NCBI RefSeq assembly: GCF_019430885.1
Contig: NZ_JAHYBZ010000007.1
Coordinates: forward strand, 124,001 to 188,000
Direction: 5' to 3'
Source of the DNA: Roseomonas alba
GTDB taxonomy: Bacteria > Pseudomonadota > Alphaproteobacteria > Acetobacterales > Acetobacteraceae
Length of the DNA stretch: 64,000 nucleotides
Under the pieces are notes generated by a model. It was not told the DNA's origin and made no database searches. It was given only the letters and a program-made list of their open reading frames with translations. Shown piece after piece: positions 1 to 64,000 of the stretch. Within the stretch, counting starts at the first letter, position 1, and the number at the start of each line of letters is the position of its first letter. The position numbers and the translations under genes were made by a program.

Positions 1-246
1 CCCATCGCCGGCCAGCAGCGTGACCGAGGGGCGGCGCGTCGCGGCCAGCGCATCCTCGGGCCGCGGCAGGTCCCAGGCGAAGAAGATCAGGCCGATGAAT
101 CCGGCGACCAAGCCCCAGACCGACACGATGATGGCCCAGCGGAACAAGCGCGGCGCCAAGCGGCGTCGCGCGCGAACGGGGGGTGCAGGTCGGGCGGGGG
201 CGGCGGCGGGGGTCCGCCGCACCCGCGGCGCGACGGCACGGGACAT
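1..246 (-). CDS. Class A penicillin-binding protein (PBP1A type), N-terminal fragment
   Basis: The first 82 codons are present; the gene runs off the left edge of the window. A basic Pro/Ala-rich cytoplasmic tail (residues 1-33) is followed by one membrane anchor (about 34-57, starting LFRWAIIVSV) and then DLPRPEDALAATRRPSVTLLAGDG, the short stretch that precedes the glycosyltransferase domain in bifunctional transglycosylase/transpeptidase PBPs. The full protein would polymerise and cross-link peptidoglycan in the periplasm. It is transcribed divergently from the chemoreceptor gene at 399. The enzymatic domains lie outside the window, so the family is inferred from the anchor and the linker only. 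Confidence 0.6.
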   Translation of the reverse strand, partial: MSRAVAPRVRRTPAAAPARPAPPVRARRRLAPRLFRWAIIVSVWGLVAGFIGLIFFAWDLPRPEDALAATRRPSVTLLAGDG

Positions 247-398
247 ATGCCGTTCGTATAGCACAGGCGCCGGGCGAGCGAGAGCATATGGTTCCCGCGC
301 CCACGAATGCGGAACGATCCGCCCGCAAATTCAGTGGTTAGGCGTTCCGCAAGTGCCGGCACCCGAACATGACGGCTCTACTCCGGAGCCTACTGATC

Positions 399-1769
399 AT
401 GGATCGACACCCTCGCCCCGCCGAAGACGACGCCGGTGCCGGCGAACGAACGCGCTTCCTCGAAATCGACGCCGAGACGCGCGCCGCGCTGGATGAGTTC
501 CGCCCCGCCCTGACCGCAGCGCTGCCGGACATCCTGCGCGGCTTCTACGCCCATCTGCGGGCCTGGCCGCACCTCGCCGCAATGTTCGACGGCGATGCCG
601 CCATGGACCGCGCCGCGGCGGCCCAGGGGCGGCACTGGGAACACCTCTTCTCCGGACGCTTCGATGCCGACTACATGCGCTCGGTGCGGCGGATCGGGCT
701 GATCCACAGCCGCATCGGGCTGGAACCGCATTTCTACATCGGCGGCTATGCCTTCGTGATGACGCGGCTCTTCGCCCTCGCCTGTCGCGCCTATTCCAAC
801 CGCCTCAATCCCGCCGCCGCCCAGGCGAAGACGGCCCGGCTGCTGCGCGCGCTGACCCAGACAGTGATGCTCGACATGGACCTCGCCATCTCAAGCTACA
901 GCGAGGAGAACAAGGTGGAGTACGATCGCCGCCTCGCCGGCCTGGCGACGGATTTCGAGGCGCGCGTCGCAGGCGTCGTCACCGGCATGGTCGAGGAAGG
1001 CGACCGCGTCCACGCGACGGCCGACGCCATGGGCCGCGCCGCGCGCGTCGCGGCGGAGCGCGCCGGCATCGTCGCCGGTGCCGCCCAGGACGCGAGCGCG
1101 AATGTGGAAACCGTCGCCGCGGCGGCGGAGGAACTCGCCGCCTCGGTCTCCGAGATCTCACGCCAGCTTTCCGACAGCGCGGAGATGACGCGCGAGGCCG
1201 TCACCTCCTCCACGCACACCGACGCCATCGTGCGGTCGCTGACCGACGGCGCGCAGCGCATCGGCGAAGTCGTAGGGCTGATCGAGAGCATCGCCGGCCA
1301 GACCAACCTCCTCGCGCTGAACGCGACGATCGAGGCGGCACGCGCCGGCGAGGCCGGCAAGGGATTCGCGGTGGTGGCGAGCGAGGTGAAGTCGCTCGCC
1401 AACGAAACCCGCAAGGCCACCGAGACCATCGCCGGCCAGGTCGCCAGCATGCAGCGGGCGACGAGCGAGGTGGTCGGCGCCATCGCCGGCATCACCATGG
1501 CCATCACCCGCATCAACGAGGTGACGACGGCGATCGCCGCGGCGGTCGAGGAACAGGGCGCCGCCACGGCGGAGATCACCCGCAGCGTGGCCGGCGTCGC
1601 GGCGGGGACGCGACAGGTGTCGGAGCACGTGTCGAGCATGCGCGGGGATGCGCAACGCACACAGGACGACGTCCGGCGGACCACGGAGGCGATCGATGCG
1701 CAGGGCGAGAGGATGCGCGGACTGCAGACGGAGGTCGCGGGGTTCCTGGCGAAGGTGAAGGCGGCGTAG
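399..1769 (+). CDS. Globin-coupled methyl-accepting chemotaxis protein (HemAT-like aerotaxis transducer)
   Basis: Soluble 456-residue chemoreceptor with no membrane span or signal peptide. Residues about 15-170 form a protoglobin/globin-sensor domain; the motif [21 protein letters not shown] spans 97-117 and its His103 is the expected proximal haem ligand. A linker and a long helical MCP signalling domain follow. The conserved hairpin tip reads [20 protein letters not shown] (299-318) and continues [14 protein letters not shown]; it contacts CheA/CheW in this family. The family senses oxygen or another haem ligand in the cytoplasm. An in-frame ATG lies 30 bases upstream (369), but 399 has a GGAG ten bases before it. 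No other che gene is visible nearby, so it must signal to a chemotaxis cluster elsewhere. Confidence 0.9.
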
Positions 1770-1778
1770 GAAGCCGCC

Positions 1779-2050
1779 AGAGAGGGGCTTTGCCCGTCTC
1801 CGGACCTCTCCCCAGCAAAGGCCACAAGGCCTTTGCAAACCGTCACCTGGTGTTGGGCGCGGCGTTCAGCGCGAGATACCGAAGCGCGCGCGGCGCCCTA
1901 CGCGACAGAGGGAAGGCCGCCAAGCACGCGTCGTGCGCAAGAGCCGGTTCCGGCAGCATTCTGCCCGTGGCGCCCGGCGCCAGGTATCGGTTTCCAAAGG
2001 CCCTGTGGCCTTTGGTGGGGTGAGCCCGAGAGGGGCAAAGCCCCTCTCGG
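1779..2050. repeat. Mosaic palindromic repeat, family 1, copy 1
   Basis: Fills most of the gene-free stretch 1770-2144. The left end is an AGAGGGGCTTTGCCC hairpin, followed by the cassette AAAGGCC..GGCCTTT and the box AAACCGTCACCTGG. The right end is the mirror image: GGCGCCAGGTATCGG, the cassette CCAAAGGCC..GGCCTTTGG, then GAGAGGGGCAAAGCCCCTCTC. The centre has the recurring CGTGCGCAAGAGCCGG and CAGCATTCTGCC boxes. No open frame of interest lies inside. It sits between the chemoreceptor and the 3' end of the convergent GMC gene. The remaining 90 bases before 2145 show nothing recognisable. Confidence 0.85.
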
Positions 2051-2144
2051 TTCCACAGGGGAGAACTAGCAAACCGTTCGGCCTGCGTTGCACGAGGTCC
2101 GGAAGGAGGCGAAGCCCCTTCTCAGCTAATACAGGCGCCGCACC

Positions 2145-3743
2145 TCACCGCGCATCCTCCGCGATCAGATCCGCGGCCTTCTCGGCGACGCTCAGCACGG
2201 TCGCGTTGATGTTGCAGACGGGGATGTCAGGGAAGACCGAGGCATCCGCGACGCGCAGCCCGGCGATGCCGCGGAAGCGCAGGCGCGCATCGAGCGGCGC
2301 TGCGGCGTCGCCGCCCATCCGCACGGTGCAGGAGGGGTGATAGACGGTCCCGCCGGTGGCCTTCGCGACGGCGAGCAGGGCCTCGTCGCTTTCCGCCTCG
2401 GGGCCAGGCCGGACCTCGTGCGCGACGATGCCGTGCAGCGGCTCCGCACCCATCCAGCGGCGGGCCAGGCGCAGGCCGCGCACCACGCAGTCCTCGTCGG
2501 CGCGCTCGGTCAGGAAGCGGGGAGCGATGGCGGGGGCATCCTCGGGGCGCGGGGATTTCAGCGTCACGGACCCGCGGCTGTGCGGGCGGCACTGCCAGAC
2601 GCCCAGGGTGAAGCCGGGTTCGGTCTCCGGCACGCCGATGCGGCCATCCTGCCAGGACAGCGGGCCGCCATTGATCTGGATGTCGGGCGCATCGAGCCCC
2701 GGGACGGTGCGCGCGAAGAGCGACATCATGCCCGGCGACCAGGTCAGCACGCCCTTGCCGGAGGTCATCCAGCGCAGCACCTCGACGCCCAGGCGCGGCC
2801 AGACGATGCGGCGGTTCGCCGACCAGCGGTGATCGGTCAGGCGGAAGGTCAGGCGAACGATGTAGTGGTCCTGCAGGTTGCGGCCCACCGCGGGCACGTC
2901 CATCAGCGGCGTGATGCCGTGCTGTGCGATCTCCTCGGCCGGACCGATGCCGGACAGCAGCAGCAGATGCGGCGACCCGATCGCACCGGCGGCGAGGACG
3001 ACGCCGAAGCGGGCGCGGATCAGGCGTTCCTCACCGGCGCGGCGGATCAGCACGCCGGTCGTGCGGCCGTCCTCGACGAGGATGCGCAGCGCGAGGGATT
3101 CGTCGATGACCGTGAGGTTCTTCCGCGACAGCGCCGGGACCAGATAGGCGCGCGCGGCGGAGATGCGACGCTGGCCGCGCCGGGTCTGCTGGAAGGTGGC
3201 GAAGCCCTCGCGGCGCGGGCCGTTCATGTCCTCGTTGACGGGCAGGCCGATGGCCTCGGCGGCCGCGGCGAAGCGATCGAGCAATTCCGGCCGCTCAGCA
3301 AGGTGCTCGACCGGCTGCGGGCCCGAGGTGCCACGCCCTTCCCCGCCGCCCTCGAAGGATTCATGGCGTTGGAAATAGGGCTGGAAGTCGTCCCAGCCCC
3401 AGCCCGCGCAGCCCTTCTGCGCCCATAGGTCGTAGTCGGTCGGATCGCCGCGCACATGGCCGAGGCCGTTGATGGACGAACACCCGCCCCAGACCTTGCC
3501 GCGCGGATAGTCGAGCGCGCGGTTGCCCGTCGCCGCATCGGGTTCCGTGCGAAATCCCCAGGTCAGCTTCGGATGATCGAGGATCTTCGCGTAGCCCGCG
3601 GGGATATGGATGTAGGGGTGGCGATCCTTGCCGCCGGCCTCGATCACCGCGACCGTGGCACGGCCATCGGCCGACAGGCGGTTGGCGAGCACGCAGCCGG
3701 CGCTGCCCGCGCCGACGATCACATGGTCGAAGGTGTCAGTCAT
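2145..3743 (-). CDS. GMC family oxidoreductase (choline dehydrogenase-like)
   Basis: FAD-dependent alcohol/choline-type dehydrogenase, 532 residues. The N-terminal FAD-binding motif is HVIVGAGSAGCVLANRLS (residues 6-23). The GMC signature region reads PRGKVWGGCSSINGLGHVRG, and a second signature ends LLLLSGIGPAEE. Near the C-terminus, YHPSCTVRMG carries the catalytic His, and the closing segment CNINATVLSVAEKAADLI supplies the partner Asn. The substrate cannot be read from sequence. The ATG at 3743 overlaps the stop of the upstream LysR gene by 8 bases, and an AAAGG lies 5 bases before it. Two in-frame alternatives (ATG at 3746, further ones up to 3764) are spaced worse. The LysR protein is probably its regulator, cotranscribed with it. 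Confidence 0.9.
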   Translation of the reverse strand: MTDTFDHVIVGAGSAGCVLANRLSADGRATVAVIEAGGKDRHPYIHIPAGYAKILDHPKLTWGFRTEPDAATGNRALDYPRGKVWGGCSSINGLGHVRGDPTDYDLWAQKGCAGWGWDDFQPYFQRHESFEGGGEGRGTSGPQPVEHLAERPELLDRFAAAAEAIGLPVNEDMNGPRREGFATFQQTRRGQRRISAARAYLVPALSRKNLTVIDESLALRILVEDGRTTGVLIRRAGEERLIRARFGVVLAAGAIGSPHLLLLSGIGPAEEIAQHGITPLMDVPAVGRNLQDHYIVRLTFRLTDHRWSANRRIVWPRLGVEVLRWMTSGKGVLTWSPGMMSLFARTVPGLDAPDIQINGGPLSWQDGRIGVPETEPGFTLGVWQCRPHSRGSVTLKSPRPEDAPAIAPRFLTERADEDCVVRGLRLARRWMGAEPLHGIVAHEVRPGPEAESDEALLAVAKATGGTVYHPSCTVRMGGDAAAPLDARLRFRGIAGLRVADASVFPDIPVCNINATVLSVAEKAADLIAEDAR

Positions 3744-4686
3744 CATCGCCTTTCGGCGCGCCACTGGCCTCGACGGCCGGCACCTCGCGCGCCACGGACA
3801 GGATCAGGCGGCGCAGCCAGGCATGGCCGGCATCGCTCTCGAAGCGGCGGTGGAAGATCATCGACAGGCGCGTATGGCGGATCTCGACGGGAGATTCGCG
3901 CAGCGCCAGGCCGTGATCCTCGGCGATGACCCGCGCAAGGCGCGAGGACAGCGTCATCACCATGTCGGTACGCTTCAGGATCTCCGGCACCGCGGACAGA
4001 TGCGCGACCACCGCCCCCAGCCGCCGCTTCTTGCCCCGCGCGGCGAGCGCCATGTCCAGCGCGCCGTCCCGCGACCCATTCGGCGAGTGCAGCAGATGCG
4101 GGAAGGTGATCAGCCGGTCCTCGGTCAGGACGCCCTTGGCCAGCGGATGGCCCTGGCGCATCAGCGTCATGAAGGCTTCCGGCAGCAGGCGGATGCGCGT
4201 GTAGATCGCCGGCGGCTCGGGCAGCATGCCCAGCGCAAGCTCTGCCTCGCCACGTTCGACCAGTTCCTGCCAGTTGGTGCGGTCGGCATGACGGATGGCG
4301 AGCAGCGCGCCCGGCGCCTCGCGCGCCATGCGTTCCAGCAGCATCGGCGCCAGCACCGCCTCGGCATATTCCGACAGGGCGATCACGAAAACACGATCCG
4401 TGGTGCCCGGATCGAAGGGCGCATGCACGGCAAGGGTGTCGCGCAGCCGGTCGAGCACCTCCGCGACCGGGCCGGCCAGCGCCAGCGCCAGTTCCGTCGG
4501 TTCCACGCCACCAGGGCGGCGCAGGAACAACTCGTCATTCAGCGCCGCGCGCAGGCGGGCGAGCGCATTCGACACCGCCGGCTGCGACAGATGCAGCCGG
4601 TTCGCCGCGCGCGTGACGTGGCGCTCGCGCGCCACGGCATCGAAGACGCGCAGCAGGTTCAGGTCGAGGGTCGCGAGGTCCGCCAT
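3736..4686 (-). CDS. LysR family transcriptional regulator
   Basis: 316 residues, normal for the family. The winged helix-turn-helix is at residues 1-60 (LDLNLLRVFDAVARERHVTRAANRLHLSQPAVSNALARLR), followed by the linker helix and a periplasmic-binding-like effector domain (about 90-300). It overlaps the start of the downstream GMC oxidoreductase gene, so the two are translationally coupled and probably cotranscribed. This is less common than the divergent LysR arrangement. The gene is also divergent from doxX at 4803, so the 116-base gap may hold its operator; no clear T-N11-A palindrome could be singled out. The effector is unknown. Confidence 0.92.
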   Translation of the reverse strand: MADLATLDLNLLRVFDAVARERHVTRAANRLHLSQPAVSNALARLRAALNDELFLRRPGGVEPTELALALAGPVAEVLDRLRDTLAVHAPFDPGTTDRVFVIALSEYAEAVLAPMLLERMAREAPGALLAIRHADRTNWQELVERGEAELALGMLPEPPAIYTRIRLLPEAFMTLMRQGHPLAKGVLTEDRLITFPHLLHSPNGSRDGALDMALAARGKKRRLGAVVAHLSAVPEILKRTDMVMTLSSRLARVIAEDHGLALRESPVEIRHTRLSMIFHRRFESDAGHAWLRRLILSVAREVPAVEASGAPKGDDD

Positions 4687-4802
4687 TCGTGGCGGTGATG
4701 ATGACCGTTCCGAAGGCCCGTTGGAAGATGGCCCCTGTCCCGACGCATGTTCCCGGCCACCAAAGGGGCCCGCGGGGCCCTTCCGAAACAGGGACCACGA
4801 CC

Positions 4803-5237
4803 ATGCTCGACGTGAAGACCACCACCCCCTACGCCGCCTTCCTGCTCCGCGTGAGCATGGGCGTGCTCTTCCTGGCCCACGGCGCGGTGATGAAGCTGTT
4901 CGGCTTCGGCATCGCCGGCACCATGGGCTATTTCGGCTCCATCGGCTTCCCGCCCATCTTCGGCGCCATCGTCATCTTCGCCGAAATCGGCGCGGGCCTG
5001 GCGCTCATCACCGGCATCGGCGTGCGCGTCGTCAGCCTGCTGGCGGTGCCGATCCTGATCGGCGCGACGCTGCAGCATGCGCCGAATGGCTGGGTGTTCA
5101 GCACCCGCGGCGGCGGCTGGGAATTCCCCGCCTTCTGGACCGTGCTGCTGCTGGTGCAGGCGGGCCTCGGCGCGGGTGCCTTCGCCCTCGACCTGAACCG
5201 GCTGCTCGGCCGGCAGGTGGTCCCGGCTGGCGCCTGA
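4803..5237 (+). CDS. DoxX family membrane protein
   Basis: 144-residue integral membrane protein with four hydrophobic helices (about 12-32, 50-75, 80-98, 108-130). The opening AAFLLRVSMGVLFLAHGAVMKLFGFG is the hallmark of the DoxX/DoxD family. Family members are linked to quinone-dependent oxidation or redox homeostasis, but most have no assigned reaction. The ATG at 4803 follows AGGGACC; longer in-frame starts from 4689 would add a non-conserved, non-hydrophobic tail. A strong hairpin (5267-5292) separates it from the flavin oxidoreductase gene that follows. Confidence 0.85.
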   Translation: MLDVKTTTPYAAFLLRVSMGVLFLAHGAVMKLFGFGIAGTMGYFGSIGFPPIFGAIVIFAEIGAGLALITGIGVRVVSLLAVPILIGATLQHAPNGWVFSTRGGGWEFPAFWTVLLLVQAGLGAGAFALDLNRLLGRQVVPAGA

Positions 5238-5266
5238 GCGAAGCCACACCACATCGACGGGCAAGT

Positions 5267-5292
5267 GGGGCGGGGGAGCCATCCCCCGCCCC
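5267..5292 (+). terminator. GC-rich hairpin after doxX, possible terminator
   Basis: Ten-base perfect arms, GGGGCGGGGG and CCCCCGCCCC, with a 6-base loop, 29 bases after the doxX stop. No T-run follows (TTCCGCTGTC), so it may be a rho-assisted terminator or an mRNA-stabilising structure. Confidence 0.55.
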
Positions 5293-5319
5293 TTCCGCTG
5301 TCACAAGGACATGGCCTTC

Positions 5320-6390
<1,071 letters not shown>

Positions 6391-6408
6391 CGGACGGCTT
6401 CGGATGAT

Positions 6409-6625
6409 TGGAGGGGCTCTGCCCCTCCAATCCACCCCACCAAAGGCCCAAGGCCTTTGGAAACCGTCACTTGGCGCCGGGCAGCACCGCCGCGCCAGTC
6501 CCCTCCGAGCGCGCACCGTGCGCAGGAGCGGGTTTCAGCATCATTCTGCCAGCGGCGCCCGGCACCACATCGAGGTTTGCAAAGGCCTTTCGGCCTCTGC
6601 TGGGGAGGGTCAAAGCCCCTCCCGG
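6409..6625. repeat. Mosaic palindromic repeat, family 1, copy 2
   Basis: Fills the gap between two convergent genes (OYE and hldE). Left end: GGAGGGGCTCTGCCCCTCC, then CCAAAGGCC..GGCCTTTGG and AAACCGTCACTTGGCGCCGG. Right end: GGTTTGCAAAGGCC..GGCC and GGGTCAAAGCCCCTCCC. The central boxes GTGCGCAGGAGCGGGTTTC and CATCATTCTGCC match other copies. Confidence 0.85.
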
Positions 6626-6655
6626 TTCCACGGCACTTGAAGAGGACCCGGGGTC

Positions 6656-8149
6656 CTACCCCTTGATCTTCGCGACCGTCGCCGTCGTGGAATTCCCCGG
6701 CAGGAGTTGCGCCAGCCGCACCTCGCCGCCGTAATCCTGCACGATGTCGCCGCCGACCACCTGCTCCACCGTGTAGTCGGCGCCCTTCACCAACACGTCG
6801 GGCTTCAGCAGGCGGATCAGTTCGACCGGGGTGTCCTCGTCGAACACCGTCACGCAATCGGCGGTGGCGAGCGATGCCAGAACCGCCGCACGGGCCGCTT
6901 CGCCCTGGATGGGCCGCGCCGGGCCCTTCAGGCGCTTAACCGAAGCATCGGAATTCAGCCCAACGACCAGCCGGTCGCACCAGGACCGCGCCTGTTCCAG
7001 CAGATGGACGTGCCCGGGATGCAGCAGATCGAAGCAGCCATTGGTGAAGCCGATGCGCCAGCCGCGGCGGCGCCAGCGTTCCACCTGCTCAGCCGCGGCC
7101 GCGCGGGACATCACCTTGCGCAGCGCGCCGCGCTCGGGCGTCAGCGCCTCGGTGAGTTCTTCCTCGCGCGCCACGGCGGTGCCGACCTTGCCCACCACGA
7201 TGCCCGCCGCGATGTTGGCCAGCCGCGCCGCCACTGGCAGGGGTCGTCCGGATGCGATCGCCGCCGACAGCGTCGAAACCACCGTGTCGCCGGCGCCGGA
7301 GACGTCATGCACCTCCTCCGCCTCGGCAGGGAAGTGGTGAATGCGGTCGCCTTCGAGCAGCGTCATGCCATCCTCGCTGCGCGTCACCAGCACGGCGTGG
7401 AAGCCGTGGGCGTCGCGCAGCGCCCGCATGGCGGCGATGATCCCGTCCTCGGTGTCCACCTTCATGCCGGTGGCCTCGGCCAGTTCGCTGCGGTTGGGCG
7501 TGACCAGGTCGGCGCCGGCATAGCGCCCGTAGTCGCGCCCCTTGGGGTCCACCACGACCTTGCGGCCGGCGGCCTGCGCGGCCTCGATCAGGCGCTTCGC
7601 GGTATCGCCGCCGAGCACGCCTTTGCCGTAGTCGGACAACACCAGAACGGCCGTCGCGGCGACGGCATCGCCGGCGATCTTCACCATGCGGTCCGCGAGG
7701 CGCGGATGGATGGACTGCACGACCTCCTGATCCGCGCGCAGCAGATGCTGGCCATTGGCAATGAAGCGGGTCTTGGTCGTGGTGGTCCGGCCGCCCTGGA
7801 CCAGCAACCAGGGCTCGACGCCGGGTTGGCCACCAATCAGGCCGGTCAGGTCGCTGCCCGCCTGGTCGTCACCGACCACGGAGACGAAGGCGACCGCGGC
7901 ACCCAGCGCCGTGAGGTTGCGCACGACATTGCCGGCCCCGCCGGGCATCGCGACCTCGCGGTCCACGGCGAGCACCGGGACAGGCGCCTCGGGGCTGATG
8001 CGGCGGACCGAGCCATAGACATAGCGGTCGAGCATCGCGTCGCCGACCACAAGGACGGAGGCGCGCTTCAGGCCACGGATGGCCTCCGCCAGCTCGGCCA
8101 CAGGGATTTCCGGCATCGGCCGGTCGGGGTCGGACACGTGGCCTGTCAT
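6656..8149 (-). CDS. hldE: Bifunctional D-glycero-beta-D-manno-heptose-7-phosphate kinase / heptose-1-phosphate adenylyltransferase
   Basis: 497-residue fusion of two steps of ADP-heptose synthesis for the lipopolysaccharide inner core. Residues about 25-340 are a PfkB/ribokinase-type kinase: MPGGAGNVVRNLTALGA at about 68-84 and the catalytic motif DVSGAGDTV at 282-290. Residues about 365-497 are a cytidylyltransferase-like domain with FTNGCFDLLHPGHVHLLEQA (368-387), which contains the HxGH-type nucleotide-binding motif. Length and domain order match E. coli HldE. The start ATG follows GGGTAGGGC; an internal ATG at 8116 is possible. No other heptose gene lies beside it in the window. Confidence 0.96.
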   Translation of the reverse strand: MTGHVSDPDRPMPEIPVAELAEAIRGLKRASVLVVGDAMLDRYVYGSVRRISPEAPVPVLAVDREVAMPGGAGNVVRNLTALGAAVAFVSVVGDDQAGSDLTGLIGGQPGVEPWLLVQGGRTTTTKTRFIANGQHLLRADQEVVQSIHPRLADRMVKIAGDAVAATAVLVLSDYGKGVLGGDTAKRLIEAAQAAGRKVVVDPKGRDYGRYAGADLVTPNRSELAEATGMKVDTEDGIIAAMRALRDAHGFHAVLVTRSEDGMTLLEGDRIHHFPAEAEEVHDVSGAGDTVVSTLSAAIASGRPLPVAARLANIAAGIVVGKVGTAVAREEELTEALTPERGALRKVMSRAAAAEQVERWRRRGWRIGFTNGCFDLLHPGHVHLLEQARSWCDRLVVGLNSDASVKRLKGPARPIQGEAARAAVLASLATADCVTVFDEDTPVELIRLLKPDVLVKGADYTVEQVVGGDIVQDYGGEVRLAQLLPGNSTTATVAKIKG

Positions 8150-8194
8150 GTTGCCAGCCCTACCCTATGGTTGTGTTGCAACGCAAGGTAACGG

Positions 8195-9520
8195 TCATGC
8201 GCCTGCCATGGTCAGGCCCTCGAGCCGGACCGTGGGGCTGTCCGTTCCGCGACGGAATTCCAGGTCATTGGCCGGAGTCATGCGCTGGAACATGTCCGTG
8301 AGGTTGCCGGCGATGGTCAGTTCGCTCACCGGTTCGGCAAGTTGGCCGTTGCGGATCATGAAGCCCGAGGCGCCGCGGCTGTAGTCGCCGGTCACCCCGT
8401 TCACACCCATGCCGATCAGATCGGTGATGTAGAGGCCCTCGGCGATGTCGGCCATCAACTCCGCTGGCGTCATGGTTCCGGGTTCGAGCCAGAGATTGGT
8501 CGGCGCCGGGCCGGGCGGGCCTCCCGTGCCCCGGCTGGCATGGCCGGTGGACCCCAGGCCAAGTTGCCGCGCGGAACGCCAGTCAAGCAGCCAGGTCTTG
8601 AGCACGCCATCCTCGACGATGGCGCGGGCTTCACCCGGCATGCCTTCGCCATCGAAGGGGCGGGAGCGCAGGCCGCGCCGGCGCAGCGGATCGTCACGCA
8701 CGGTCAGGCCGGCGGCGAGGACCCGCTCGCCCATCCGGTCCTTGAGGAAGGAAGTGCCGCGCGCGACCGCCGCACCGTTGATTGCCCCGGTCAGATGGCC
8801 GAGCAGGCTGCCGGACACGCGTGGGTCAAACACCACTGGAATCCGCGCGGTCTTGGGGCGGGTCGGGTTCAGCCGGCGCACCGCAAGTTCCCCCGCCTTG
8901 CGCCCGATCGCCACCGGATCGCCGAGATCGGCGAGATGCACGGTCGAGGACCAGTCGTAGTCGCGTTCCATCCCCGTGCCCGAACCCGCGACCGCGGTGG
9001 TTGAGAGGGAATGGGACGTGCGGGCATAGCGGCCGGCAAAGCCGTTGGACCCGACGAGGGCGATCTCGTAGCGACCCCAGCCGGCATCGGCGCCGTCGGA
9101 ATTCGTGACGCCGCGCACAGCCATGGCGGCTTCCTCGGCCGCCGCGGTACGGGCGAGCAGGTCATCCGCACTCGGTTCCGCCGTATCCGCGAGGTCGAGG
9201 TCGCGCGGCGGGATGGCGACCGCCTCGGGCAGGCCGGCGAAGGGGTCCTCCGGCACCACGCGGGCCATGGCGACGGCGCGTTCGGCGAGCGTCGCGAAGC
9301 CCTTGGGGTCCGGGTCGGTCGAGGAGACGATCGCCACGCGCCGGCCGAGGAAGACGCGCAGGCCAAGGTCGCAGCCCTCGGAACGCTCAAGCTGCTCGAT
9401 GGCGCCGAGACGGCGGCGCACGGAGAGCGAGGTGGAGGCGACCAGCAGCGCATCGGCGGCATCGGCCCCGGCGCGCTTCGCGGCGGCGATCAGGTCGGAA
9501 AGCGTGGTGAGGCGGTCCAT
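8195..9520 (-). CDS. pmbA: PmbA/TldD family metalloprotease homologue (TldE subunit)
   Basis: 441 residues with the two-domain layout of TldE/PmbA: an N-terminal segment about LLVASTSLSVRRRLGAIEQLERSEGCDLGLRVF and a C-terminal half containing PVVFDPRVSGSLLGHLTGAINGAAVARGTSFLKDRMG and GVNGVTGDYSRGASGFMIRNGQ. TldE pairs with TldD, which carries the zinc site, in maturation of modified peptides and antitoxin degradation; no tldD is in the window. Two adjacent ATG codons (9523 and 9520) compete; 9520 has the better spacing from a weak GGGT. The gene overlaps nothing and lies 38 bases from the methyltransferase-like gene upstream. Confidence 0.92.
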   Translation of the reverse strand: MDRLTTLSDLIAAAKRAGADAADALLVASTSLSVRRRLGAIEQLERSEGCDLGLRVFLGRRVAIVSSTDPDPKGFATLAERAVAMARVVPEDPFAGLPEAVAIPPRDLDLADTAEPSADDLLARTAAAEEAAMAVRGVTNSDGADAGWGRYEIALVGSNGFAGRYARTSHSLSTTAVAGSGTGMERDYDWSSTVHLADLGDPVAIGRKAGELAVRRLNPTRPKTARIPVVFDPRVSGSLLGHLTGAINGAAVARGTSFLKDRMGERVLAAGLTVRDDPLRRRGLRSRPFDGEGMPGEARAIVEDGVLKTWLLDWRSARQLGLGSTGHASRGTGGPPGPAPTNLWLEPGTMTPAELMADIAEGLYITDLIGMGVNGVTGDYSRGASGFMIRNGQLAEPVSELTIAGNLTDMFQRMTPANDLEFRRGTDSPTVRLEGLTMAGA

Positions 9521-9561
9521 CATGTTACCCGTCTGGTATGGGGGAGCAGGGGCGGCGACCC

Positions 9562-10248
9562 TCAATGTCCTGCGATCGCCTGGCAGCACTCGTCGATGGC
9601 CTCGGCCTCCTTGGCCAGCCGCAGGACCGGCAGATGGCGCTGGAGATCGAACCACGTCATGCGCGAAATGGCCTCTAGATCATCGTAGATCGGCTTTCGC
9701 GCCGTGCCCTTGCCATACCAGACAAGGGTTTGCGGGTTCCCGTTCTCGTTGATGGTCCTGTAGTCCAGGAACGGGAAGAAGTCGTGGATCAGGAAGACGA
9801 TCTTGAACACGTCTCCATGCCAAGCGTTGCTCTTGTCGCCGGCCTGATGCCGCAGGCGATGCGCTTCCGCCTGTTGCCGGTGAGCCGAATAGACATCGTC
9901 GGGCAGCGTGTCGTCGATCAGTATGGCCGAACGCCGCGTGGTATGCGCGAGGGTATTCGTCAGATCCCTCACGACCTGCTCGAAGACATGCAAGCCGTCG
10001 ATGAATACAATCCCGAAATCCCCGTCCTTCGGAAACTCCGAGAAATAGCGATCGCTCGTGATCGCATGGAAGCGGGTCATGGCATTGGCATGCACGGCGG
10101 TATCGAAGACGAAGCCCGGATCGACCGCCACCCGCTCCGGCACCTCGACGTCCAGGAAGGTCGCGCCAGCCCTGACGCCGATCTCGAGATAACGCTCGAC
10201 GCCCAGGCGACCGGCCAGGGCGTTGATGCGGCGGGCGGAAAAGTTCAT
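9562..10248 (-). CDS. Class I SAM methyltransferase-like protein
   Basis: 228 residues. RYLEIGVRAGATFLDVEV (about 19-36) is the glycine-rich SAM-binding loop of a Rossmann methyltransferase, and FGIVFIDGLHVFEQVVRDLTN (about 77-97) is the DGLH element seen in the class that includes surface-glycan-associated methyltransferases. The C-terminal third (HDFFPFLDYRTINENGNPQTLVW) is less conserved. Its base composition is slightly less GC-rich than its neighbours. The substrate is unknown. It shares orientation with pmbA downstream, but no functional link can be read from sequence. Confidence 0.7.
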   Translation of the reverse strand: MNFSARRINALAGRLGVERYLEIGVRAGATFLDVEVPERVAVDPGFVFDTAVHANAMTRFHAITSDRYFSEFPKDGDFGIVFIDGLHVFEQVVRDLTNTLAHTTRRSAILIDDTLPDDVYSAHRQQAEAHRLRHQAGDKSNAWHGDVFKIVFLIHDFFPFLDYRTINENGNPQTLVWYGKGTARKPIYDDLEAISRMTWFDLQRHLPVLRLAKEAEAIDECCQAIAGH

Positions 10249-10305
10249 CGCGTCACTCCGGTCCAGCCTTCAGTTTCGCCATGATGCCCGCCAGCACCGG
10301 GTGAT

Positions 10306-10453
10306 GTCAGAGCCCGCTTCAGAACGCGCCATGCGGCGCATGCCCAATGCCGGCACCGGCCGGCACCCCCGGTCGGCCACCCAGCGACAGTATCCCGGAT
10401 GGGTGACCGGGTGGGGCGCGGGCCGGTTCCGGTCTTCTCAATTGGGCTCTCAG
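10306..10453. repeat. Long-hairpin repeat, family 3, copy A
   Basis: About 148 bases between the methyltransferase gene and the M16 protease gene. Arms CCGGCACCGGCCGGCACC..CGGCCACCCA and TGGGTGACCGGGTGGGGC..GGGCCGGTTCCGG fold around the loop GCGACAGTATCCCGGA. The outer ends AGAGCCC (left) and GGGCTCT (right) also pair. The right end overlaps the stop codon of the M16 gene (TCA at 10450-10452 on this strand). It matches a second copy at 47459-47599 in arms, loop (CAGTATCC) and the terminal GGCTCTCAG. Confidence 0.75.
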
Positions 10454-11715
10454 GCTGCCAGCCGCTCCATGATCATGTCGACGGCGGGCACGTGCTCGGC
10501 CGGCCCCATCGTCGCCAGCGTCGGCGCCGCGCGGAACATGTGCGCCGCAGCCTGCTGCACCTGCTCCACCGTGACGGCGGCGATCTTCGCCTTGGTCTCC
10601 TCGACCGGGATGACCCGGCCGAAGACCTGCAGCTGCCGGGCGAGCTGCTCGCAGCGGCTGCCGGTGCTTTCCAGCGACATCAGCAGCGAGGCACGGAGCT
10701 GCGCCTTGGCGCGGGCCAGCTCATCCTCGGTGACGTTGTGCTGGACGGCGCGCAGCGCCTCGATCGTCACGGGCATCAGCTCGGCGGCTTCCTTCTCGCC
10801 CGTGCCGGCGTAGATCTGGAACAGGCCGCCATCGCGGAAGGGCGAGGCAAAGGAATAGATCGAATAGACCAGCCCGCGCTTCTCCCGGATTTCCTGGAAC
10901 AGGCGGGAGGACATGCCGCCGCCGAGCAGCGTCGAGAGAAGCTGCGTCGGGTAGTGCAGCGGATCGCCGTGCTGGACCGAGGGAAAGCCGAGCACGATGT
11001 GCACTTGGTCGAGGTCGCGGGTCTCGCGGAACTCGCCCCCGGCGTAGCGGGCGGCCTCGGCGGTCGCGACGCCGGTCTGCGGCAGGTCGGCGAAGTGGGT
11101 CTTCACCAGATCGAGCAACGCGTCGTGCTCCAGCGCGCCGGCTGCGGCGACGACCATCTGGCCCGGGCCGTAATGGCTGCGCATGTAGCCGGTCAGCGCA
11201 TCGCGGCTCATCGCCTTGATGGTGTCCTCGGTGCCGAGGACGGGGCGGCCCATTGCCTGCTGGGGAAAGGCCGTCTCCTGGAAATGGTCGAAGACGATGT
11301 CGTCGGGCGTGTCGTTGGCCTGGCCGATCTCCTGCAGGATCACGCCGCGCTCGCGCTCGATCTCCTCGGGCGCGAAGGTGGAATGGGTCAGGATATCGCC
11401 GATGATGTCGACGGCGAGGCCCGTGTCCTCCTTCAGCACCTTGGCGTAGAAGGCGGTCTGTTCGCGCGCGGTGTAGGCGTTGAGATGGCCTCCGACATTC
11501 TCGATCTCGCGCGAGATGGCGGCCGCGTCGCGGCGTGCCGTCCCCTTGAAGGCCATGTGTTCGAGGAAGTGGGAGACGCCGTTGACCTCCGGCGCCTCGT
11601 GCCGCGTGCCGACGCCGACATAGGCGCCGACCGAGACGGTCTCTACGCGCGGCATGGTCTCGGAAACGACGGTCAGGCCATTGGGCAGGCGGGTGACGCG
11701 GACGGCATCGGTCAT
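10450..11715 (-). CDS. M16 family zinc metalloprotease (mitochondrial processing peptidase-like)
   Basis: 421 residues with the inverted zinc motif HFLEH at 49-53 (context GVSHFLEHMAFKGT) and the third ligand Glu near 129 (RGVILQEIGQ). A second half reads GGGMSSRLFQEIREKRGLVYSIYSF, the second-domain signature of M16B peptidases. The family cleaves small peptides and presequence-like substrates, and bacterial members are close to mitochondrial MPP beta. It is encoded 18 bases downstream of thrC in the same direction. The thrC-M16 arrangement recurs in alphaproteobacteria in my recollection. Its stop codon lies inside the end of a family 3 repeat. Confidence 0.95.
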   Translation of the reverse strand: MTDAVRVTRLPNGLTVVSETMPRVETVSVGAYVGVGTRHEAPEVNGVSHFLEHMAFKGTARRDAAAISREIENVGGHLNAYTAREQTAFYAKVLKEDTGLAVDIIGDILTHSTFAPEEIERERGVILQEIGQANDTPDDIVFDHFQETAFPQQAMGRPVLGTEDTIKAMSRDALTGYMRSHYGPGQMVVAAAGALEHDALLDLVKTHFADLPQTGVATAEAARYAGGEFRETRDLDQVHIVLGFPSVQHGDPLHYPTQLLSTLLGGGMSSRLFQEIREKRGLVYSIYSFASPFRDGGLFQIYAGTGEKEAAELMPVTIEALRAVQHNVTEDELARAKAQLRASLLMSLESTGSRCEQLARQLQVFGRVIPVEETKAKIAAVTVEQVQQAAAHMFRAAPTLATMGPAEHVPAVDMIMERLAA

Positions 11716-11733
11716 GTGGGGTGGGGGCTTCCC

Positions 11734-13131
11734 TCAGGCGGCGTTGCGGCGGGCATGGGCGCGGACGGCGGCCTCGATGGCGCCGAGATCGTTCGGCATC
11801 ACGCCGAAGCGCTCCTCGCGGTCATATAGGTCGGCGAGACGCGCTGGCAGAGGGGGGCGGATGCCGGTCGCGCGTTCCACCGCATCCGGGAACTTGGCGG
11901 GATGGGCCGTGGCGGCGACGATGACCGGGATGGCGGCGTCGGCCGGCGCCAGGGCCCGGGCGGCGGCGGTGCCGACCGCGGTATGTGGATCGGCCAGGTA
12001 TCCGGCCGTGGTCCAGAGGCGGCGGATCTCGGCGAGCGTGCCCTCATCGTCCAGGGTGAAGCCGGTGAACAACGCCGCGGCCTGCTTCCAGGCAGCGTCG
12101 GGCACCGGCATGCGGCCCTCGGCGCGGAAGCGGGTCATGGTCTCGGCGGTGGCCGCCGCGTCGCGGCCCAGCAGCTCGAACAGCAGGCGTTCGAAATTGC
12201 TGCTGACCTGGATGTCCATGGACGGCGACAGCGAGGGCTCGACCGGCAGGGCCGACATGTCGTTGGACGCCAGGAAGCGGGCCAGGATGTCGTTGCGGTT
12301 GGACCCGATGATGAAGTGGCTGATGGGCAGGCCCATGCGCCGCGCCACCCAGGCCGCCAGGACGTTGCCGAAATTGCCCGTGGGGACGCTGACCGCGACC
12401 TCCCGGTCCGGCGCACCCAGCGCGAGCGCGGCCGCGACGTAATAGGGCACCTGCGCGGCGATGCGCGCCCAGTTGATCGAGTTCACCGCCGAGAGGTGCA
12501 TCTCAGCCCGGAAGGGCGCGTCGTTGAACATCGCCTTCACCAGGTCCTGGCAGGCGTCGAAATCGCCCTGGACGGCGATGTTCTTCACGTTCGGCGCCAG
12601 CACCGTGGTCATCTGGCGGCGCTGCACCTCGCTGGTGCGGTTCTCCGGGTGCAGGATGACGATGTCGACGGCCGCGCGATCGCGGCACGCCTCGATGGCC
12701 GCCGAACCGGTGTCGCCCGAGGTCGCGCCAACGATCGTCACCCTCTCCCCGCGCCTTTCCAGCACATGGTCGAACATCCGCCCCAGCACCTGCAGGGCCA
12801 TGTCCTTGAAAGCCAGCGTCGGCCCATGGAACAGCTCCAGCGCGAAGGTCCGGTGGTCGAGCTGCACCAGCGGCACCACCGCCGGATGACCGAAGCCGGC
12901 ATAGGCATCCTCGCAGATCGCCTGGAGCGGCAGGTCGCCGGCGCCGAACAGCGACAGGATGCGCGCGGCGAGCGCCGGATAGGGCAGTCCGCGCAATGCG
13001 CGCCATTCGGCCGTCGTCAGTGTCGGCCAGGTCTCCGGGACGAAGAGGCCGCCATCCTCGGCAAGGCCCGCCAGCAGGACGGCTTCGAAATTGCGCGGCG
13101 CCGCCTGGCCGCGAGTGGAGACATAGCGCAT
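11734..13131 (-). CDS. thrC: Threonine synthase
   Basis: 465 residues, the long proteobacterial/fungal type of PLP enzyme converting O-phosphohomoserine to threonine. The PLP-binding lysine is K109 in ELFHGPTLAFKDMALQ. The glycine-rich phosphate loop is ATSGDTGSAAIEA, and SVPTGNFGNVLAAWVA follows. The N-terminal MRYVSTRGQAAPRNFEAVLLAGLAEDGGL is typical of the family, which supports the start at 13131. It is the first gene of a probable two-gene operon with the M16 protease and is divergent from the RTX-like gene at 13414. Confidence 0.96.
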   Translation of the reverse strand: MRYVSTRGQAAPRNFEAVLLAGLAEDGGLFVPETWPTLTTAEWRALRGLPYPALAARILSLFGAGDLPLQAICEDAYAGFGHPAVVPLVQLDHRTFALELFHGPTLAFKDMALQVLGRMFDHVLERRGERVTIVGATSGDTGSAAIEACRDRAAVDIVILHPENRTSEVQRRQMTTVLAPNVKNIAVQGDFDACQDLVKAMFNDAPFRAEMHLSAVNSINWARIAAQVPYYVAAALALGAPDREVAVSVPTGNFGNVLAAWVARRMGLPISHFIIGSNRNDILARFLASNDMSALPVEPSLSPSMDIQVSSNFERLLFELLGRDAAATAETMTRFRAEGRMPVPDAAWKQAAALFTGFTLDDEGTLAEIRRLWTTAGYLADPHTAVGTAAARALAPADAAIPVIVAATAHPAKFPDAVERATGIRPPLPARLADLYDREERFGVMPNDLGAIEAAVRAHARRNAA

Positions 13132-13413
13132 GGGGCGGTCTTTACCGGGTCAGGGGCAAGGCGGCGAGGGGCGTTGTTGGCATTGGCCAGCCCACCTCGT
13201 CCGGCATCGCCAGCCAGGCGGGGTTGCCCGCCGACACCTACATCACCGGTTTATTAACATGCCGGTCTATTCATTTCGACCCCGACACGCATCGCGGGAT
13301 AGCCTTCACCTGCCCGCCACACGGCGCATCGCACCCGCCTCGGCGGCGCCGCACGGACGACTCACGGGCCAGGTCGGTAAGCGCCTGACCGCATCATCTG
13401 GGAGGATTCGAAC

Positions 13414-14238
13414 ATGCCGCGTTTCACCTTGACCAACCGGAGCGACAACTTCGATTCCCGGGATGAACCCGACTGGGGCGATTTCAGCCGCGTCTCCGGC
13501 GGCAATGGCAGCGACACCATCCGCATCGATGGCGACCACAACGTCCTGGACGGCGGGAATGGCGAGGACGTCCTGTATGCCTGCGGCGACTTCAACCTCC
13601 TGCTGGGCGGCAACGGCAAGGATTCGCTGCGCGTGGTGGGCGACGACAACCGGCTCTATGGCGGCAATGGCGTGGATGTCCTTGTCGCGGTCGGCGAAGG
13701 CAATCTGCTGGATGGCGGCAACGGCGCGGATCGGCTGACCAGTGTGAGCCATGGCGGCTTCTACGAGATCGGCGAAGGCAATGTCCTGACGGGCGGGCAA
13801 GCCTTCGACAGCTTCGTCCTGAACAACCGCAGCGACCTGCGCGTGGTCAATGACGAGTCCGGCAGCCCGCATCTGCCCTGGCTACCCCCACCCGCGGGCG
13901 CAGGCGTGGTGAGCGAAGGCGACATCATCGTCGGCGTGATGGACGAGATCACCGATTACACGGCCGGGGAACGCCTGCGCATCGGCGCGACGCGGGAAGC
14001 GGATGCGCCCGTCGGCCTGGATGATTTCGCGCCCCATCACCAGCACCTGGAACTGACGGACGGCGAATATGCCTTCATCCGCGGCGACCAGGTCGGCAAT
14101 GGCCGCTTCGAGGTGACCGATGACGGCGGCGACCTGCTGCTGGTCTATGACGCCAACGGCGGGGGCGATGCCCTCTTCCTCCAGGGCGCAGTGGTGCTGC
14201 AGGGGGTCACCGACCCGGAGTCAGTCTTCATCGGCTGA
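13414..14238 (+). CDS. RTX-like (haemolysin-type) calcium-binding repeat protein
   Basis: 274 residues. Residues about 28-105 contain four near-perfect 18-residue tandem repeats plus a partial fifth, each of the form GGNGxDxLxxxGDxNxLx. The first nine residues are a classical RTX nonapeptide; the second nine are a GD.N.L variant. This should fold as a short calcium-loaded beta-roll. A non-repetitive C-terminal half follows, ending in hydrophobic and acidic residues (LLLVYDANGGGDALFLQGAVVL), as in type I secretion substrates. There is no N-terminal signal peptide. GGGAGG precedes the ATG. No type I secretion genes (ABC, HlyD, TolC) are adjacent. The function is unknown; a secreted structural or adhesive protein is an inference. 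Confidence 0.75.
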   Translation: MPRFTLTNRSDNFDSRDEPDWGDFSRVSGGNGSDTIRIDGDHNVLDGGNGEDVLYACGDFNLLLGGNGKDSLRVVGDDNRLYGGNGVDVLVAVGEGNLLDGGNGADRLTSVSHGGFYEIGEGNVLTGGQAFDSFVLNNRSDLRVVNDESGSPHLPWLPPPAGAGVVSEGDIIVGVMDEITDYTAGERLRIGATREADAPVGLDDFAPHHQHLELTDGEYAFIRGDQVGNGRFEVTDDGGDLLLVYDANGGGDALFLQGAVVLQGVTDPESVFIG

Positions 14239-14248
14239 CGCGTCATGC

Positions 14249-14270
14249 GGGCGGGGGCGCTCCCCCGCCC
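14249..14270. terminator. Bidirectional hairpin between convergent genes
   Basis: Perfect 9-base arms GGGCGGGGG and CCCCCGCCC around a CGCT loop. It lies 10 bases after the RTX-like stop and 10 bases after the stop of the convergent XRE gene, so it can serve both. No T-run. Confidence 0.6.
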
Positions 14271-14280
14271 GGCCGGCTCG

Positions 14281-14502
14281 TCAGCCTGGGTCGGGATCTC
14301 CTGGCCGGTATTCCAGCAGGTCGCCAGGCTGGCATTCGAGCGCGGCGCAGAGCCTGTCCAGCGTGTCGAAGCGCACGCCCTTCACCTTGCCGGATTTCAG
14401 CAGAGAGAGATTCTGCTCGGTGATGCCGATCCGCGCGGCGAGATCACGCCCGCGGATCTTCCGCCGCGCCATCATCACATCGAGATTCACGAGGATCGGC
14501 AC
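14281..14502 (-). CDS. Small XRE/Cro-CI type helix-turn-helix regulator (YozG-like)
   Basis: 73 residues, a single HTH domain: MPILVNLDVMMARRKIRGRDLAARIGITEQNLSLLKSGKVKGVRFDTLDRLCAALECQPGDLLEY. The pattern (VNLDVMMARRKI, then ITEQNLSLLKSGKVKGVRF) is that of the short HTH regulators typically encoded with DUF2975 membrane proteins. It starts 3 bases after the DUF2975 gene stop, so it is cotranscribed and coupled. A palindrome in the shared promoter (15046-15062) is the obvious candidate autoregulatory site. The signal is unknown. Confidence 0.85.
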   Translation of the reverse strand: MPILVNLDVMMARRKIRGRDLAARIGITEQNLSLLKSGKVKGVRFDTLDRLCAALECQPGDLLEYRPGDPDPG

Positions 14503-14505
14503 GGG

Positions 14506-15018
14506 TCAGACGAAGCCCTGGTTTTCCTCCAGCGCCGCGGCCGCGCCACGCAGCACGGGTCCGAGCGCCATTAACGTGGCGCCGAGCGCGACCAGCAGCA
14601 CGGCATTCGTGGACATGCCGATCTCGATCGCCAGGCGCCCCGGCGCCAGGGTCAGCGCGGCGAGCAGGACAGCCCGCCCGAGCGGCTCGTACAGCCCCAC
14701 GATCAGCACGGACAGGCCGAGCCGATGCAACGCGATGCCGACGCGCGGCGCGACCTCCCCGCGCCCGATCGGGCGCAGGGCCGGCATCAGGGCGAACAGA
14801 CCCCAGCCGAGGCAAAGCGAGGGCAGAAGCGTCGTGGCGATGCCGACGGCGCGCAGCGCCGGCGAGACGGGCCCCAGCACGACACCGTCCCCGAGCAGGG
14901 CAAGCGCGATCAGCCGGTCATCGAACCAGATCACTACCGGCGCGACCACCGCGAAGAGGATCGCGGCCAGGACGGCGATGCCGGCACGGCGGGCGGCGGA
15001 ATGGGCGGGCGATGACAT
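14506..15018 (-). CDS. DUF2975 family four-helix membrane protein
   Basis: 170 residues with four strongly hydrophobic segments (about 10-32, 50-76, 95-116, 128-152), matching DUF2975 in length and topology. GGAG precedes the ATG by 7 bases. It is the promoter-proximal gene of a two-gene operon with a YozG-like HTH regulator. In such pairs the membrane protein is thought to work with or modulate the small regulator, but the reaction or ligand is not known. Assignment to DUF2975 rests on topology plus this neighbour. Confidence 0.7.
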   Translation of the reverse strand: MSSPAHSAARRAGIAVLAAILFAVVAPVVIWFDDRLIALALLGDGVVLGPVSPALRAVGIATTLLPSLCLGWGLFALMPALRPIGRGEVAPRVGIALHRLGLSVLIVGLYEPLGRAVLLAALTLAPGRLAIEIGMSTNAVLLVALGATLMALGPVLRGAAAALEENQGFV

Positions 15019-15042
15019 CTCGGCACTCCGTTGACAGGCAGA

Positions 15043-15070
15043 AATTTATCGTATCACGATAATAAATCAA
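15043..15070 (-). promoter_or_regulatory. Promoter of the DUF2975/XRE pair with an embedded operator
   Basis: Reading leftwards: -35-like TTGATT (15070-15065), 16-base spacer, -10-like TAAATT (15048-15043), then the DUF2975 ATG at 15018. A perfect palindrome, TTATCGT-ATC-ACGATAA (15046-15062), fills the spacer and touches the -10. This AT-rich patch stands out from the surroundings. A repressor bound there would block RNA polymerase; the cotranscribed HTH protein is the natural candidate. Confidence 0.55.
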
Positions 15071-15084
15071 CATGAGAATTGAAC

Positions 15085-15633
15085 ATGCGCCTGATCACGC
15101 TGCTCCTTGCCCTGACGGTTCCAGCCTGTGCGCCGGTGCCCGCTGCCACCATGCGGGCGCTGCAGACGACGGACCCGGCAACGACCGACCTTGCGGCGTT
15201 GCGGGCTGCCGTGGAGATGCCGGACGCGCTGCGCCCACGACCGGGAACCGCCCGGCTGGTGTTCCAGCTCGGCGGCAGGGAGGGTCGTTTCGGGTTGGAG
15301 GAAGACGAAGCCGCTTCCCGGCTGGCCCGGCAGGATGCGCCGCCGGCCCCGGGCCGCCGCATCCTGGCATTCCGCCTGACATCCGAAGGGCGCGACGCGC
15401 TGGACGCGTTCCGCCGCGCGCCCGGGGCACGCCGCATGACCATCGGCATCGCTGCCGACGCCTGTCGCGCCGGTTCGATCGGCGACGGGCCGCTGATGAT
15501 CGGCACCTGGGTCAGCACGGCGCAGACCGGGCGCTTCGTTGCGCTGACGCAGTTCGATCTGCGCCGGCTGGCTGGCGATGCCGCGATCGCCGCACTGCCA
15601 CCCTGCGTCACGCCGGCGGAAGGGCCGGCGTGA
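15085..15633 (+). CDS. Hypothetical secreted protein or lipoprotein
   Basis: 182 residues, family not recognised. The N-terminus MRLITLLLALTVPACAPVPAATMRAL is a signal peptide; Cys16 after VPA could be a lipobox cysteine, though Pro in it is unusual. The mature part contains ARLVFQLGGREGRFGLEEDEA and MTIGIAADACRAGSIGDGPLMIGTWVSTAQTGRFVALTQFDLRRL, compatible with a small beta-rich periplasmic domain. It is divergent from the DUF2975 operon, so the palindrome at 15046-15062 may also control it. Its start follows only a weak GAGA. Confidence 0.55.
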   Translation: MRLITLLLALTVPACAPVPAATMRALQTTDPATTDLAALRAAVEMPDALRPRPGTARLVFQLGGREGRFGLEEDEAASRLARQDAPPAPGRRILAFRLTSEGRDALDAFRRAPGARRMTIGIAADACRAGSIGDGPLMIGTWVSTAQTGRFVALTQFDLRRLAGDAAIAALPPCVTPAEGPA

Positions 15634-15645
15634 CGGCAGGCGTGC

Positions 15646-17484
15646 TTACGCCGCTTCGCTCTCCGCACGCCGGGCGTGCTTCTTGCGCTCATGCGGGTCG
15701 AGGTAGCGCTTGCGCAGGCGCACGGCCGAGGGCGTGACCTCCACCAGCTCGTCGTCCTCGATGTAGGCGATGGCCTGTTCCAGCGACATGCGCCGGGGCG
15801 GGATCAGCAGCAGCGCCTCATCCTTGCCGGCGGCGCGGATGTTGGTGAGCTTCTTCTCCTTGATCGGATTCACGTCGAGGTCGTTGTCGCGCGAATTCTC
15901 GCCGAGGATCAGGCCGACATAGACCTTGTCGCCCGGGTTCACGAACAGCGTCCCGCGCTCCTGCAGGTAGAACAGCGCGTACTGGATCGCCTCGCCATCG
16001 GCATTGGAGATCAGCGAGCCGTTGCGGCGGCCCTCGATCACGCCGGCCCAGGGCTGATAGCCCAGGAACAGGCGGTTCATCATGCCGGTGCCGCGCGTGT
16101 CGGTCAGGAATTCGCCGTGGTAGCCGATCAGCCCGCGTGAGGGGATGTGGAAGGTCAGGCGAACCTTGCCGCCGCCCGACGGCCGCATGTCCTGCATCTG
16201 GCCCTTGCGCAGCGACATCTTCTCGACGACGACGCCCGAATAGGTCTCGTCCACGTCGATCAGCACTTCCTCGAAGGGCTCTTCCTTCTCGCCGGTCTCG
16301 GCATTCTCGCGCGTCAGGACGCGGGGGCGGCCGATGGTGAGCTCGAAGCCCTCGCGGCGCATCGTCTCGATCAGCACGCCGAGCTGGAGTTCGCCACGGC
16401 CGGCGACCTCGAAGGCGTCGACTTCCTCGGACACCTTCACCTTGATGGCGACGTTGCCCTCGATCTCCTTCATCAGGCGATCGCGGATCTGGCGCGAGGT
16501 GACCTTCTTGCCCTCGCGCCCGCCGAGCGGACCGTCATTGATGCGGAAGGTCATGGCGAGGGTCGGCGGATCGACCGGGATGGCCGGCAGCGGCGCGGTC
16601 ACCTCGGGGGAAGCGATGGTGTCGGGGATGGTCGCGTCCGACAGGCCGGCGATGGCGATGATGTCGCCCGCCTTCACCTCCTCGACCGGCACGCGGTCGA
16701 GGCCCGAGAAGGTCATCAGCTTGGTCAGGCGGCCGGTTTCGACCACCGTGCCGTCCTGGCGCAGCACGCGCACCGGCATGTTGAGCCGCGCCACGCCCTG
16801 CTCGACGCGCCCGGTGAGGATGCGGCCGAGGAAGTTGTCGCTCTCCAGGATCGAGGCGTTCATCGCGAAGGGCGCGTCGAAATCGACCACCGGCGCCGGC
16901 ACATGCGACAGGATCAGGTCGAACATGGCCGAGAGGTCCTTGCGCGGACCGTCCATCGACTCATCGGCCCAGCCCTGGCGGCCGGAGGCGAACAGGGTGT
17001 GGAAGTCGAGCTGCTCGTCGGTCGCGCCGAGGGCGGCGAACAGGTCGAACACCTCGTCATGCACCTCGTGCGGACGGGCGTCCTGGCGGTCCACCTTGTT
17101 GATGACGACGATCGGCTTCAGGCCGCGGGCCAGCGCCTTGGTCAGCACGAACTTGGTCTGCGGCAGCGGGCCTTCGGCCGCGTCGCACAGCACGATGGCG
17201 CCGTCGACCATAGACAGGATGCGCTCGACCTCGCCGCCGAAATCGGCGTGGCCCGGCGTGTCCACGATGTTGATCTTCACGCCCTTCCATTCGACCGCGG
17301 TCGACTTGGCAAGGATGGTGATGCCGCGTTCGCGTTCCAGGTCGTTGCGGTCGAGCGCGCGCTCGGCGACCTGCTGGTTGGCGCGGAAGGCGCCGGCCTG
17401 CTTCAGCAGCTGGTCCACGAGCGTCGTCTTGCCGTGGTCGACGTGGGCAATGATGGCCACGTTGCGGATATGGGCGGCGCTCAT
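15646..17484 (-). CDS. typA: Ribosome-associated translational GTPase BipA/TypA
   Basis: 612 residues. The G domain starts immediately: NVAIIAHVDHGKTTLVDQLL (P-loop), RERGITILAKSTAV (switch I), DTPGHADFGGEVERIL (G3) and NKVDRQDARP (G4). EF-G-like domains II, III and V follow, and then the BipA-specific C-terminal domain (GMMNRLFLGYQPWAGVIEGRRNGSLISNADGEA). BipA acts in 50S assembly and translation under stress or cold. AGGAG lies 7 bases before the ATG at 17484; the frame stays open upstream, but that part is not conserved. It is convergent with the hypothetical lipoprotein gene (12-base gap). Confidence 0.97.
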   Translation of the reverse strand: MSAAHIRNVAIIAHVDHGKTTLVDQLLKQAGAFRANQQVAERALDRNDLERERGITILAKSTAVEWKGVKINIVDTPGHADFGGEVERILSMVDGAIVLCDAAEGPLPQTKFVLTKALARGLKPIVVINKVDRQDARPHEVHDEVFDLFAALGATDEQLDFHTLFASGRQGWADESMDGPRKDLSAMFDLILSHVPAPVVDFDAPFAMNASILESDNFLGRILTGRVEQGVARLNMPVRVLRQDGTVVETGRLTKLMTFSGLDRVPVEEVKAGDIIAIAGLSDATIPDTIASPEVTAPLPAIPVDPPTLAMTFRINDGPLGGREGKKVTSRQIRDRLMKEIEGNVAIKVKVSEEVDAFEVAGRGELQLGVLIETMRREGFELTIGRPRVLTRENAETGEKEEPFEEVLIDVDETYSGVVVEKMSLRKGQMQDMRPSGGGKVRLTFHIPSRGLIGYHGEFLTDTRGTGMMNRLFLGYQPWAGVIEGRRNGSLISNADGEAIQYALFYLQERGTLFVNPGDKVYVGLILGENSRDNDLDVNPIKEKKLTNIRAAGKDEALLLIPPRRMSLEQAIAYIEDDELVEVTPSAVRLRKRYLDPHERKKHARRAESEAA

Positions 17485-17650
17485 CCGCGCTCTCCTGTGT
17501 CTCGGCGCCACACGGCAAACCGCGCCCCGGCCCCGGTACCGGGCTGGTGGCGTGTCCTTCGTCAGCGGATTGTGCGCCGCACACATAGGGGGGCGAGCGT
17601 CGGAATGCGAGGGAAAAAGGGCGGCACCTCCTCTGACGGAGGCGCATGGC

Positions 17651-17682
17651 GGCCCGCGGCCATGGGGATCCGGCCGCGGGCC
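17651..17682 (-). terminator. GC-rich hairpin downstream of the Pro-rich secreted protein gene
   Basis: Perfect 11-base arms GGCCCGCGGCC and GGCCGCGGGCC with a 10-base loop, about 60 bases past the stop at 17741. No T-run. It also lies upstream of typA, so a leader role is possible. Confidence 0.45.
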
Positions 17683-17740
17683 ACCGTGCAACGGGGGCGG
17701 CGCCGGGCGATTGGGGGACGTCGCCGGCGCCGCGATCCCG

Positions 17741-18460
17741 TCACATGCCCAAGCTGCGGGTCATGCTGGCCGCTTCGGCCATCAGGGTCGTGGCGCTGGT
17801 GACATCGCGGCGCCCCAGGGCCACGCGGGCCTGGGCCAGCTTGGCCACGGCGCCATCGCGGATCGGAATGCCCTCGGTGCCGGCGATGGTCGACCGCGTC
17901 AGCATCAGCGTCTCGGCGCGCTCCACCAGCTCGCTGGCGAGCGGTAGGCGGCCTTGCCGGGCGGCCTGTTCCGCCTGGCCCAGCAGCGCGGTCGGGGACC
18001 CGGTCGGCGCGACCGAATCCGCCACGGCCGCGGTGCGGTCGCCGCCGTTCAGGACGTCACCTTGCATCGGCAGCCGGGGATCGACCGAAGCCTGTGGCAT
18101 GACCGGCCGGGCGGGGGCCGGCTGCGTCATGGGTGCGACATAACCGGGGCTGGCCGGGACGACTGTCGGGCGCAACGGGGCCGGCGCGGGGATGCCCGGC
18201 GCATTCGGGGCCATCTGCGGCGTATAGCCGGCGGGGGCGGGCAAGGCGGAGGGGTTCGGCGCGGGGTAGGCCGGCGTGGTTACCGGCCGGGCCGGGATAC
18301 CCGGCGCGTTCGGCGCCATCTGCGCATCATAGCCGGGCGGCGCCGGCAGCGGCGTCGCGACCGGAGCCGAATAGACGGTCCCGCCCTGCATTTGCGCAAG
18401 GGCTGGAGTAGCGGCGAGGCCAAGGCCAAACATGGCGAGGCGAATTGCGTTCTGACGCAT
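17741..18460 (-). CDS. Secreted proline/alanine-rich protein with internal repeats
   Basis: 239 residues, family not recognised. A clean signal peptide (MRQNAIRLAMFGLGLAATPALA) is followed by a Pro-rich region with two copies of a roughly 35-residue unit, each containing QMAPNAPGIPA (about 47-57 and 82-92). The C-terminal 110 residues are Ala-rich and helical (LLGQAEQAARQGRLPLASELVERAETLMLTRS), resembling a TPR-like pair. GAGGAG precedes the ATG. An exported envelope protein is likely; no partner is encoded nearby. Confidence 0.6.
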   Translation of the reverse strand: MRQNAIRLAMFGLGLAATPALAQMQGGTVYSAPVATPLPAPPGYDAQMAPNAPGIPARPVTTPAYPAPNPSALPAPAGYTPQMAPNAPGIPAPAPLRPTVVPASPGYVAPMTQPAPARPVMPQASVDPRLPMQGDVLNGGDRTAAVADSVAPTGSPTALLGQAEQAARQGRLPLASELVERAETLMLTRSTIAGTEGIPIRDGAVAKLAQARVALGRRDVTSATTLMAEAASMTRSLGM

Positions 18461-18917
18461 GTTAATCTCCTCTTCTGTCGGACGTTGCAGGTTTACGCGG
18501 CAGATATGCCGGAATATTGTCTGGAATCTGGCGTCATCATGACCTTAAGACCAGATGTAACGCCGAATGAAAATTGGAGAATCCTTTACGATTCTCACCC
18601 TTTTTCCGATTTCTCTGCCGCTCGATTATCCTGCGATGAGTTTATCCGTCGGCGGTTCAACGCTCGTTCCGCGCGATGGTTTCGTGGTCCTGGCACGCTG
18701 CGACTCGGGCCATGGTGCCGCACGGAGCAGGAACGGCCTTGTGTTCCCCCGGTTGATCGAGGCACAAAGTCTTGAATTCGTGGGGGTTCGCGACTCGCCT
18801 GCAGGCGTCAGCGATTCGTTCGCGCGACTCGGACCAAGTGACTGATTCGGAACGGGGTCGCTATGGCGATTCCGCCGGCCAGAATCACTTTCTGTTCCAT
18901 ACGGCCGGTTCGTGGCG
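18461..18917. other. Gene-free, AT-richer stretch without assigned content
   Basis: About 450 bases clearly richer in A+T than the rest of the window, between two leftward genes. Possible short frames at 18506-18775 (89 codons from ATG) and 18567-18845 (92 codons) have no recognisable motif, and their codon use differs from neighbouring genes. No tRNA, repeat-family copy or transposase remnant was seen. It could be a decayed gene or a recent insertion. Confidence 0.4.
18577..18605 (+). terminator. Weak terminator-like hairpin in the AT-richer stretch
   Basis: GAGAATC / GATTCTC arms (7 bp) around CTTTAC, then ACCC and TTTTT. It looks like an intrinsic terminator on the + strand, but no rightward gene ends before it. 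Confidence 0.3.
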
Positions 18918-20102
18918 TCAGGCCGGCCGGCTCGCCAGGGACCAGGACAGCGCCGCCAGCAGCACCCCGGCGACACACAGCGTCAGGCCCAGCCCCACCG
19001 TCGTATCGCCCAGTCCGAAGAGCACCGGCCCCAGCGACTGCCCGGTGAAGAAGGAAAAGGCGTGCAGCGACACCGCGCTGCCGCGGAACTGCTGGGACAG
19101 CTCGGTCGCCCGCGTCTGAATCGCGTTGTGGATCATGTAGAAGGCGGTGCCGAGCAACACTCCCGACAGCACCGCCACCCATAGCGCCGGCGCCAGCCCA
19201 AGGCCCACCAGCGCGAGCAGGCCGATGACGCCGCCCAGCCGCACCACCGGCGCCTGGCCGAAGCGCATCAGCAGCCAATGCGCCAGCGCCGCATAGGTCA
19301 GCCCCCCCAGGCCGAAGGCTCCGATCGCCAGGCCGGCCTCGGCCGTCCCCCCGATGTCGCGTGCGATCATCAGCGAGGCCATGAAGGGGAAAGACCCGAA
19401 GACCAGCGCGCCCTCCGCCGCCACAGTCGCATAGAGCGGGATCGCCTGCGGATTGGCGAGGATGGTTCCGTAGCGCCGCATGGCCAGCACGGGATTGTAG
19501 TGCGTGATCGGCTCCCGTGCTGCGCCGCGCGACGCCGCCAGCAGGGTGACCAATCCCAGCACCGCCGCCAGGGCACAGAGCGCCAGCATGCCGCGCCAAC
19601 CCGCCAGGGCCGCCACCGGCCCGGCAATGGCACCGCCGGCGATCTGCCCCGAAATGCCGAAGACCAACATGCGTGATAGCGCCACCTGTCGGTCCCGGAG
19701 TGGCACCGCATCGCCCATGATGGCGAGCGTCAACGGCATCATCCCGCCCGCCGCCGCGCCCGACAGCGCCCGGAACGCCATCAGCCACCCCAGGGACGCC
19801 GCCACCGCCGACAGCAGCAGCAGTACCGCCAGCAGGCTGAGACAGGCCGTGACCACCCGCCGCTTGCCGATGGCATCCGCGACCGGCCCCAAAATCGGCT
19901 GCACCAGCGCGAAAGGCAACGTATAGGCCGTACCCAGCAGCGCTACCTGCGCCGCCGTGCTACCAAGATCGGCCGCGATATCCACCACCAGAGGGTCGGT
20001 CGCTCGCGTCGCCAGCGCCCCGGCAAAGACCGCAGGGCCATACATCGCCAGCACACGATTCATCCGGGCGCGGCTGGCGCCGTGGTCTTCAGGGGCGGTC
20101 AT
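18918..20102 (-). CDS. MFS transporter
   Basis: 394 residues, about 12 hydrophobic helices. The motif-A-like segment GPVADAIGKRRVVTACLSLLAV lies between helices 2 and 3, as in the major facilitator superfamily (drug:H+ or sugar efflux type). The family acts as a proton-coupled exporter or importer; the substrate cannot be told. The start is taken as ATG at 20102 (MTAPEDHGASRARMNRVLAMYG); MNRVLAMYG 39 bases in is the alternative. Upstream in-frame sequence runs through a family 1 repeat and is not coding. No regulator is adjacent. Confidence 0.88.
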   Translation of the reverse strand: MTAPEDHGASRARMNRVLAMYGPAVFAGALATRATDPLVVDIAADLGSTAAQVALLGTAYTLPFALVQPILGPVADAIGKRRVVTACLSLLAVLLLLSAVAASLGWLMAFRALSGAAAGGMMPLTLAIMGDAVPLRDRQVALSRMLVFGISGQIAGGAIAGPVAALAGWRGMLALCALAAVLGLVTLLAASRGAAREPITHYNPVLAMRRYGTILANPQAIPLYATVAAEGALVFGSFPFMASLMIARDIGGTAEAGLAIGAFGLGGLTYAALAHWLLMRFGQAPVVRLGGVIGLLALVGLGLAPALWVAVLSGVLLGTAFYMIHNAIQTRATELSQQFRGSAVSLHAFSFFTGQSLGPVLFGLGDTTVGLGLTLCVAGVLLAALSWSLASRPA

Positions 20103-20266
20103 GGCGCTACGCTGCGCCGCAGCACCGCCCCCGGCAAGCTGCGCGAGGCGCAACCCTGCTGCCCGGGGCGGCTTTGAGGCGACGGCGTATGGGGAGGGGG
20201 TTCCGCTGCTCCCTACCCGAGGCCTCCCAACCAGGCGACCACGGGCCCGCTTCCGCTGGCGAGAAC

Positions 20267-20600
20267 CGGAGGGGCCTGCCCCTCCGCCCCCCGCCATCGG
20301 GTTCCGGTTGACGTTGCTCCGCAACGCCAATGTGTGCTCCTGGTGCTCGGAGCTCCTGGACCGCAATCTCCTGTATCGGGCATGACAGTCGGAACAGCCC
20401 CGCCAAGCGCCTTTCGTGCGCAAAATCGGGTATCGGCATCCATTCTTTCGGTGTTGCCCGGCGCCAAGTGATGGTTTCCAAAGGCCTCGGGCCTTTGGCG
20501 GGGTGGCTTGGAGGGGCGGAGCCCCTCCAACTGCGTCAGCCGAAATCAGGAAGACCTTTCGGCCCTTGCCAGGGAGAGGCGCAAAGCCCCTCCCCCCCCC
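20267..20600. repeat. Mosaic palindromic repeat, family 1, copy 3 (composite)
   Basis: Fills the stretch 20103-20613 with the preceding featureless 160 bases. Left: CCGGAGGGGCCTGCCCCTCCG, then the exchangeable GTTGACGTTGCtccGCAACGCCAATG-type hairpin (20306-20332). Centre: CCGCCAAGCGCC, GTGCGCAAAATCGGG. Right: CCCGGCGCCAAGTGATGG, CCAAAGGCC..GGCCTTTGG and GGAGGGGCGGAGCCCCTCC. A second partial right end follows (GGAAGACCTTTCGGCCCT, GGCGCAAAGCCCCTCC), so two elements appear fused. Confidence 0.8.
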
Positions 20601-20613
20601 AAAGCGCGCCCCC

Positions 20614-20979
20614 TCAGAACGCCTGCGCCACCAGGGCGAAGGTGCAATCCTTCGGCAGTGCCGCGACGAAGTGGCGCAGAGCCTCCAGGGCTGGCGGGCT
20701 CTCCGCTTCCCCCTCGCCGTACATCTCGTCCAGCAGCGCGGCGATTTCGGGTGGAGAGACCAGGGCGCACCAGCAGGCGGACGCCATCTGCCGGCCCGTC
20801 AGCGCGCCGTCACGGATGCGTTCCACGACCTCGGCGAAGACGTCCCGGCCGGAGCGCGGGAAGAAGGGACTGATGCGATAGGGCGCGCCCTCGATGCAGG
20901 CCGCGCGCCCGCGCAGCACCGGCATGACCAGATCGGGCCCCCCGATATAGACATCCCGGTACCGCGCAGGTTGCAGCAT
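20614..20979 (-). CDS. Hypothetical protein downstream of acs
   Basis: 121 residues, not recognised. It reads MLQPARYRDVYIGGPDLVMPVLRGRAACIEG at the start; the body is amphipathic and helical (DVFAEVVERIRDGALTGRQMASACWCALVSPPEIAALLDEMYGEGEAESPPALEALRHFVAAL). There are no membrane spans and no signal peptide. Three cysteines (CIEG, CWC, DCTF) do not form a metal motif. The ATG begins 10 bases after the acs stop on the same strand, so it is probably cotranscribed with acetyl-CoA synthetase. A role in acetate metabolism is only a context guess. Confidence 0.6.
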   Translation of the reverse strand: MLQPARYRDVYIGGPDLVMPVLRGRAACIEGAPYRISPFFPRSGRDVFAEVVERIRDGALTGRQMASACWCALVSPPEIAALLDEMYGEGEAESPPALEALRHFVAALPKDCTFALVAQAF

Positions 20980-20989
20980 GGCGCGCGCC

Positions 20990-22921
<1,932 letters not shown>

Positions 22922-22975
22922 GGGTGGCCTCCCTGACCTTGGGTTATTCTCTGCTTGCGGATTTGCTGCCCCGTT

Positions 22976-22989
22976 TTGATTCAGGTCAA
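22976..22989. promoter_or_regulatory. FNR/FixK-type box upstream of acs
   Basis: TTGATTCAGGTCAA differs at one position from the consensus TTGATNNNNATCAA. It lies 55-68 bases before the acs ATG, a distance suited to Crp/Fnr-family activation. Only one site was seen, and no fnr or fixK gene is in the window. Confidence 0.4.
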
Positions 22990-23019
22990 CCTTCGCAAGG
23001 GCTTCGGTTCAAGACGCCG

Positions 23020-23056
23020 AAAAGCAACCGCCCGCCCGGGAATTCCGGGCGGGCGG
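23020..23056 (-). terminator. Intrinsic terminator of the small secreted protein gene
   Basis: Read leftwards from the stop at 23086: arms of CCGCCCGCCCG and CGGGCGGGCGG (11 bp) around GAATTCC, directly followed by TTGCTTTT. This is the most convincing rho-independent terminator in the window, and it insulates acs. Confidence 0.75.
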
Positions 23057-23085
23057 CGCGGGTTGGTCGGGAGGGGTGAGGGGCG

Positions 23086-23439
23086 TCAGTTGGTGCGCGA
23101 GGGCGCTGGCGTGGCAGGCGTCGCCTGGCTGCGCTGGTCGGTCCGCGGCGTGGTCGTGGCGCCCGTCTGCGGCGCGGACGGCGTCGCGGGACGCTGGGCC
23201 GAACCGGTCACCGAGCCAGCCGGGTTGTGCGGCGTCGCCGGGCGGGTCGCCTGGGTCGTGCCGGTCGCCGGACGCGCGGGCTGGGCCTGCGTCTGATGCT
23301 GGGTCTGCGCGGGCGCGGCAGCGGCGGGAGCGGCGGGCGCGGTGCCCGTGACGGCCGGGCTGCCGCCCTGGGCGAAGGCCGGGGCGACGGCGAGAACGAG
23401 GCCGGTGGCGAGGAAGGCGGTCCGGGAGATCTGGCGCAT
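23086..23439 (-). CDS. Small secreted Ala/Pro/Thr/Gln-rich protein
   Basis: 117 residues: signal peptide MRQISRTAFLATGLVLAVAPAFAQ, then a low-complexity mature part made of Ala, Pro, Thr and Gln (PAQTQHQTQAQPARPATGTTQ), presumably disordered in the periplasm. A perfect AGGAGG lies 6 bases before the ATG at 23439, which argues that it is translated. The in-frame extension upstream is non-coding. Family not recognised. Confidence 0.6.
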   Translation of the reverse strand: MRQISRTAFLATGLVLAVAPAFAQGGSPAVTGTAPAAPAAAAPAQTQHQTQAQPARPATGTTQATRPATPHNPAGSVTGSAQRPATPSAPQTGATTTPRTDQRSQATPATPAPSRTN

Positions 23440-23575
23440 CTGGTCCTCCTGTGTTGGTCCGAGCGCAAGGAGGAGTTGACCCCGCGGCCGGGGCCCGTCC
23501 GCGGCGGCGGCAAGGTCCTTTCGGGGCGATCGCGGCGGGGTCAAGGCAGGCGTGGCGAAGCGATGGCGGCCGGGC

Positions 23576-23926
23576 CTACAGCCCGGCATCCTCCGGCACC
23601 AGCACGCGGCCGTGGTCGTCGATGCGGTGCGGCACGGCCTCCAGCGATTCGCCGTAGCAGGGACCCTGGGTGCAGAAGCCGTCCTCGACCCGGAAACGCG
23701 CGCCATGGGTCGAACAGAGGATGTGCAGCTTCTTCGTATCCAGGAACCGATCCGGCACGGGGTCGAGCGGCACGCCGATATGCGGGCAGGAATTCACATA
23801 GACCCAGACCTGGTCCCCGCGCCGCACGGCGAACAGCCCGACGAAGCCGCCGGGGGCGGCCGGAAACCCCTTGGAATTGCCGTCGGGGATGTCCTCCAGG
23901 GCGCAGAGCACCCTTTCGCCGGTCAC
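23576..23926 (-). CDS. Small Rieske [2Fe-2S] protein
   Basis: 116 residues consisting of one Rieske domain. The cluster ligands are Cys47-Pro-His49 and Cys71-Ser-Thr-His74 (contexts VNSCPHIGVPLD and HILCSTHGARFRVEDG). The disulphide cysteines of bc1-type Rieske proteins are missing, so this is the ferredoxin or nitrite-reductase small-subunit type. There is no membrane anchor. A GTG at 23926 overlaps the upstream EVE stop as GTGA and has GGAAGG 6 bases before it; an ATG at 23938 is the alternative. It probably transfers electrons or supports an oxygenase, but no partner oxygenase is nearby. Confidence 0.85.
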   Translation of the reverse strand: MTGERVLCALEDIPDGNSKGFPAAPGGFVGLFAVRRGDQVWVYVNSCPHIGVPLDPVPDRFLDTKKLHILCSTHGARFRVEDGFCTQGPCYGESLEAVPHRIDDHGRVLVPEDAGL

Positions 23927-24342
23927 TTGCCCTTCCATCCGCCCATCTTCGCGATGACCTTCCAGTGCTCGGGCGAGATCGGCATGACCGACAGGCGCGA
24001 CATGCGCACCAGGGCGATGCCCTCCAACTTCGGCTCGGCCTTGATGTCCGCCAGCGTCACCGGCTTCGGCACCGGCCCGACCGCCTTCATGTCCACGCAG
24101 ACCCAGGGGCTGCCTTCCTCCGCCGAAGGGTCGGGATAGGCCTCGCGGACCACCTCGACCACGCCGACGATCTCCTTCCCCACATTGGAATGATAGAAGA
24201 AGGCGAGGTCGCCCTTCTTCATCGCCGCCAGATTCGCCTTGGCCATGTGGTTGCGCACGCCGGTCCAGGGCTCGACGCCGTTGGCGACCTGCTGGTCCCA
24301 GGAAAAGGCGTCCGGTTCGGATTTGACGAGCCAGTGATTCAT
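23923..24342 (-). CDS. EVE domain protein (PUA-like)
   Basis: 139 residues spanning the whole EVE fold: MNHWLVKSEPDAFSWDQQ, WTGVRNHMAKANLAAMKKGDLAFFYHSN, IVGVVEVVREAYPD and the closing RLSVMPISPEHWKVIAKMGGW. EVE proteins are PUA/ASCH-related and recognise modified bases in nucleic acids; in bacteria their role is often unclear. The ATG at 24342 overlaps the YciI-like stop as ATGA, and its stop overlaps the Rieske gene, so the three genes form one tightly coupled operon. Confidence 0.93.
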   Translation of the reverse strand: MNHWLVKSEPDAFSWDQQVANGVEPWTGVRNHMAKANLAAMKKGDLAFFYHSNVGKEIVGVVEVVREAYPDPSAEEGSPWVCVDMKAVGPVPKPVTLADIKAEPKLEGIALVRMSRLSVMPISPEHWKVIAKMGGWKGK

Positions 24343-24638
24343 TCCGACAGGGCTCCATCCTTGAACACGATGCGATAGGGGTTGATCGACACCCGCGCGA
24401 AACAGCCGGCCTTGGCGAAGGGATCGCCCTCGGTCAGAGCCTCCACCGCCGCCCGGTCCGGGGCCTCGATCACGCGGACCGAGCCGATGGAATTGCCCTC
24501 GGCATCCATGATCGGGCCGGCGATGACCAACATCGCCCGGTGCCGGTCCAGCCAGTCGAGATGCGCGGCCCGCACGGCGCGGCGGGTCGCGCCCATGCCG
24601 GGCTTGTCCTCGATCGTCACGGCGAAGAGCATCCGCAT
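24339..24638 (-). CDS. YciI-like protein
   Basis: 99 residues, a single YCII/ferredoxin-like fold: MLFAVTIEDKPGMGATRRAVRAAHLDWLDRHRAMLVIAGPIMD, then SIGSVRVIEAPDRAAVEALTEGDPFAKAGCFARVSINPYRIVF. The His of AAHLDWL and the Asp of GDPFAKAG are the conserved putative active-site pair of the family. The biochemical role is unknown. It is the first gene of the YciI-EVE-Rieske operon and divergent from ccmC. Two starts (24638 and 24632) are near-equal behind GAGG. Confidence 0.85.
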   Translation of the reverse strand: MRMLFAVTIEDKPGMGATRRAVRAAHLDWLDRHRAMLVIAGPIMDAEGNSIGSVRVIEAPDRAAVEALTEGDPFAKAGCFARVSINPYRIVFKDGALSE

Positions 24639-24703
24639 CCCCCTCGGTCCCCATCGCACCTACGGCGCTTCAATAACCGGCGGCAATCCCCTAATCAGGG
24701 CGC

Positions 24704-25504
24704 GTGGACGGACCCCTCACCCTCGGCCCCGGAGCCGCGGCGCCTCGCCCGGCCGGCGGGCGCAACCTGCACCGCTTCGCCAATCCCGGCCGTTTCCTGC
24801 GCGCCACGGGGCGGCTGATGCCTGTCCTGTGGGCGGCGGCACTGGCCGTGCTGGCCCTCGGCGTGGCCTGGGCGCTGGTCTTCTCGCCGCCCGACTGGCA
24901 GCAGGGCGAAACGGTCCGCATCATGTACGTCCATGTCCCGATGGCCTGGCTGGCCATGGGGGGCTACACGGGCCTCGCCATCCTGTCGGTCATGTCGCTG
25001 ATCTGGCGGCATCCGCTGGCCGACCTCACCGCCCGGGAGCTGTCGCCCGTCGGCGCCGCCGCGACCGCCTTGTGCCTCGCCACCGGCAGCCTGTGGGGCA
25101 AGCCGATGTGGGGCACCTGGTGGGTGTGGGATGCGCGGCTGACCTCGGTCCTCGTGCTGTTCTTCCTCTGGCTCGGCCACGCCGCGCTGGTGCGCGCCTT
25201 CGACGATCCGGAACGTGGGGCCCGCGCCGGGGCGATCCTGGCCCTGGTCGGCTTCGTGAACGTGCCGATCGTGAAGTTCAGCGTCGACTGGTGGAACACG
25301 CTGCACCAGCCGGCCTCGGTCACCCGCATGGGCGCGCCGGCGATGCATGTGGACATCCTCTATCCGCTGCTGGTCTGCACCCTGGGCTACACGCTGCTCT
25401 TCGCCGCCGTGGTCCTGGCCCGCACCCGCGCCGCCGTCATGGAACGCCGCGTCCGCGCCCTGCAACTCGCCCGCGCCCGGCGCGAGGACGCCACCCCGGC
25501 ATGA
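24704..25504 (+). CDS. ccmC: Haem exporter / haem-handling protein CcmC
   Basis: 266 residues, six membrane helices. The tryptophan-rich periplasmic motif WGKPMWGTWWVWDARLTS spans 131-148; the flanking conserved histidines are His77 (YVHVPMAW) and the His of WWNTLHQPAS. CcmC presents haem b to CcmE in System I cytochrome c maturation. The start is a GTG, with the first conserved residues (LHRFANPGRF) beginning at codon 22, so a slightly later start cannot be excluded. It opens a rightward operon through ccmI; no ccmA or ccmB lies next to it. Confidence 0.94.
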   Translation: MDGPLTLGPGAAAPRPAGGRNLHRFANPGRFLRATGRLMPVLWAAALAVLALGVAWALVFSPPDWQQGETVRIMYVHVPMAWLAMGGYTGLAILSVMSLIWRHPLADLTARELSPVGAAATALCLATGSLWGKPMWGTWWVWDARLTSVLVLFFLWLGHAALVRAFDDPERGARAGAILALVGFVNVPIVKFSVDWWNTLHQPASVTRMGAPAMHVDILYPLLVCTLGYTLLFAAVVLARTRAAVMERRVRALQLARARREDATPA

Positions 25505-25644
25505 CCCTGCACTGGTGGCATGTCCTGATCTCCTACGCCCTGACGGCCGTGGTGTTCGGCGCACTCGCCGGCGGCGCCGCGCTGCGGCACCGGACGGCGA
25601 AGCGGATGCTGGCGAAGCTCGACCCGCGCGGTGACCGTTCGTGA
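25501..25644 (+). CDS. ccmD: Haem exporter protein CcmD
   Basis: 47 residues: MTLHWWHVLISYALTAVVFGALAGGAALRHRTAKRML, one membrane helix (about 8-28) followed by a basic cytoplasmic tail, exactly the CcmD plan. The ATG overlaps the ccmC stop as ATGA. CcmD helps release haem-loaded CcmE from CcmABC. Position between ccmC and ccmE confirms it. Confidence 0.88.
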   Translation: MTLHWWHVLISYALTAVVFGALAGGAALRHRTAKRMLAKLDPRGDRS

Positions 25645-25728
25645 CTTGCGCTGCGTCAAGAAGGCGGCGCACAAGCCGGCCTATCTGCACGGTGCCGGGG
25701 ATCGCACCGGTCGCCGAGGCATAGAGTC

Positions 25729-26238
25729 ATGACCCGCAAGAAGCGCCGCCTGATGGTCCTGCTGCTCGCAGGCCTCGGGCTCGGCACCGCCACCGCCCTG
25801 ACGCTGACGGCCTTCCAGGACAACCTGGTCTTCTTCCTCTCGCCCTCGGACGTCGCCGCGCGCCACCCCGGCGGCGACCGCGCCTTCCGCCTGGGCGGCC
25901 TGGTCGAGGCCGGGTCCGTCGAGCGCCACACCGGCGCCGATGGCCGCCCCACCGCCACCTTCCGCGTCACGGACGGGCCGAACACCGTGAGCGTGACCTA
26001 TGCCGGCGTGCTGCCGGACCTGTTCCGCGAAGGCCAGGGCGTCGTCACCCTGGGCAAGCTGCAACCCGATGGCAGCTTCCGCGCGACCGAAGTCCTCGCC
26101 CGCCACGACGAAACCTACATGCCGCCCGAGGTCGCGGACGCGCTGCGCCGCACCGGGCACTGGAACCCGTCGGAGGGCGCGGCCCCGCCGGCGGCGAGCT
26201 GGAATACCGCACCGCGGCAAGGGCGGGTCGGAGGGTGA
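25729..26238 (+). CDS. ccmE: Periplasmic haem chaperone CcmE
   Basis: 169 residues: N-terminal anchor (about 8-28), then an OB-fold periplasmic domain. The haem-binding motif ARHDETYMPPEV gives His126 (covalent haem attachment) and Tyr130 (axial ligand), the HxxxY signature of proteobacterial CcmE. It carries haem from CcmC to CcmF. The C-terminal tail is Pro-rich and disordered. It is separated from ccmF by a family 1 repeat of about 257 bases. Confidence 0.95.
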   Translation: MTRKKRRLMVLLLAGLGLGTATALTLTAFQDNLVFFLSPSDVAARHPGGDRAFRLGGLVEAGSVERHTGADGRPTATFRVTDGPNTVSVTYAGVLPDLFREGQGVVTLGKLQPDGSFRATEVLARHDETYMPPEVADALRRTGHWNPSEGAAPPAASWNTAPRQGRVGG

Positions 26239-26267
26239 TGGCGGCGCTGAGCGGCGCCGGGTGGACC

Positions 26268-26524
26268 AGAGAGGGGCTTTGCCCCTCTCCGGACCTCACC
26301 CCACCAAAGGCCACAGGGCCTTTGGAAACCGATACCTGGCGCCGGGCGCAGCAGGAAATTCGCGAATACGCCGGATGCGCCACGCCCGAAGACCAGCCGT
26401 CGCGCCTGCGGCGTACTTCGGCCCGTCAACGTGACAGTCGTGCCCGGCGCCAAGTTCCGGCGGTCCAGGGTGCACGGCACCCTGGCGGGGTGAGGTTTGG
26501 AGAGGGGCGGCGTCCCTCTCCAAT
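26268..26524. repeat. Mosaic palindromic repeat, family 1, copy 4 (between ccmE and ccmF)
   Basis: Left end: AGAGAGGGGCTTTGCCCCTCTC, CCAAAGGCC..GGCCTTTGG, AAACCGATACCTGGCGCCGG. Right end: GCCCGGCGCCAAGTTCCGG, the substitute cassette CCAGGGTGC-ACG-GCACCCTGG, then GGAGAGGGGCGGCGTCCCTCTCC. The remaining 80 bases of the gap 26239-26572 hold only the approach to the ccmF start. Confidence 0.85.
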
Positions 26525-26572
26525 CCACCCGCGCGCCACCAACCAAGCCCGGCGCCATCGGAGACGCCCCGC

Positions 26573-28531
26573 ATGATCCCGGAACTCGGCCATTTCGCCC
26601 TCGCCTTGGCCTGCGTGCTTGCCATCGCGCAGTCGGTGCTGCCGGTCGTCGGCGCGGCGCGGCGGGATGCGCGGCTGATGGGGACGGCAGTGCCGTTCGC
26701 GCTCGGGCAGCTCGTCGCCGTGGGTGCGGCGTTCCTGTGCCTCGTTTGGGCCTATGTGGTGAACGACACCACGGTGGTGAACGTCGTCGCCAACAGCCAT
26801 TCGGCGAAGCCCCTGATCTACAAGATCTCCGGCACCTGGGGGAACCATGAGGGTTCCATGCTGCTTTGGGTGCTGATCCTGTCGTTCTGCGGGGCGGCGG
26901 TGGCACTGTTCGGGCGCGCCCTGCCGACCGCGCTGAAGGCGCGGGTCATCGGCGTGCTGGGGTGGATCGCGGTCGGGTTTCTACTGTTCATCCTGTTCAC
27001 CTCGAACCCATTCACGCGCGTGTGGCCGCCGGTGCCGGATGGGCGGGGACTCAATCCCGTGCTGCAGGACCCGGGCCTGGCGATGCATCCGCCGACGCTC
27101 TACTTCGGCTATGTCGGCTATGCGGTGACCTTCGCCTTCGCCATCGCGGCGCTGCTCGAAGGGCGCGTGGACGCGGCGTGGGGGCGCTGGGTACGCCCCT
27201 GGGCGCTCGGCGCCTGGTGCTTCCTGTCGGTCGGCATCACCATGGGGTCCTGGTGGGCCTATTACGAGCTCGGCTGGGGCGGCTACTGGTTCTGGGACCC
27301 GGTCGAGAACGCCTCGCTGCTGCCGTGGCTCGCCGGCACCGCGCTGCTGCATTCCGCGATCGTGGTCGAGAAGCGCGACACGCTGAAGGTGTGGTCGGTG
27401 CTTCTCGCGATCCTCGCCTTCGCGATGTCGCTGCTGGGCACCTTCCTCGTGCGATCGGGCGTGCTGAATTCCGTGCATGCCTTCGCCAATGATCCGGCGC
27501 GCGGCGTGTTCATCCTGGCGCTGCTGATGGTCTATGTCGCCGGGGCCTTCGCGCTGTTCGCCTGGCGCGCGCCGAGGCTCGCGCCCACGGGGATCTTCGC
27601 GCCGATCTCGCGCGAAGGCGCGCTGGTGCTGAACAACCTGCTGATCTGCTCGATCGCCGCGGTGGTGCTGGCCGGCACGCTGTGGCCGATGTTCGCGGAT
27701 ATCCTGACCGGGGCGCGCATCTCCGTCGGCCCGCCCTTCTTCAATTCGGCGACGGCGCCGCTCGCCATTCCGCTGGTGATCGCCATGCCGATCGGCGCGA
27801 TGATGCCGTGGAAGCGGGCGGATCTCTGGGCCGTACTGCAACGTCTGTGGTGGGCGGCGGTGGCGGCGCTGGCGATCGGTTTCGTCACGCTGGCCGTGGC
27901 GGGGTATCCGGTGTGGCCGGTGCTCGGCATGACGCTCGCCGCCTGGCTGATCTTCGGCGCGGCGGCGGATATCGCGGACCGCATCGCGCTGTTCCGCCGG
28001 CCGGGTCAGGCGTTCCGGCGCGCCCTGGCCCTGCCGCGCGCGGCCTGGGGCGCGGCCATCGCACATGGCGCGATCGGTATCAGCCTGGCCGGCATCTCGG
28101 GCATGGGCGTCGCGACCGACACGCTCGTGCAGTTGCAGGCGGGCCAGAGCACGCGCCTCGCCGGCTATGAATGGCGCATGGATGGCGTGTCGGATGTGAC
28201 GGGCCCGAACTACCGCGCCCGCCGCGCGACCGTGACGGTGCTGAAGGATGGGTCTGTCGTCACGGTGCTGACCCCCGAACGCCGCACCTTCATCGTCGAC
28301 GGCCAGACCACCGCCGAGGCCGCCATCCACACCAACGCCCTGCGCGACCTCTACGCCGTGCTGGGCGAGGAGCGCGGCACCGCCGCCGTGCTGCGCCTGC
28401 ATCACAACCCCTTCGCGCCCTGGATCTGGTTCGGCGGGCTCGCCATGGCCTTCGGGGGCATGCTGTCGCTGTCCGACCGCCGCATGCGCGTCGCCGCCCC
28501 CGCCCCCAAGGGCGCCACGGTGCCGGCATGA
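26573..28531 (+). CDS. ccmF: Cytochrome c haem lyase subunit CcmF
   Basis: 652 residues with about 14-15 membrane helices. The haem-handling WWD-type domain reads WWAYYELGWGGYWFWDPVENASLLPWLAGTALLHSAIVVEKRD. Conserved histidines are in LAMHPPTLYFGY and NSVHAFAND. CcmF, with CcmH and CcmI, ligates haem from holo-CcmE to the CXXCH of apocytochromes in the periplasm. Its stop overlaps the ccmG ATG (ATGA). The start is the first ATG after the repeat, following GGAGACGCCCCGC. Confidence 0.96.
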   Translation: MIPELGHFALALACVLAIAQSVLPVVGAARRDARLMGTAVPFALGQLVAVGAAFLCLVWAYVVNDTTVVNVVANSHSAKPLIYKISGTWGNHEGSMLLWVLILSFCGAAVALFGRALPTALKARVIGVLGWIAVGFLLFILFTSNPFTRVWPPVPDGRGLNPVLQDPGLAMHPPTLYFGYVGYAVTFAFAIAALLEGRVDAAWGRWVRPWALGAWCFLSVGITMGSWWAYYELGWGGYWFWDPVENASLLPWLAGTALLHSAIVVEKRDTLKVWSVLLAILAFAMSLLGTFLVRSGVLNSVHAFANDPARGVFILALLMVYVAGAFALFAWRAPRLAPTGIFAPISREGALVLNNLLICSIAAVVLAGTLWPMFADILTGARISVGPPFFNSATAPLAIPLVIAMPIGAMMPWKRADLWAVLQRLWWAAVAALAIGFVTLAVAGYPVWPVLGMTLAAWLIFGAAADIADRIALFRRPGQAFRRALALPRAAWGAAIAHGAIGISLAGISGMGVATDTLVQLQAGQSTRLAGYEWRMDGVSDVTGPNYRARRATVTVLKDGSVVTVLTPERRTFIVDGQTTAEAAIHTNALRDLYAVLGEERGTAAVLRLHHNPFAPWIWFGGLAMAFGGMLSLSDRRMRVAAPAPKGATVPA

Positions 28532-29100
28532 GCGAGACAGGAAAGTCCCGGCGCTGGATGCTCTATGCGCCGCTCGGCCTCGCCGCCGCGGCCGGCGCCG
28601 GTTTCTGGGTGATGCTGCGCGGCTTGCAAACCGGCAGCTACAATCCGACCGGCGTGCCTTCGGCACTGATCGGCCGCACCGCGCCGGATTTCAGCCTGCC
28701 GCCACTGGACGGCGCCGATCGTCCCGGCCTGTCCGCCGCCGATCTGCGCGGCCCCCTGCCCGGCCCGGTGCTGGTGAATTTCTGGGCGTCCTGGTGCGTG
28801 CCCTGCGTCGCCGAACACCCGCAGCTCATGCGCCTGTCGCGCGACGGCGTGCCGGTGCTCGGCATCAACTACAAGGACAAGACGGCTGATGCCCTGGCCT
28901 TCATACGGCGGCGCGGCGATCCCTTCACGCGGCTCGGTGTGGATGAGCCCGGGCGTGTCGCGATCGACTGGGGCGTCTATGGCGTGCCGGAGAGCTACCT
29001 GATCGACCGGCAGGGCATCATCCGCTGGCGCTATGCCGGGCCCATCCTGGCGGAGACGCTGGAGAACGAGCTGCGCCCTCTGCTGCGGCGGTACGCGTGA
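28528..29100 (+). CDS. ccmG: Thiol:disulphide interchange protein CcmG/DsbE
   Basis: 190 residues: membrane anchor (about 10-30), then a thioredoxin fold with the active site WASWCVPC (Cys90, Cys93) and the family segments APDFSLPPLDG and GVPESYLIDRQGIIRWRYAGPI. CcmG keeps the apocytochrome CXXCH cysteines reduced for haem attachment. It overlaps ccmF by ATGA. Its stop is followed directly by the disrupted ccmH start region. Confidence 0.95.
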   Translation: MSETGKSRRWMLYAPLGLAAAAGAGFWVMLRGLQTGSYNPTGVPSALIGRTAPDFSLPPLDGADRPGLSAADLRGPLPGPVLVNFWASWCVPCVAEHPQLMRLSRDGVPVLGINYKDKTADALAFIRRRGDPFTRLGVDEPGRVAIDWGVYGVPESYLIDRQGIIRWRYAGPILAETLENELRPLLRRYA

Positions 29101-29795
29101 TGCCGCGGCACGCGCATCACGGAGAGGGGCTTTGCCCCCCTCCGCACCTCCCCCTACCACGGGTACCCATTGGCGTTGCTGCGCAACGTCCATGGGGGCC
29201 AGCATCGGCCGAAAGGCCCTTGGAACCCAATTTTTGCGCTGCCGGATGGGCCCGACAGTCGCGCCCGGTGCGCCAGACTGACTGGAGGTTTCCAAAGGCC
29301 TTTCGGCCTTTGGTGGGTGGGGTCTCGGGGAGGGCAAATCCCTCCCCGGTCCTTCTTCTGCTGCTGGTCCTGACCTTCCCCGCCCTCGCCGCCGTTGGCC
29401 GTCCCGAGGACCGCCTCGCCGATCCTGTGCTGGAATCCCGTGCCGAGACGATTGGCCGCGAGCTCCGCTGCATGGTCTGCCAGAACCAGTCCATCGAGGA
29501 TTCCGATGCCGACCTGGCCCGCGACCTGCGGCGCCTGGTGCGGGAGCGCGTCGCGGCTGGTGACAGCGATGCGGCGGTGGTGGATTTCATCCACGACCGC
29601 TACGGCGACTACGTGCTGCTGAAGCCACCCTTCAACGCGGTCACGGCGCTGCTGTGGGCCATGCCGATCATCGCACTGGGGGGCGGGCTGATCGCCATCT
29701 TTGCGCGGCGGCGGCGCAGTGCGGCGGAGCCGGCGCCGCTGACCGAGGCGGAGCGCAGGCGCCTCGCTGAACTGGAGCGCGACGGCGCGGCATGA
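29100..29795 (+). CDS. ccmH: Cytochrome c maturation protein CcmH (CcmL/CycL type) with a repeat-derived N-terminus
   Basis: The conserved mature part starts at about 29385: DRLADPVLESRAETIGRELRCMVCQNQSIEDSDADLARDLRRLVRERV. RCMVC is the thiol pair that reduces apocytochrome, and LLKPPFNAVTALLWAMPIIAL is the membrane anchor. The signal peptide core is VLLLLLVLTFPALAA. The reading frame stays open back to ATG 29100, which overlaps the ccmG stop, but codons 8-83 are family 1 repeat sequence (29121-29348). A normal CcmH has only a few residues before the hydrophobic core. Translation could instead begin inside the repeat, for example at TTG 29310 or GTG 29313. This start is therefore uncertain; the body of the gene is not. 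Confidence 0.85.
   Translation: MPRHAHHGEGLCPPPHLPLPRVPIGVAAQRPWGPASAERPLEPNFCAAGWARQSRPVRQTDWRFPKAFRPLVGGVSGRANPSPVLLLLLVLTFPALAAVGRPEDRLADPVLESRAETIGRELRCMVCQNQSIEDSDADLARDLRRLVRERVAAGDSDAAVVDFIHDRYGDYVLLKPPFNAVTALLWAMPIIALGGGLIAIFARRRRSAAEPAPLTEAERRRLAELERDGAA
29121..29348. repeat. Mosaic palindromic repeat, family 1, copy 5 (inside the ccmH start)
   Basis: Left: GGAGAGGGGCTTTGCCCCCCTCC, the exchangeable hairpin CATTGGCGTTGC-tgc-GCAACGTCCATG, then AAAGGCCCTTGG. Right: GGTTTCCAAAGGCC..GGCCTTTGG, GGGGAGGGCAAATCCCTCCCC. As delimited it is 228 bases, a multiple of three, without a stop in the ccmH frame. Confidence 0.8.
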
Positions 29796-30592
29796 TGCTC
29801 TGGATTCTGCTGGCGCTTCTGGCGCTGACCGCCCTGCTGCCGCTCGGCTACGCGCTGCTGAAGCCGGGCGCGGCGCGGGGGCGGCGCGAGGCCGACATGG
29901 CGCTGTATCGCGCGCAGCTTGCGGAGCTGGATCGCGATCGGGAGGTCGGGCGGCTGAACGAGGCGGAGCACCGCGCGGCGACGCTGGAAGTGCAGCGCCG
30001 GTTGATCGCCGCGGCGGACCGGACGGAAGCGGCGCCGACGACGGGGCGCGGGGCGGTGATGTTGCTGGCGCTGCCGGGCCTGCTCGCGGTGGCGGGACTG
30101 GGGCTGTACCTGCTGCGTGGGACGCCTGGGATGCCGTCGGCGCCCTATACGCTGCGGGCCGAGGCGCAGGCGCGGGACGATCAGATCATGGCGCTGATGC
30201 GGGCGCGGGTCGCGGCGCTGGACCAGGGCACGGAACAGGCGCGGCGGGGGTGGATCCTGCTCGGCAATGCGGAGCGTGGGCGCGGCCGGGCCGATGCCGC
30301 CATCGAGGCCTGGGAGCGGGCGGCGACGATCCGCCTTGATGCGAACATCGCTGGTGACATCGCGGAGCTGGAGCTGGAACGCGGCAATGCCGCAGCGGCG
30401 GAACCCTGGATCACGCGCGGGCTGGCGGCGGAAGCGGCCGATCCGCGGCTGCGCTTCCTCGCCGGGCTGATCGACGCGGAGGGCGGACGGGCGGCCGAGG
30501 CTCGGGCGAAGTGGCAGGCGTTGCTGACGGATACGCCGGCGGATGCGCCGTGGCGGGCGATGCTGGAACGGCGACTCAGCGACCTGCCCTGA
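29792..30592 (+). CDS. ccmI: Cytochrome c biogenesis protein CcmI
   Basis: 266 residues: two membrane helices (about 2-24 and 90-111) separated by a charged cytoplasmic loop rich in leucine-zipper-like helix (ADMALYRAQLAELDRDREVGRLNEAEHRAATLEVQRRL), then periplasmic TPR repeats (RRGWILLGNAERGRGRADAAIEAWERAATIR). CcmI chaperones apocytochromes to CcmFH. The ATG overlaps the ccmH stop (ATGA). It is the last gene of the ccm run and overlaps the convergent lipase-like gene by 17 bases. Confidence 0.92.
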   Translation: MMLWILLALLALTALLPLGYALLKPGAARGRREADMALYRAQLAELDRDREVGRLNEAEHRAATLEVQRRLIAAADRTEAAPTTGRGAVMLLALPGLLAVAGLGLYLLRGTPGMPSAPYTLRAEAQARDDQIMALMRARVAALDQGTEQARRGWILLGNAERGRGRADAAIEAWERAATIRLDANIAGDIAELELERGNAAAAEPWITRGLAAEAADPRLRFLAGLIDAEGGRAAEARAKWQALLTDTPADAPWRAMLERRLSDLP

Positions 30593-31298
30593 CCGGCGGG
30601 ATGGGCGGGCGCGGCAAGGGCGGCGCCGGGGGCCGGTAGCTGACCGGGCTCATCGGCGCGACGACAGGCGATGGCGCCAGGCGCGCAGCGGCGAGCGATT
30701 CCAGCTGTGCGATGATCACGGCGTGGAGCTGCCGGTCCTTGTCGATGGAGATGTGGGACTCGCCATCGACAAGCCGGTTCTCCAGCGCGCCGGTGAAGCC
30801 GGGACCGCCGGCGAGGACGCGCACGAAGGCGGTGTCCCGGTCCTGATAGAAATTCAGCACGCGTAGGACGCCAGGGCCGATCGGGGCCGCCGCCGTCGGG
30901 TCGAAGGTGACGAGCAGATCCACCGCCACGCCCATGCCGCCGAGGTGGTTCGCCATCGCCACGGCGTCGTCGGCGCCGAAGGAATGGCCGATGATCGCGA
31001 AGGGCCGCGCAAGCGTCCCGTCGCGCGAGGCGGCGGCGACATTGGCGGCGAGGCTCCGCCAGTCGATGTAGTTGTGCACGACGGCGTCGAAGTCGTGGGC
31101 GCGGAGCTGCGCCGTCAGCACATTCATGCCGGTCGAGAAGACGTTGAACAGCCCGCGCAGGACGATGACGCGCCCGCGGGCCGGCCCGGCCAAGGGCGCG
31201 AGGCGCGTCGGGCCGCAGGCGGCGAGGGTCGTGAGGAGTCCGGCAATGGCGGCGCGGCGCGGCAATGCAGCCCGATCGGGCGAAGGCGGAATGGTCAT
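30576..31298 (-). CDS. Alpha/beta-hydrolase fold lipoprotein (lipase/esterase-like)
   Basis: 240 residues. A lipoprotein-type signal (AALPRRAAIAGLLTTLAACG, lipobox LAAC) is followed by an alpha/beta hydrolase core with nucleophile elbow GHSFGAD (context RPFAIIGHSFGADDAVAMANHL), LLVTFDPTAA for the acid strand and a C-terminal His in DGESHISIDKDRQLH. It ends in a Pro-rich tail. It would act on lipids or esters at the outer membrane or in the periplasm. A TTG (31304) overlaps the stop of the ICMT-like gene; ATG 31298 is preferred. Confidence 0.7.
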   Translation of the reverse strand: MTIPPSPDRAALPRRAAIAGLLTTLAACGPTRLAPLAGPARGRVIVLRGLFNVFSTGMNVLTAQLRAHDFDAVVHNYIDWRSLAANVAAASRDGTLARPFAIIGHSFGADDAVAMANHLGGMGVAVDLLVTFDPTAAAPIGPGVLRVLNFYQDRDTAFVRVLAGGPGFTGALENRLVDGESHISIDKDRQLHAVIIAQLESLAAARLAPSPVVAPMSPVSYRPPAPPLPRPPIPPVRAGR

Positions 31299-31300
31299 GA

Positions 31301-31885
31301 TCAACGGAGGAAGGGGATCACTCTCGGGGTTCGTTCGGCATAGGAATCCCAGACAGCGCCAAAGGTTTCACGCATCAGCGTTTCCTCCCGCCCGACGCGG
31401 AAGAAATACAGCGTGCCGAAGCCGATCAGCCCGGCCGGGCCGGCCAGCCAGTTCTGCAAGGTGAAGGCCTGGGCGATCGCCCAAAGCCAGAAGGCCGAAT
31501 ACATCGGATGGCGCACGAAGCGATAGACGCCGGCGGTGATCAGGGCATGTTCCTCCCGCACCTGCAGCGTGACCGACCAGTTCCGGCCGAGCGCCTTGTG
31601 CGTGGCGCGGAACAAGGCCAGCGAGGCGACGAACACCACCAGCCCGAAGACCGCGCGCGGCGCCGAAAACGCCTGGTCCAGCGCCGCCGGGAATCCGGTC
31701 GCGATGTAGATCCCAGGGATGATGCCGAGGCCGGTCAGCGAGATGAGCAGCAGCAGCTTCTCCCGCCCGTCCATGGCGTCGCGGCGCAGCACGTTGCGGC
31801 GTGTCTTGCGCTCGAAAGGAAGACGGATGATCCACCAAGCGACCATGCAGGCCGCATGCAGCAATTTCGCAATGAGTGGCGTCAC
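31301..31885 (-). CDS. Isoprenylcysteine carboxyl methyltransferase (ICMT/PEMT) family membrane protein
   Basis: 194 residues with about five membrane helices. The family motif GVYRFVRHPMYSAFWLWAIAQAF (SAM-binding His-Pro element) is at about 118-140, and the C-terminal EETLMRETFGAVWDSYAERTPRVIPFL includes the conserved Glu-Tyr. Bacterial members methylate small lipophilic acceptors, none known here. It is cotranscribed with two hydrolase genes; its ATG overlaps the upstream lipase-like stop by 4 bases. Confidence 0.85.
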   Translation of the reverse strand: MTPLIAKLLHAACMVAWWIIRLPFERKTRRNVLRRDAMDGREKLLLLISLTGLGIIPGIYIATGFPAALDQAFSAPRAVFGLVVFVASLALFRATHKALGRNWSVTLQVREEHALITAGVYRFVRHPMYSAFWLWAIAQAFTLQNWLAGPAGLIGFGTLYFFRVGREETLMRETFGAVWDSYAERTPRVIPFLR

Positions 31886-33072
31886 GCAGCGCGCTCCAGC
31901 GGCGGGGCGGCGAGGCCGCCATCGGGCCCGATCATCCGGTCCGGGAAGGGGTCACGCCCCACCGCACCCGGTCCGCAGGCGATCAGGCCCCAATCGTAGA
32001 AATACCGCCGGCCGCAGCCGGTGACATAGACACGGTGCGCCCGCAGCATCGACCGCCGCACCCGGCACCAGGCAGCATGGTCCAGCATGGCACGCGGATG
32101 GATGCGCTCGAGCCGCGGCCCCTGCCCCGGCAGACCCAGCACGGCGACCGGGTCGGCGCCATGGAAGCAGACCAGGTCGCGTCGGGAGGTGAATTCCAGC
32201 CAGGCCAGCCCCGGCAGCGCCGCGATCCGGCCCACCGAGGCCCGCAGGCGGCCCGCCTCCGGCATCAGGGCGATCTTCAGCAGGGAGGAGCCGAGCCCGA
32301 CCAGGGCCAGGGGGGGCGCCGTGCGGGGGGGATCGGGGTCGCGATCCAGGGCCTCGGCCAGCGCCTCGACCGCCAGCACCATGCCAAGGCTGTGGCCGGT
32401 CAGCACCACCTCATCCACATCCCTGCGGCGGGCGGCAATGATCTCGTCGGCGAAGCAGGTGATGCGGTCCGTGATGTCCGGCCGGGCACCACGGGCGAGG
32501 TCGCGGGCGAAGACCCAGTCGGCCATCAGATGACGCAGATGCAGCCAGCGATCCGCTGCGACGGCCAAGGCGGTGAAGGTCACGACACCCAGGGCGAGGC
32601 CCCGCCAGCCGCCCAGCAGCAGCCCCGCCAGGACGCCGCCCAATATCGCGCCGGCCAGCGCCAGCAACGGCAGGGCCACGAAGATGAGGTATCGCCAATG
32701 TGCGGCGCGGTAGCGCGCCAGGGTGCCATCCATCAGCAGTCCTGCCAGGGCGCCGAGACCCTTCGGGATCAGCACGGGCATGGGTTTGGCCAGATCGCCG
32801 GCGATCAGATCGTCCCAGGCGAGGATGCGGACTTCCGCCTGGGTAGCCCAATCCGGGCCGGACAGCCGCGCCTGGAAGGCATGCACGGTACCGCCGGCCG
32901 AGACCTCCCCCGGCCCCGTGCTGGCGACGAGACCCCAGGCGGCAGCACTGCGGTCCAGGGTGCGGGCCAGCCGGCGCCGCTGCGCCTCACCACTCAAGGG
33001 TTCATAGCCCGGCACATGCAGCACCAGGCGCCTGCGCACGGTCAGCGATGGTTTCGCGGTCGTGTGACTCAT
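31882..33072 (-). CDS. Membrane-embedded alpha/beta-hydrolase (lipase-like)
   Basis: 396 residues. An N-terminal RRRLVLHVPGYEPLSGEAQRRRLARTL is followed by two adjacent membrane helices (about 130-175, ALPLLALAGAILGGVLAGLLLGGW). The catalytic elbow is LTGHSLGMVLAVEALAEAL, with a likely Asp/His later in the sequence (TSRRDLVCFHGADPVAV). The length and the mid-protein hairpin are unusual for a soluble lipase. Part of the tlpA-lipase-ICMT-lipase run. The substrate is unknown; a membrane lipid or ester is plausible. Confidence 0.65.
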   Translation of the reverse strand: MSHTTAKPSLTVRRRLVLHVPGYEPLSGEAQRRRLARTLDRSAAAWGLVASTGPGEVSAGGTVHAFQARLSGPDWATQAEVRILAWDDLIAGDLAKPMPVLIPKGLGALAGLLMDGTLARYRAAHWRYLIFVALPLLALAGAILGGVLAGLLLGGWRGLALGVVTFTALAVAADRWLHLRHLMADWVFARDLARGARPDITDRITCFADEIIAARRRDVDEVVLTGHSLGMVLAVEALAEALDRDPDPPRTAPPLALVGLGSSLLKIALMPEAGRLRASVGRIAALPGLAWLEFTSRRDLVCFHGADPVAVLGLPGQGPRLERIHPRAMLDHAAWCRVRRSMLRAHRVYVTGCGRRYFYDWGLIACGPGAVGRDPFPDRMIGPDGGLAAPPLERAA

Positions 33073-33127
33073 GGCACCGGCATCCCCGGGGGCCCGAACG
33101 CAGCCTGAGCCCGCCGGTTGCCCGGAA

Positions 33128-33715
33128 TCAAGCGCGACGCGTGGGGTCGGTCTGGGCCGGGCCGGCCAGGCGCCGGATGGCGGCGAGGAACTCCGGCGCA
33201 TCCCAGGCCGCATCGCCCTCCAGCCGCGCGCGCTCGCGCCCCTGGCGGTCGACGATGATGGTGGTCGGCAGGCCCCGCGCGCCCAGAGCCCGGGCCGCGG
33301 TGCCGCGGGGATCAAGCCAGATCCGCAGGGTGCGGACCTGCGTCCGCTCGTAGAAGGCCTGGACCACCGGCGCGCCGCCGCGGTCCGAGGAGAGCGGCAG
33401 CACCAGGATGTCCTCCGCGGACAGCGCCGCCGCGGCGCGGTCGAGGGACGGCATCTCCGCCACGCAGGGCGGGCACCAGGTCGCCCAGAGATTGATCACC
33501 AGCGCCTTTTGCGGGAAGTCGGAGGGTGCGATGGCCTTGCCCTCGGCATCGGTGAAGGTGATGGGGGGCAGCGTCGCCTCTTCCTCCCGCAGCCGGTTCA
33601 GCCCGCGGGGCGTGGCGGCCAAGCCTTGCCGCGCCGGAAGGGTGCCGAGTAGGGTCCCGCCCGCCGTCAGCGCCGGGGCGGCCTTGAGAATGGAACGGCG
33701 CGTCGGAACCAGCAC
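33128..33715 (-). CDS. TlpA-like thiol:disulphide oxidoreductase
   Basis: 195 residues. The twin-arginine-like signal [17 protein letters not shown] is followed by a thioredoxin fold with the active site WATWCPPC (Cys81, Cys84) and [25 protein letters not shown]. TlpA proteins reduce periplasmic disulphides, for example for cytochrome oxidase assembly. The start is GTG 33715 behind GGGGGA; frame upstream of it runs into argH on the other strand. Only 16 bases separate it from the divergent argH start. Confidence 0.88.
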
Positions 33716-33731
33716 GAAAGACAATCCCCCA

Positions 33732-35120
33732 GTGAGCAGCAACGCCAATCGGCAATGGGGTGGGCGCTTCGCGGAAGGCCCCTCCGCCATCATGGAAGCG
33801 ATCAATGCCTCCATCGGCTTCGATCGCAAGATGTGGCGTCAGGACATCCGCGGCTCCCTGGCCCATGCCGCGATGCTGAAGCATGTAGGGATCATCTCGG
33901 CGGAAGACGAGGCGGAAATACGGCGCGGCCTCAATGACATCGCCGCGCGCATCGAGAAGGGGGACTTCCCCTTCGATGAGGCGCTGGAAGACATCCACAT
34001 GAATGTGGAGGCCCGCCTGTCAGCCGTGATCGGCGATGCCGGCAAGCGGCTGCACACGGCACGATCCCGCAACGACCAGGTGGCGCTGGACGTGCGCCTG
34101 TGGGTGCGCGACGCGATCGACGGGCTGTCCGGCCAGATCGAGGATGTGATGCGTGCCCTGGTCGCCCGCGCCGAGGAGCATGCCGGCACGGTGATGCCCG
34201 GCTTCACGCATCTGCAGCCCGCGCAGCCGGTCACGCTGGGGCATCACTTCCTCGCCTATGTCGAGATGCTGTCGCGCGACCTGTCGCGGCTGCGCGACTG
34301 CCGCGCGCGGATGAACGAGTGCCCGCTCGGCGCTGCCGCGCTGGCCGGCACGGGCTTCCCCATCGACCGGCACATGACGGCCAAGGCGCTCGATTTCGAC
34401 GGGCCGACGCGCAATTCGCTCGATTCCGTGGCGTCGCGCGATTTCGCGGCTGAGTTCCTGTTTGCCTGCTCGATGTGCGCGACGCATCTGTCGCGCCTCG
34501 CCGAGGAGATCGTGATCTGGACGAACCCCTATTTCGGGTTCGTGAAGCTGTCGGATGCCTTCACGACCGGCAGTTCCATCATGCCGCAGAAGCGCAACCC
34601 GGATGCCGCCGAGCTGGTGCGCGGCAAGACCGGGCGCGTGGTCGGCGCGCTGGTCGGCCTGCTGACGGTGATGAAGGGCTTGGCGCTGACCTATTTCAAG
34701 GACATGCAGGAAGACAAGGAAGGCGTCTTCGACGCGGCCGAGACCATGACGCTGGTCCTCGCCGCCGTCGCCGGCATGGTGCGCGACCTGAAGCCGGATG
34801 TGGGGCGCCTGGCCTCGGCGGCGGGGGCGGGCTTCTCGACCGCGACCGACCTCGCCGACTGGCTGGTGCGGGAGCTGAAAATGCCCTTCCGCGATGCGCA
34901 CCATGTGACCGGCGCGCTGGTGGCGAAGGCCGAGGGGCTCGGCGTCGATCTCGCAGGTTTGACCATCGAGGAGATGCGCGAGGCCGAGCCGCGCATCCAT
35001 GAAGGCGTGTACGACGTGCTGTCGGTGGCGGCCTCGGTGCGGTCGCGCACCTCCTATGGCGGGACGGCGCCGGCGAATGTCGCGGCCATGGCCGCGGAGT
35101 GGAAGGCGAAGCTCGGATGA
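33732..35120 (+). CDS. argH: Argininosuccinate lyase
   Basis: 462 residues, family length. The signature [12 protein letters not shown] (280-291) holds the catalytic Ser loop, and His160 in [14 protein letters not shown] is the general acid/base partner. It cleaves argininosuccinate to arginine and fumarate in the last step of arginine synthesis. The start is GTG 33732 ([20 protein letters not shown]). Its stop overlaps the lptM-like ATG. The tlpA-divergent-argH-lipoprotein arrangement is familiar from alphaproteobacteria, where lysA often follows; here a repeat follows instead. Confidence 0.96.
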
Positions 35121-35245
35121 CACGGACGGTCCTGGGGGCCCTGGCCCTGGCCCTGCTGCTGGCGGCCTGCGGCAAGGTAGGACCGGTGCGCCCACCGGGG
35201 CCGCCGGACCAGATCACCTATCCGCGGCTATATCCGAGCCATTGA
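35117..35245 (+). CDS. Small LptM-like lipoprotein
   Basis: 42 residues: [30 protein letters not shown]. The lipobox LAAC gives a lipidated Cys18, and [10 protein letters not shown] matches the short CGxKGPLxxP motif of LptM/YifL, which assists LptD-LptE assembly in E. coli. The ATG overlaps the argH stop (ATGA). It is too small for default gene finders, but the lipobox, motif and position make it convincing. Confidence 0.8.
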
Positions 35246-35271
35246 GGCTGAGGGAGACCCGCGCGGTGGCA

Positions 35272-35611
35272 TTGGAGAGGGGCTCTGCCCCTCTCCAAAC
35301 CCTCTCCCCGCCACGGGATCCCATTGACGTTGCTGCGCAACGTCAATGGACCCATCGGCTGGAGGGCCTCTGGACACCTTGAGTTGATGCCAGGCAAGCA
35401 GGCAAGCCAACCTGCCTGAAGGAGCAATGGGCACGACGCCGAGCCTGCGGTGGGGCGCGACGGCGACGCCACCCCGACCCAAAGGGTTTCGTGCGCGAGT
35501 GCGGCTCGACGCCATCCTGCCAGCGGCGCACAGCGCCCAGCGACGGTTTCCAAAGGCCCTGCGGCCTTTGGTGGGGAGGGGTCCGGGGAGGGGCAAAGCC
35601 CTTCCCCGGTT
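35272..35611. repeat. Mosaic palindromic repeat, family 1, copy 6
   Basis: Fills 35246-35625. Left: GGAGAGGGGCTCTGCCCCTCTCC, then the perfect exchangeable hairpin CATTGACGTTGC-tgc-GCAACGTCAATG (35322-35348). Right: GCGCCCAGCGACGGTTTCC, AAAGGCC..GGCCTTTGG, GGGGAGGGGCAAAGCCCTTCCCC. Centre: GTGCGCGAGTGCGG and CCATCCTGCC. Confidence 0.85.
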
Positions 35612-35625
35612 CCGCCATCGCCAAG

Positions 35626-36159
35626 TCAGGCCACCGGTTCGCAGCTTAGTTCGAAGCGGCATTCGGGGTGCCCCGCGGCGGCGCAGGCGACCTCCCGGCA
35701 GATCGGCGTTCCCGCCCGCCCTGCCGTTTCGAGGACATAGCGCATGCCGCCGGCGAAGCTGCCTTCGAAGGTATAGCAAACGGTCCGGCCCGCCTCCGGC
35801 CCATAGCCGAGTGCGAAGGCGGAATGCCGCACGGTGACGGCGGCGGTGCCGGCATCCGCGTCGAGCGCGGTGATGTCCATCTGCCCGTAGCCGCGCTGGG
35901 ACAACCGCTTGAGGTAGTGCCGGAAGGTCTCGACCGCTGAGAGGCCGTGGGTCTTCGCCTCGGCCCGGCACCATTGCAGCGCGGAGAGATCGCTCGAGGT
36001 GTAGAGAATCTCACGATAGGCGTCGGCGCCGATGGCGGTTTCGATGGCCTTCTGCATGTTCACGAGGAAATGCCGGGGCAGGTAGATCATCGGCAGGCCG
36101 TCGGTCCGCCAGATCCCGGTCTCCGGATCCACGTCGATAGGAACTTGCGGCTGCGCCAT
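35626..36159 (-). CDS. V4R (4-vinyl reductase) domain protein
   Basis: 177 residues. After an N-terminal RTDGLPMIYLPRHFLVNMQKAIETAIGADAYREILY helical part comes the V4R core GQMDITALDADAGTAAVTVRHSAFALGYG, and it closes with a cysteine cluster (PICREVACAAAGHPECRFELSC) typical of V4R small-molecule or metal-binding domains. V4R proteins bind hydrocarbon-like ligands or tetrapyrrole precursors in other systems; here the ligand is unknown. GGGAGAC precedes the ATG at 36159. Monocistronic, with a family 1 repeat downstream. Confidence 0.7.
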   Translation of the reverse strand: MAQPQVPIDVDPETGIWRTDGLPMIYLPRHFLVNMQKAIETAIGADAYREILYTSSDLSALQWCRAEAKTHGLSAVETFRHYLKRLSQRGYGQMDITALDADAGTAAVTVRHSAFALGYGPEAGRTVCYTFEGSFAGGMRYVLETAGRAGTPICREVACAAAGHPECRFELSCEPVA

Positions 36160-36243
36160 GGTGTCTCCCGAAGCGACTGGCCCGAACATCCATGGGCCGG
36201 GCCGCAGTCTCTTCGGGAATGCTTCGGTGCCGCAACCCGGCCG

Positions 36244-36426
36244 CTACGGCACGACCGGCCCGGACACGAAGGCGCCGCCGAAGATCAGGTAAAGCACCAG
36301 GACGATCAGCAGGAGTCCCAGGATTCCCCCGAAGCCACCGCCCCCATAGTAGCCGGACCGGTAGCCGTAATAGCCGCCCCCGCCGAAGACCAGCAGCAGC
36401 AGTATGATGACGAGCAGAAGCATCAT
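36244..36426 (-). CDS. Small glycine/leucine-rich membrane protein
   Basis: 60 residues: helix MMLLLVIILLLLVFGGGGYYGYRSGYY, a Gly/Tyr-rich loop, then a second helix (GILGLLLIVLVLYLIFGGAF). AAGGAGA lies upstream with good spacing, so it is probably expressed. It resembles the DUF3309-like minimal membrane proteins common in this group. No function can be assigned. Confidence 0.65.
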   Translation of the reverse strand: MMLLLVIILLLLVFGGGGYYGYRSGYYGGGGFGGILGLLLIVLVLYLIFGGAFVSGPVVP

Positions 36427-36483
36427 GGCCGTCTCTCCTTCGGAAGGAGAGCGTCCGAAGCGGCCCAGGGTTGCAAGGGGCCG

Positions 36484-37128
36484 TCAGATCCCCAGCAGCG
36501 CGTCCAGCTCGTCCATCGCCAGGAACGGGGTCGCGCCATGCGCCGCGAGCACGCCGCGCGGCGTTTCATGCGCGAAGCCCAGCACGCGGCAGCCGGCTGC
36601 CATGCCGGCGCGCACGCCGGGCACGCTGTCCTCGACGACCACGCAATCCTGGGGCGCCGCGTCGCAGGAGGCTGCCGCCGCCAGGTAGATGTCGGGCCAG
36701 GGCTTGGGACGGTCGACATCCTCGAAGGAGAAGATGCGGTCGCCGAACACCGTCGCCAGGCCGAGGCCGCGCATCTTGGCCATCAGCTCCGCGCGGCCGG
36801 AATTGGACGCCACGGCGACGGGAACGCCGGCCGCGACGATGCGGTGCACCGCCTCGACGGCGCCAGGGATGGCGGGTGTGCGCCGGGTCATCTCGATCGC
36901 CAGCAGCATCGCGATCTCCTGTGCCCAGCCGGGCGGGAGCGACCCGACCCGCGCCTCGATGCGCGGCACCATGTCGGGCAAGGCGAGGCCGAGGAAGGTT
37001 TCGCGCGCCTCCGCCGCCTGCATCGGCCAGCCGAGGGCGGTGAGCTGTTCCGCGACGATGGCGTTCACCAGCATCTCGCTGTCGGCGAGGACGCCGTCGC
37101 AGTCGAAGAGAACGGCCTGGGGCCTCAT
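36484..37128 (-). CDS. HAD superfamily hydrolase (phosphoglycolate phosphatase / beta-phosphoglucomutase-like)
   Basis: 214 residues. Motif I FDCDGVLADSE (Asp9 nucleophile, Asp11), motif II VASNSGRAEL, motif III Lys in DRPKPWPDIY, motif IV VVEDSVPGVRAG, with a helical cap between I and II. This is the GmhB/PGP/PGMB-type HAD subclass. The substrate cannot be read. The ATG overlaps the hemH stop (ATGA), making it the last gene of a secB-hemH-HAD run. Confidence 0.88.
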   Translation of the reverse strand: MRPQAVLFDCDGVLADSEMLVNAIVAEQLTALGWPMQAAEARETFLGLALPDMVPRIEARVGSLPPGWAQEIAMLLAIEMTRRTPAIPGAVEAVHRIVAAGVPVAVASNSGRAELMAKMRGLGLATVFGDRIFSFEDVDRPKPWPDIYLAAAASCDAAPQDCVVVEDSVPGVRAGMAAGCRVLGFAHETPRGVLAAHGATPFLAMDELDALLGI

Positions 37129-38195
37129 GCGGCGATCCGGGCCGCGCCGTGGGGACAGTCGCCGTGCTGCTTCGGGCATTGCCGCGGGCCGGCGAAGGAG
37201 CACAGGGCGCGGCCGGAGCCCAGCGCATCGCGCGCGATGTCGGCCAGCGCCACGATGAAGGCCGGATCGCTGTTCTGCGCCGGGACGCGGAAATAGCCGG
37301 GCACGCCCAGCTTGTGGGCAAGCTCCCCATATTCGACGTCGAGTTCCACCAGCGTCTCCGAGTGCTCGGAGACGAAGGCGATCGGACAGACCAGCAGCGC
37401 GACCTTGTCATGGGCGGCGCGCTCGATTTCCGCCTCGGTGGACGGGCCGATCCAGACCTCCGGCGTCACCCGCGACTGGTAGCAGATGGCATGGTCCAGC
37501 CCGTCGATCGCCAGCGCCTCGACGACGGCGGCGGTGCTCCGCTCGACCTGCCATTGATAGGGATCGCCGGCCTTCACGATGCTCTCGGGCAGGCCATGGG
37601 CGGAGAACAGGATGCGCAGCGGCACATCGGCCGGCAGCGTTGCGCGCGCCGCGTCATAGGACCGGCGGACCAGCGCCGCGGTCGCCGCCGCGAAGCCGGG
37701 ATGCGAATGCCAGCAGCACAGCGTCGTCGTCGGCACACTGAAGCCGATGGCACGGCAGGCCTCATCCCAGGCGGTGACGGAGCTGCCCGTCGTCGTGGTC
37801 GAATACTGCGGGTAGAGCGGCAGCAGCAGCACCTCGTCGGGCAGCCAGGCCTTCACCTCCCGCGCCGCTTCGTCCGAGAAGGGATGCCAGTAGCGCATCG
37901 CGACGAAGCAGCGGAACGCCGTGCCGGGATCGCCCGCCAGCGCCGCTTCCAGCGCCCGGGCCTGCCCCTCCGTCAGTTCCAGCAGCGGCGACTTGCCGCC
38001 GAGGATCGCATAGTTCTCCAGCGCCGGCTTCGTCCGCTTCCAGGCGATGTAGCGCCCGAGGAAGGGTCGGATGAAACCCGGCACCCGCAGGATCGCCGGA
38101 TCGGTGAAGAGGTTCGTGAGGAAGGGCCGAACAGCTTCCGGGCTGTCCGGACCACCCAGGTTGAACAACACGATGGCAATGCGGCGCTGGCTCAT
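37125..38195 (-). CDS. hemH: Ferrochelatase with C-terminal cysteine cluster
   Basis: 356 residues. FNLGGPDSPEAVRPFL opens the protein. The catalytic His200 is in LFSAHGLPESIV, and Glu280 in FVSEHSETLVELD. It inserts Fe2+ into protoporphyrin (or coproporphyrin) as the final haem step. The C-terminus CSFAGPRQCPKQHGDC adds three cysteines (332, 340, 347), reminiscent of [2Fe-2S] ferrochelatases described in Caulobacter and others. No membrane helix is present. Downstream of secB by 53 bases, coupled to the HAD gene. Confidence 0.95.
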   Translation of the reverse strand: MSQRRIAIVLFNLGGPDSPEAVRPFLTNLFTDPAILRVPGFIRPFLGRYIAWKRTKPALENYAILGGKSPLLELTEGQARALEAALAGDPGTAFRCFVAMRYWHPFSDEAAREVKAWLPDEVLLLPLYPQYSTTTTGSSVTAWDEACRAIGFSVPTTTLCCWHSHPGFAAATAALVRRSYDAARATLPADVPLRILFSAHGLPESIVKAGDPYQWQVERSTAAVVEALAIDGLDHAICYQSRVTPEVWIGPSTEAEIERAAHDKVALLVCPIAFVSEHSETLVELDVEYGELAHKLGVPGYFRVPAQNSDPAFIVALADIARDALGSGRALCSFAGPRQCPKQHGDCPHGAARIAA

Positions 38196-38248
38196 GGTGC
38201 TGCCCCGGTTGATGCGGGCGGGGCCCGCATCGCCTCCCGGGTCGCCGC

Positions 38249-38755
38249 TCAGGCGTTCGCGATCGGCATGTTTGCCGAGGACTGGCCCCGGCGCGACTGC
38301 CAGAGCTGGACGAAGTCGATCGGCGCCAGCAGCACCGGCGGGAAGCCGCCGTCACGCGTCACATCGGCCAGAATGTTGCGCGCGAAGGGGAAGAGCAGGC
38401 GCGGGCATTCCACCAGCAGCACCGGCTCCAGCATCTCGTTCGGCACGCCGTTCAGGGTGAAGATGCCGCAATAGACCAGCTCGGCGATGAAGGCGGTCTT
38501 GCCGTCAGCGGTCTTCGCATCGGCGCGGATCTGTAGGGAGATCTCGTAGGTCTCCTGGCCTTCCTGCAGCCGGCGGGCCTGGACGTCGAGGGCGATGTCC
38601 ATGCGCGGCGCCTCGCGCAGGGTCAGGTAGATCTCGGGCGCGCCGGGCACCTCGAAGGAGAGGTCCTTGGTGAACTGGATGTTCAGCACCACAGGCCCCG
38701 TGGCGGGGTCGATGCCGCCATTCGGGATCGGGGACGGAATCGGCTGGTCGGACAT
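38249..38755 (-). CDS. secB: Protein-export chaperone SecB
   Basis: 168 residues. PVVLNIQFTKDLSFEVPGAPEIYL is the SecB core start, with DIALDVQARRLQ and ETYEISLQIRADAKT strands and the closing LLFPFARNILADVTRDGGFPPVLLAPIDF helix. SecB tetramers hold preproteins unfolded and pass them to SecA. It is the first gene of a likely secB-hemH-HAD operon. A partial family 1 repeat lies upstream. Confidence 0.95.
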   Translation of the reverse strand: MSDQPIPSPIPNGGIDPATGPVVLNIQFTKDLSFEVPGAPEIYLTLREAPRMDIALDVQARRLQEGQETYEISLQIRADAKTADGKTAFIAELVYCGIFTLNGVPNEMLEPVLLVECPRLLFPFARNILADVTRDGGFPPVLLAPIDFVQLWQSRRGQSSANMPIANA

Positions 38756-38871
38756 GACAGGACCCTTCGCATCGGGCGCAGCAGCAGCGCCGAAAAGATG
38801 CGGGCGGTTAGCACGGGCGGCGCGGCCGCGGCAAACGGCCGGCGAGGTCGGACGCTCAGGGGGAGGTGGAA

Positions 38872-38951
38872 CCGGAGAGGGCTCCGCCCCCTCCGGACCT
38901 CCTCCACCAACCGCCGAAAGGCCTTTGAAAACGCTGACTTGGAGCCGGCGT
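38872..38951. repeat. Mosaic palindromic repeat, family 1, copy 7 (half element)
   Basis: Only the left half: GGAGAGGGCTCCGCCCCCTCC, CCGAAAGGCCTTTG and CGCTGACTTGGAGCCGGCG. No right end follows before the emrB-like stop at 39033. The rest of the gap is featureless. Confidence 0.7.
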
Positions 38952-39032
38952 CACGCGCAGGGTTGGCGAGGCGGCGCCTGACCGGGACCGATAGACGGCC
39001 TCAATGAACGGAAGCGGCCGCCTGCATGGGCT

Positions 39033-40592
39033 TCAATGCGCGCCGCCACCGCCGCTCGCCCCGGGCCGCCGCACCAGCAGGATCAGCGGCAGGGACATCA
39101 CGAAAAAGAACGCCATGACCAGCAGCGTGTCGTTGTACGCGAGCACCAGCGCCTGCTGCTGCACCAGGTTCGACAGGCGGCGCAGCGCGGCCAACCCGGC
39201 CTGGGCTTCGCCGAGCCGCGCGGTCATCCCCGCCGTCACGGAATCGAGCCATGCCGTCGCGCCAGCCCGCCCCCAGCCCGCCGATTCCGCCAGGTGCAGG
39301 CGATGCGCCGCGCTGCGATCCGTCACCAGCGTGTTGATCAGCGCGAGACCGACGGCACCACCGAGGTTGCGCATCAGGTTGTAGAGACCCGAGGCATTCT
39401 TGATGCGCGCCGGCGGCAGCGTGCCGAGAGCGAGCTGGTTCACCGGCACCATCGACATCATCGTGCCCACGCCGCGCAGCGCGAGCGGCAGCATCAGCTC
39501 GAGCGAGCCGGACTCCGCCGTCAGCCGCGCCGTCAACCACAGCGCAATCGCCAGGATGCCGAGCCCGATGCCGAGCAGCACACGCGTGTCGAGCTTCTGT
39601 GACAGGCGGCCGACCAGGGGCGCGGTCAGGAACATCGCCGCGCCAGTGACGAACATGGTCTCGCCGATCTGCAGCGAGTTGTAGCCGCGGATACGCCCGA
39701 GGAAGAGCGGGATGATGTAGACCGAGCCATAGAGCGAGATGCCAACGAGAAAGGAGAACAGCGAGCCGATCGCGAAATTGCGGTTGGCGAAGGCGTAGAG
39801 ATCGACGATCGGCTCGTCGCGCGTGAAGGCGCGGTGGAAGAACAGCGCGCCCGAGACGGTGGCGACGACCGCGAACATCGCGATGGTCTCATCCTCCAGC
39901 CAGTTCCAGCGCGGCCCCTCCTCCATCACGTATTCCAGGCTGCCGAGGAAGGCCGCCATCAGCGCGAGGCCGAGCCAGTCGAAGCGGGCGAGCAGCGACC
40001 GGTCGCCCTGGTCGATCGTCATGGTGCGCGAGACGACGATGACGATCAGCACGCCGACCGGCACGTTGATCAGGAACAGCCAGTGCCAGGAGAAGGTCTC
40101 GGTCAGTAGCCCGCCCAGCGTCGGGCCGATGGTCGGCGCGAGCGTCGCGGTCAGGCCGATCAGCACCGACATGGTCGCCCGGCGCGGCCCCTGGAACAGG
40201 ATGAAGGCGGTGGCGAAGACGGTCGGGATCATCGCCCCGCCGAGGAAACCCTGCGCCGCGCGGAAGGTGATCATCAGCGGCAGCGAGGTCGCCATCGCGC
40301 AGGCCAGCGAGAAGATCGTGAAGCCCGCGGCGGACAGGCAGAACAGTATGCGCGTGGACAACAGCCGCGACAGGAAGCCCGACAACGGGATCATGACGAT
40401 CTCCGCGATCAGGTAGGAGGTCTGGATCCAGGAGGCCTCGTCGGGGCTGGCGGCCAGGCCGGCCTGGATGTCGGCGATGGAGGCCGAGACGATCTGGATG
40501 TCCAGGATCGCCATGAACATCCCGAGCACCATCACCATGAAGCCGGCGAATTGCCGGCCCGTCACCGGCGGCGGGGCGGCGGTGGCGCTCAT
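39033..40592 (-). CDS. DHA2 family MFS multidrug exporter (EmrB/QacA type)
   Basis: 519 residues, 14 predicted helices. Motif C-like GAMIPTVFATAFILFQGPRR and GPTLGGLLTETFSWHWLFLINVPVGVLIV are the DHA2 signatures. With the EmrA-like adaptor it should form a tripartite inner-membrane export unit; an outer-membrane factor is not encoded here. It starts 7 bases after the adaptor stop, so both are one operon under the divergent TetR regulator. Drug or metabolite specificity is unknown. Confidence 0.95.
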   Translation of the reverse strand: MSATAAPPPVTGRQFAGFMVMVLGMFMAILDIQIVSASIADIQAGLAASPDEASWIQTSYLIAEIVMIPLSGFLSRLLSTRILFCLSAAGFTIFSLACAMATSLPLMITFRAAQGFLGGAMIPTVFATAFILFQGPRRATMSVLIGLTATLAPTIGPTLGGLLTETFSWHWLFLINVPVGVLIVIVVSRTMTIDQGDRSLLARFDWLGLALMAAFLGSLEYVMEEGPRWNWLEDETIAMFAVVATVSGALFFHRAFTRDEPIVDLYAFANRNFAIGSLFSFLVGISLYGSVYIIPLFLGRIRGYNSLQIGETMFVTGAAMFLTAPLVGRLSQKLDTRVLLGIGLGILAIALWLTARLTAESGSLELMLPLALRGVGTMMSMVPVNQLALGTLPPARIKNASGLYNLMRNLGGAVGLALINTLVTDRSAAHRLHLAESAGWGRAGATAWLDSVTAGMTARLGEAQAGLAALRRLSNLVQQQALVLAYNDTLLVMAFFFVMSLPLILLVRRPGASGGGGAH

Positions 40593-40599
40593 GGCGTGG

Positions 40600-41709
40600 T
40601 CAGTTCAGGCCGAGGGTCGCGGCCGCGGCACCAAACAGCCCACCCGGGGCGTTGGGGTCCGCGCGGGTATCGACCTCGACGCGCGCCGAAAGACCCGGAC
40701 GCAGCCGCACCGAGTCCTGGCCCGGCGCAATGGCGATGCGCACCGGCACGCGCTGCACGACGCGGGTAAAGTTGCCGGTCGCGTTCTCCGGCGGCAACAG
40801 GCTGAACTGCGCGCCGGTGGCTGGGGCGAGGCTCTCCACCCGGCCACGCAGGACGGGGCCGCCGATGTCGAAGGACAGCTCCACCGGTTGGCCGCGGCGC
40901 ATGCCGGCGAGCTGGGTCTCCTTGAAGTTCGCGACCACCCATTGCCGTTCCGGCGGCGGCGCCACGGCGATCAGGTTCTGCCCGGGCCGTACATGCGCGC
41001 CGAGCTGCGCCGAACGGTTGCCTACCACGCCGTCGAAGGGCGCGCTGATGACGGTCTGCTGCAGGTTGCGTTCCGCCAGGGCCAGGGTTGCGGCGGCCTC
41101 CGCGCGCTTGCCTTCGGCGGCGGCGCATTCGGATTCGAGCACCGGCAGGGCCGCGCGGGCGGCCTCGGCGACGGCCTGCGCGGACCGTAGGGCGGCCTCG
41201 GCCTTCAGGCGATCGGCCAGCGTCCGGTCGGCATTCTCGCGGCTGCCATAGCCGGAATTGGCGAGGGTGCCGTAGCGGGCGGCGTTCTGCACGGCGCGGT
41301 CGCGCTCGGCGACGGCCTGGGCGACCTGGGCGTCCGCCTCGGCGATCTGGGCATGCTGCTGGTCGATGCGGGCACGGTTGGTGACGGTGCCCGCCACGGC
41401 CTGGGCGAGCGCTCCGGCGGCAGCGTCGCGACGGGCGCGCCATTCCGTATCGACCAGGCGGATCAGCGGCTGGCCGGCGGTGACCGTGTCATTGTCGTTC
41501 ACCAGGATGGCGGCGACGTCGCCCTCAATGCCAGGCCCGAGCACGGCAATGTCGCCCTGCACATAGGCATTGTCGGTGCTTTCCTGGAAGCGGCCGACAT
41601 GCATCCACCAATTACCGCCGAGGCCGCCGCCGACGAGGGCGCCGAGCATCAGGACCGGGGCAAGGCGACGCAGCCTGCGGCGCGAGGCGGGAGGGTTGTC
41701 TTCGGGCAT
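40600..41709 (-). CDS. HlyD/EmrA family membrane fusion adaptor
   Basis: 369 residues: one membrane anchor (about 11-32), a lipoyl/barrel-sandwich half around DNAYVQGDIAVLGPGIEGDVAAILVNDNDTV, a long coiled coil (residues about 90-200, RIDQQHAQIAEADAQVAQAVAERDRAVQNA), and the return half SAPFDGVVGNRSAQLGAHV. The adaptor links EmrB to an outer-membrane channel. The start is 4 bases from an operator-like palindrome (41713-41727). Confidence 0.94.
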   Translation of the reverse strand: MPEDNPPASRRRLRRLAPVLMLGALVGGGLGGNWWMHVGRFQESTDNAYVQGDIAVLGPGIEGDVAAILVNDNDTVTAGQPLIRLVDTEWRARRDAAAGALAQAVAGTVTNRARIDQQHAQIAEADAQVAQAVAERDRAVQNAARYGTLANSGYGSRENADRTLADRLKAEAALRSAQAVAEAARAALPVLESECAAAEGKRAEAAATLALAERNLQQTVISAPFDGVVGNRSAQLGAHVRPGQNLIAVAPPPERQWVVANFKETQLAGMRRGQPVELSFDIGGPVLRGRVESLAPATGAQFSLLPPENATGNFTRVVQRVPVRIAIAPGQDSVRLRPGLSARVEVDTRADPNAPGGLFGAAAATLGLN

Positions 41710-41712
41710 CGG

Positions 41713-41727
41713 ACTGCACCGTTCAGT
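41713..41727. promoter_or_regulatory. Operator O1 for the TetR regulator
   Basis: ACTGCACCGTTCAGT, one mismatch from the perfect palindrome O2. It lies immediately upstream of the emrA-like start, in a position to block that transcript. Confidence 0.6.
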
Positions 41728-41778
41728 TCAGTTGCGCCTATCTGATGCGATGAGCCCCTCCGGTCAAGAAGAAATTGA

Positions 41779-41793
41779 ACTGAACCGTTCAGT
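41779..41793. promoter_or_regulatory. Operator O2 for the TetR regulator
   Basis: ACTGAACCGTTCAGT, perfect 7-bp arms around one central base, 17 bases before the TetR start. The O1-O2 centre spacing is 66 bases, about six helical turns. It likely controls both divergent genes. Confidence 0.65.
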
Positions 41794-41809
41794 CTTGTTC
41801 CGGCCGACA

Positions 41810-42484
41810 ATGTGCGCCATATCTCCGGCCATGTCCGCCACCGCCTGCCCCGCCGAGACCTATCGCAGCCCGAAGCGCGCCGCCGTGCTCGACGCCGCAG
41901 GGAAGCTCTTCCTCGACAATGGCTACGCCGCTGTGTCGATGGATGCGGTCGCGCGCCAGGCCGGCGTCTCCAAGGCCACCCTGTACGCGTATTTCACGAG
42001 CAAGGAGGCGCTGTTCGCCGCCGTGGTGGCCAATCGCTGCACGGCGATGGCCGAGACGCTGGAACTCGCGGCCGTACATGATGCGCCGCTCGATCTGGCG
42101 CTGCGGCGGCTCGGCCGGCATCTGCTCGACTTCTTCCTGGCCCCCCAGGTGGTGACGATGTTCCGCATCGCCCTGGGCGAGGGCACACGCTTCCCCGATT
42201 TGGCCCGCGCCTACTACGCGGCGGGACCCCTCGCCGGCCGCGACCGCGTCACGGCCTGGATGGAGGAGGAGAAGCGCCGCTTCCGGCTGCGCGCCGACGC
42301 CGATCCGCGCCTGGCGGCGGAGCACTTCATCTCGATGCTGCGCGGGACCGTGCTGCTGCGTGGCGCCCTCGGCATTCCCCCGACGCCGAGCGAGGCGGAA
42401 CTCGATGCCGCCGCCGCCGCCGCGGCCGAGGTGATCCGGCGGGCCTATGGCGCGGAGAGCGGCGCGGAACCGGCGACCCGCTAG
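41810..42484 (+). CDS. TetR family transcriptional regulator
   Basis: 224 residues from ATG 41810 (ATG 41831 is the alternative; neither has a clear ribosome site). HTH: RAAVLDAAGKLFLDNGYAAVSMDAVARQAGVSKATLYAYFTSKEALFAAVV (about 24-74), the TetR signature. The C-terminal ligand domain is of the AefR/AcrR-like size (FFLAPQVVTMFRIALGEGTRFPDLARAYYAAGPLAG). Divergent from the EmrAB-type operon, with twin palindromes between them. A repressor of the pump, relieved by its substrate, is the straightforward inference. Confidence 0.93.
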   Translation: MCAISPAMSATACPAETYRSPKRAAVLDAAGKLFLDNGYAAVSMDAVARQAGVSKATLYAYFTSKEALFAAVVANRCTAMAETLELAAVHDAPLDLALRRLGRHLLDFFLAPQVVTMFRIALGEGTRFPDLARAYYAAGPLAGRDRVTAWMEEEKRRFRLRADADPRLAAEHFISMLRGTVLLRGALGIPPTPSEAELDAAAAAAAEVIRRAYGAESGAEPATR

Positions 42485-42576
42485 CCGCGCGCGCTGCGCC
42501 GGCGGCCGCGGGAGGTCGTGGCATGGCGTCCGGGACGCCTGAAGGGGAGCGGAACCCCGGCATGACGGTCGCCATT

Positions 42577-42855
42577 TGAGAAGGCCGCGCTCCTCTTCAA
42601 GCCTCTCCCCGCCAAGGTGCCGTGCACCCTGGAACACCGGCAATTTACGCCGGGCACCACGGCCGGTCCGCTACGTCCCATCGCGCTTGGTGCGCAGGAG
42701 CGAATTCCGACGATCATCGCAACCGCGCCGCCGAGCACCGGGTCGAGGTTTCCAAGCGCCTTTCGGCCTGTGCGGGCGCCCAGCCGCGTTGCGCTGCAAC
42801 GGGAATGGGTCCCCCTGGCGGGCAGAGGTCCGGAGAGACAAGGCCCCTCTCCGGC
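42577..42855. repeat. Mosaic palindromic repeat, family 1, copy 8 (diverged)
   Basis: Occupies most of 42485-42945. Left: GAAGGCCGCGCTCCTCTTC, then the substitute cassette CAAGGTGCCGTGCACCCTGG. Centre: CGCGCTTGGTGCGCAGGAGCG. Right: GAGGTTTCCAAGCGCCTTTCGGCC, the GCGTTGCGCTGCAACGGGAATGG hairpin remnant and GGAGAGACAAGGCCCCTCTCC. More mismatches than in other copies. Confidence 0.7.
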
Positions 42856-42872
42856 CCGCCCGGATCAGGCTG

Positions 42873-42899
42873 TGTCGAAACCGCCCCCCCTCGCGCGTC
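42873..42899 (+). promoter_or_regulatory. ECF42-type promoter upstream of the DGPF gene
   Basis: TGTCGA (42873-42878), 17-base spacer, CGTC (42896-42899), 47 bases before the DGPF start. This is the bipartite motif I recall for ECF42 sigma factors, whose genes are linked to DGPF genes exactly as here. Confidence 0.6.
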
Positions 42900-42945
42900 A
42901 TCATGGTGGCGGCGACGATGCCGTCTGCGCATGGAGGATGATGCG

Positions 42946-43305
42946 ATGCAGGCGATGCTGACGATCTGGGTGGAGGAGACGGCCTGGGACGGCATGCCAC
43001 AGGCCGAGCAGGCACGAATGCTGGGCGCTTATGGTGCCTATGTGGAAGCCTTGAAGGCCGCCGGCGTCATGCGGGGCGGCGAACGCCTGGCGCCCGTCGC
43101 CCAGGCCGCGACGGTGCGGATGCAGGGCGGCGTACCGCAGGTGCTCGACGGTCCCTATGCCGAGACGCGCGAGCAGCTCGGCGGCTATTTCCTGCTGGAG
43201 GTCGCGGATATGGAGGAGGCGATCCGCTGGGCCGCCCGCTGCCCCGGCGCGGAACACGGCGCGGTCGAGGTCCGTCCCCTCTGGCCGGATCCGGCGACGC
43301 GATGA
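42946..43305 (+). CDS. YciI-related DGPF domain protein
   Basis: 119 residues, one YCII fold: MQAMLTIWVEETAWDGMPQAEQARMLGAYGAYVEALKAAGV and the signature LDGPYAETREQLGGYFLLEVADMEEAIRWAARCPGA (DGPF-type). The family has no proven reaction but accompanies ECF42 sigma factors. GGAGG lies 8 bases before ATG 42946; an ATG at 42931 overlaps the ribosome site and is rejected. Its stop overlaps the sigma factor start (ATGA). Confidence 0.9.
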   Translation: MQAMLTIWVEETAWDGMPQAEQARMLGAYGAYVEALKAAGVMRGGERLAPVAQAATVRMQGGVPQVLDGPYAETREQLGGYFLLEVADMEEAIRWAARCPGAEHGAVEVRPLWPDPATR

Positions 43306-44501
43306 GCGCAGCCGCGGCGGCCGAACGGGCGGCGCGCGACTCCTATGGCCGGCTGCTCGCCTTCCTGCTCGCGCAGGGCGGCGGGTTCGCGGCAGCCGAG
43401 GATGCCCTCGCCGACGCTTTCGCCGCCGCCTTGGCCACCTGGCCGGCGACGGGCGTGCCGGAACGGCCTGAGGCCTGGCTGCTGACGGCGGCGCGCCGGC
43501 GCCTGACCGACGCGCATCGCCGCCGCGCCACCGCCACCGAGGCCGCGCCGGAAGTGCTGCGGCGGGCGCTGGCCGAGGCCGAGACCACGCCGGATGCGAT
43601 CCCGGATCACCGGCTGGCGCTGCTGGTCGCCTGCGCCGCTCCCGAGGTCGAACTTGGCGCCCGGGCGCCGCTGATGCTGCAGACGGTGCTGGGGCTGGAC
43701 GCGGCGCGCATAGCCTCGGCCTTCCTGGTCGCGCCGGCGGCGATGGGCCAACGGCTGGTCCGCGCGAAGCGGCGCTTGAAGGAAGCGGGCGCACGTTTCC
43801 GGCTGCCTGACCAGACAGATGTCGCGGCACGGCTGCCGGAGGTGCTCGCCGCCATCTACGCCGCCTATGCTGCCGGTGCGGCAGACCCCGCCGATGGCGG
43901 GACGCTGGCCGGGGAGGCCGCCTGGCTCGCGCGTCTGCTCGCCGCCATGGTGCCGGAGGATGCGGAGGCGCAGGGCCTTGCCGCACTGCTGCTGCATCTC
44001 GAAGCGCGCCGGCCGGCAGGGCGCGACGGCGGAGGGCGTTATGTGCCCCTGTCCGCGCAGGACCCGGCGCATTGGGACGCCGCACGCCAGGCGGAGGCCG
44101 AAACGCTGCTGCGCCGCGCCGCCACACTCGCGCAGCCGGGACGCTATCAATGGGAGGCGGCGATCGCCTCGGCTCATGCGATGCGGCGGGTGCTGGGGCG
44201 CACGCCCTGGGGCGATATCCTGCTGCTCTACGACGCGCTGGTGACGGCGACGGGATCGCCCGTGGCCGCGGTGAACCGCGCCGTGGTGCTGGCGGAAGTG
44301 GAAAGCCCCTCGGCCGGCCTCGCCGCGCTGCGGGTAGCCGGAACGGATGCGCGGCTGGCGGACTATCAGCCCTATTGGGCCGCACTTGCGGCTATCGCAG
44401 CGCGGGCCGGTGCAGCCGAGGAGGCCCTGGACGCGAAACGGCGGGCGGTGGGCCTCGCCACCGATCCCGCCGTTCGGAACTTCCTTCTGGAAGAAGGCTA
44501 G
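43302..44501 (+). CDS. ECF42-type RNA polymerase sigma factor with C-terminal TPR-like extension
   Basis: 399 residues, twice the usual ECF length. Residues 1-170 are sigma regions 2 and 4: DSYGRLLAFLLAQGG, LADAFAAALATWPATGVPERPEAWLLTAARRRLTDAHRR (region 2), LMLQTVLGLDAARIASAFLVAPAAMGQRLVRAKRRLKEA (region 4). Residues about 180-399 are a helical DUF6596/TPR-like extension (YQWEAAIASAHAMRRVLGRTPWGDILLLYDALVTATGSPVAAVNRAVVLAEVE) typical of ECF42. No anti-sigma factor is adjacent, in line with control through the extension. Probably autoregulated from the promoter at 42873. Its stop TAG is formed by the edge of a family 2 repeat. Confidence 0.93.
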   Translation: MSAAAAAERAARDSYGRLLAFLLAQGGGFAAAEDALADAFAAALATWPATGVPERPEAWLLTAARRRLTDAHRRRATATEAAPEVLRRALAEAETTPDAIPDHRLALLVACAAPEVELGARAPLMLQTVLGLDAARIASAFLVAPAAMGQRLVRAKRRLKEAGARFRLPDQTDVAARLPEVLAAIYAAYAAGAADPADGGTLAGEAAWLARLLAAMVPEDAEAQGLAALLLHLEARRPAGRDGGGRYVPLSAQDPAHWDAARQAEAETLLRRAATLAQPGRYQWEAAIASAHAMRRVLGRTPWGDILLLYDALVTATGSPVAAVNRAVVLAEVESPSAGLAALRVAGTDARLADYQPYWAALAAIAARAGAAEEALDAKRRAVGLATDPAVRNFLLEEG

Positions 44502-44605
44502 AGCAGATCCTGTCCAGATGAACTCATCTGGACAGGTGAAGATACTCGCAAAGGCAAACACTCAGAGCATTGCAGGTGAACGGAAGTTCGCCGGAAATAC
44601 TCTAG
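44498..44605. repeat. Hairpin repeat, family 2, copy 1
   Basis: 108 bases bounded by CTAGAGCAG and ATACTCTAG. The first hairpin is CCTGTCCAGATGA-AC-TCATCTGGACAGG (44509-44536, perfect 13-bp arms); the second part contains AGAGCATTGC, GGTGAAC-ggaa-GTTCGCC. About 10 differences in 108 from copy 2 at 60690. Its left edge provides the stop codon of the sigma factor gene. Confidence 0.8.
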
Positions 44606-44631
44606 CGCGCCGCCCCCGCGGCGCATGCTGG

Positions 44632-45399
44632 TCAGTGCGCGTTCGCCCAGATCTTGCGCTTCACTGCGTAGGCAAGGCCGGCGAGGACCAGCAGGAAGAC
44701 GATGATCTTGATGCCCATGGAATGCCGAAGTTCCAGCTCGGGCTCCGCAGCCCATTGCAGGAAGGTCGCGACGTCACGCGCCATGTTCTCGACCGTCGCC
44801 GGGGTGTGGTCGGCGAATTCGACCTGGTCCGGGTTCAGCGGCCGCGCCATGGCGATCTGATGGCCGGGGAAGTAGGCGTTGTAGTGCATACCCTCGGCGA
44901 TATGAACGTCGGGGGGCGGGTCGCCGTAGCCGGTCAGCAGCGCGTAGATGTAGTTCGCACCGCCCTCACGCGCCTTGGCGATGACGGACAGATCCGGCGG
45001 CAGCGCGCCGTTGTTTGCCGCACGTGCCGCCTGCGGGTTCGGGAACGGGCTGCGGAAGCGATCGGACGGGCGGCCCGGCCGCTCGAACATCTGGCCCTCA
45101 TCGTTCGGGCCGTCCTGCACCTGCACCTGGGACGCGATGGCCGCGACCTGCTGCTCGGTCAGGCCGAGGTCGCGCAGGTTGCGGTAGGACATCAGGTGCA
45201 TCGCATGGCAGGCCGAGCAGACCTGCGAATAGACCTGGAAGCCGCGCTGCGCGCTGGCGCGGTCATAGACGCCGAATGGCCCCTGGAAGGAGAAGCCCTG
45301 GTTCGGGATGTGCGCGGCCCCTTCCGCCGCCTGGGCGGCGGGTGCGGCGGCGAGCAGGCCGCCAAGGATGGCGAGGGCCTTGAGCGAAGTGCGCAGCAT
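44632..45399 (-). CDS. petC: Cytochrome c1 of the bc1 complex
   Basis: 255 residues: signal peptide (MLRTSLKALAILGGLLAAAPAAQA), haem-binding CSACH at 61-65 (VYSQVCSACHAMHLMSYRNL), the methionine-ligand region HIAEGMHYNAYFPGHQIAMARPL, and a C-terminal anchor (about 228-248, HSMGIKIIVFLLVLAGLAYAVK). Haem is attached by the ccm system encoded at 24.7-30.6 kb. The last gene of petABC; its ATG lies 2 bases after the cytochrome b stop. The stop is 26 bases from a family 2 repeat. Confidence 0.96.
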   Translation of the reverse strand: MLRTSLKALAILGGLLAAAPAAQAAEGAAHIPNQGFSFQGPFGVYDRASAQRGFQVYSQVCSACHAMHLMSYRNLRDLGLTEQQVAAIASQVQVQDGPNDEGQMFERPGRPSDRFRSPFPNPQAARAANNGALPPDLSVIAKAREGGANYIYALLTGYGDPPPDVHIAEGMHYNAYFPGHQIAMARPLNPDQVEFADHTPATVENMARDVATFLQWAAEPELELRHSMGIKIIVFLLVLAGLAYAVKRKIWANAH

Positions 45400-45401
45400 G
45401 G

Positions 45402-46670
45402 TCAGGCCTTCTCCATCGGCTTCGCCGCGGCGCCGGCGGGCAGCGGCCCGCCGCCGAGGACGGCGCGGGAGATGCTCTCGGGCAGGGGCAGCGGCTTCTC
45501 GATGCGCGAGAGCAGCGGCAGGATCACCAGGAAATACGCGAAGTAGTAGGCCGCGGCGAAGCGGCTGATGGTGACGTAGGGCTCCTCGGCCGGCTTGCCG
45601 CCGCACCACAGCAGCACCAGGAAGGACACGGTCCACAGCAGGAAGCAGATCCGCGCGATCGGACGGAAGCGCATGGAGCGCACCGGCGAACGGTCGAGCC
45701 AGGGCAGCACGAACCACACCAGAATGGAGCCGAACATCATCAGCACGCCGCCGAGCTTGTCCGGCACCGCACGCAGGATCGCGTAGAAGGGCAGGAAGTA
45801 CCATTCCGGCACGATGTGCGCCGGCGTGACCAGCGGATCGGCGGGGATATAGTTGTCCGGGTGGCCGAGGTAGTTCGGCGCGAAGAACACCAGCCCCGCG
45901 AAGACGATGAAGTAGATCACCAGGCCAAAGCTGTCCTTCGCCGTGTAGTACGGATGGAAGGGCAGCGTGTCCTGCGGGCCCTTCGGCTCGATGCCGAGCG
46001 GGTTGTTCGAACCCGTGATGTGCAGCGCGACGATGTGGAGGAACACCACGCCGACGATCACGAAGGGCAGCAGGTAGTGCAGGGAGAAGAAGCGGTTCAG
46101 CGTCGCGTTGTCGACCGAGAAGCCGCCCCACAGCAGGGTGACGATCCATTCGCCGACCAACGGGAAGGCGCTGAACAGGTTGGTGATGACGGTCGCACCC
46201 CAGAAGGACATCTGGCCCCAGGGCAGCACGTAGCCCATGAAGGCCGTGGCCATCATCAGCAGGAAGATGACGACGCCCAGCATCCACAGCAATTCGCGCG
46301 GCGCCTTGTAGGACCCGTAGTACATGCCGCGCCAGATGTGGATGTAGACGACGATGAAGAACATCGACGCGCCGTTGGCGTGCACATAGCGCAGCAGCCA
46401 GCCGAAATTCACGTCGCGCATGATGCGCTCGACGCTGTCGAAGGCCATCGAGGAATGCGGCGTGTAGTGCATCGCGAGGAAGATGCCCGTCGCGATCATG
46501 ATCATCAGGTTGACCATGGCGAGCGCGCCGAAATTCCAGAAGTAGTTGAAATTCCGCGGCGTCGGGAAGGAGCCATACTCCTTCTGCATCATGGTGAAGA
46601 TCGGCATGCGCTGGTCGATCCAGCGCAGCACGGGATTGGGGATGTCGCTGTTATGCAGGCCGCTTGCCAT
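45402..46670 (-). CDS. petB: Cytochrome b of the bc1 complex
   Basis: 422 residues, the fused mitochondrial-type cytochrome b with eight helices. Family segments: [55 protein letters not shown] (haem ligand region), [20 protein letters not shown] (Qo site), [29 protein letters not shown] and [23 protein letters not shown] (PEWY motif). It carries haems bL and bH. 11 bases after the Rieske stop. Confidence 0.97.
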
Positions 46671-46681
46671 CTGCAGGGTCC

Positions 46682-47227
46682 TCAGCCGATCCGGATCTTG
46701 GTGTCGGAAGTGAAGGCATAGGGCGGCACCGCCAGGTTCAGCGGCGCGGGTCCCTGCCGGATCCGGCCCGAGGTGTCATAGGCGCTGCCATGGCAAGGGC
46801 AGAACCAGCCGCCATAGGGGCCGCGCGGATCGGTAGGCTTCTGGCCGAGCGGCACGCAGCCGAGATGGGTGCAGATGCCGATGACGACGAGCCAGGGATC
46901 GCGCTGGATGCGCGCCTGGTCGGTCTGCGGATCCTTCAGGTCGTTCAGCGGCACGGCGCGCGCCGCCTCGATCTCCTGCGCGGTACGGCTGCGCACGAAG
47001 ATCGGCTTGCCGCGCCACATCACCGTGACGGCCTGGCCCACCGCGATGGGGGCAAGGTCCACATCGGTGCTGGCCAGGGCGAGCACGTCGCGCGCCGGCT
47101 GCATGGAGTTGATGAAGGGCCAGGCAATGGCGCCGACGCCCACGGCGGCGAAGGACGCCGTCACAAGATTGAGGAAGTCCCGCCGCGGCGTACCGCCGGA
47201 TGCGGTGGCCTCTCCACTATCCGCCAT
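46682..47227 (-). CDS. petA: Rieske iron-sulphur subunit of the bc1 complex
   Basis: 181 residues: a twin-arginine-type anchor ([26 protein letters not shown]), then the Rieske fold with CTHLGC (Cys119, His121, Cys124) and CPCHGS (Cys143, Cys145, His146). Cys124 and Cys145 form the family disulphide. It is the first gene of petABC. A stable hairpin lies about 90 bases upstream (47318-47352). Confidence 0.97.
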
Positions 47228-47317
47228 GCCTCACCATCCCTTCCGCCGGCATGCCGTAGTGGCGAGGCCGGCCGCATCATCCCGAGTCCGGGCGCCATTC
47301 GGGCACCCGGGAGCGGT

Positions 47318-47352
47318 AGAAGGCAGGCACGCGGCCACGTGCGCTGCCTTCT
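47318..47352 (-). promoter_or_regulatory. Leader hairpin upstream of petABC
   Basis: AGAAGGCAGGCACG and CGTGCGCTGCCTTCT pair (14 bp with one bulge) around a short loop, 91-125 bases before petA. It could be an mRNA leader structure or a divergent terminator. The rest of 47228-47458 shows nothing recognisable. Confidence 0.4.
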
Positions 47353-47458
47353 CCGCGCGGCGGACCTTATAGGTTGCTCCCGCGCGGGGTGTCCATGCCA
47401 CCACGGCGCCTTCGCGCCCTTCGGCGATGCAATGCGCCCACAGTATGGTGTTTTTGCC

Positions 47459-47599
47459 TCAGGGCCTGTCTTGAAAGACCGGCACCGGCCCGCACCCCCA
47501 CCCGGCCACCCATGTCAGTATCCTGGAATGGGTGGCCGTGCGGGCCGGTGCCGCTCCTCGGAAGTCGCCATCAGGCGACTTCCGGAACAGGCTCTCAGC
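47459..47599. repeat. Long-hairpin repeat, family 3, copy B
   Basis: Arms CCGGCACCGGCCCGCAC..CGGCCACCCA and TGGGTGGCCGTGCGGGCCGGTGCCG around TGTCAGTATCCTGGAA. It ends with the perfect hairpin GGAAGTCGCC-ATCA-GGCGACTTCC and GGAACAGGCTCTCAG. Same arms and loop core as copy A at 10306. It lies between petA and hemF, which are divergent. Confidence 0.8.
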
Positions 47600-47642
47600 C
47601 GGAGGGATGGCCGCGGCGCCTCCGGCGGTGCAGAAGACCGCC

Positions 47643-48536
47643 ATGACCGAAGCCCCTGCCGCGGCCACCGCGCATCCCTTCGCCGAGCCGGCCCGCGTCT
47701 GGTTCGAATCATTGCGTGACCGCATCTGCGCCACGTTCGAGTCCATCGAGGATGAGCTCTCCGCCGGCCCGCACGCCGCCCTGCCGCCAGGCCGCTTCGA
47801 GCGCACCGCCTGGACGCGGCCCGAGGGCGGCGGCGGCGTCATGTCGATCATGCGCGGGCGGGTCTTCGAGAAGGTCGGCGTCAACGTCTCGACCGTGTTC
47901 GGCGAGTTCTCGCCGGAGTTCCGCAAGCAGATCCCGGGTGCCGAGGCCGATCCGCGCTTCATGGCGACCGGCATCTCCCTGGTGTCCCACATGCGCAGCC
48001 CGCGCGTGCCGGCGGCGCATATGAACACCCGCTTCATCGTCACCACCCGCGCCTGGTTCGGCGGCGGCGGCGACCTGACGCCGATGTTCCCCGACAGCCC
48101 CGAGGCGGCCGAGGACGCGGCCGGCTTCCACGCCGCCTACAAGGCCGCTTGCGACAAGGTCGATCCGGACTGGTATCCGCGCTTCAAGCAGTGGTGCGAC
48201 GAGTACTTCTTCCTGCCCCACCGCAACGAACCGCGCGGGCTCGGCGGCATCTTCTACGACTGGCTGGGCGACCGCACGCCAGGCAAGGGCATCGAGGCCG
48301 ATTTCGCCTTCACCAAGGATGTCGGCCTCGCCTTCCTGGACGCCTATCCCGCCATCATCCGCCGCCGCATGCACGAGCCCTGGACCGAGGCGGAACGCCG
48401 CGCCCAGCTCGTCCGCCGCGGCCGCTACGTCGAGTTCAACCTGCTGCATGACCGCGGCACGCTGTTCGGCCTACGCACCGGGGGCAATGTCGAGGCGATC
48501 CTGATGTCCCTGCCGCCGGAAGTCGCCTGGCCCTGA
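47643..48536 (+). CDS. hemF: Oxygen-dependent coproporphyrinogen III oxidase
   Basis: 297 residues. The HemF signature regions are [55 protein letters not shown] and [19 protein letters not shown], ending [11 protein letters not shown]. It decarboxylates coproporphyrinogen III using O2 in the cytoplasm. The ATG at 47643 is chosen by family start; the frame remains open upstream through a family 3 repeat. With hemH it is the second haem-synthesis gene in the window, and it suggests aerobic growth. Confidence 0.97.
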
Positions 48537-48661
48537 CGCCGCCCCCCCGAGTGTGAGGCCGGCGTGCTTCCCGATTGCCCCGATGGGCGTCCGGTCACGG
48601 TCTTTCGCCACCGCGCCCCCACCCCATCTATCCGCCGAATGCAGGCAAGGGGCGCGAGACG

Positions 48662-49114
48662 ATGGTCGAGCTCACGGTGAACGGCGTCAGCCGGACGATC
48701 GAGGCAGAGGACGGCACCCCTCTTCTCTGGGTGCTGCGGGAACAGCTCGGCATGACCGGGACGAAATTCGGCTGTGGTATCGCGCAGTGCGGCGCCTGCA
48801 CCGTGCTGGTGGACGGGCAGGCGACCCGCTCCTGCTCCTTCCCGGTCGAAGCCGCGGTGGGCACCCAGATCACCACCATCGAGGCGATCGAGACCCATCC
48901 CATCGGCCGTCACGTCGTCGATGCCTGGGTCGAGGCCCAGGCGCCGCAATGCGGCTACTGCCAGTCCGGCCAGGTCATGGCGGCAACGGCCCTGCTCGCC
49001 ACCACGCCCAAGCCGACCCGCGACGACATCGAGGCGGCGATGACCAACATCTGCCGCTGCGGCACCTACAACGCCATCGCGCGGGCCATCTCGCTGGCCG
49101 GAGAGAAGCTGTGA
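48662..49114 (+). CDS. [2Fe-2S] small subunit of a molybdenum hydroxylase (isoquinoline 1-oxidoreductase alpha type)
   Basis: 150 residues with two [2Fe-2S] motifs: the plant-ferredoxin type GCGIAQCGACTV and the helical type CGYCQSGQV..CRCGTYN. No signal peptide of its own. It transfers electrons from the molybdopterin subunit encoded next. Its stop overlaps the large-subunit GTG (GTGA). The pair fits the two-subunit IorAB/aldehyde dehydrogenase branch of the xanthine oxidase family. Confidence 0.93.
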   Translation: MVELTVNGVSRTIEAEDGTPLLWVLREQLGMTGTKFGCGIAQCGACTVLVDGQATRSCSFPVEAAVGTQITTIEAIETHPIGRHVVDAWVEAQAPQCGYCQSGQVMAATALLATTPKPTRDDIEAAMTNICRCGTYNAIARAISLAGEKL

Positions 49115-51369
49115 GCGCCGGCCTCGCCGCGGCCTTCGCCGCCACCATGCCGGCCCGCCGGCCGGTGAACCTGTCCCGCCGCGGCATGTTCGCCGCCGCC
49201 GGGGCGGGGTTGTTCCTCGGCCTCGCCATCCCGGTCCGCGCGCCGCGCGCCCAGGGCGCGCCGGGGGCCGCGCTGCGCCATGCCGGGAAGGTCAACGCCT
49301 ACCTCCGCATCGCCCCGGACGGCACGATCCATCTGCAGAATCCCTTCGTCGAGGGCGGCCAGGGCATCGATTCGGCCGTCGCACAGATCGTCGCCGAGGA
49401 GCTGGACGCCGACCCGGCCGCCTTCGTCGTCACCTGCGCCCCGCCGGGCGAGGATTTCCGCGTCATGCAGGGCGGCAATGCCCGCTTCACCGGCGGGTCC
49501 TTCTCGGTGCGGTCCTCCTTCGCGCATTTCCGCACTCTCGGCGCGACGGCCCGTGCCATGCTGATCGAGGCCGCGGCGCAACGTCTGGCCGTGCCGGCGG
49601 CGGCGCTCACCACCGCGCCCGGCCGCGTGGTCCAGGGGACCGGCGCCAGCGAGCGCAGCATTACCTATGCCGAGCTCGCCCAGGCCGCCGCGGCGCTGGC
49701 CCCGCCCGAGAATCCGCCGCTGCGCGATTCCTCGGCCTTCCGCACCATCGGCCAGCCCCTCGCCCGGCTGGGCGTGCGGGAACGGTCCACCGGCAAGATC
49801 GCCTATGCCATCGACACCAAGGTGGACGGCATGCTGCTCGCCGCCGTGGTGCACGCCCCGCGCGCTGGCGCCCAGCCCGCCGCCGTAACCAACGAGGACG
49901 CGCTGAAGGCCCTGCCCGGCGTGCATTCCGTCCATCGCCTGCCCGGCGCGGTCGCCGTCGTCGCCGATACCTGGTGGCATGCGAAGAAAGCCGCGGACCA
50001 GGCGCAGATCGCCTGGCAGGCCCTCCAGGGCCCGGTGATGGAGGCCGACTTTGGCGCCGACACCATGCTCGGCCGGCTGAAGGCGGCGGCCGGCACGCAT
50101 GGCAACACCGCCGAGGAAGCCGGCGACATCGCCGTCGCCTTCTCCAACGCAACGCGGGTGATCGAAGCGCAGTACGACGCCCCCTACCTCGCCCATGCGC
50201 AGATGGAGCCTACCTCAGCCACCGCGCGCTTCAACGCGGACGGCACGCTGGACGTCTGGGTCCCCAACCAGGCCCCCGACATCTTCCAGGCCAGCGCCGC
50301 GCGGACCGCCGGCATCGAGCCCTCGGCCGTGCGCATCCATTCCCCGCCGCTCGGCGGTTTCTTCGGCCGGCACTTCGCCTATGGCGCGGCGAATGCGCAT
50401 CCACAGGCGATCCTGCTCGCCAAGGCGGTGGAACGCCCCGTGAAGGTAATCTGGACGCGCGAGGAGGAATTCGCCCGCGACGCCTATCGCCCCATGGCGC
50501 TCGCCACCTTCCGCGCCGGGCTGAACGTCGCCGGCGAGATCGTCGCCTTCCACGCCGCCGGCCACGGCGAAGGCCCCATCACCCGCCATTTCGGCACGGG
50601 CGCCCTCGGCACGCCGGCGGTCGATGGGTCGATCATGGAAGGGCTGACCGGTAAGCCCTATCGCTTCGCGACCAAGCGCGTGGAATTCGTGCCGGTGCCG
50701 CATCCGCCGGGGATCAATCTCGGCTTCTGGCGGTCGGTCGGGCACTCGATGAACGACTTCTTCTTCGAGAGCTTCCTCGACGAGATCGCCGCCGCGGCGA
50801 ACAAGGACCCCTTCGCGCTGCGCCTGTCGCTGCTGGACCACAGCGACCGTCACCGCACCTTGCTGAACGCCGCCGCCGACCTGTCCGGCGGCTGGCGCCG
50901 GGGGCCTTTCACCGCGCCGGACGGCACGCGCCGCGCCCGCGGCGTCGCGATGGCCTCCCCCTTCGGGTCGGAGGTTGCGACCATCGCCGAGGTCTCGATC
51001 AGCGAGGGCGAGGTCGTCGTCCACGACATCTGGGTCGCGATCGACCCCGGCCGCGTGGTCAACCCGCGCACCATCGCCGAACAGGTCCAGTCCGCCGCGG
51101 CGATCGGCCTGTCCTCGGCGATGTACGAGGCCATTGAGTTCGACCGCGGCGAAGTCGCGACCCGCAACTTCGACACCTACCGCGTGCTGCGGCGTGACCG
51201 CATGCCGCAGGTGCATGTGCGCGTGGTGGAAAGCGGCGCGCCGATGGGCGGGGTCGGTGAACCCGGCACACCGGGGGTGCCGCCTGCCGTGGCGAACGCA
51301 GTGTTCGCGCTGACGGGGCAAAGGCTGCGGAGCCTGCCCTTCGCGAAGACGCGGCTGTCAGGGGCGTGA
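49111..51369 (+). CDS. Molybdopterin-binding subunit of a xanthine dehydrogenase-family hydroxylase (IorB-like)
   Basis: 752 residues. A twin-arginine-type leader (VNLSRRGMFAAAGAGLFLGLAIPV) suggests Tat export with the small subunit in tow. The molybdopterin regions include NPFVEGGQGIDSAVAQIVAEELD, PPLGGFFGRHFAYG and the catalytic-Glu loop MGGVGEPGTPGVPPAVANAV. The start GTG 49111 lies behind GGAGAG, overlapping the upstream stop. No FAD subunit or cytochrome is adjacent, so the electron acceptor is unknown. Substrate (N-heterocycle or aldehyde) not decidable. Confidence 0.92.
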   Translation: MSAGLAAAFAATMPARRPVNLSRRGMFAAAGAGLFLGLAIPVRAPRAQGAPGAALRHAGKVNAYLRIAPDGTIHLQNPFVEGGQGIDSAVAQIVAEELDADPAAFVVTCAPPGEDFRVMQGGNARFTGGSFSVRSSFAHFRTLGATARAMLIEAAAQRLAVPAAALTTAPGRVVQGTGASERSITYAELAQAAAALAPPENPPLRDSSAFRTIGQPLARLGVRERSTGKIAYAIDTKVDGMLLAAVVHAPRAGAQPAAVTNEDALKALPGVHSVHRLPGAVAVVADTWWHAKKAADQAQIAWQALQGPVMEADFGADTMLGRLKAAAGTHGNTAEEAGDIAVAFSNATRVIEAQYDAPYLAHAQMEPTSATARFNADGTLDVWVPNQAPDIFQASAARTAGIEPSAVRIHSPPLGGFFGRHFAYGAANAHPQAILLAKAVERPVKVIWTREEEFARDAYRPMALATFRAGLNVAGEIVAFHAAGHGEGPITRHFGTGALGTPAVDGSIMEGLTGKPYRFATKRVEFVPVPHPPGINLGFWRSVGHSMNDFFFESFLDEIAAAANKDPFALRLSLLDHSDRHRTLLNAAADLSGGWRRGPFTAPDGTRRARGVAMASPFGSEVATIAEVSISEGEVVVHDIWVAIDPGRVVNPRTIAEQVQSAAAIGLSSAMYEAIEFDRGEVATRNFDTYRVLRRDRMPQVHVRVVESGAPMGGVGEPGTPGVPPAVANAVFALTGQRLRSLPFAKTRLSGA

Positions 51370-51371
51370 TC

Positions 51372-51681
51372 CTTGGAGGGGCGCTGCCCCTCCAAACCAC
51401 CCCGCCAAAGGCCCAGGGCCTTTGGAAACCGGCTGTCAGACTGTCGCGCCGAGGCCGAGGCCACCGCCCATCCGTCCGCACGAGGAACCATGTGTATTCC
51501 TCTCGCAGGATGGCGAGATCAGGCGCCCGCATGGCGCTGGGGACTCGTGTGCAGATCCCCACGGCGCAGGATGCGCGCTGCGGCGAGGCAGCTACCCGTC
51601 GTGCCCGGCGCCAACTCAAGGTGTCCAGAGGCCTTTTCGGCCTTTGGCTGGGTGGGTTCGGGAGGGGCGGGGCCCCTCCCG
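51372..51681. repeat. Mosaic palindromic repeat, family 1, copy 9
   Basis: Left: GGAGGGGCGCTGCCCCTCC, CCAAAGGCC..GGCCTTTGG, AAACCGG. Right: GTGCCCGGCGCCAACTCAAGG, TCCAGAGGCC..GGCCTTTGG, GGGAGGGGCGGGGCCCCTCCC. The remaining 160 bases to 51845 show nothing recognisable. Confidence 0.8.
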
Positions 51682-51845
51682 CTGCGCCATTGCCATATCG
51701 TCGCGAGCACGGGGCAGGGCCTTTCCGGTTCTGCCCCGGCGGCCCCGACGCGCTTGGATCGACGCTGCTCCACGCCCCCAACGTTTGCCCAGCCGCGACG
51801 CTATCGCCGATAACGGCGCATCATGCCTGTTGCCCATACCCCGTC

Positions 51846-52214
51846 GTGACCCCCTTCGGCGCCCGCCTACGTGACCTGCGGGCGCAGCGCGGCGTCACGC
51901 TCAAGGACCTCGCGGCGGCGTTGCAGGTCTCCGCGGCCTATCTCTCCGCGCTGGAGCATGGCCGTCGGGGCCGGCCTTCGGCCGGGCTGGTGCATCAGGT
52001 GAACGAGTATTTTGGATTGATCTGGGATGATGCCGAGGAACTGGTGCGGCTCGCGCGCCAATCGCACCCGCGGGTGGTGCTCGATACGTCGGGGCTCGAT
52101 CCGGCCGTGACGGATTTCGCGAATCGGCTGGCGCGTGAGGTGCGCCAGGTGACGCCCGAGGCCGCAGCGCGGATGAGCGCGGTGCTCGATTCCCTGCACA
52201 AGGGGCGGCGGTGA
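51846..52214 (+). CDS. XRE family transcriptional regulator
   Basis: 122 residues: HTH TPFGARLRDLRAQRGVTLKDLAAALQVSAAYLSALEHGRRGRPSAGLVHQVNEYFGLIW (about 2-60), then a short helical tail (PAVTDFANRLAREVRQVTPEAAARMSAVLDSLHK). The GTG start at 51846 is chosen by the HTH position. Its stop overlaps the benE start by one base. It probably regulates the following membrane transporter operon. The ligand is unknown. Confidence 0.87.
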   Translation: MTPFGARLRDLRAQRGVTLKDLAAALQVSAAYLSALEHGRRGRPSAGLVHQVNEYFGLIWDDAEELVRLARQSHPRVVLDTSGLDPAVTDFANRLAREVRQVTPEAAARMSAVLDSLHKGRR

Positions 52215-53347
52215 TGCAGGCTGTCTCGGCGGGGTTGCTGGCCGGGTTCGTGGGGTTTGCCTCCTCCTTCGCCGTGGTGTTGCAGGGGCTGGTGGCGGTG
52301 GGGGCATCGCCGTCGCAGGCGGCCTCGGGGCTGATGGCGCTGTCGATCGCGATGGGGCTGGCGGGAATCGTGCTGTCGCTGCGGCTGCGGCTGCCGATCA
52401 GCGTGGCCTGGTCCACGCCGGGGGCGGCACTGCTGGCGGCGACGGTCGCTCCGACGGGTGGCTTCGCCGAGGCGGTGGGGGCCTTCCTGATCTGCGGCGT
52501 GCTGCTGACGGCGGCGGGGCTGTGGAAGCCGCTGGGGCGGGCGGTCGCGGCCATTCCGGCGCCGCTGGCGAATGCCATGCTGGCGGGGATCCTGTTCACG
52601 CTCTGCCTTGCCCCGGTGCGGGCGGTGGCGGAACAGCCGGTGGCGGGGCTGGCCATCGTGCTGGCCTGGGCGGTGATGGCGCGGATCAACCGGCTGCTGG
52701 CGGTGCCGGCGGCGGTGGTGGTGGCAGTCGCGGTGATCGCGGCGTCGGCGCCCCTGCCAACAGGGGGCTGGATGCCGCGGCCGGAGATCGTGGTGCCGGG
52801 CTTCTCGGTCGCGGCGCTGACGGGAATCGCGCTGCCGCTGTTCATCGTGACCATGGCCTCGCAGAACATCCCGGGGCTGGCGGTGCTCTCGGCCAACGGA
52901 TACCGGCCTGAGGCCGGACCGCTGTTCACGACCACCGGGCTGTTCAGCCTGGCGGGCGCGCCCTTTGGCGGGCATGCGGTGAACCTCGCGGCGATCACCG
53001 CAGCACTCTGCGCAGGGGACGGCGCAGGGCCCGACCCGGCCCGGCGCTGGGTGGCGGCGGTGGTGGCCGGGGCGGTCTATGTCGTCTTCGGCCTCGCCGC
53101 CGGGGCGGTGACCGCCTTCGTGGCGTCGGCGCCGCCGGTGCTGATCCAGGCGGTGGCGGGGCTCGCGCTGCTGGGGCCGTTCGGCGGCGCGATGCTCGGC
53201 GCCGTGCATGCGCCGCAGGGGCGCGAGGCGGCCCTGGTCTGCTTCGTCGTCACGGCCTCGGGGGTTGCCTTCCTCGGCATCGGAGGCGCCTTCTGGGGGC
53301 TGCTCGCGGGCGGGGTGATGATGGCTTTGGCGCGGTGGCGCGCGTGA
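52214..53347 (+). CDS. BenE family (benzoate/H+ symporter-like) membrane transporter
   Basis: 377 residues, about 11 membrane helices. The BenE pattern is MQAVSAGLLAGFVGFASSFAVVLQGL, LPISVAWSTPGAALLAATV, and SQNIPGLAVLSANGYRPEAGPLFTTTGLFSLAGAPFGGHAVNLAAITAALCAG. Related to APC/NCS2 carriers; members import benzoate or export metabolites. The start ATG overlaps the XRE stop (TGATG); its own stop overlaps the DUF2585 gene (GTGA). Confidence 0.93.
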   Translation: MQAVSAGLLAGFVGFASSFAVVLQGLVAVGASPSQAASGLMALSIAMGLAGIVLSLRLRLPISVAWSTPGAALLAATVAPTGGFAEAVGAFLICGVLLTAAGLWKPLGRAVAAIPAPLANAMLAGILFTLCLAPVRAVAEQPVAGLAIVLAWAVMARINRLLAVPAAVVVAVAVIAASAPLPTGGWMPRPEIVVPGFSVAALTGIALPLFIVTMASQNIPGLAVLSANGYRPEAGPLFTTTGLFSLAGAPFGGHAVNLAAITAALCAGDGAGPDPARRWVAAVVAGAVYVVFGLAAGAVTAFVASAPPVLIQAVAGLALLGPFGGAMLGAVHAPQGREAALVCFVVTASGVAFLGIGGAFWGLLAGGVMMALARWRA

Positions 53348-53919
53348 GGGCACGATGGTGGCCCTGGGCGGGGATCGTCGGCATCCTCGCCGCGGTGGCC
53401 GCCATCCAGTTCGCCATGGGGCGCGTGCCCATCTGCTCCTGCGGATACGTCAAGCTGTGGGAGAACCAGGTCTGGTCCTCGGGCAATTCCCAGCACCTGA
53501 CCGACTGGTACACGCTGTCCCACATCGTCCACGGCTTCCTGTTCTATGCGCTGCTCGCCTGGCTGCGGCCGAGCTGGAGCCTCGCCTGGCGTGCCGTCGC
53601 CGCGCTCGTCATCGAGGGCGCGTGGGAGGTGCTGGAGAACACGCCGCTCATCATCGACCGCTATCGGGAGGTGACGGCCTCGCTGGACTATTACGGCGAC
53701 AGCATCGTCAATTCCGTCGGCGACAATGTCGCGATGCTGGTCGGCTTCGCCATCGCGGCGCGACTGCCGGTCTGGGGGGCGGTGGCGGCGGTGCTGGCGC
53801 TGGAAGGCGTCGCGGCCTGGGTGATTCGCGACAACCTGACGCTGAATGTGCTCATGCTGCTATGGCCCGTCGAAGCCGTCCGCGACTGGCAGGTGCAGGG
53901 CGCCCCGACCGCCCGCTGA
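53344..53919 (+). CDS. DUF2585 family membrane protein
   Basis: 191 residues, about four helices. The family core reads ICSCGYVKLWENQVWSSGNSQHLTDWYTLSHIVHGFLFYALLAW and WEVLENTPLIIDRYREVTASLDYYGDSIVNSVGDNVAMLVGFAIA, with many polar conserved residues (Cys, His, Asp, Glu) facing the membrane. The function is unknown. A GTG at 53344 overlaps the benE stop by 4 bases; a GTG 9 bases earlier is possible. Confidence 0.9.
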   Translation: MRARWWPWAGIVGILAAVAAIQFAMGRVPICSCGYVKLWENQVWSSGNSQHLTDWYTLSHIVHGFLFYALLAWLRPSWSLAWRAVAALVIEGAWEVLENTPLIIDRYREVTASLDYYGDSIVNSVGDNVAMLVGFAIAARLPVWGAVAAVLALEGVAAWVIRDNLTLNVLMLLWPVEAVRDWQVQGAPTAR

Positions 53920-53936
53920 CACTGGGAGGAACCCCC

Positions 53937-54935
53937 ATGCGCGTCTTCCTGGCCCATACGCCCGAGATGTTCGCCGGCTACTACGGCGACCGCGCCCTCG
54001 CTGCGCTGCGCAGGCATGCCGAGGTCGTCCGCAATCCCGGCGACACGGTGCTGTCCGGCGCGGCCCTCGCCGAGGCCGCGCGCGGCTGCCAGGCCATCGT
54101 CGCCGACCGCGCCACGCCCGGCACCGCCGAGACCTTCGCCGCCGCCCCTGACCTTGTCGCCTTCCTGCGTGTCGCGGTCGACATCAGCACCATCGACGTC
54201 GCGGCGGCGAGCGCGGCGGGCGTGCTCGTCACCCGCGCCACGCCGGGTTTCGTGGACAGCGTGGCGGAGCTGGCGCTGGGCTTCCTCGTCGATCTCGCGC
54301 GCGGGGTGTCGGGACATGTGCAGGCCTATCGGCGCGGCCAGGAACCCGCCGGGCAGATGGGCACGCAGCTTTCCGCGGCCACGCTCGGCATCGTCGGCTA
54401 TGGCCGCATCGGACAGCGCCTGGCGGAGGTCGCGCTCGCCCTCGGCATGCGGGTCCTGGCCGCCGACCCACATGCCTGCGTGTCCAACACGCGGGTCTTG
54501 AAGCGCGACTTCGCGGAGGTGCTGGCGGAATCCGATTTCGTCGTGTGCCTCGCCATCTCCCTCCCCGAGACACGCGACTTGTTCGACGCCGCAGCCTTCG
54601 CGCGCATGAAGCCGGGGGCGCGCTTTATCAACCTCTCGCGCGGGGAGTTGGTGGATGAGCAGGCGCTCGCGGCCGCACTCGACAGCGGGCGACTGGCCGG
54701 GGCGGCGATGGATGTAGGACGCGCGGCAGATCAGCGGCCATCGCTGTTCCTCGCGCAGCGGCCCGACGTGATCGCCGCACCGCATATCGGCGGCATGACA
54801 CCGGAGGCCATGGAACATCAGGCGATGGATACGGTGCGGCAGGTCGCCGCGCTCGCGATTGGCAAGATGCCGGACAACGCGGTGAACGCGGCCGCGGCGC
54901 TGCGCCTATCGCGGCTGAAGAGTCCCGCGAAGTAG
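53937..54935 (+). CDS. D-2-hydroxyacid dehydrogenase family oxidoreductase, atypical catalytic site
   Basis: 332 residues. NAD(P)-binding LGIVGYGRIGQRLAEVALALGMRVLAADP (about 150-178), substrate/nucleotide Arg235 in INLSRGELVDEQALAAAL, and the catalytic His283 in APHIGGMTPEAMEHQ. The usual segment DVFEEEP, which carries the catalytic Glu, is replaced by DVGRAADQRPS, so the Glu is absent at its normal place. GGGAGGA precedes ATG 53937. It is the last gene of the XRE-benE-DUF2585 run; the family reduces 2-oxoacids or the reverse. Confidence 0.88.
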   Translation: MRVFLAHTPEMFAGYYGDRALAALRRHAEVVRNPGDTVLSGAALAEAARGCQAIVADRATPGTAETFAAAPDLVAFLRVAVDISTIDVAAASAAGVLVTRATPGFVDSVAELALGFLVDLARGVSGHVQAYRRGQEPAGQMGTQLSAATLGIVGYGRIGQRLAEVALALGMRVLAADPHACVSNTRVLKRDFAEVLAESDFVVCLAISLPETRDLFDAAAFARMKPGARFINLSRGELVDEQALAAALDSGRLAGAAMDVGRAADQRPSLFLAQRPDVIAAPHIGGMTPEAMEHQAMDTVRQVAALAIGKMPDNAVNAAAALRLSRLKSPAK

Positions 54936-54945
54936 GCGATGGTGA

Positions 54946-55256
54946 TTGGGGGGGGCGCCGCCCCTCTCCAAACCTCACCCCGCCGGGGTGCCGTGCACGC
55001 TGGACTACCGGAACTCGGCATCGGGCATGACGGTCTTGCCCGTGCGGTGAAACGCGCTGCGGGCAAGACGCCCAGGAACAATCCGCCCCCCGGGCACAGT
55101 GCGTCGTCTGTTCTTGGGAACGCCCTGCCCTGCCCACCACCAACTGACGGCTTCCATAGGTCTTGGGCCGATCAGTCCCCATTGACGTCGCGCAGCAACG
55201 TCAATGGGATCCCGTGGCGGGGAGAGGTCCGGAGAGCGGCTTTGCCCCTCTCCGGC
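54946..55256. repeat. Mosaic palindromic repeat, family 1, copy 10
   Basis: Between convergent genes. Left: GGGGCGCCGCCCCTCTCC, substitute cassette CCGGGGTGCCGTGCACGCTGG, GGAACTCGGCATCGGGC. Right: hairpin CATTGACGTCGCGCAGCAACGTCAATG-like (55180-55206) and GGAGAGCGGCTTTGCCCCTCTCC. It fills almost all of 54936-55262. Confidence 0.8.
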
Positions 55257-55262
55257 GCCGCC

Positions 55263-56225
55263 TCACGCCGGCTGGGTCTGCTGGATCGCCGACAGCATCC
55301 AGCGCCCGCCCGGTCCCTTGCGCACGAAGGTCCAGAGCTCGGTCGCGGTCTGCCGCTGGGTCGTGCTGCCCTCGACGACCTGGTTGGTCGCATTGTCGAA
55401 GGTCGCGTCCAGCATCGAGAATCGCATGGCGACGGTGGCGTAGTCCTCGCCGTCCTCACTCCACGCCTCGGCCAGATCGCCCTGTTCCAGGCGGATGTCG
55501 CGCGTCTCGTTGCGCCAGTTGCGGGCCTCGAGGTCGCGCAGGTCCTGGGCGAAGAAGCCGACCATCTCCGGCGTCGCCAGGGTGCGCAGGCCCTGCAGGT
55601 CACGCCGCGACCAGGCGGCGTTGATGTCCTTCAGCGTCTGCTCGAAGTCCTGGAAGTCGGCCGGGCGGATCTGCAGCGGCCCGCCGGCCCGCACTGGCTC
55701 GGCGGCCTTCATGCCGCCCATGCCGCCGAACTGCTTCGCCTCGGGCTGCGCCTGATAGGCATAGGGCGCGGGCCCGCCCGCGGTCGCCGGGCGGCGACCA
55801 CGGATCAGGCGCATCACGAACATGATGGCGAAGCCGATCAGGGCGATCTGCAGCAGCATGCCCAGCATGGCGCCGAAACCGCCGCCGCCGCCGAACAGGC
55901 CGAAGCCCAGAAGCGCGCCGATCAGCCCGCCGGTCAGCAGCGCGCCGCCGAAGGATCCGAAGAAGCCGCGATTCGGCGCTGCCCCCGGCACGGTGCCGGG
56001 ACGCGCGGCGGGGCTGGTCGCCGGGGAGCCCGGCTGTGGCGTCGTGGTGCGGTTGAACTGGGTGCCGCCGCTGGGCGCGGTCGGCGTCGAGGGCGGCGCG
56101 GAATAGGTCCGGCTGCCGCGGCTGCCCGAGGAGAAGCCGCCCCCGGCCCGGGCCTCGGCCAGCGCGGGCGCGAGGACCAGGGCCAGGGCGGCCATGGCGG
56201 TCAGGAAAGTGGCGGTGCGGCGCAT
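55263..56225 (-). CDS. Tim44 domain-containing membrane protein
   Basis: 320 residues: signal peptide (MRRTATFLTAMAALALVLAPALA), a Gly/Ser/Pro/Thr-rich linker, two helices (about 88-108 and 115-138, GALLTGGLIGALLGFGLF, LLQIALIGFAIMFVMRLI), then a Tim44-like domain (about 180-320, FEQTLKDINAAWSRRDLQGLRTLATPEMVGFFAQDLRDLEARNWRNETRDIRL). Bacterial Tim44-domain proteins are envelope-associated; their role is unclear. Start 56225 is favoured by the signal peptide; an ATG at 56246 is the alternative. Confidence 0.85.
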   Translation of the reverse strand: MRRTATFLTAMAALALVLAPALAEARAGGGFSSGSRGSRTYSAPPSTPTAPSGGTQFNRTTTPQPGSPATSPAARPGTVPGAAPNRGFFGSFGGALLTGGLIGALLGFGLFGGGGGFGAMLGMLLQIALIGFAIMFVMRLIRGRRPATAGGPAPYAYQAQPEAKQFGGMGGMKAAEPVRAGGPLQIRPADFQDFEQTLKDINAAWSRRDLQGLRTLATPEMVGFFAQDLRDLEARNWRNETRDIRLEQGDLAEAWSEDGEDYATVAMRFSMLDATFDNATNQVVEGSTTQRQTATELWTFVRKGPGGRWMLSAIQQTQPA

Positions 56226-56378
56226 CGGTCTTGGCGTCTCCGACATGAACTTTGCGCAATATAGGCGATCCGCTGCGAAGTTTCGATGGGGGTCCGGGCG
56301 CAACGCTTCGTTCATCCGCCCGGCCGATGCTGGCCCCTGCGCGCTGGTCGTCCGGCCGCGCCTGCGCAGGATGCCAGA

Positions 56379-57596
56379 ATGCCCGTGTCGGAGAGTCCCG
56401 CCGCCCAGGAGGCCGCGCCCGCGCCATCGGGGCCTGGGGCGGACGCCATCCGCCGCACCCTGCGGGGACCGCCGGGCCGGTTGGCCCTGCGCCTCGCCGC
56501 GCCGGCAATGCCCGCACGCCGGCGGGTCGCGCTCGCCCTGCTCGAGGAAGCCGGCCGGCCACGCGGCGGCACGGTGCTGGAAACCGCCGAGGGCGACCTG
56601 CTGCTGACCGAGGCCGCCTCGGTCGACGGCACACGCGTCGCCGACCTGCTCGAAGGGCTGCTGGGAGCCGCTGTCGAACGGCTCGATCTGCCCGAAGGCG
56701 CGGCGCGGCTGCTCGCCCTGCCCGGCCTCGCCCCCGCTGCCCCGGCACAGGCGGTCGCCCCTTCTGCCACGGGCATCGAGGCCCTGGCCGATGCCGCGCC
56801 CTTGCCCGCGCTGCTGCGGCGGGACGGGGTGCTGTACATCGCTCGCGGTGCCCCGCAACGCTTGGCCCTGCTGCGCCTGCGCCTGCCGGTCGCCGCCGTG
56901 GCGCCACATCTGGGGCCGGCGGCGCAGGATGGCGACGTCGCACGGCATGCCCGCGACCGGCTGCGCGGGCGGCTGCTCGCCGCCCTCGCCGAGCCGGCGC
57001 GGCGCGACGGACTGCTCGGCGCCATGCCGCCCGTACCGCTGCTGATCGACCTGCCGCTCGCCCTGCTGCCCGAGCTGCCCGCCCCGGCCGCGGAGGAGGA
57101 ACCTGCCCCCGCCCCGGCCCTCGTCGCCACATTGTCGGTCGGCGAAGCCATGACCGACGGCCTCGCGGAACGCCGCGCGGCCCTGCGCCAGGCGGGCTGG
57201 GGCCTGGCGGTGCGGGGGCTGAACGCGACACGGCTCGCCCTGCTGGCGCCGGAAGCGTTACCGGCTGACCTGCTGCTGCTGCGCTGGTCACCGGCGCTTG
57301 CCGACCGCGCCGCCGCCAGCGCCCTGCGGCGCGTCGATCCCGCCCGGCTGGTGCTGACCGGCTGCGACGGGTCGCCGGCGCTGGAATGGGGGTTCGGCCT
57401 CGGCATCGCCCGCTTCGCCGGCCCTTGGATCGACACGCTAATGGCCGCGAAACGCATGGCCGCCTGCGCCCATGCCACAGCCTGCACCCGCACCGCCTGT
57501 GCCGCCCGCGCCCGGGCCGCGACGACGGAGGGCCGCCAGGGCTGCGCCGACCGCGCCCTGCTCGCGGGGCTGCTGCCGGCCGAGGCGGCATCATGA
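56379..57596 (+). CDS. Degenerate EAL-like protein with C-terminal cysteine cluster
   Basis: 405 residues, not confidently in a named family. The C-terminal half resembles a worn EAL barrel: ERRAALRQAGWGLAVRGLNATRLALLAPEALPADLLLLRWSPAL, then RLVLTGCDGSPALEWGFGLGIARFAGPWID, without the EAL acidic residues. It closes with four cysteines (CAHATACTRTACAARARAATTEGRQGC), spaced C-x5-C-x4-C-x14-C, a possible metal or redox site. AGGA lies 7 bases before the ATG. It overlaps a paralogous gene (ATGA), and the pair precede an ABC exporter. Confidence 0.6.
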   Translation: MPVSESPAAQEAAPAPSGPGADAIRRTLRGPPGRLALRLAAPAMPARRRVALALLEEAGRPRGGTVLETAEGDLLLTEAASVDGTRVADLLEGLLGAAVERLDLPEGAARLLALPGLAPAAPAQAVAPSATGIEALADAAPLPALLRRDGVLYIARGAPQRLALLRLRLPVAAVAPHLGPAAQDGDVARHARDRLRGRLLAALAEPARRDGLLGAMPPVPLLIDLPLALLPELPAPAAEEEPAPAPALVATLSVGEAMTDGLAERRAALRQAGWGLAVRGLNATRLALLAPEALPADLLLLRWSPALADRAAASALRRVDPARLVLTGCDGSPALEWGFGLGIARFAGPWIDTLMAAKRMAACAHATACTRTACAARARAATTEGRQGCADRALLAGLLPAEAAS

Positions 57597-58774
57597 CGTT
57601 GGAGGAAGTGCCCGTCCTCGGGGCCATGGGGCCCTCGCCGGGCGCAGCCGCGGCAGTCGCCCTGGCCGGGCTGGTGCGCGAAGCCGTCGCCGCCGGCGTC
57701 GAGCGCCGCGTGCTGGTGTTCCGACCCGGCCGCCTCGCCCCCGCTCGCCGGCGGGAGCCGCAGATCTCCCTGCTGCGCAGCGCCTGGGACGGGCTGCGCC
57801 GGACCTCCCGCACCCGGGTCTTCGCCCTGCCGCGCGGCGGGCTGGTGGCGATCGAACCTTGCCCGGCCCATCACCTGCTGGAGGCCGAGCGCAGCCTGGC
57901 CGACATGCTGGAACCGGCCGAGGCGGCGGCCTCGATATCCCTGCTGCGGCTGCCCGACCAGGCGGCGGCGGTGCTGGCGGCGGTCGAGGAATCGCTCGGC
58001 CTGCTGGCGGCCGTCCGCGCCGCCACCCAGACGGCAACGGGGCGCGCGCCGAACGGGGAAGCGATCACCGGGGCGGAACGGGCGCTCGCCTCGGCCGATG
58101 TCTCGGCCTTCCTGCGGCGGCGCAAGGTCTGTCGCCTGACGCCCGGCGGCGGTGCGCCCGAGGCGTTGTGGGAGGATCTGCGCCTGTCCCTGCACGATGT
58201 GCGCGACGCGCTGCTGCCGGGGACCGAGCTGAGGCTCGCCCCCGGGCTGACGCGGCGGCTGCGGCGCGTGCTGGACCGGCGTCTGCTCGCAGGACTGGCG
58301 CGCACCGAGGAGCTGCGCCGCATCGGGCCGATCAGCCTCGCGCTCGGCATCGATGCGGTGACCTCTCCGGATTTCCTCCGGCTCGATGCGCTGTGGCCGC
58401 TGGCGCTGCGCGGGGACCTGACCGTGGCGCTCGCGATCGAGGACGCGGCGATGGATCCGGCGGGCTTCGCCTTCGCGCGCGACCTCCTGCGCGCGCGCGG
58501 GCACCGCACCATGCTGGACGCGACGGGCCCCTCGGCCCTGGTCACCCTGCCGCCCGCACGGGCGGGTATCGCGCTGGTGCGGCTGCGCTGGTCGGATGCC
58601 CTGCCCGCCCTCGGCTCCCCCCAGGCCGAGGCGCTGCGCGCGGCCATGCCCAGCGCGCCGGACGCCGTGGTGCTGTCCGGCGTCGACCGTCCCGCCGCCA
58701 TCGCCTGGGGGTGGGAGATGGGCATCACTCTGTTCCAGGGCAGGCTGATGGAAGGCCGGCGGCCGCAGGGCTGA
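57593..58774 (+). CDS. Degenerate EAL-like protein, second of a tandem pair
   Basis: 393 residues. The end is clearly related to the upstream protein: GIALVRLRWSDALPAL..AVVLSGVDRPAAIAWGWEMGITLFQGRLMEG. The last part matches the EAL C-terminal pattern (GVD..ai.wg...Gi..fQG), but the catalytic EAL and DDFGTG-type motifs are absent. The N-terminal 200 residues are helical and Leu/Ala-rich (EEVPVLGAMGPSPGAAAAVALAGLVREAVAAGVERRVLVFRPGRL). Probably a c-di-GMP-like binding or scaffold protein rather than an active phosphodiesterase. ABC exporter genes start 43 bases after. Confidence 0.6.
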   Translation: MTLEEVPVLGAMGPSPGAAAAVALAGLVREAVAAGVERRVLVFRPGRLAPARRREPQISLLRSAWDGLRRTSRTRVFALPRGGLVAIEPCPAHHLLEAERSLADMLEPAEAAASISLLRLPDQAAAVLAAVEESLGLLAAVRAATQTATGRAPNGEAITGAERALASADVSAFLRRRKVCRLTPGGGAPEALWEDLRLSLHDVRDALLPGTELRLAPGLTRRLRRVLDRRLLAGLARTEELRRIGPISLALGIDAVTSPDFLRLDALWPLALRGDLTVALAIEDAAMDPAGFAFARDLLRARGHRTMLDATGPSALVTLPPARAGIALVRLRWSDALPALGSPQAEALRAAMPSAPDAVVLSGVDRPAAIAWGWEMGITLFQGRLMEGRRPQG

Positions 58775-58817
58775 CGCCCCATTGGCGACCGGCGCGGAAG
58801 CGCCGATATGGGCGCTG

Positions 58818-59570
58818 ATGGAAACGCCAGCGCTGCTCGTCGAGGGCCTCACCAAGACCTACCGCCCCGGCGACCGGCCGGCCGTGGACGGGCTGAGCTT
58901 CACCATGCCCCTGGGCCAGACCTGGGGGCTGCTCGGCGGCAACGGGGCGGGGAAATCCACCACCATCGCCATGCTGCTCGGCCTGCTGGTGCCGAGCGCG
59001 GGCCGCGTCGTCGCGCTCGGGCACGACATGGCGACGGACCGTTTCGCGGCACTGGCGCGGATGAACTTCTCCTCCCCCTACATCGCGCTGCCGCATCGCC
59101 TGACCGTGGAGGAGAACCTGCGCGTCTATGCGCATCTCTACAGCGTGCCGGACATGAAGCACCGCATCGCGGAATTGCTGGAACATTTCGCGCTGACCGA
59201 ATTCGCCAGGCGCCCCGCGGGTCAGCTCAGCGCCGGGCAGAAGACGCGCGTCGCGCTGGCCAAGGCACTCATCAACAAGCCGGCGCTGCTGTTGCTCGAC
59301 GAACCCACGGCGAGCCTCGACCCCGACACCGGCGACTGGGTGCGCAGCGCGCTGGAACGCTACCGCGCGGACAGCGGCGCGGCGATGCTGCTCGCCAGCC
59401 ACAACATGGCGGAGGTGGAGCGGCTGTGCTCGCACGTGCTGATGCTGAAGGGCGGCAGCGTGGTGGATGCGGGCAGCCCGGACGACCTGCTGCAACGCTA
59501 CGGGCGGGACGATCTGGAGGAGGTGTTCCTCGACATCGCACGCGGACGGGCGCGGGAGAGCGTGGCATGA
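58818..59570 (+). CDS. ABC transporter ATP-binding subunit (ABC-2 exporter)
   Basis: 250 residues. Walker A GGNGAGKST (40-48), Q-loop region NFSSPYIALP, signature LSAGQKTR (137-144), Walker B LLLLDEPTASLD (157-168), H-loop in LASHNMAEVER. The subfamily exports drugs or polysaccharides with a separate ABC-2 permease. The permease gene is 256 bases downstream, beyond a family 1 repeat. The start ATG is 58818; upstream TTG/ATG are not preferred. Confidence 0.95.
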   Translation: METPALLVEGLTKTYRPGDRPAVDGLSFTMPLGQTWGLLGGNGAGKSTTIAMLLGLLVPSAGRVVALGHDMATDRFAALARMNFSSPYIALPHRLTVEENLRVYAHLYSVPDMKHRIAELLEHFALTEFARRPAGQLSAGQKTRVALAKALINKPALLLLDEPTASLDPDTGDWVRSALERYRADSGAAMLLASHNMAEVERLCSHVLMLKGGSVVDAGSPDDLLQRYGRDDLEEVFLDIARGRARESVA

Positions 59571-59581
59571 GGCGCGGCGCG

Positions 59582-59812
59582 CGGGAGGGGTTTTGCCCCT
59601 CCCGGACCCTCCCCACCAAAGGCCCTGTGGCCTTTGGAAACCGTCACTTGGCACCGGGCGCCGCTGGCGGGACGGATACCAAAGCCCGCGCTTGCGCACG
59701 AAGCGCGCTTGGAGGGTTTCATGTGACGGGCCTGCCGGGCACCAAGTCCCGGCGGTCCAGGCTGCACGGCAGCCTGACGGGGGAGATCCCGAGGGGGCAG
59801 CGCCCCCTCCGC
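59582..59812. repeat. Mosaic palindromic repeat, family 1, copy 11 (between ATPase and permease)
   Basis: Left: GGGAGGGGTTTTGCCCCTCCC, CCAAAGGCC..GGCCTTTGG, AAACCGTCACTTGGCACCGG. Right: GGCACCAAGTCCCGG, substitute cassette CCAGGCTGCACGGCAGCCTG, GAGGGGGCAGCGCCCCCTCC. It fills the whole gap to the permease start. Confidence 0.85.
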
Positions 59813-59826
59813 TTCGGAGCCAACCC

Positions 59827-60630
59827 ATGACCGGTTCCGCCGCGCGCCGCATCTGGGGCCTGATGTATCGGCACCTGGCGCTCTACCGCCGGTCCTGGCC
59901 GCGGGTGCTGGAGCTGATGTACTGGCCGGTGCTGCAGATGGTGGTGTGGGGCTTCATCACCGCCTATCTCGCCGGCGTGCAGGGCAATACGGCATCGGTC
60001 GCGGCGGGCGTGCTGCTCGGTGGCGTGCTGTTGTGGGAGGTGACGCTGCGCAGCCAGATGGGCTTCGCCATCTCCTTCCTCGAGGAAGTCTGGTCGCGCA
60101 ATCTGGGGCACCTCTTCGTCTCGCCGCTGCGGCCGTGGGAACTGGTGGCGGGCCTCGCCGCGATGAGCGTGCTGCGCACCGTCGCCGCGGTACTGCCGGC
60201 GATGGTGCTGGCCTTTTTCCTCTACGGCTTCGGGGTGTGGACGCTGGGGCCGGTGCTGGTGCTGTTCGTCGCCGCGCTGATGGCAATGGGCTGGGCGGTG
60301 GCGCTGGCCGTCACCGCGCTCATCCTACGCCACGGCGCGGGGGCCGAGGCCCTGGCCTGGGGCGTGATGTTCGGCATCGCGCCCTTCGCCGCGGTGTTCT
60401 ACCCGGTCGCGATCCTGCCGGGCTGGCTGCAGCCTGTCGCGCTCACGATTCCGGCGGCGCATGTCTTCGAAGGGATGCGCGCCGCGCTGACCCACGGTGT
60501 CACGGCCTGGGACCATCTGGCCTGGGCGTTCGTGCTGGATATCGTCTGGCTGGCCGTGGCGGCGTGGATCTTCCTCGCCCAGTTCCACCAGGCGCGGGTG
60601 CGCGGCGCGCTGCTGAACATCGGGGAGTGA
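59827..60630 (+). CDS. ABC-2 type transporter permease
   Basis: 267 residues, six helices. YRRSWPRVLELMYWPVLQMVVWGFITAYL and LPGWLQPVALTIPAAHVFEGMRAAL are the ABC-2 permease features. It should pair with the ATPase at 58818; a repeat lies between them but the orientation is the same. The ATG follows the repeat end by 14 bases, with no strong ribosome site (GAGCCAACCC). Confidence 0.92.
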   Translation: MTGSAARRIWGLMYRHLALYRRSWPRVLELMYWPVLQMVVWGFITAYLAGVQGNTASVAAGVLLGGVLLWEVTLRSQMGFAISFLEEVWSRNLGHLFVSPLRPWELVAGLAAMSVLRTVAAVLPAMVLAFFLYGFGVWTLGPVLVLFVAALMAMGWAVALAVTALILRHGAGAEALAWGVMFGIAPFAAVFYPVAILPGWLQPVALTIPAAHVFEGMRAALTHGVTAWDHLAWAFVLDIVWLAVAAWIFLAQFHQARVRGALLNIGE

Positions 60631-60689
60631 TCCCCGCAGCCCTCATGAACGGCGGCCGAGGCTTGCATCATGGGAATGGCCTCGCCTCT

Positions 60690-60797
60690 CTAGAGCAGAT
60701 CCTGTCCGGATGAACTCATCCGGACAGGTGAAGATGCTCGCAAAAACAAACACCTAGAGCATTGCAGGTGAACGGAAGTTCGCCGGAATTGCTTTAG
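60690..60797. repeat. Hairpin repeat, family 2, copy 2
   Basis: 108 bases, CTAGAGCAG to TTGCTTTAG. First hairpin CCTGTCCGGATGA-AC-TCATCCGGACAGG (60701-60728), differing from copy 1 by a paired G-C to A-T change in both arms. The second part AGAGCATTGC, GGTGAAC-ggaa-GTTCGCC is identical in both copies. Confidence 0.8.
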
Positions 60798-60870
60798 GCC
60801 GCGGTGCCGGGCTGGAAGACGGCGCCGACCTTCTCGCGCGCCGGTGCGGACGTCGCCATCGGCCCAGCCT

Positions 60871-61237
60871 GTGGTGCCCGGCACCCGATCGAGCGTTCCA
60901 GAGGCCTTCCTGACTGCCTGGATGGTTTCGCTGGAAGACGCCGAAGGGGCTCCGCCCCGCCATCGGGGCGGCTGGGCCGCTGTCTTCTTGGTATTGGGCA
61001 CGACAGATCTGCTGGGTCCGCCAAGCGCGCTTGCTGCGCAAACGCGGGTTTCGGCGTTGATTCTGCCGGTGGTGCACGGCGCCAAGTCGCGGTTTGCAAA
61101 GGCCTTTCGGCCTTTGCTGGGGTGGTTTGGAGGGGCAAAGCCCCTCCAATCCGTGGCGGAAGCAGGCCAGCGATCAGGAAGGCCCTTCGGCCTTCGGTGG
61201 GGTGCGCTTTCGGACAGGGCGCAAAGCCCCTCTCCGG
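60871..61237. repeat. Mosaic palindromic repeat, family 1, copy 12 (composite)
   Basis: Fills most of 60798-61237. Box GTGCCCGGCACC and a diverged cassette on the left; centre CCGCCAAGCGCGCTTGCTGCGCAAACGCGGG, TTCTGCC; right end GGCGCCAAGTCGCGGTTTGC, AAAGGCC..GGCCTTT, GGAGGGGCAAAGCCCCTCC. A second right end follows (AAGGCCCTTCGGCCTT, CGCAAAGCCCCTCTCC) up to the stop of the MsbA-like gene. Confidence 0.8.
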
Positions 61238-62986
61238 TCAGCCGAAAGCCTGGCTGCGCACCAGACGGGCGTAGAGACCGTCCTCGACCATCAATTCCGC
61301 ATGCGTCCCCTGTTCAACGGCGCGGCCCTTGTCCATGACCACGATCCGGTCGGCATCGCGCACCGTGGCGAGGCGATGGGCGATGACCAGAGTCGTGCGC
61401 CCGGCGCGCAGGCGGGCCAGCGCCTGTTGGATCAGGGCCTCGTTCTCGGTGTCCAGTGCGCTGGTCGCTTCGTCCAGCAGCAGGATGCGCGGGTTCCGCA
61501 GCAGGGCGCGCGCCAGAGAGACACGCTGCCGCTGCCCGCCAGACAGCCGCGACCCGCCCGTGCCGAGAACCGTCTCGTAACCCTGCGGCAGGGCGGAGAG
61601 GAAATCATGGGCGGCGGCGGCCTGGGCGGCGGCCTCCACTTCCTCCCGCGTCGCGCCGGGACGGCCGCAGGCGATGTTGGCGAAGGCGGTGTCGTCGAAG
61701 ATCGTCGCCTCCTGCCCGACATAGGCAATGGCGTCGCGCAGCGAGGCGATCGTCACGCTGCGGATATCGGCGCCGTCGATCAGCACCCAGCCCTCTGTCG
61801 GGTCATAGAGGCGGGGGACCAGGGCGATGGCGGTGGACTTGCCTGCGCCGGACGGCCCGACCAGGGCCACGGTCTGGCCCGGTTCGGCCGCGAAGGTCAG
61901 GCCGGACAACGCAGCATCCGGCACGTCGTCATAGGTGAAGCCGACACCGGCGAAGGCGATGCGGCCATGGCCTGGCGGCAGCGGCTTCGCGTCGGGCGCG
62001 TCGACGATGCGGCGCCTGACATCGACCACGCCATAGACGCGGGCGAGGCCGGCGAGCCCCTCCTGCAGCGCCGAATTCAGCGAGCCCAGCGCCCGGGCGG
62101 GACGCGAGGCGATCAGCAGCGCGGCGACGAAGCCGGTGAACTCGCCGACCGTCCCCGAGCCAGAGGAAACGCGCCAGCCGACGAAGACCAGCACGGCGGC
62201 GACGGCGAAACCGCCCAGCGCCTCCAGCATCGGGTCGAGCGAGGCGCGGGTGCGGGCGATATGATACAGGCTCTCGCGCAGCCGGGCGAAAAGGCCGGCG
62301 GCGCGGGCTTCCTCGGCTTCCTCCAGGCGATAGGCGCGGACGACGCGGGCGGCGCCGAAGGATTCCGTGAGCGCCGCGGCGGCCTCGCCCACCCGTTCCT
62401 GCATGCCGCCCGAAGCGCGGCGGATGCGCTTGCCAAGCCGCAGGATGGGCACCACCGCGATCGGGTAAAGCGCGGCGCCGATCAGCGACATCTGCCAGTC
62501 GAGCCAGACCATCGAGGCGACCAGGCCGACCACCGTCAGCGCATCGGCGACGGCGCTGATGGATTTGGTCAGGGCCTCGCGGATCAGGGCGGCATCGGTG
62601 GTGAAGCGAGCCGCGTGGCGGGCCGGCGCCTCACGCGCCACGGTGGCGAGGTCGGCGCGAGTCAGCGCCCGGAACAGGTCGTTCTGCAAGCCTTCGATGA
62701 CGTGCAGGACGACGGACTGGATCGCGGTCGCCTGGCCGAACTGGGCGATGGCCTTCAGCGAGGTGACGAGGATGATGACGATCGGCACCAGCCACAGCCA
62801 GTCGTGCCGACCTTCCGTATAGCGGTCGAAGGATTGCTGGATGACCACCGGATAGAGCGCCGTGGTCGCGGCGACGCCGAGCGTGCAGGCCAGCGCGAGC
62901 ACGATGCCGCGACGATGTCCGACGATATGCCCGTGCCAGAGGCGGAGCAGCAGGGCACGGGAGGATGGGTCGAGAGGCTGGGCCAT
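61238..62986 (-). CDS. ABC transporter, fused permease-ATPase (MsbA-like lipid A exporter type)
   Basis: 582 residues: six-helix permease domain (about 25-310) and C-terminal nucleotide-binding domain with Walker A GPSGAGKST, signature LSGGQRQRVSLARAL, Walker B ILLLDEATSALD, and switch His (VIAHRLATV). The MsbA/lipid-exporter class is the best fit by layout; drug export is an alternative. Its stop touches a family 1 repeat. No LPS gene is adjacent, though hldE lies elsewhere in the window. Confidence 0.93.
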   Translation of the reverse strand: MAQPLDPSSRALLLRLWHGHIVGHRRGIVLALACTLGVAATTALYPVVIQQSFDRYTEGRHDWLWLVPIVIILVTSLKAIAQFGQATAIQSVVLHVIEGLQNDLFRALTRADLATVAREAPARHAARFTTDAALIREALTKSISAVADALTVVGLVASMVWLDWQMSLIGAALYPIAVVPILRLGKRIRRASGGMQERVGEAAAALTESFGAARVVRAYRLEEAEEARAAGLFARLRESLYHIARTRASLDPMLEALGGFAVAAVLVFVGWRVSSGSGTVGEFTGFVAALLIASRPARALGSLNSALQEGLAGLARVYGVVDVRRRIVDAPDAKPLPPGHGRIAFAGVGFTYDDVPDAALSGLTFAAEPGQTVALVGPSGAGKSTAIALVPRLYDPTEGWVLIDGADIRSVTIASLRDAIAYVGQEATIFDDTAFANIACGRPGATREEVEAAAQAAAAHDFLSALPQGYETVLGTGGSRLSGGQRQRVSLARALLRNPRILLLDEATSALDTENEALIQQALARLRAGRTTLVIAHRLATVRDADRIVVMDKGRAVEQGTHAELMVEDGLYARLVRSQAFG

Positions 62987-63110
62987 GGCGCGGGGGATAG
63001 CCCGGAACGGCCGGTGGGGGGAGGGCCGCGTGGATCGGGCTAAAAGGGATAGGCACAGTCATGGGGAAGAGCGCCGGCCCCGTAAGCGCGACGATATGGC
63101 GAAGGCGGGC

Positions 63111-63450
63111 CGGGTAGGGGCTTCGCCCCTCCCCGGACCCCACTCCACCAAAGGCCCGAGGCCTTTGGAAACCGTCACCTGGCGCCGTGCGGTAGCGGCT
63201 TTCCGCCCCCCACCACGCGTGCCGTGCACAGAGGCAGGCCTGGGCACTCATTCCGAAATCAGCGCAAAGTGCCAATGAAAATCGTCACTTGGCGCCTCGT
63301 GCCACGGTCAGGATGAGTGCCGAAACCCACCTTTGCGCATGAAGGGCGTTCGGCGGGGACATTCTTCCTGTCGTGCCCAGTGCCGAAAGACTGCGTTCCA
63401 AGTGCTCCAAGCACTTGGCGGGGTGGTTTGGAGGGGCGGCGCCCCTCCAA
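63111..63450. repeat. Mosaic palindromic repeat, family 1, copy 13
   Basis: Within 62987-63536. Left: GGTAGGGGCTTCGCCCCTCCCC, CCAAAGGCC..GGCCTTTGG, AAACCGTCACCTGGCGCCG. A second AAAATCGTCACTTGGCGCC box lies at about 63279. Right: TTCCAAGTGCTCCAAGCACTTGG cassette and GGAGGGGCGGCGCCCCTCC. The flanking 120 bases to the left and 86 to the right are featureless. Confidence 0.8.
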
Positions 63451-63536
63451 CTTCGAAAGCACCAGCACCGGGACGCCTCTTCCCGTCGTCGCCGTCGCCC
63501 TCACCGGGGTCCGGCCCGCGGGCGGCGCCCCGCGCA

Positions 63537-64000
63537 TCAGGCCGGCACCACCACCCGCCCCACCGCCAGCGACCCGGCTGGCCGGACCGCCAGCAATTCC
63601 TTCCGCGCCTCGACAATGGCGAGGCCCGCGTGGCGCGCCGGCCATACCGCGCGCCCCAGCGCCTCCCAGGCCCCGGCCGTACGCAGGAAGGGGCGGAAAG
63701 GCGGGACATACAGCGCCGAATCGCGTCGCAGCGCCCGGAACAGGTGCCGTTCCAGCAGCCGCGTCACCTGGCCCGGCGAATAGGGCTGGCCGTGGCCGAA
63801 GGGGGTGTGCTCGGCATGGGCCCAGAGCCCCCGGCGATTCGGGGCCACCACCAGCACGCGGCCGTCATCCTTCAGCACCCGCCAGACCTCGCGCAGGAGG
63901 CGGCGCGTGTTCTCGCTGGTCTCAAGACCATGGACCAGCAGCACGCGGTCGAAGCTGAGGTCCGGGAAGGGCAGCCGCTCCTCCTCCGCGATCAGCGCAG
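63537..64000 (-). CDS. Class I SAM-dependent methyltransferase, C-terminal part
   Basis: The gene runs off the right edge; 153 codons to the stop are visible. LPFPDLSFDRVLLVHGLE is the post-motif II/III strand, and VWRVLKDDGRVLVVAPNRRGLWAHAEHTPFGHGQPYS the beta-5 region of a methyltransferase fold. The end (YVPPFRPFLRTAGAWEALGRAVWPARHAGLAIVEARKELL) is typical of a group seen in Rhodospirillales. The SAM-binding motif I lies outside. The substrate is unknown. Confidence 0.75.
   Translation of the reverse strand, partial: ALIAEEERLPFPDLSFDRVLLVHGLETSENTRRLLREVWRVLKDDGRVLVVAPNRRGLWAHAEHTPFGHGQPYSPGQVTRLLERHLFRALRRDSALYVPPFRPFLRTAGAWEALGRAVWPARHAGLAIVEARKELLAVRPAGSLAVGRVVVPA

Follow-up and report, generated by a model that had tools for sequence, protein, structure and literature searches.

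Introduction

The closest described systems to the genes reported here are built around the EAL fold and around proteases of the LapG type. Canonical EAL phosphodiesterases (PF00563), such as RocR, share the barrel fold with their degenerate counterparts. One of these is FimX, whose degenerate EAL fold contacts c-di-GMP via Q463 and R481 among other residues (available part of PMC7288161). LapD combines a GGDEF and an EAL domain in a non-catalytic order and is described in the available part of the same source as a transmembrane receptor. LapG belongs to the BTLCP proteins (PF06035), a family with a Cys-His-Asp triad, and LapG needs its cysteine (available part of PMC3032545). A related switch in Desulfovibrio, DvhD/DvhG, consists of an HD-GYP-type receptor that acts like LapD and a LapG-like protease (available part of PMC13090378); HvyA of Caulobacter is another BTLCP, which the accessible excerpt of its description has acting on the capsule. 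CsrD, finally, is a degenerate GGDEF-EAL protein that acts on RNA turnover and not on c-di-GMP.

Here, we analyse two adjacent genes, A and B, within a stretch of 64,000 nucleotides from Roseomonas alba, referred to as the window. We tentatively prefer to read A-B, with a likelihood just short of even, as a pair of non-catalytic proteins in the c-di-GMP network that has in this lineage decayed to a scaffold. FimX and LapD are known for their retained c-di-GMP contacts; the family to which A-B belongs, widespread and apparently undescribed, keeps the metal half of the EAL site. In many genera it provides a candidate receptor that can be tested; one of its branches has the form of a conserved pair whose tail resembles a metal ligand, and another stands beside a LapG-type protease. 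The literature we searched contained nothing on the pair, its cysteine tail or its neighbourhood, and the family has no name in the libraries searched.

Results and Discussion

A and B Are Overlapping Paralogues

The first-pass annotation had described A and B as tandem, overlapping paralogues with a common C-terminal motif. This description holds: the genes overlap in the tetranucleotide ATGA (Table 1), BLASTP aligns the motif region with 33% identity over 108 residues (E 5e-6 in a single comparison), and an alignment of the two profiles extends over 315 columns (E 1.7e-16), which makes A and B paralogues over nearly their whole length. The same annotation had assigned a C-x5-C-x4-C-x14-C tail to the first gene and a gap of 43 bases between the pair and the following ABC genes, and both were read correctly. 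A contains five cysteines, at positions 329, 363, 369, 374 and 389; the last four form the tail, and four of the five fall within the last 43 residues. As to the gap, the list of open reading frames starts the ABC ATPase at a TTG at 58782, but the likelier start is the ATG at 58818, 43 bases past the stop of B.

Across six species pairs, dN/dS lies between 0.05 and 0.33 for both genes, and by this measure A and B look to be under purifying selection; in view of these ratios and of the conservation of the genes, we rejected the reading of A-B as a fragment or pseudogene. The genome that contains the window comprises 6.3 Mb, and the nearest B proteins among named relatives are those of Neoroseomonas species (Acetobacteraceae, Alphaproteobacteria according to NCBI).

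Table 1. Features of the A-B locus in window coordinates.
Feature	Position	Strand	Description
Gene A	56379-57596	+	405 aa; degenerate EAL-fold protein with four-Cys C-terminal tail; N-terminal half GGDEF-like by fold only
Cys tail of A	57465..57545	+	Cys363, 369, 374, 389; block pLDDT 84-91 in model
Gene B	57593-58774	+	393 aa; degenerate EAL-fold protein without Cys tail; N-terminal half GGDEF-like by fold only
ABC ATPase	58818..59570	+	DrrA-like, best NCBIfam match under cut-off; conserved genus neighbour of A-B
ABC-2 type permease	59818..60630, start approximate	+	DrrB-like, under cut-off; conserved neighbour

Distant Relatives and Structure Models Point to an EAL-Like Barrel

With the window proteins alone, searches of Pfam, NCBIfam and PADLOC returned nothing significant: B reaches 11.4 bits against the Pfam EAL profile (PF00563), under the gathering cut-off of 31.3, and A has no EAL match in Pfam. 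Likewise, a PDB sequence search with B alone gave nothing significant, and the PDB sequence matches of the A profile, STN1 and a cysteine desulfurase with E values from 0.004 upwards, look fortuitous. Distant relatives reach the Pfam EAL profile with E values as low as 1.3e-10; among eight of them, four score 41.5, 36.8, 31.9 and 31.3 bits (as printed, the cut-off being 31.3) and four score 12.7-23.6 bits, and 11 of the 14 A-type proteins match the profile at E<=0.01. The EAL profile thus overlooks those members of the A/B family that have decayed furthest. The window genome also holds six EAL domains above the Pfam cut-off, and hhalign matches the untailed family members to canonical EAL domains of this genome with E 5.5e-9 and a probability of 95, and the tailed members weakly (E 1.9e-5, probability 54%).

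The EAL-like barrel that had been proposed from the C-terminal ends is borne out by AlphaFold models, which have a mean pLDDT of 84.0 for B and 84.9 for A. VIA-align superimposes the model of B best on LapD (6pwk_B; Z 17.1, rmsd 3.1, 211 residues) and that of A on PA3825-EAL (4y8e_A; Z 14.0, rmsd 3.6, 217 residues), a top score for A that other EAL chains equal, as does 5xgb with a two-domain fit at an rmsd of 20.4. In Foldseek, dual-domain GGDEF-EAL chains rank top for both proteins (MorA, 4rnf: E 9.7e-11 for B and 5.3e-8 for A). TM-scores over whole chains are low (0.35-0.44 for B's matches at ranks 1-14), which probably reflects a differing domain arrangement in the models. The GGDEF-like character of the N-terminal half is a matter of fold ranking; sequence profiles lend it no support, hhalign giving a probability of 0.9% against two GGDEF domains of the window genome. 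The profile matches and the models support the descent of A and B from EAL proteins.

Some distant members additionally show a weak similarity to CsrD, which shares the degenerate GGDEF-EAL order: NF008281 is the top NCBIfam match for four of eight distant members (E 2e-4 to 0.04). These matches amount to only 12-20 bits, far under the cut-off of 663, the window pair gives no match, and binding of RNA would leave the strict conservation of the EAL metal-1 site unexplained. We consequently regard it as very improbable that the family is CsrD-like, that is, a group of degenerate GGDEF-EAL proteins acting on RNA turnover instead of c-di-GMP.

The Family Keeps the Metal-1 Half of the Active Site, the Window Pair Little of It

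Active site residues were tabulated for 100 family members outside the window's relatives, profile-aligned to canonical EAL domains; the rows of this alignment include near-copies and are not independent cases, and it comprises, like the tree described below, members that span most of the profile. All 100 members keep the Gln, the Asn, the Lys and a Gln-Gly; 98 keep the first of the two Glu in ExTE, and 97 each keep the Glu of the EAL motif and the leading Asp of DDFG. The family has lost the second Asp of DDFG, where the alignment has a gap, the Arg that follows EAL, the AEGVE Glu and the other Glu of ExTE. The position of this substrate Arg, which FimX uses, is occupied by Ser or Ala in 95 of the 100 members; in the window pair and its relatives, the residue found there is Ala, Ser, Asp, Pro or Val. 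Only 16 of 388 columns are conserved to at least 94% among the 100 members, and eight of these 16 are the retained EAL active-site positions listed above. In the RocR numbering given in PMC7911125, the family has retained the equivalents of Q161, E175, N233, E265 and D295 and lacks those of D296, E352 and R179.

Because the Arg used by FimX is replaced in nearly all members, the usual residues do not predict binding of c-di-GMP. FimX and the family share a degenerate EAL fold, but the family keeps the Gln together with the metal-1 ligands and replaces the Arg; judged from these residues, it is a family that has decayed by a different route from FimX. Conservation of the metal-1 ligands (Glu, Asn, Glu, Asp) and of the Lys reaches 97-100% across the 100 divergent members, as would be expected if the family, though not the window pair, were an active single-metal enzyme working on another nucleotide. 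We consider such an activity improbable, since without the AEGVE Glu and the second Asp the known two-metal mechanism of EAL domains cannot run as such.

In the window pair, the decay has gone further. B has replaced the Gln by R177, the Asn by A250, a Glu by A279 and the Lys by R330; it retains only Asp309 and Gln382 of the seven family side chains and carries Asp195 in place of Glu. In A all seven are changed, with D149 at the position of the Gln. The catalytic and metal-binding set of EAL domains (EAL Glu, Asn, Glu, DD, Lys and AEGVE Glu) is thus mostly missing in both proteins, and neither the substrate Gln nor the substrate Arg of receptors of the FimX/LapD type is present. The residue changes support EAL domains of A and B that are non-catalytic. 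The earlier statement that the metal-binding EAL residues are absent is accordingly right for the window pair and does not extend to the wider family, in which the metal-1 site is kept.

Distribution of the Family and of Its Cysteine-Tailed Partner

Counted as one genome per species over the fetched regions, the family profile (E<=1e-8) finds members in 109 of 387 genomes and 77 of 264 genera of the class; across the phylum it finds 21 of 397 genomes, two of them outside the class (E 4.5e-10 and 4.5e-9). Within the genus, a B match is present in 35/35 genomes searched and an A match in 33/35; among the best 30 loci of the B search (L005-L034), the Cys tail is found in 28, A having a broken frame in L028 and not being seen in L017. 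An A-type gene, assigned by hand from its score and from a match that extends into the tail, occurs in at least 13 of the 387 class genomes in the A-profile search, each time adjoining a B-type gene. Moreover, the tailed gene precedes its untailed partner in 14 of 14 cases outside the window's family, the frame-broken L131 included, and the tail cysteines make up four of the 13 invariant columns in a set of 14 A proteins, whose identity to the first of the set is 18-43%.

In a tree of 112 rows (13 of 125 rows omitted), the 13 A rows that do not belong to the window's relatives group into a single clade with an SH-aLRT of 98, apart from their B partners. When all 17 A rows were constrained together in an 80-row tree, for which 32 of the 112 rows had been dropped as long or redundant, lnL changed by +5.1 (p-AU 0.654). 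These trees favour a single origin of the tailed partner but do not prove it, and long branches are in play.

That A and B form a conserved pair is supported: no A was found clearly apart from B among the loci examined, though B-type genes often stand alone. A tailless A despite the presence of B was encountered in L076 and L079, where A is short, and in L186 (G734, of the window's family); A was not found in L077, and in L047, L048 and L060 it lies at a contig end with its neighbour out of view. The unpaired paralogues of L206 and L208 bear a different four-Cys tail, and a Cys tail does therefore not require B. Our tally of tails over 153 termini relied on a crude finder, which missed the known tails of the window, L072-L074, L121 and L130.

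Co-Occurrence With GGDEF Proteins and FliF

We compared 80 family-positive genomes, hand-picked as 78 of the 109 plus G036 and G055 (31 were dropped, several of them weak matches), with 80 family-negative ones, which are those of the handles G037-G159 absent from the positive list, their negativity being inferred from that list. GGDEF proteins occur in 80/80 positive and 49/80 negative genomes (p 2.5e-11), a difference that is found in genomes of up to 2.5 Mb (23/23 vs 23/49, p 2.7e-6) as well as in those above 2.5 Mb (57/57 vs 26/31, p 0.004). FliF is detected in 75/80 positive and 35/80 negative genomes (p 3.0e-12) and, within the GGDEF-positive genomes, in 75/80 and 29/49, respectively (p 3.6e-6); in the window's clade it is present in 30 of 36 genomes. 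The statistics of both associations ignore kinship, and genome size, motility and kinship are confounders of the co-occurrence with GGDEF.

The association with FliF would suit a c-di-GMP motility effector at the pole or the motor, in the manner of FimX or TipF. We nonetheless think it unlikely that this is what the family does: G028 and G031 have an intact pair and no detected FliF, five of the 80 family-positive genomes have GGDEF proteins without FliF, and 0 of 20 annotated neighbours (19 plus the Tim44-like protein of the window) is flagellar, many neighbour clusters lying outside this set.

LapG-Type Proteases and HD-Domain Proteins Adjoin Some Family Genes

Neighbourhoods were surveyed in 99 genomes from 50 families with flanks of up to ~7 kb, some of which are cut by contig ends. 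In eight of the 99 genomes and four of the 50 families (four loci in f34, two in f94 and one each in f90 and f169), a BTLCP gene lies directly upstream of the family gene on the same strand. A divergent gene for an HD_5-PAS protein stands beside the BTLCP gene in seven of these eight loci, the eighth (L155) reaching a contig end. In L202, BTLCP, family gene, regA, regB, ABC ATPase and permease follow one another in one stretch. The residues C164, H199 and D214 are invariant among seven aligned BTLCP neighbours, and the four BTLCP proteins checked have an N-terminal hydrophobic stretch. Near tailed pairs, the window's own locus included, no BTLCP was seen in the fetched regions with two queries.

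The position directly behind a LapG-type gene recalls LapD/LapG, and the adjacency of HD_5-PAS and BTLCP in seven family loci recalls DvhD/DvhG. LapD is a transmembrane receptor, whereas the seven BTLCP-adjacent family proteins checked have no clear TM-like stretch; compared with DvhD/DvhG, a cytoplasmic degenerate EAL protein adjoins the family loci, and the HD protein there is a candidate c-di-GMP receptor. HvyA, too, is a BTLCP, and the neighbouring protease may be of either kind. The gene arrangement supports a role of the BTLCP-linked members in governing the cell surface through c-di-GMP. The role of c-di-GMP receptor, which the first-pass annotation had considered for A and B, is hence plausible for the family, given the co-occurrence with GGDEF, the half-kept site and some LapG-type neighbours, and weak for the window pair, whose pocket is mostly lost.

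A Proposed Role for A-B

In our tentatively preferred reading, A and B would be partners, each composed of a non-catalytic EAL barrel and an N-terminal half that is GGDEF-like by fold. The alphaproteobacterial A/B family would provide a receptor or adaptor in a c-di-GMP network, not a phosphodiesterase, and the ancestral barrel, equipped with one metal site, the Gln and the Lys, would bind a metal-nucleotide ligand and leave it uncut. In some lineages, the family gene is linked with genes for a periplasmic protease of the LapG type and for a transmembrane protein with an HD domain; this coupling suggests a cytoplasmic component in an inside-out control of the cell surface. The four-Cys tail of A most likely holds Zn and serves the pairing with B or with a third partner. 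As most of the site has been stripped from both barrels in the window lineage, the pair probably persists there as a scaffold that has no ligand or a different one. The homology, the predicted fold, the conservation of the pair and of its tail, the loss of residues and the gene neighbourhoods are observed in this scheme; we infer the Zn in the tail, the contact of A and B in a heterodimer, c-di-GMP as the ligand of the family and the output.

A bolder reading, possible but doubtful in our estimation, goes beyond this. The family would represent a class of EAL folds that has decayed in a manner opposite to FimX: it keeps metal-1, Gln and Lys, drops the Arg, the second Asp and the catalytic Glu, and would read a metal-bound nucleotide, be it c-di-GMP, pGpG or another. 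Some lineages would then use it as a third, cytoplasmic component of an inside-out protease switch of the Lap/Dvh kind, another branch would have become a pair in which A carries a Zn-binding or redox-active Cys4 tail, and the window pair would have been stripped later.

The ABC Genes May Be Remnants of an Old Gene Order

Within the genus, the order B-ATPase-permease is found in 29 of 30 loci (L005-L034, the best 30), and the gap between B and the ATPase match is ~40-60 bp in most loci of the genus and up to ~230 bp in a few. Beyond the genus, the sample of 99 genomes places the ABC genes in a wider context. Homologues of RegA and RegB, which like HldE were each identified from one example, lie near the family gene in 25/99 genomes (15 families) and HldE in 16/99 (11 families). 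The ABC ATPase and permease lie near it in 14/99 genomes (11 families), usually beyond regA-regB; 13 of these 14 genomes have a RegA homologue in the same stretch, mostly on the strand opposite to the family gene. At least one of RegA-RegB, HldE or the ABC pair is present in 33/99 genomes from 20 families. The typical order, as in L134 and L142, is hldE, the family gene, regA-regB on the opposite strand and the ABC genes on the strand of the family gene. Parts of this order recur at A-B loci: in L120, A adjoins a divergent hldE and B follows behind A, L084 is alike with an hldE fragment at the contig end, and in L076 and L079 hldE still stands beside the short A.

The simplest reading of the ABC adjacency is a remnant of an old gene order, of which the lineages have lost parts; with such a shared order, the position of the ABC genes after B calls for no functional relation to the pair. 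This bears on the control of export that had been proposed for A-B, in which the pair would bind the ATPase or its partner and thereby gate the adjoining ABC-2 exporter. The close and conserved adjacency within the genus speaks for this proposal, but 11 other families, too, have homologues of the ABC genes in the vicinity of family genes, so that the adjacency looks inherited, and ABC genes were not seen near the 14 pairs outside the window's family (in fetched flanks, some of them short). Gating of the exporter by A-B therefore appears unlikely to us. In the preferred reading of A-B as a non-catalytic pair decayed to a scaffold, the two genes are probably expressed from one operon with the ABC-2 exporter. 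Apart from the ABC genes, the neighbours in the window include a gene for a Tim44-like protein.

Neighbouring Genes of the Degenerate EAL Family

In eight genomes, a gene for a LapG-type protease (BTLCP, PF06035) lies immediately upstream of a family gene (loci L133, L152, L155, L187, L188, L189, L202, and L217), and in seven of these a divergent HD_5-PAS protein accompanies the two. Together, the three genes possibly constitute an alphaproteobacterial module akin to the Lap and Dvh protease switches. The HD_5-PAS protein of L152 is apparently transmembrane; on inspection by eye, it seems to have lost its HD and HHE motifs.

A different neighbourhood is found in f64, a single small-genome family, where the neighbours of the A-B pair are a TIGR00266-family gene, a gene for ribosomal protein L21, and a third gene that is conserved but unnamed; the arrangement is constant across loci L123, L125, L127, and L129. 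In the window, the gene immediately upstream of A is encoded on the opposite strand and matches the Tim44/TimA type only weakly. The ATPase and permease genes that follow B are separated by approximately 250 bp, unlike in most genus relatives, where this gap is short; it contains an intergenic repeat that recurs elsewhere in the window.

Disruption of Gene A and Alternative Cysteine Tails

Gene A seems to be under erosion in relatives that retain B: it is short and tailless at loci L076 and L079, lacks the tail at L186, and was not found at the locus in L077. In genome G331 (L131), A and B are each broken across two frames, reflecting a frameshift either of the genome or of the assembly. Two unpaired paralogues within the family (L206 and L208) carry a four-cysteine tail, C-x10-C-x2-C-x11-C, which differs from that of gene A and was possibly gained independently.

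Coordinates of the features discussed
Feature	Location	Strand	Remark
Tim44/TimA-type weak match	window 55263-56240	-	34.9 bits vs cut-off 80
ATPase-permease gap	window 59571-59817		
Intergenic repeat	window 59574-59660		inside gap
Repeat recurrence	window 63105-63191		71%
Broken A and B	L131 7824-10777		
Unpaired paralogue, four-Cys tail	L206 1965-3296	+	
Unpaired paralogue, four-Cys tail	L208 2355-3644	-
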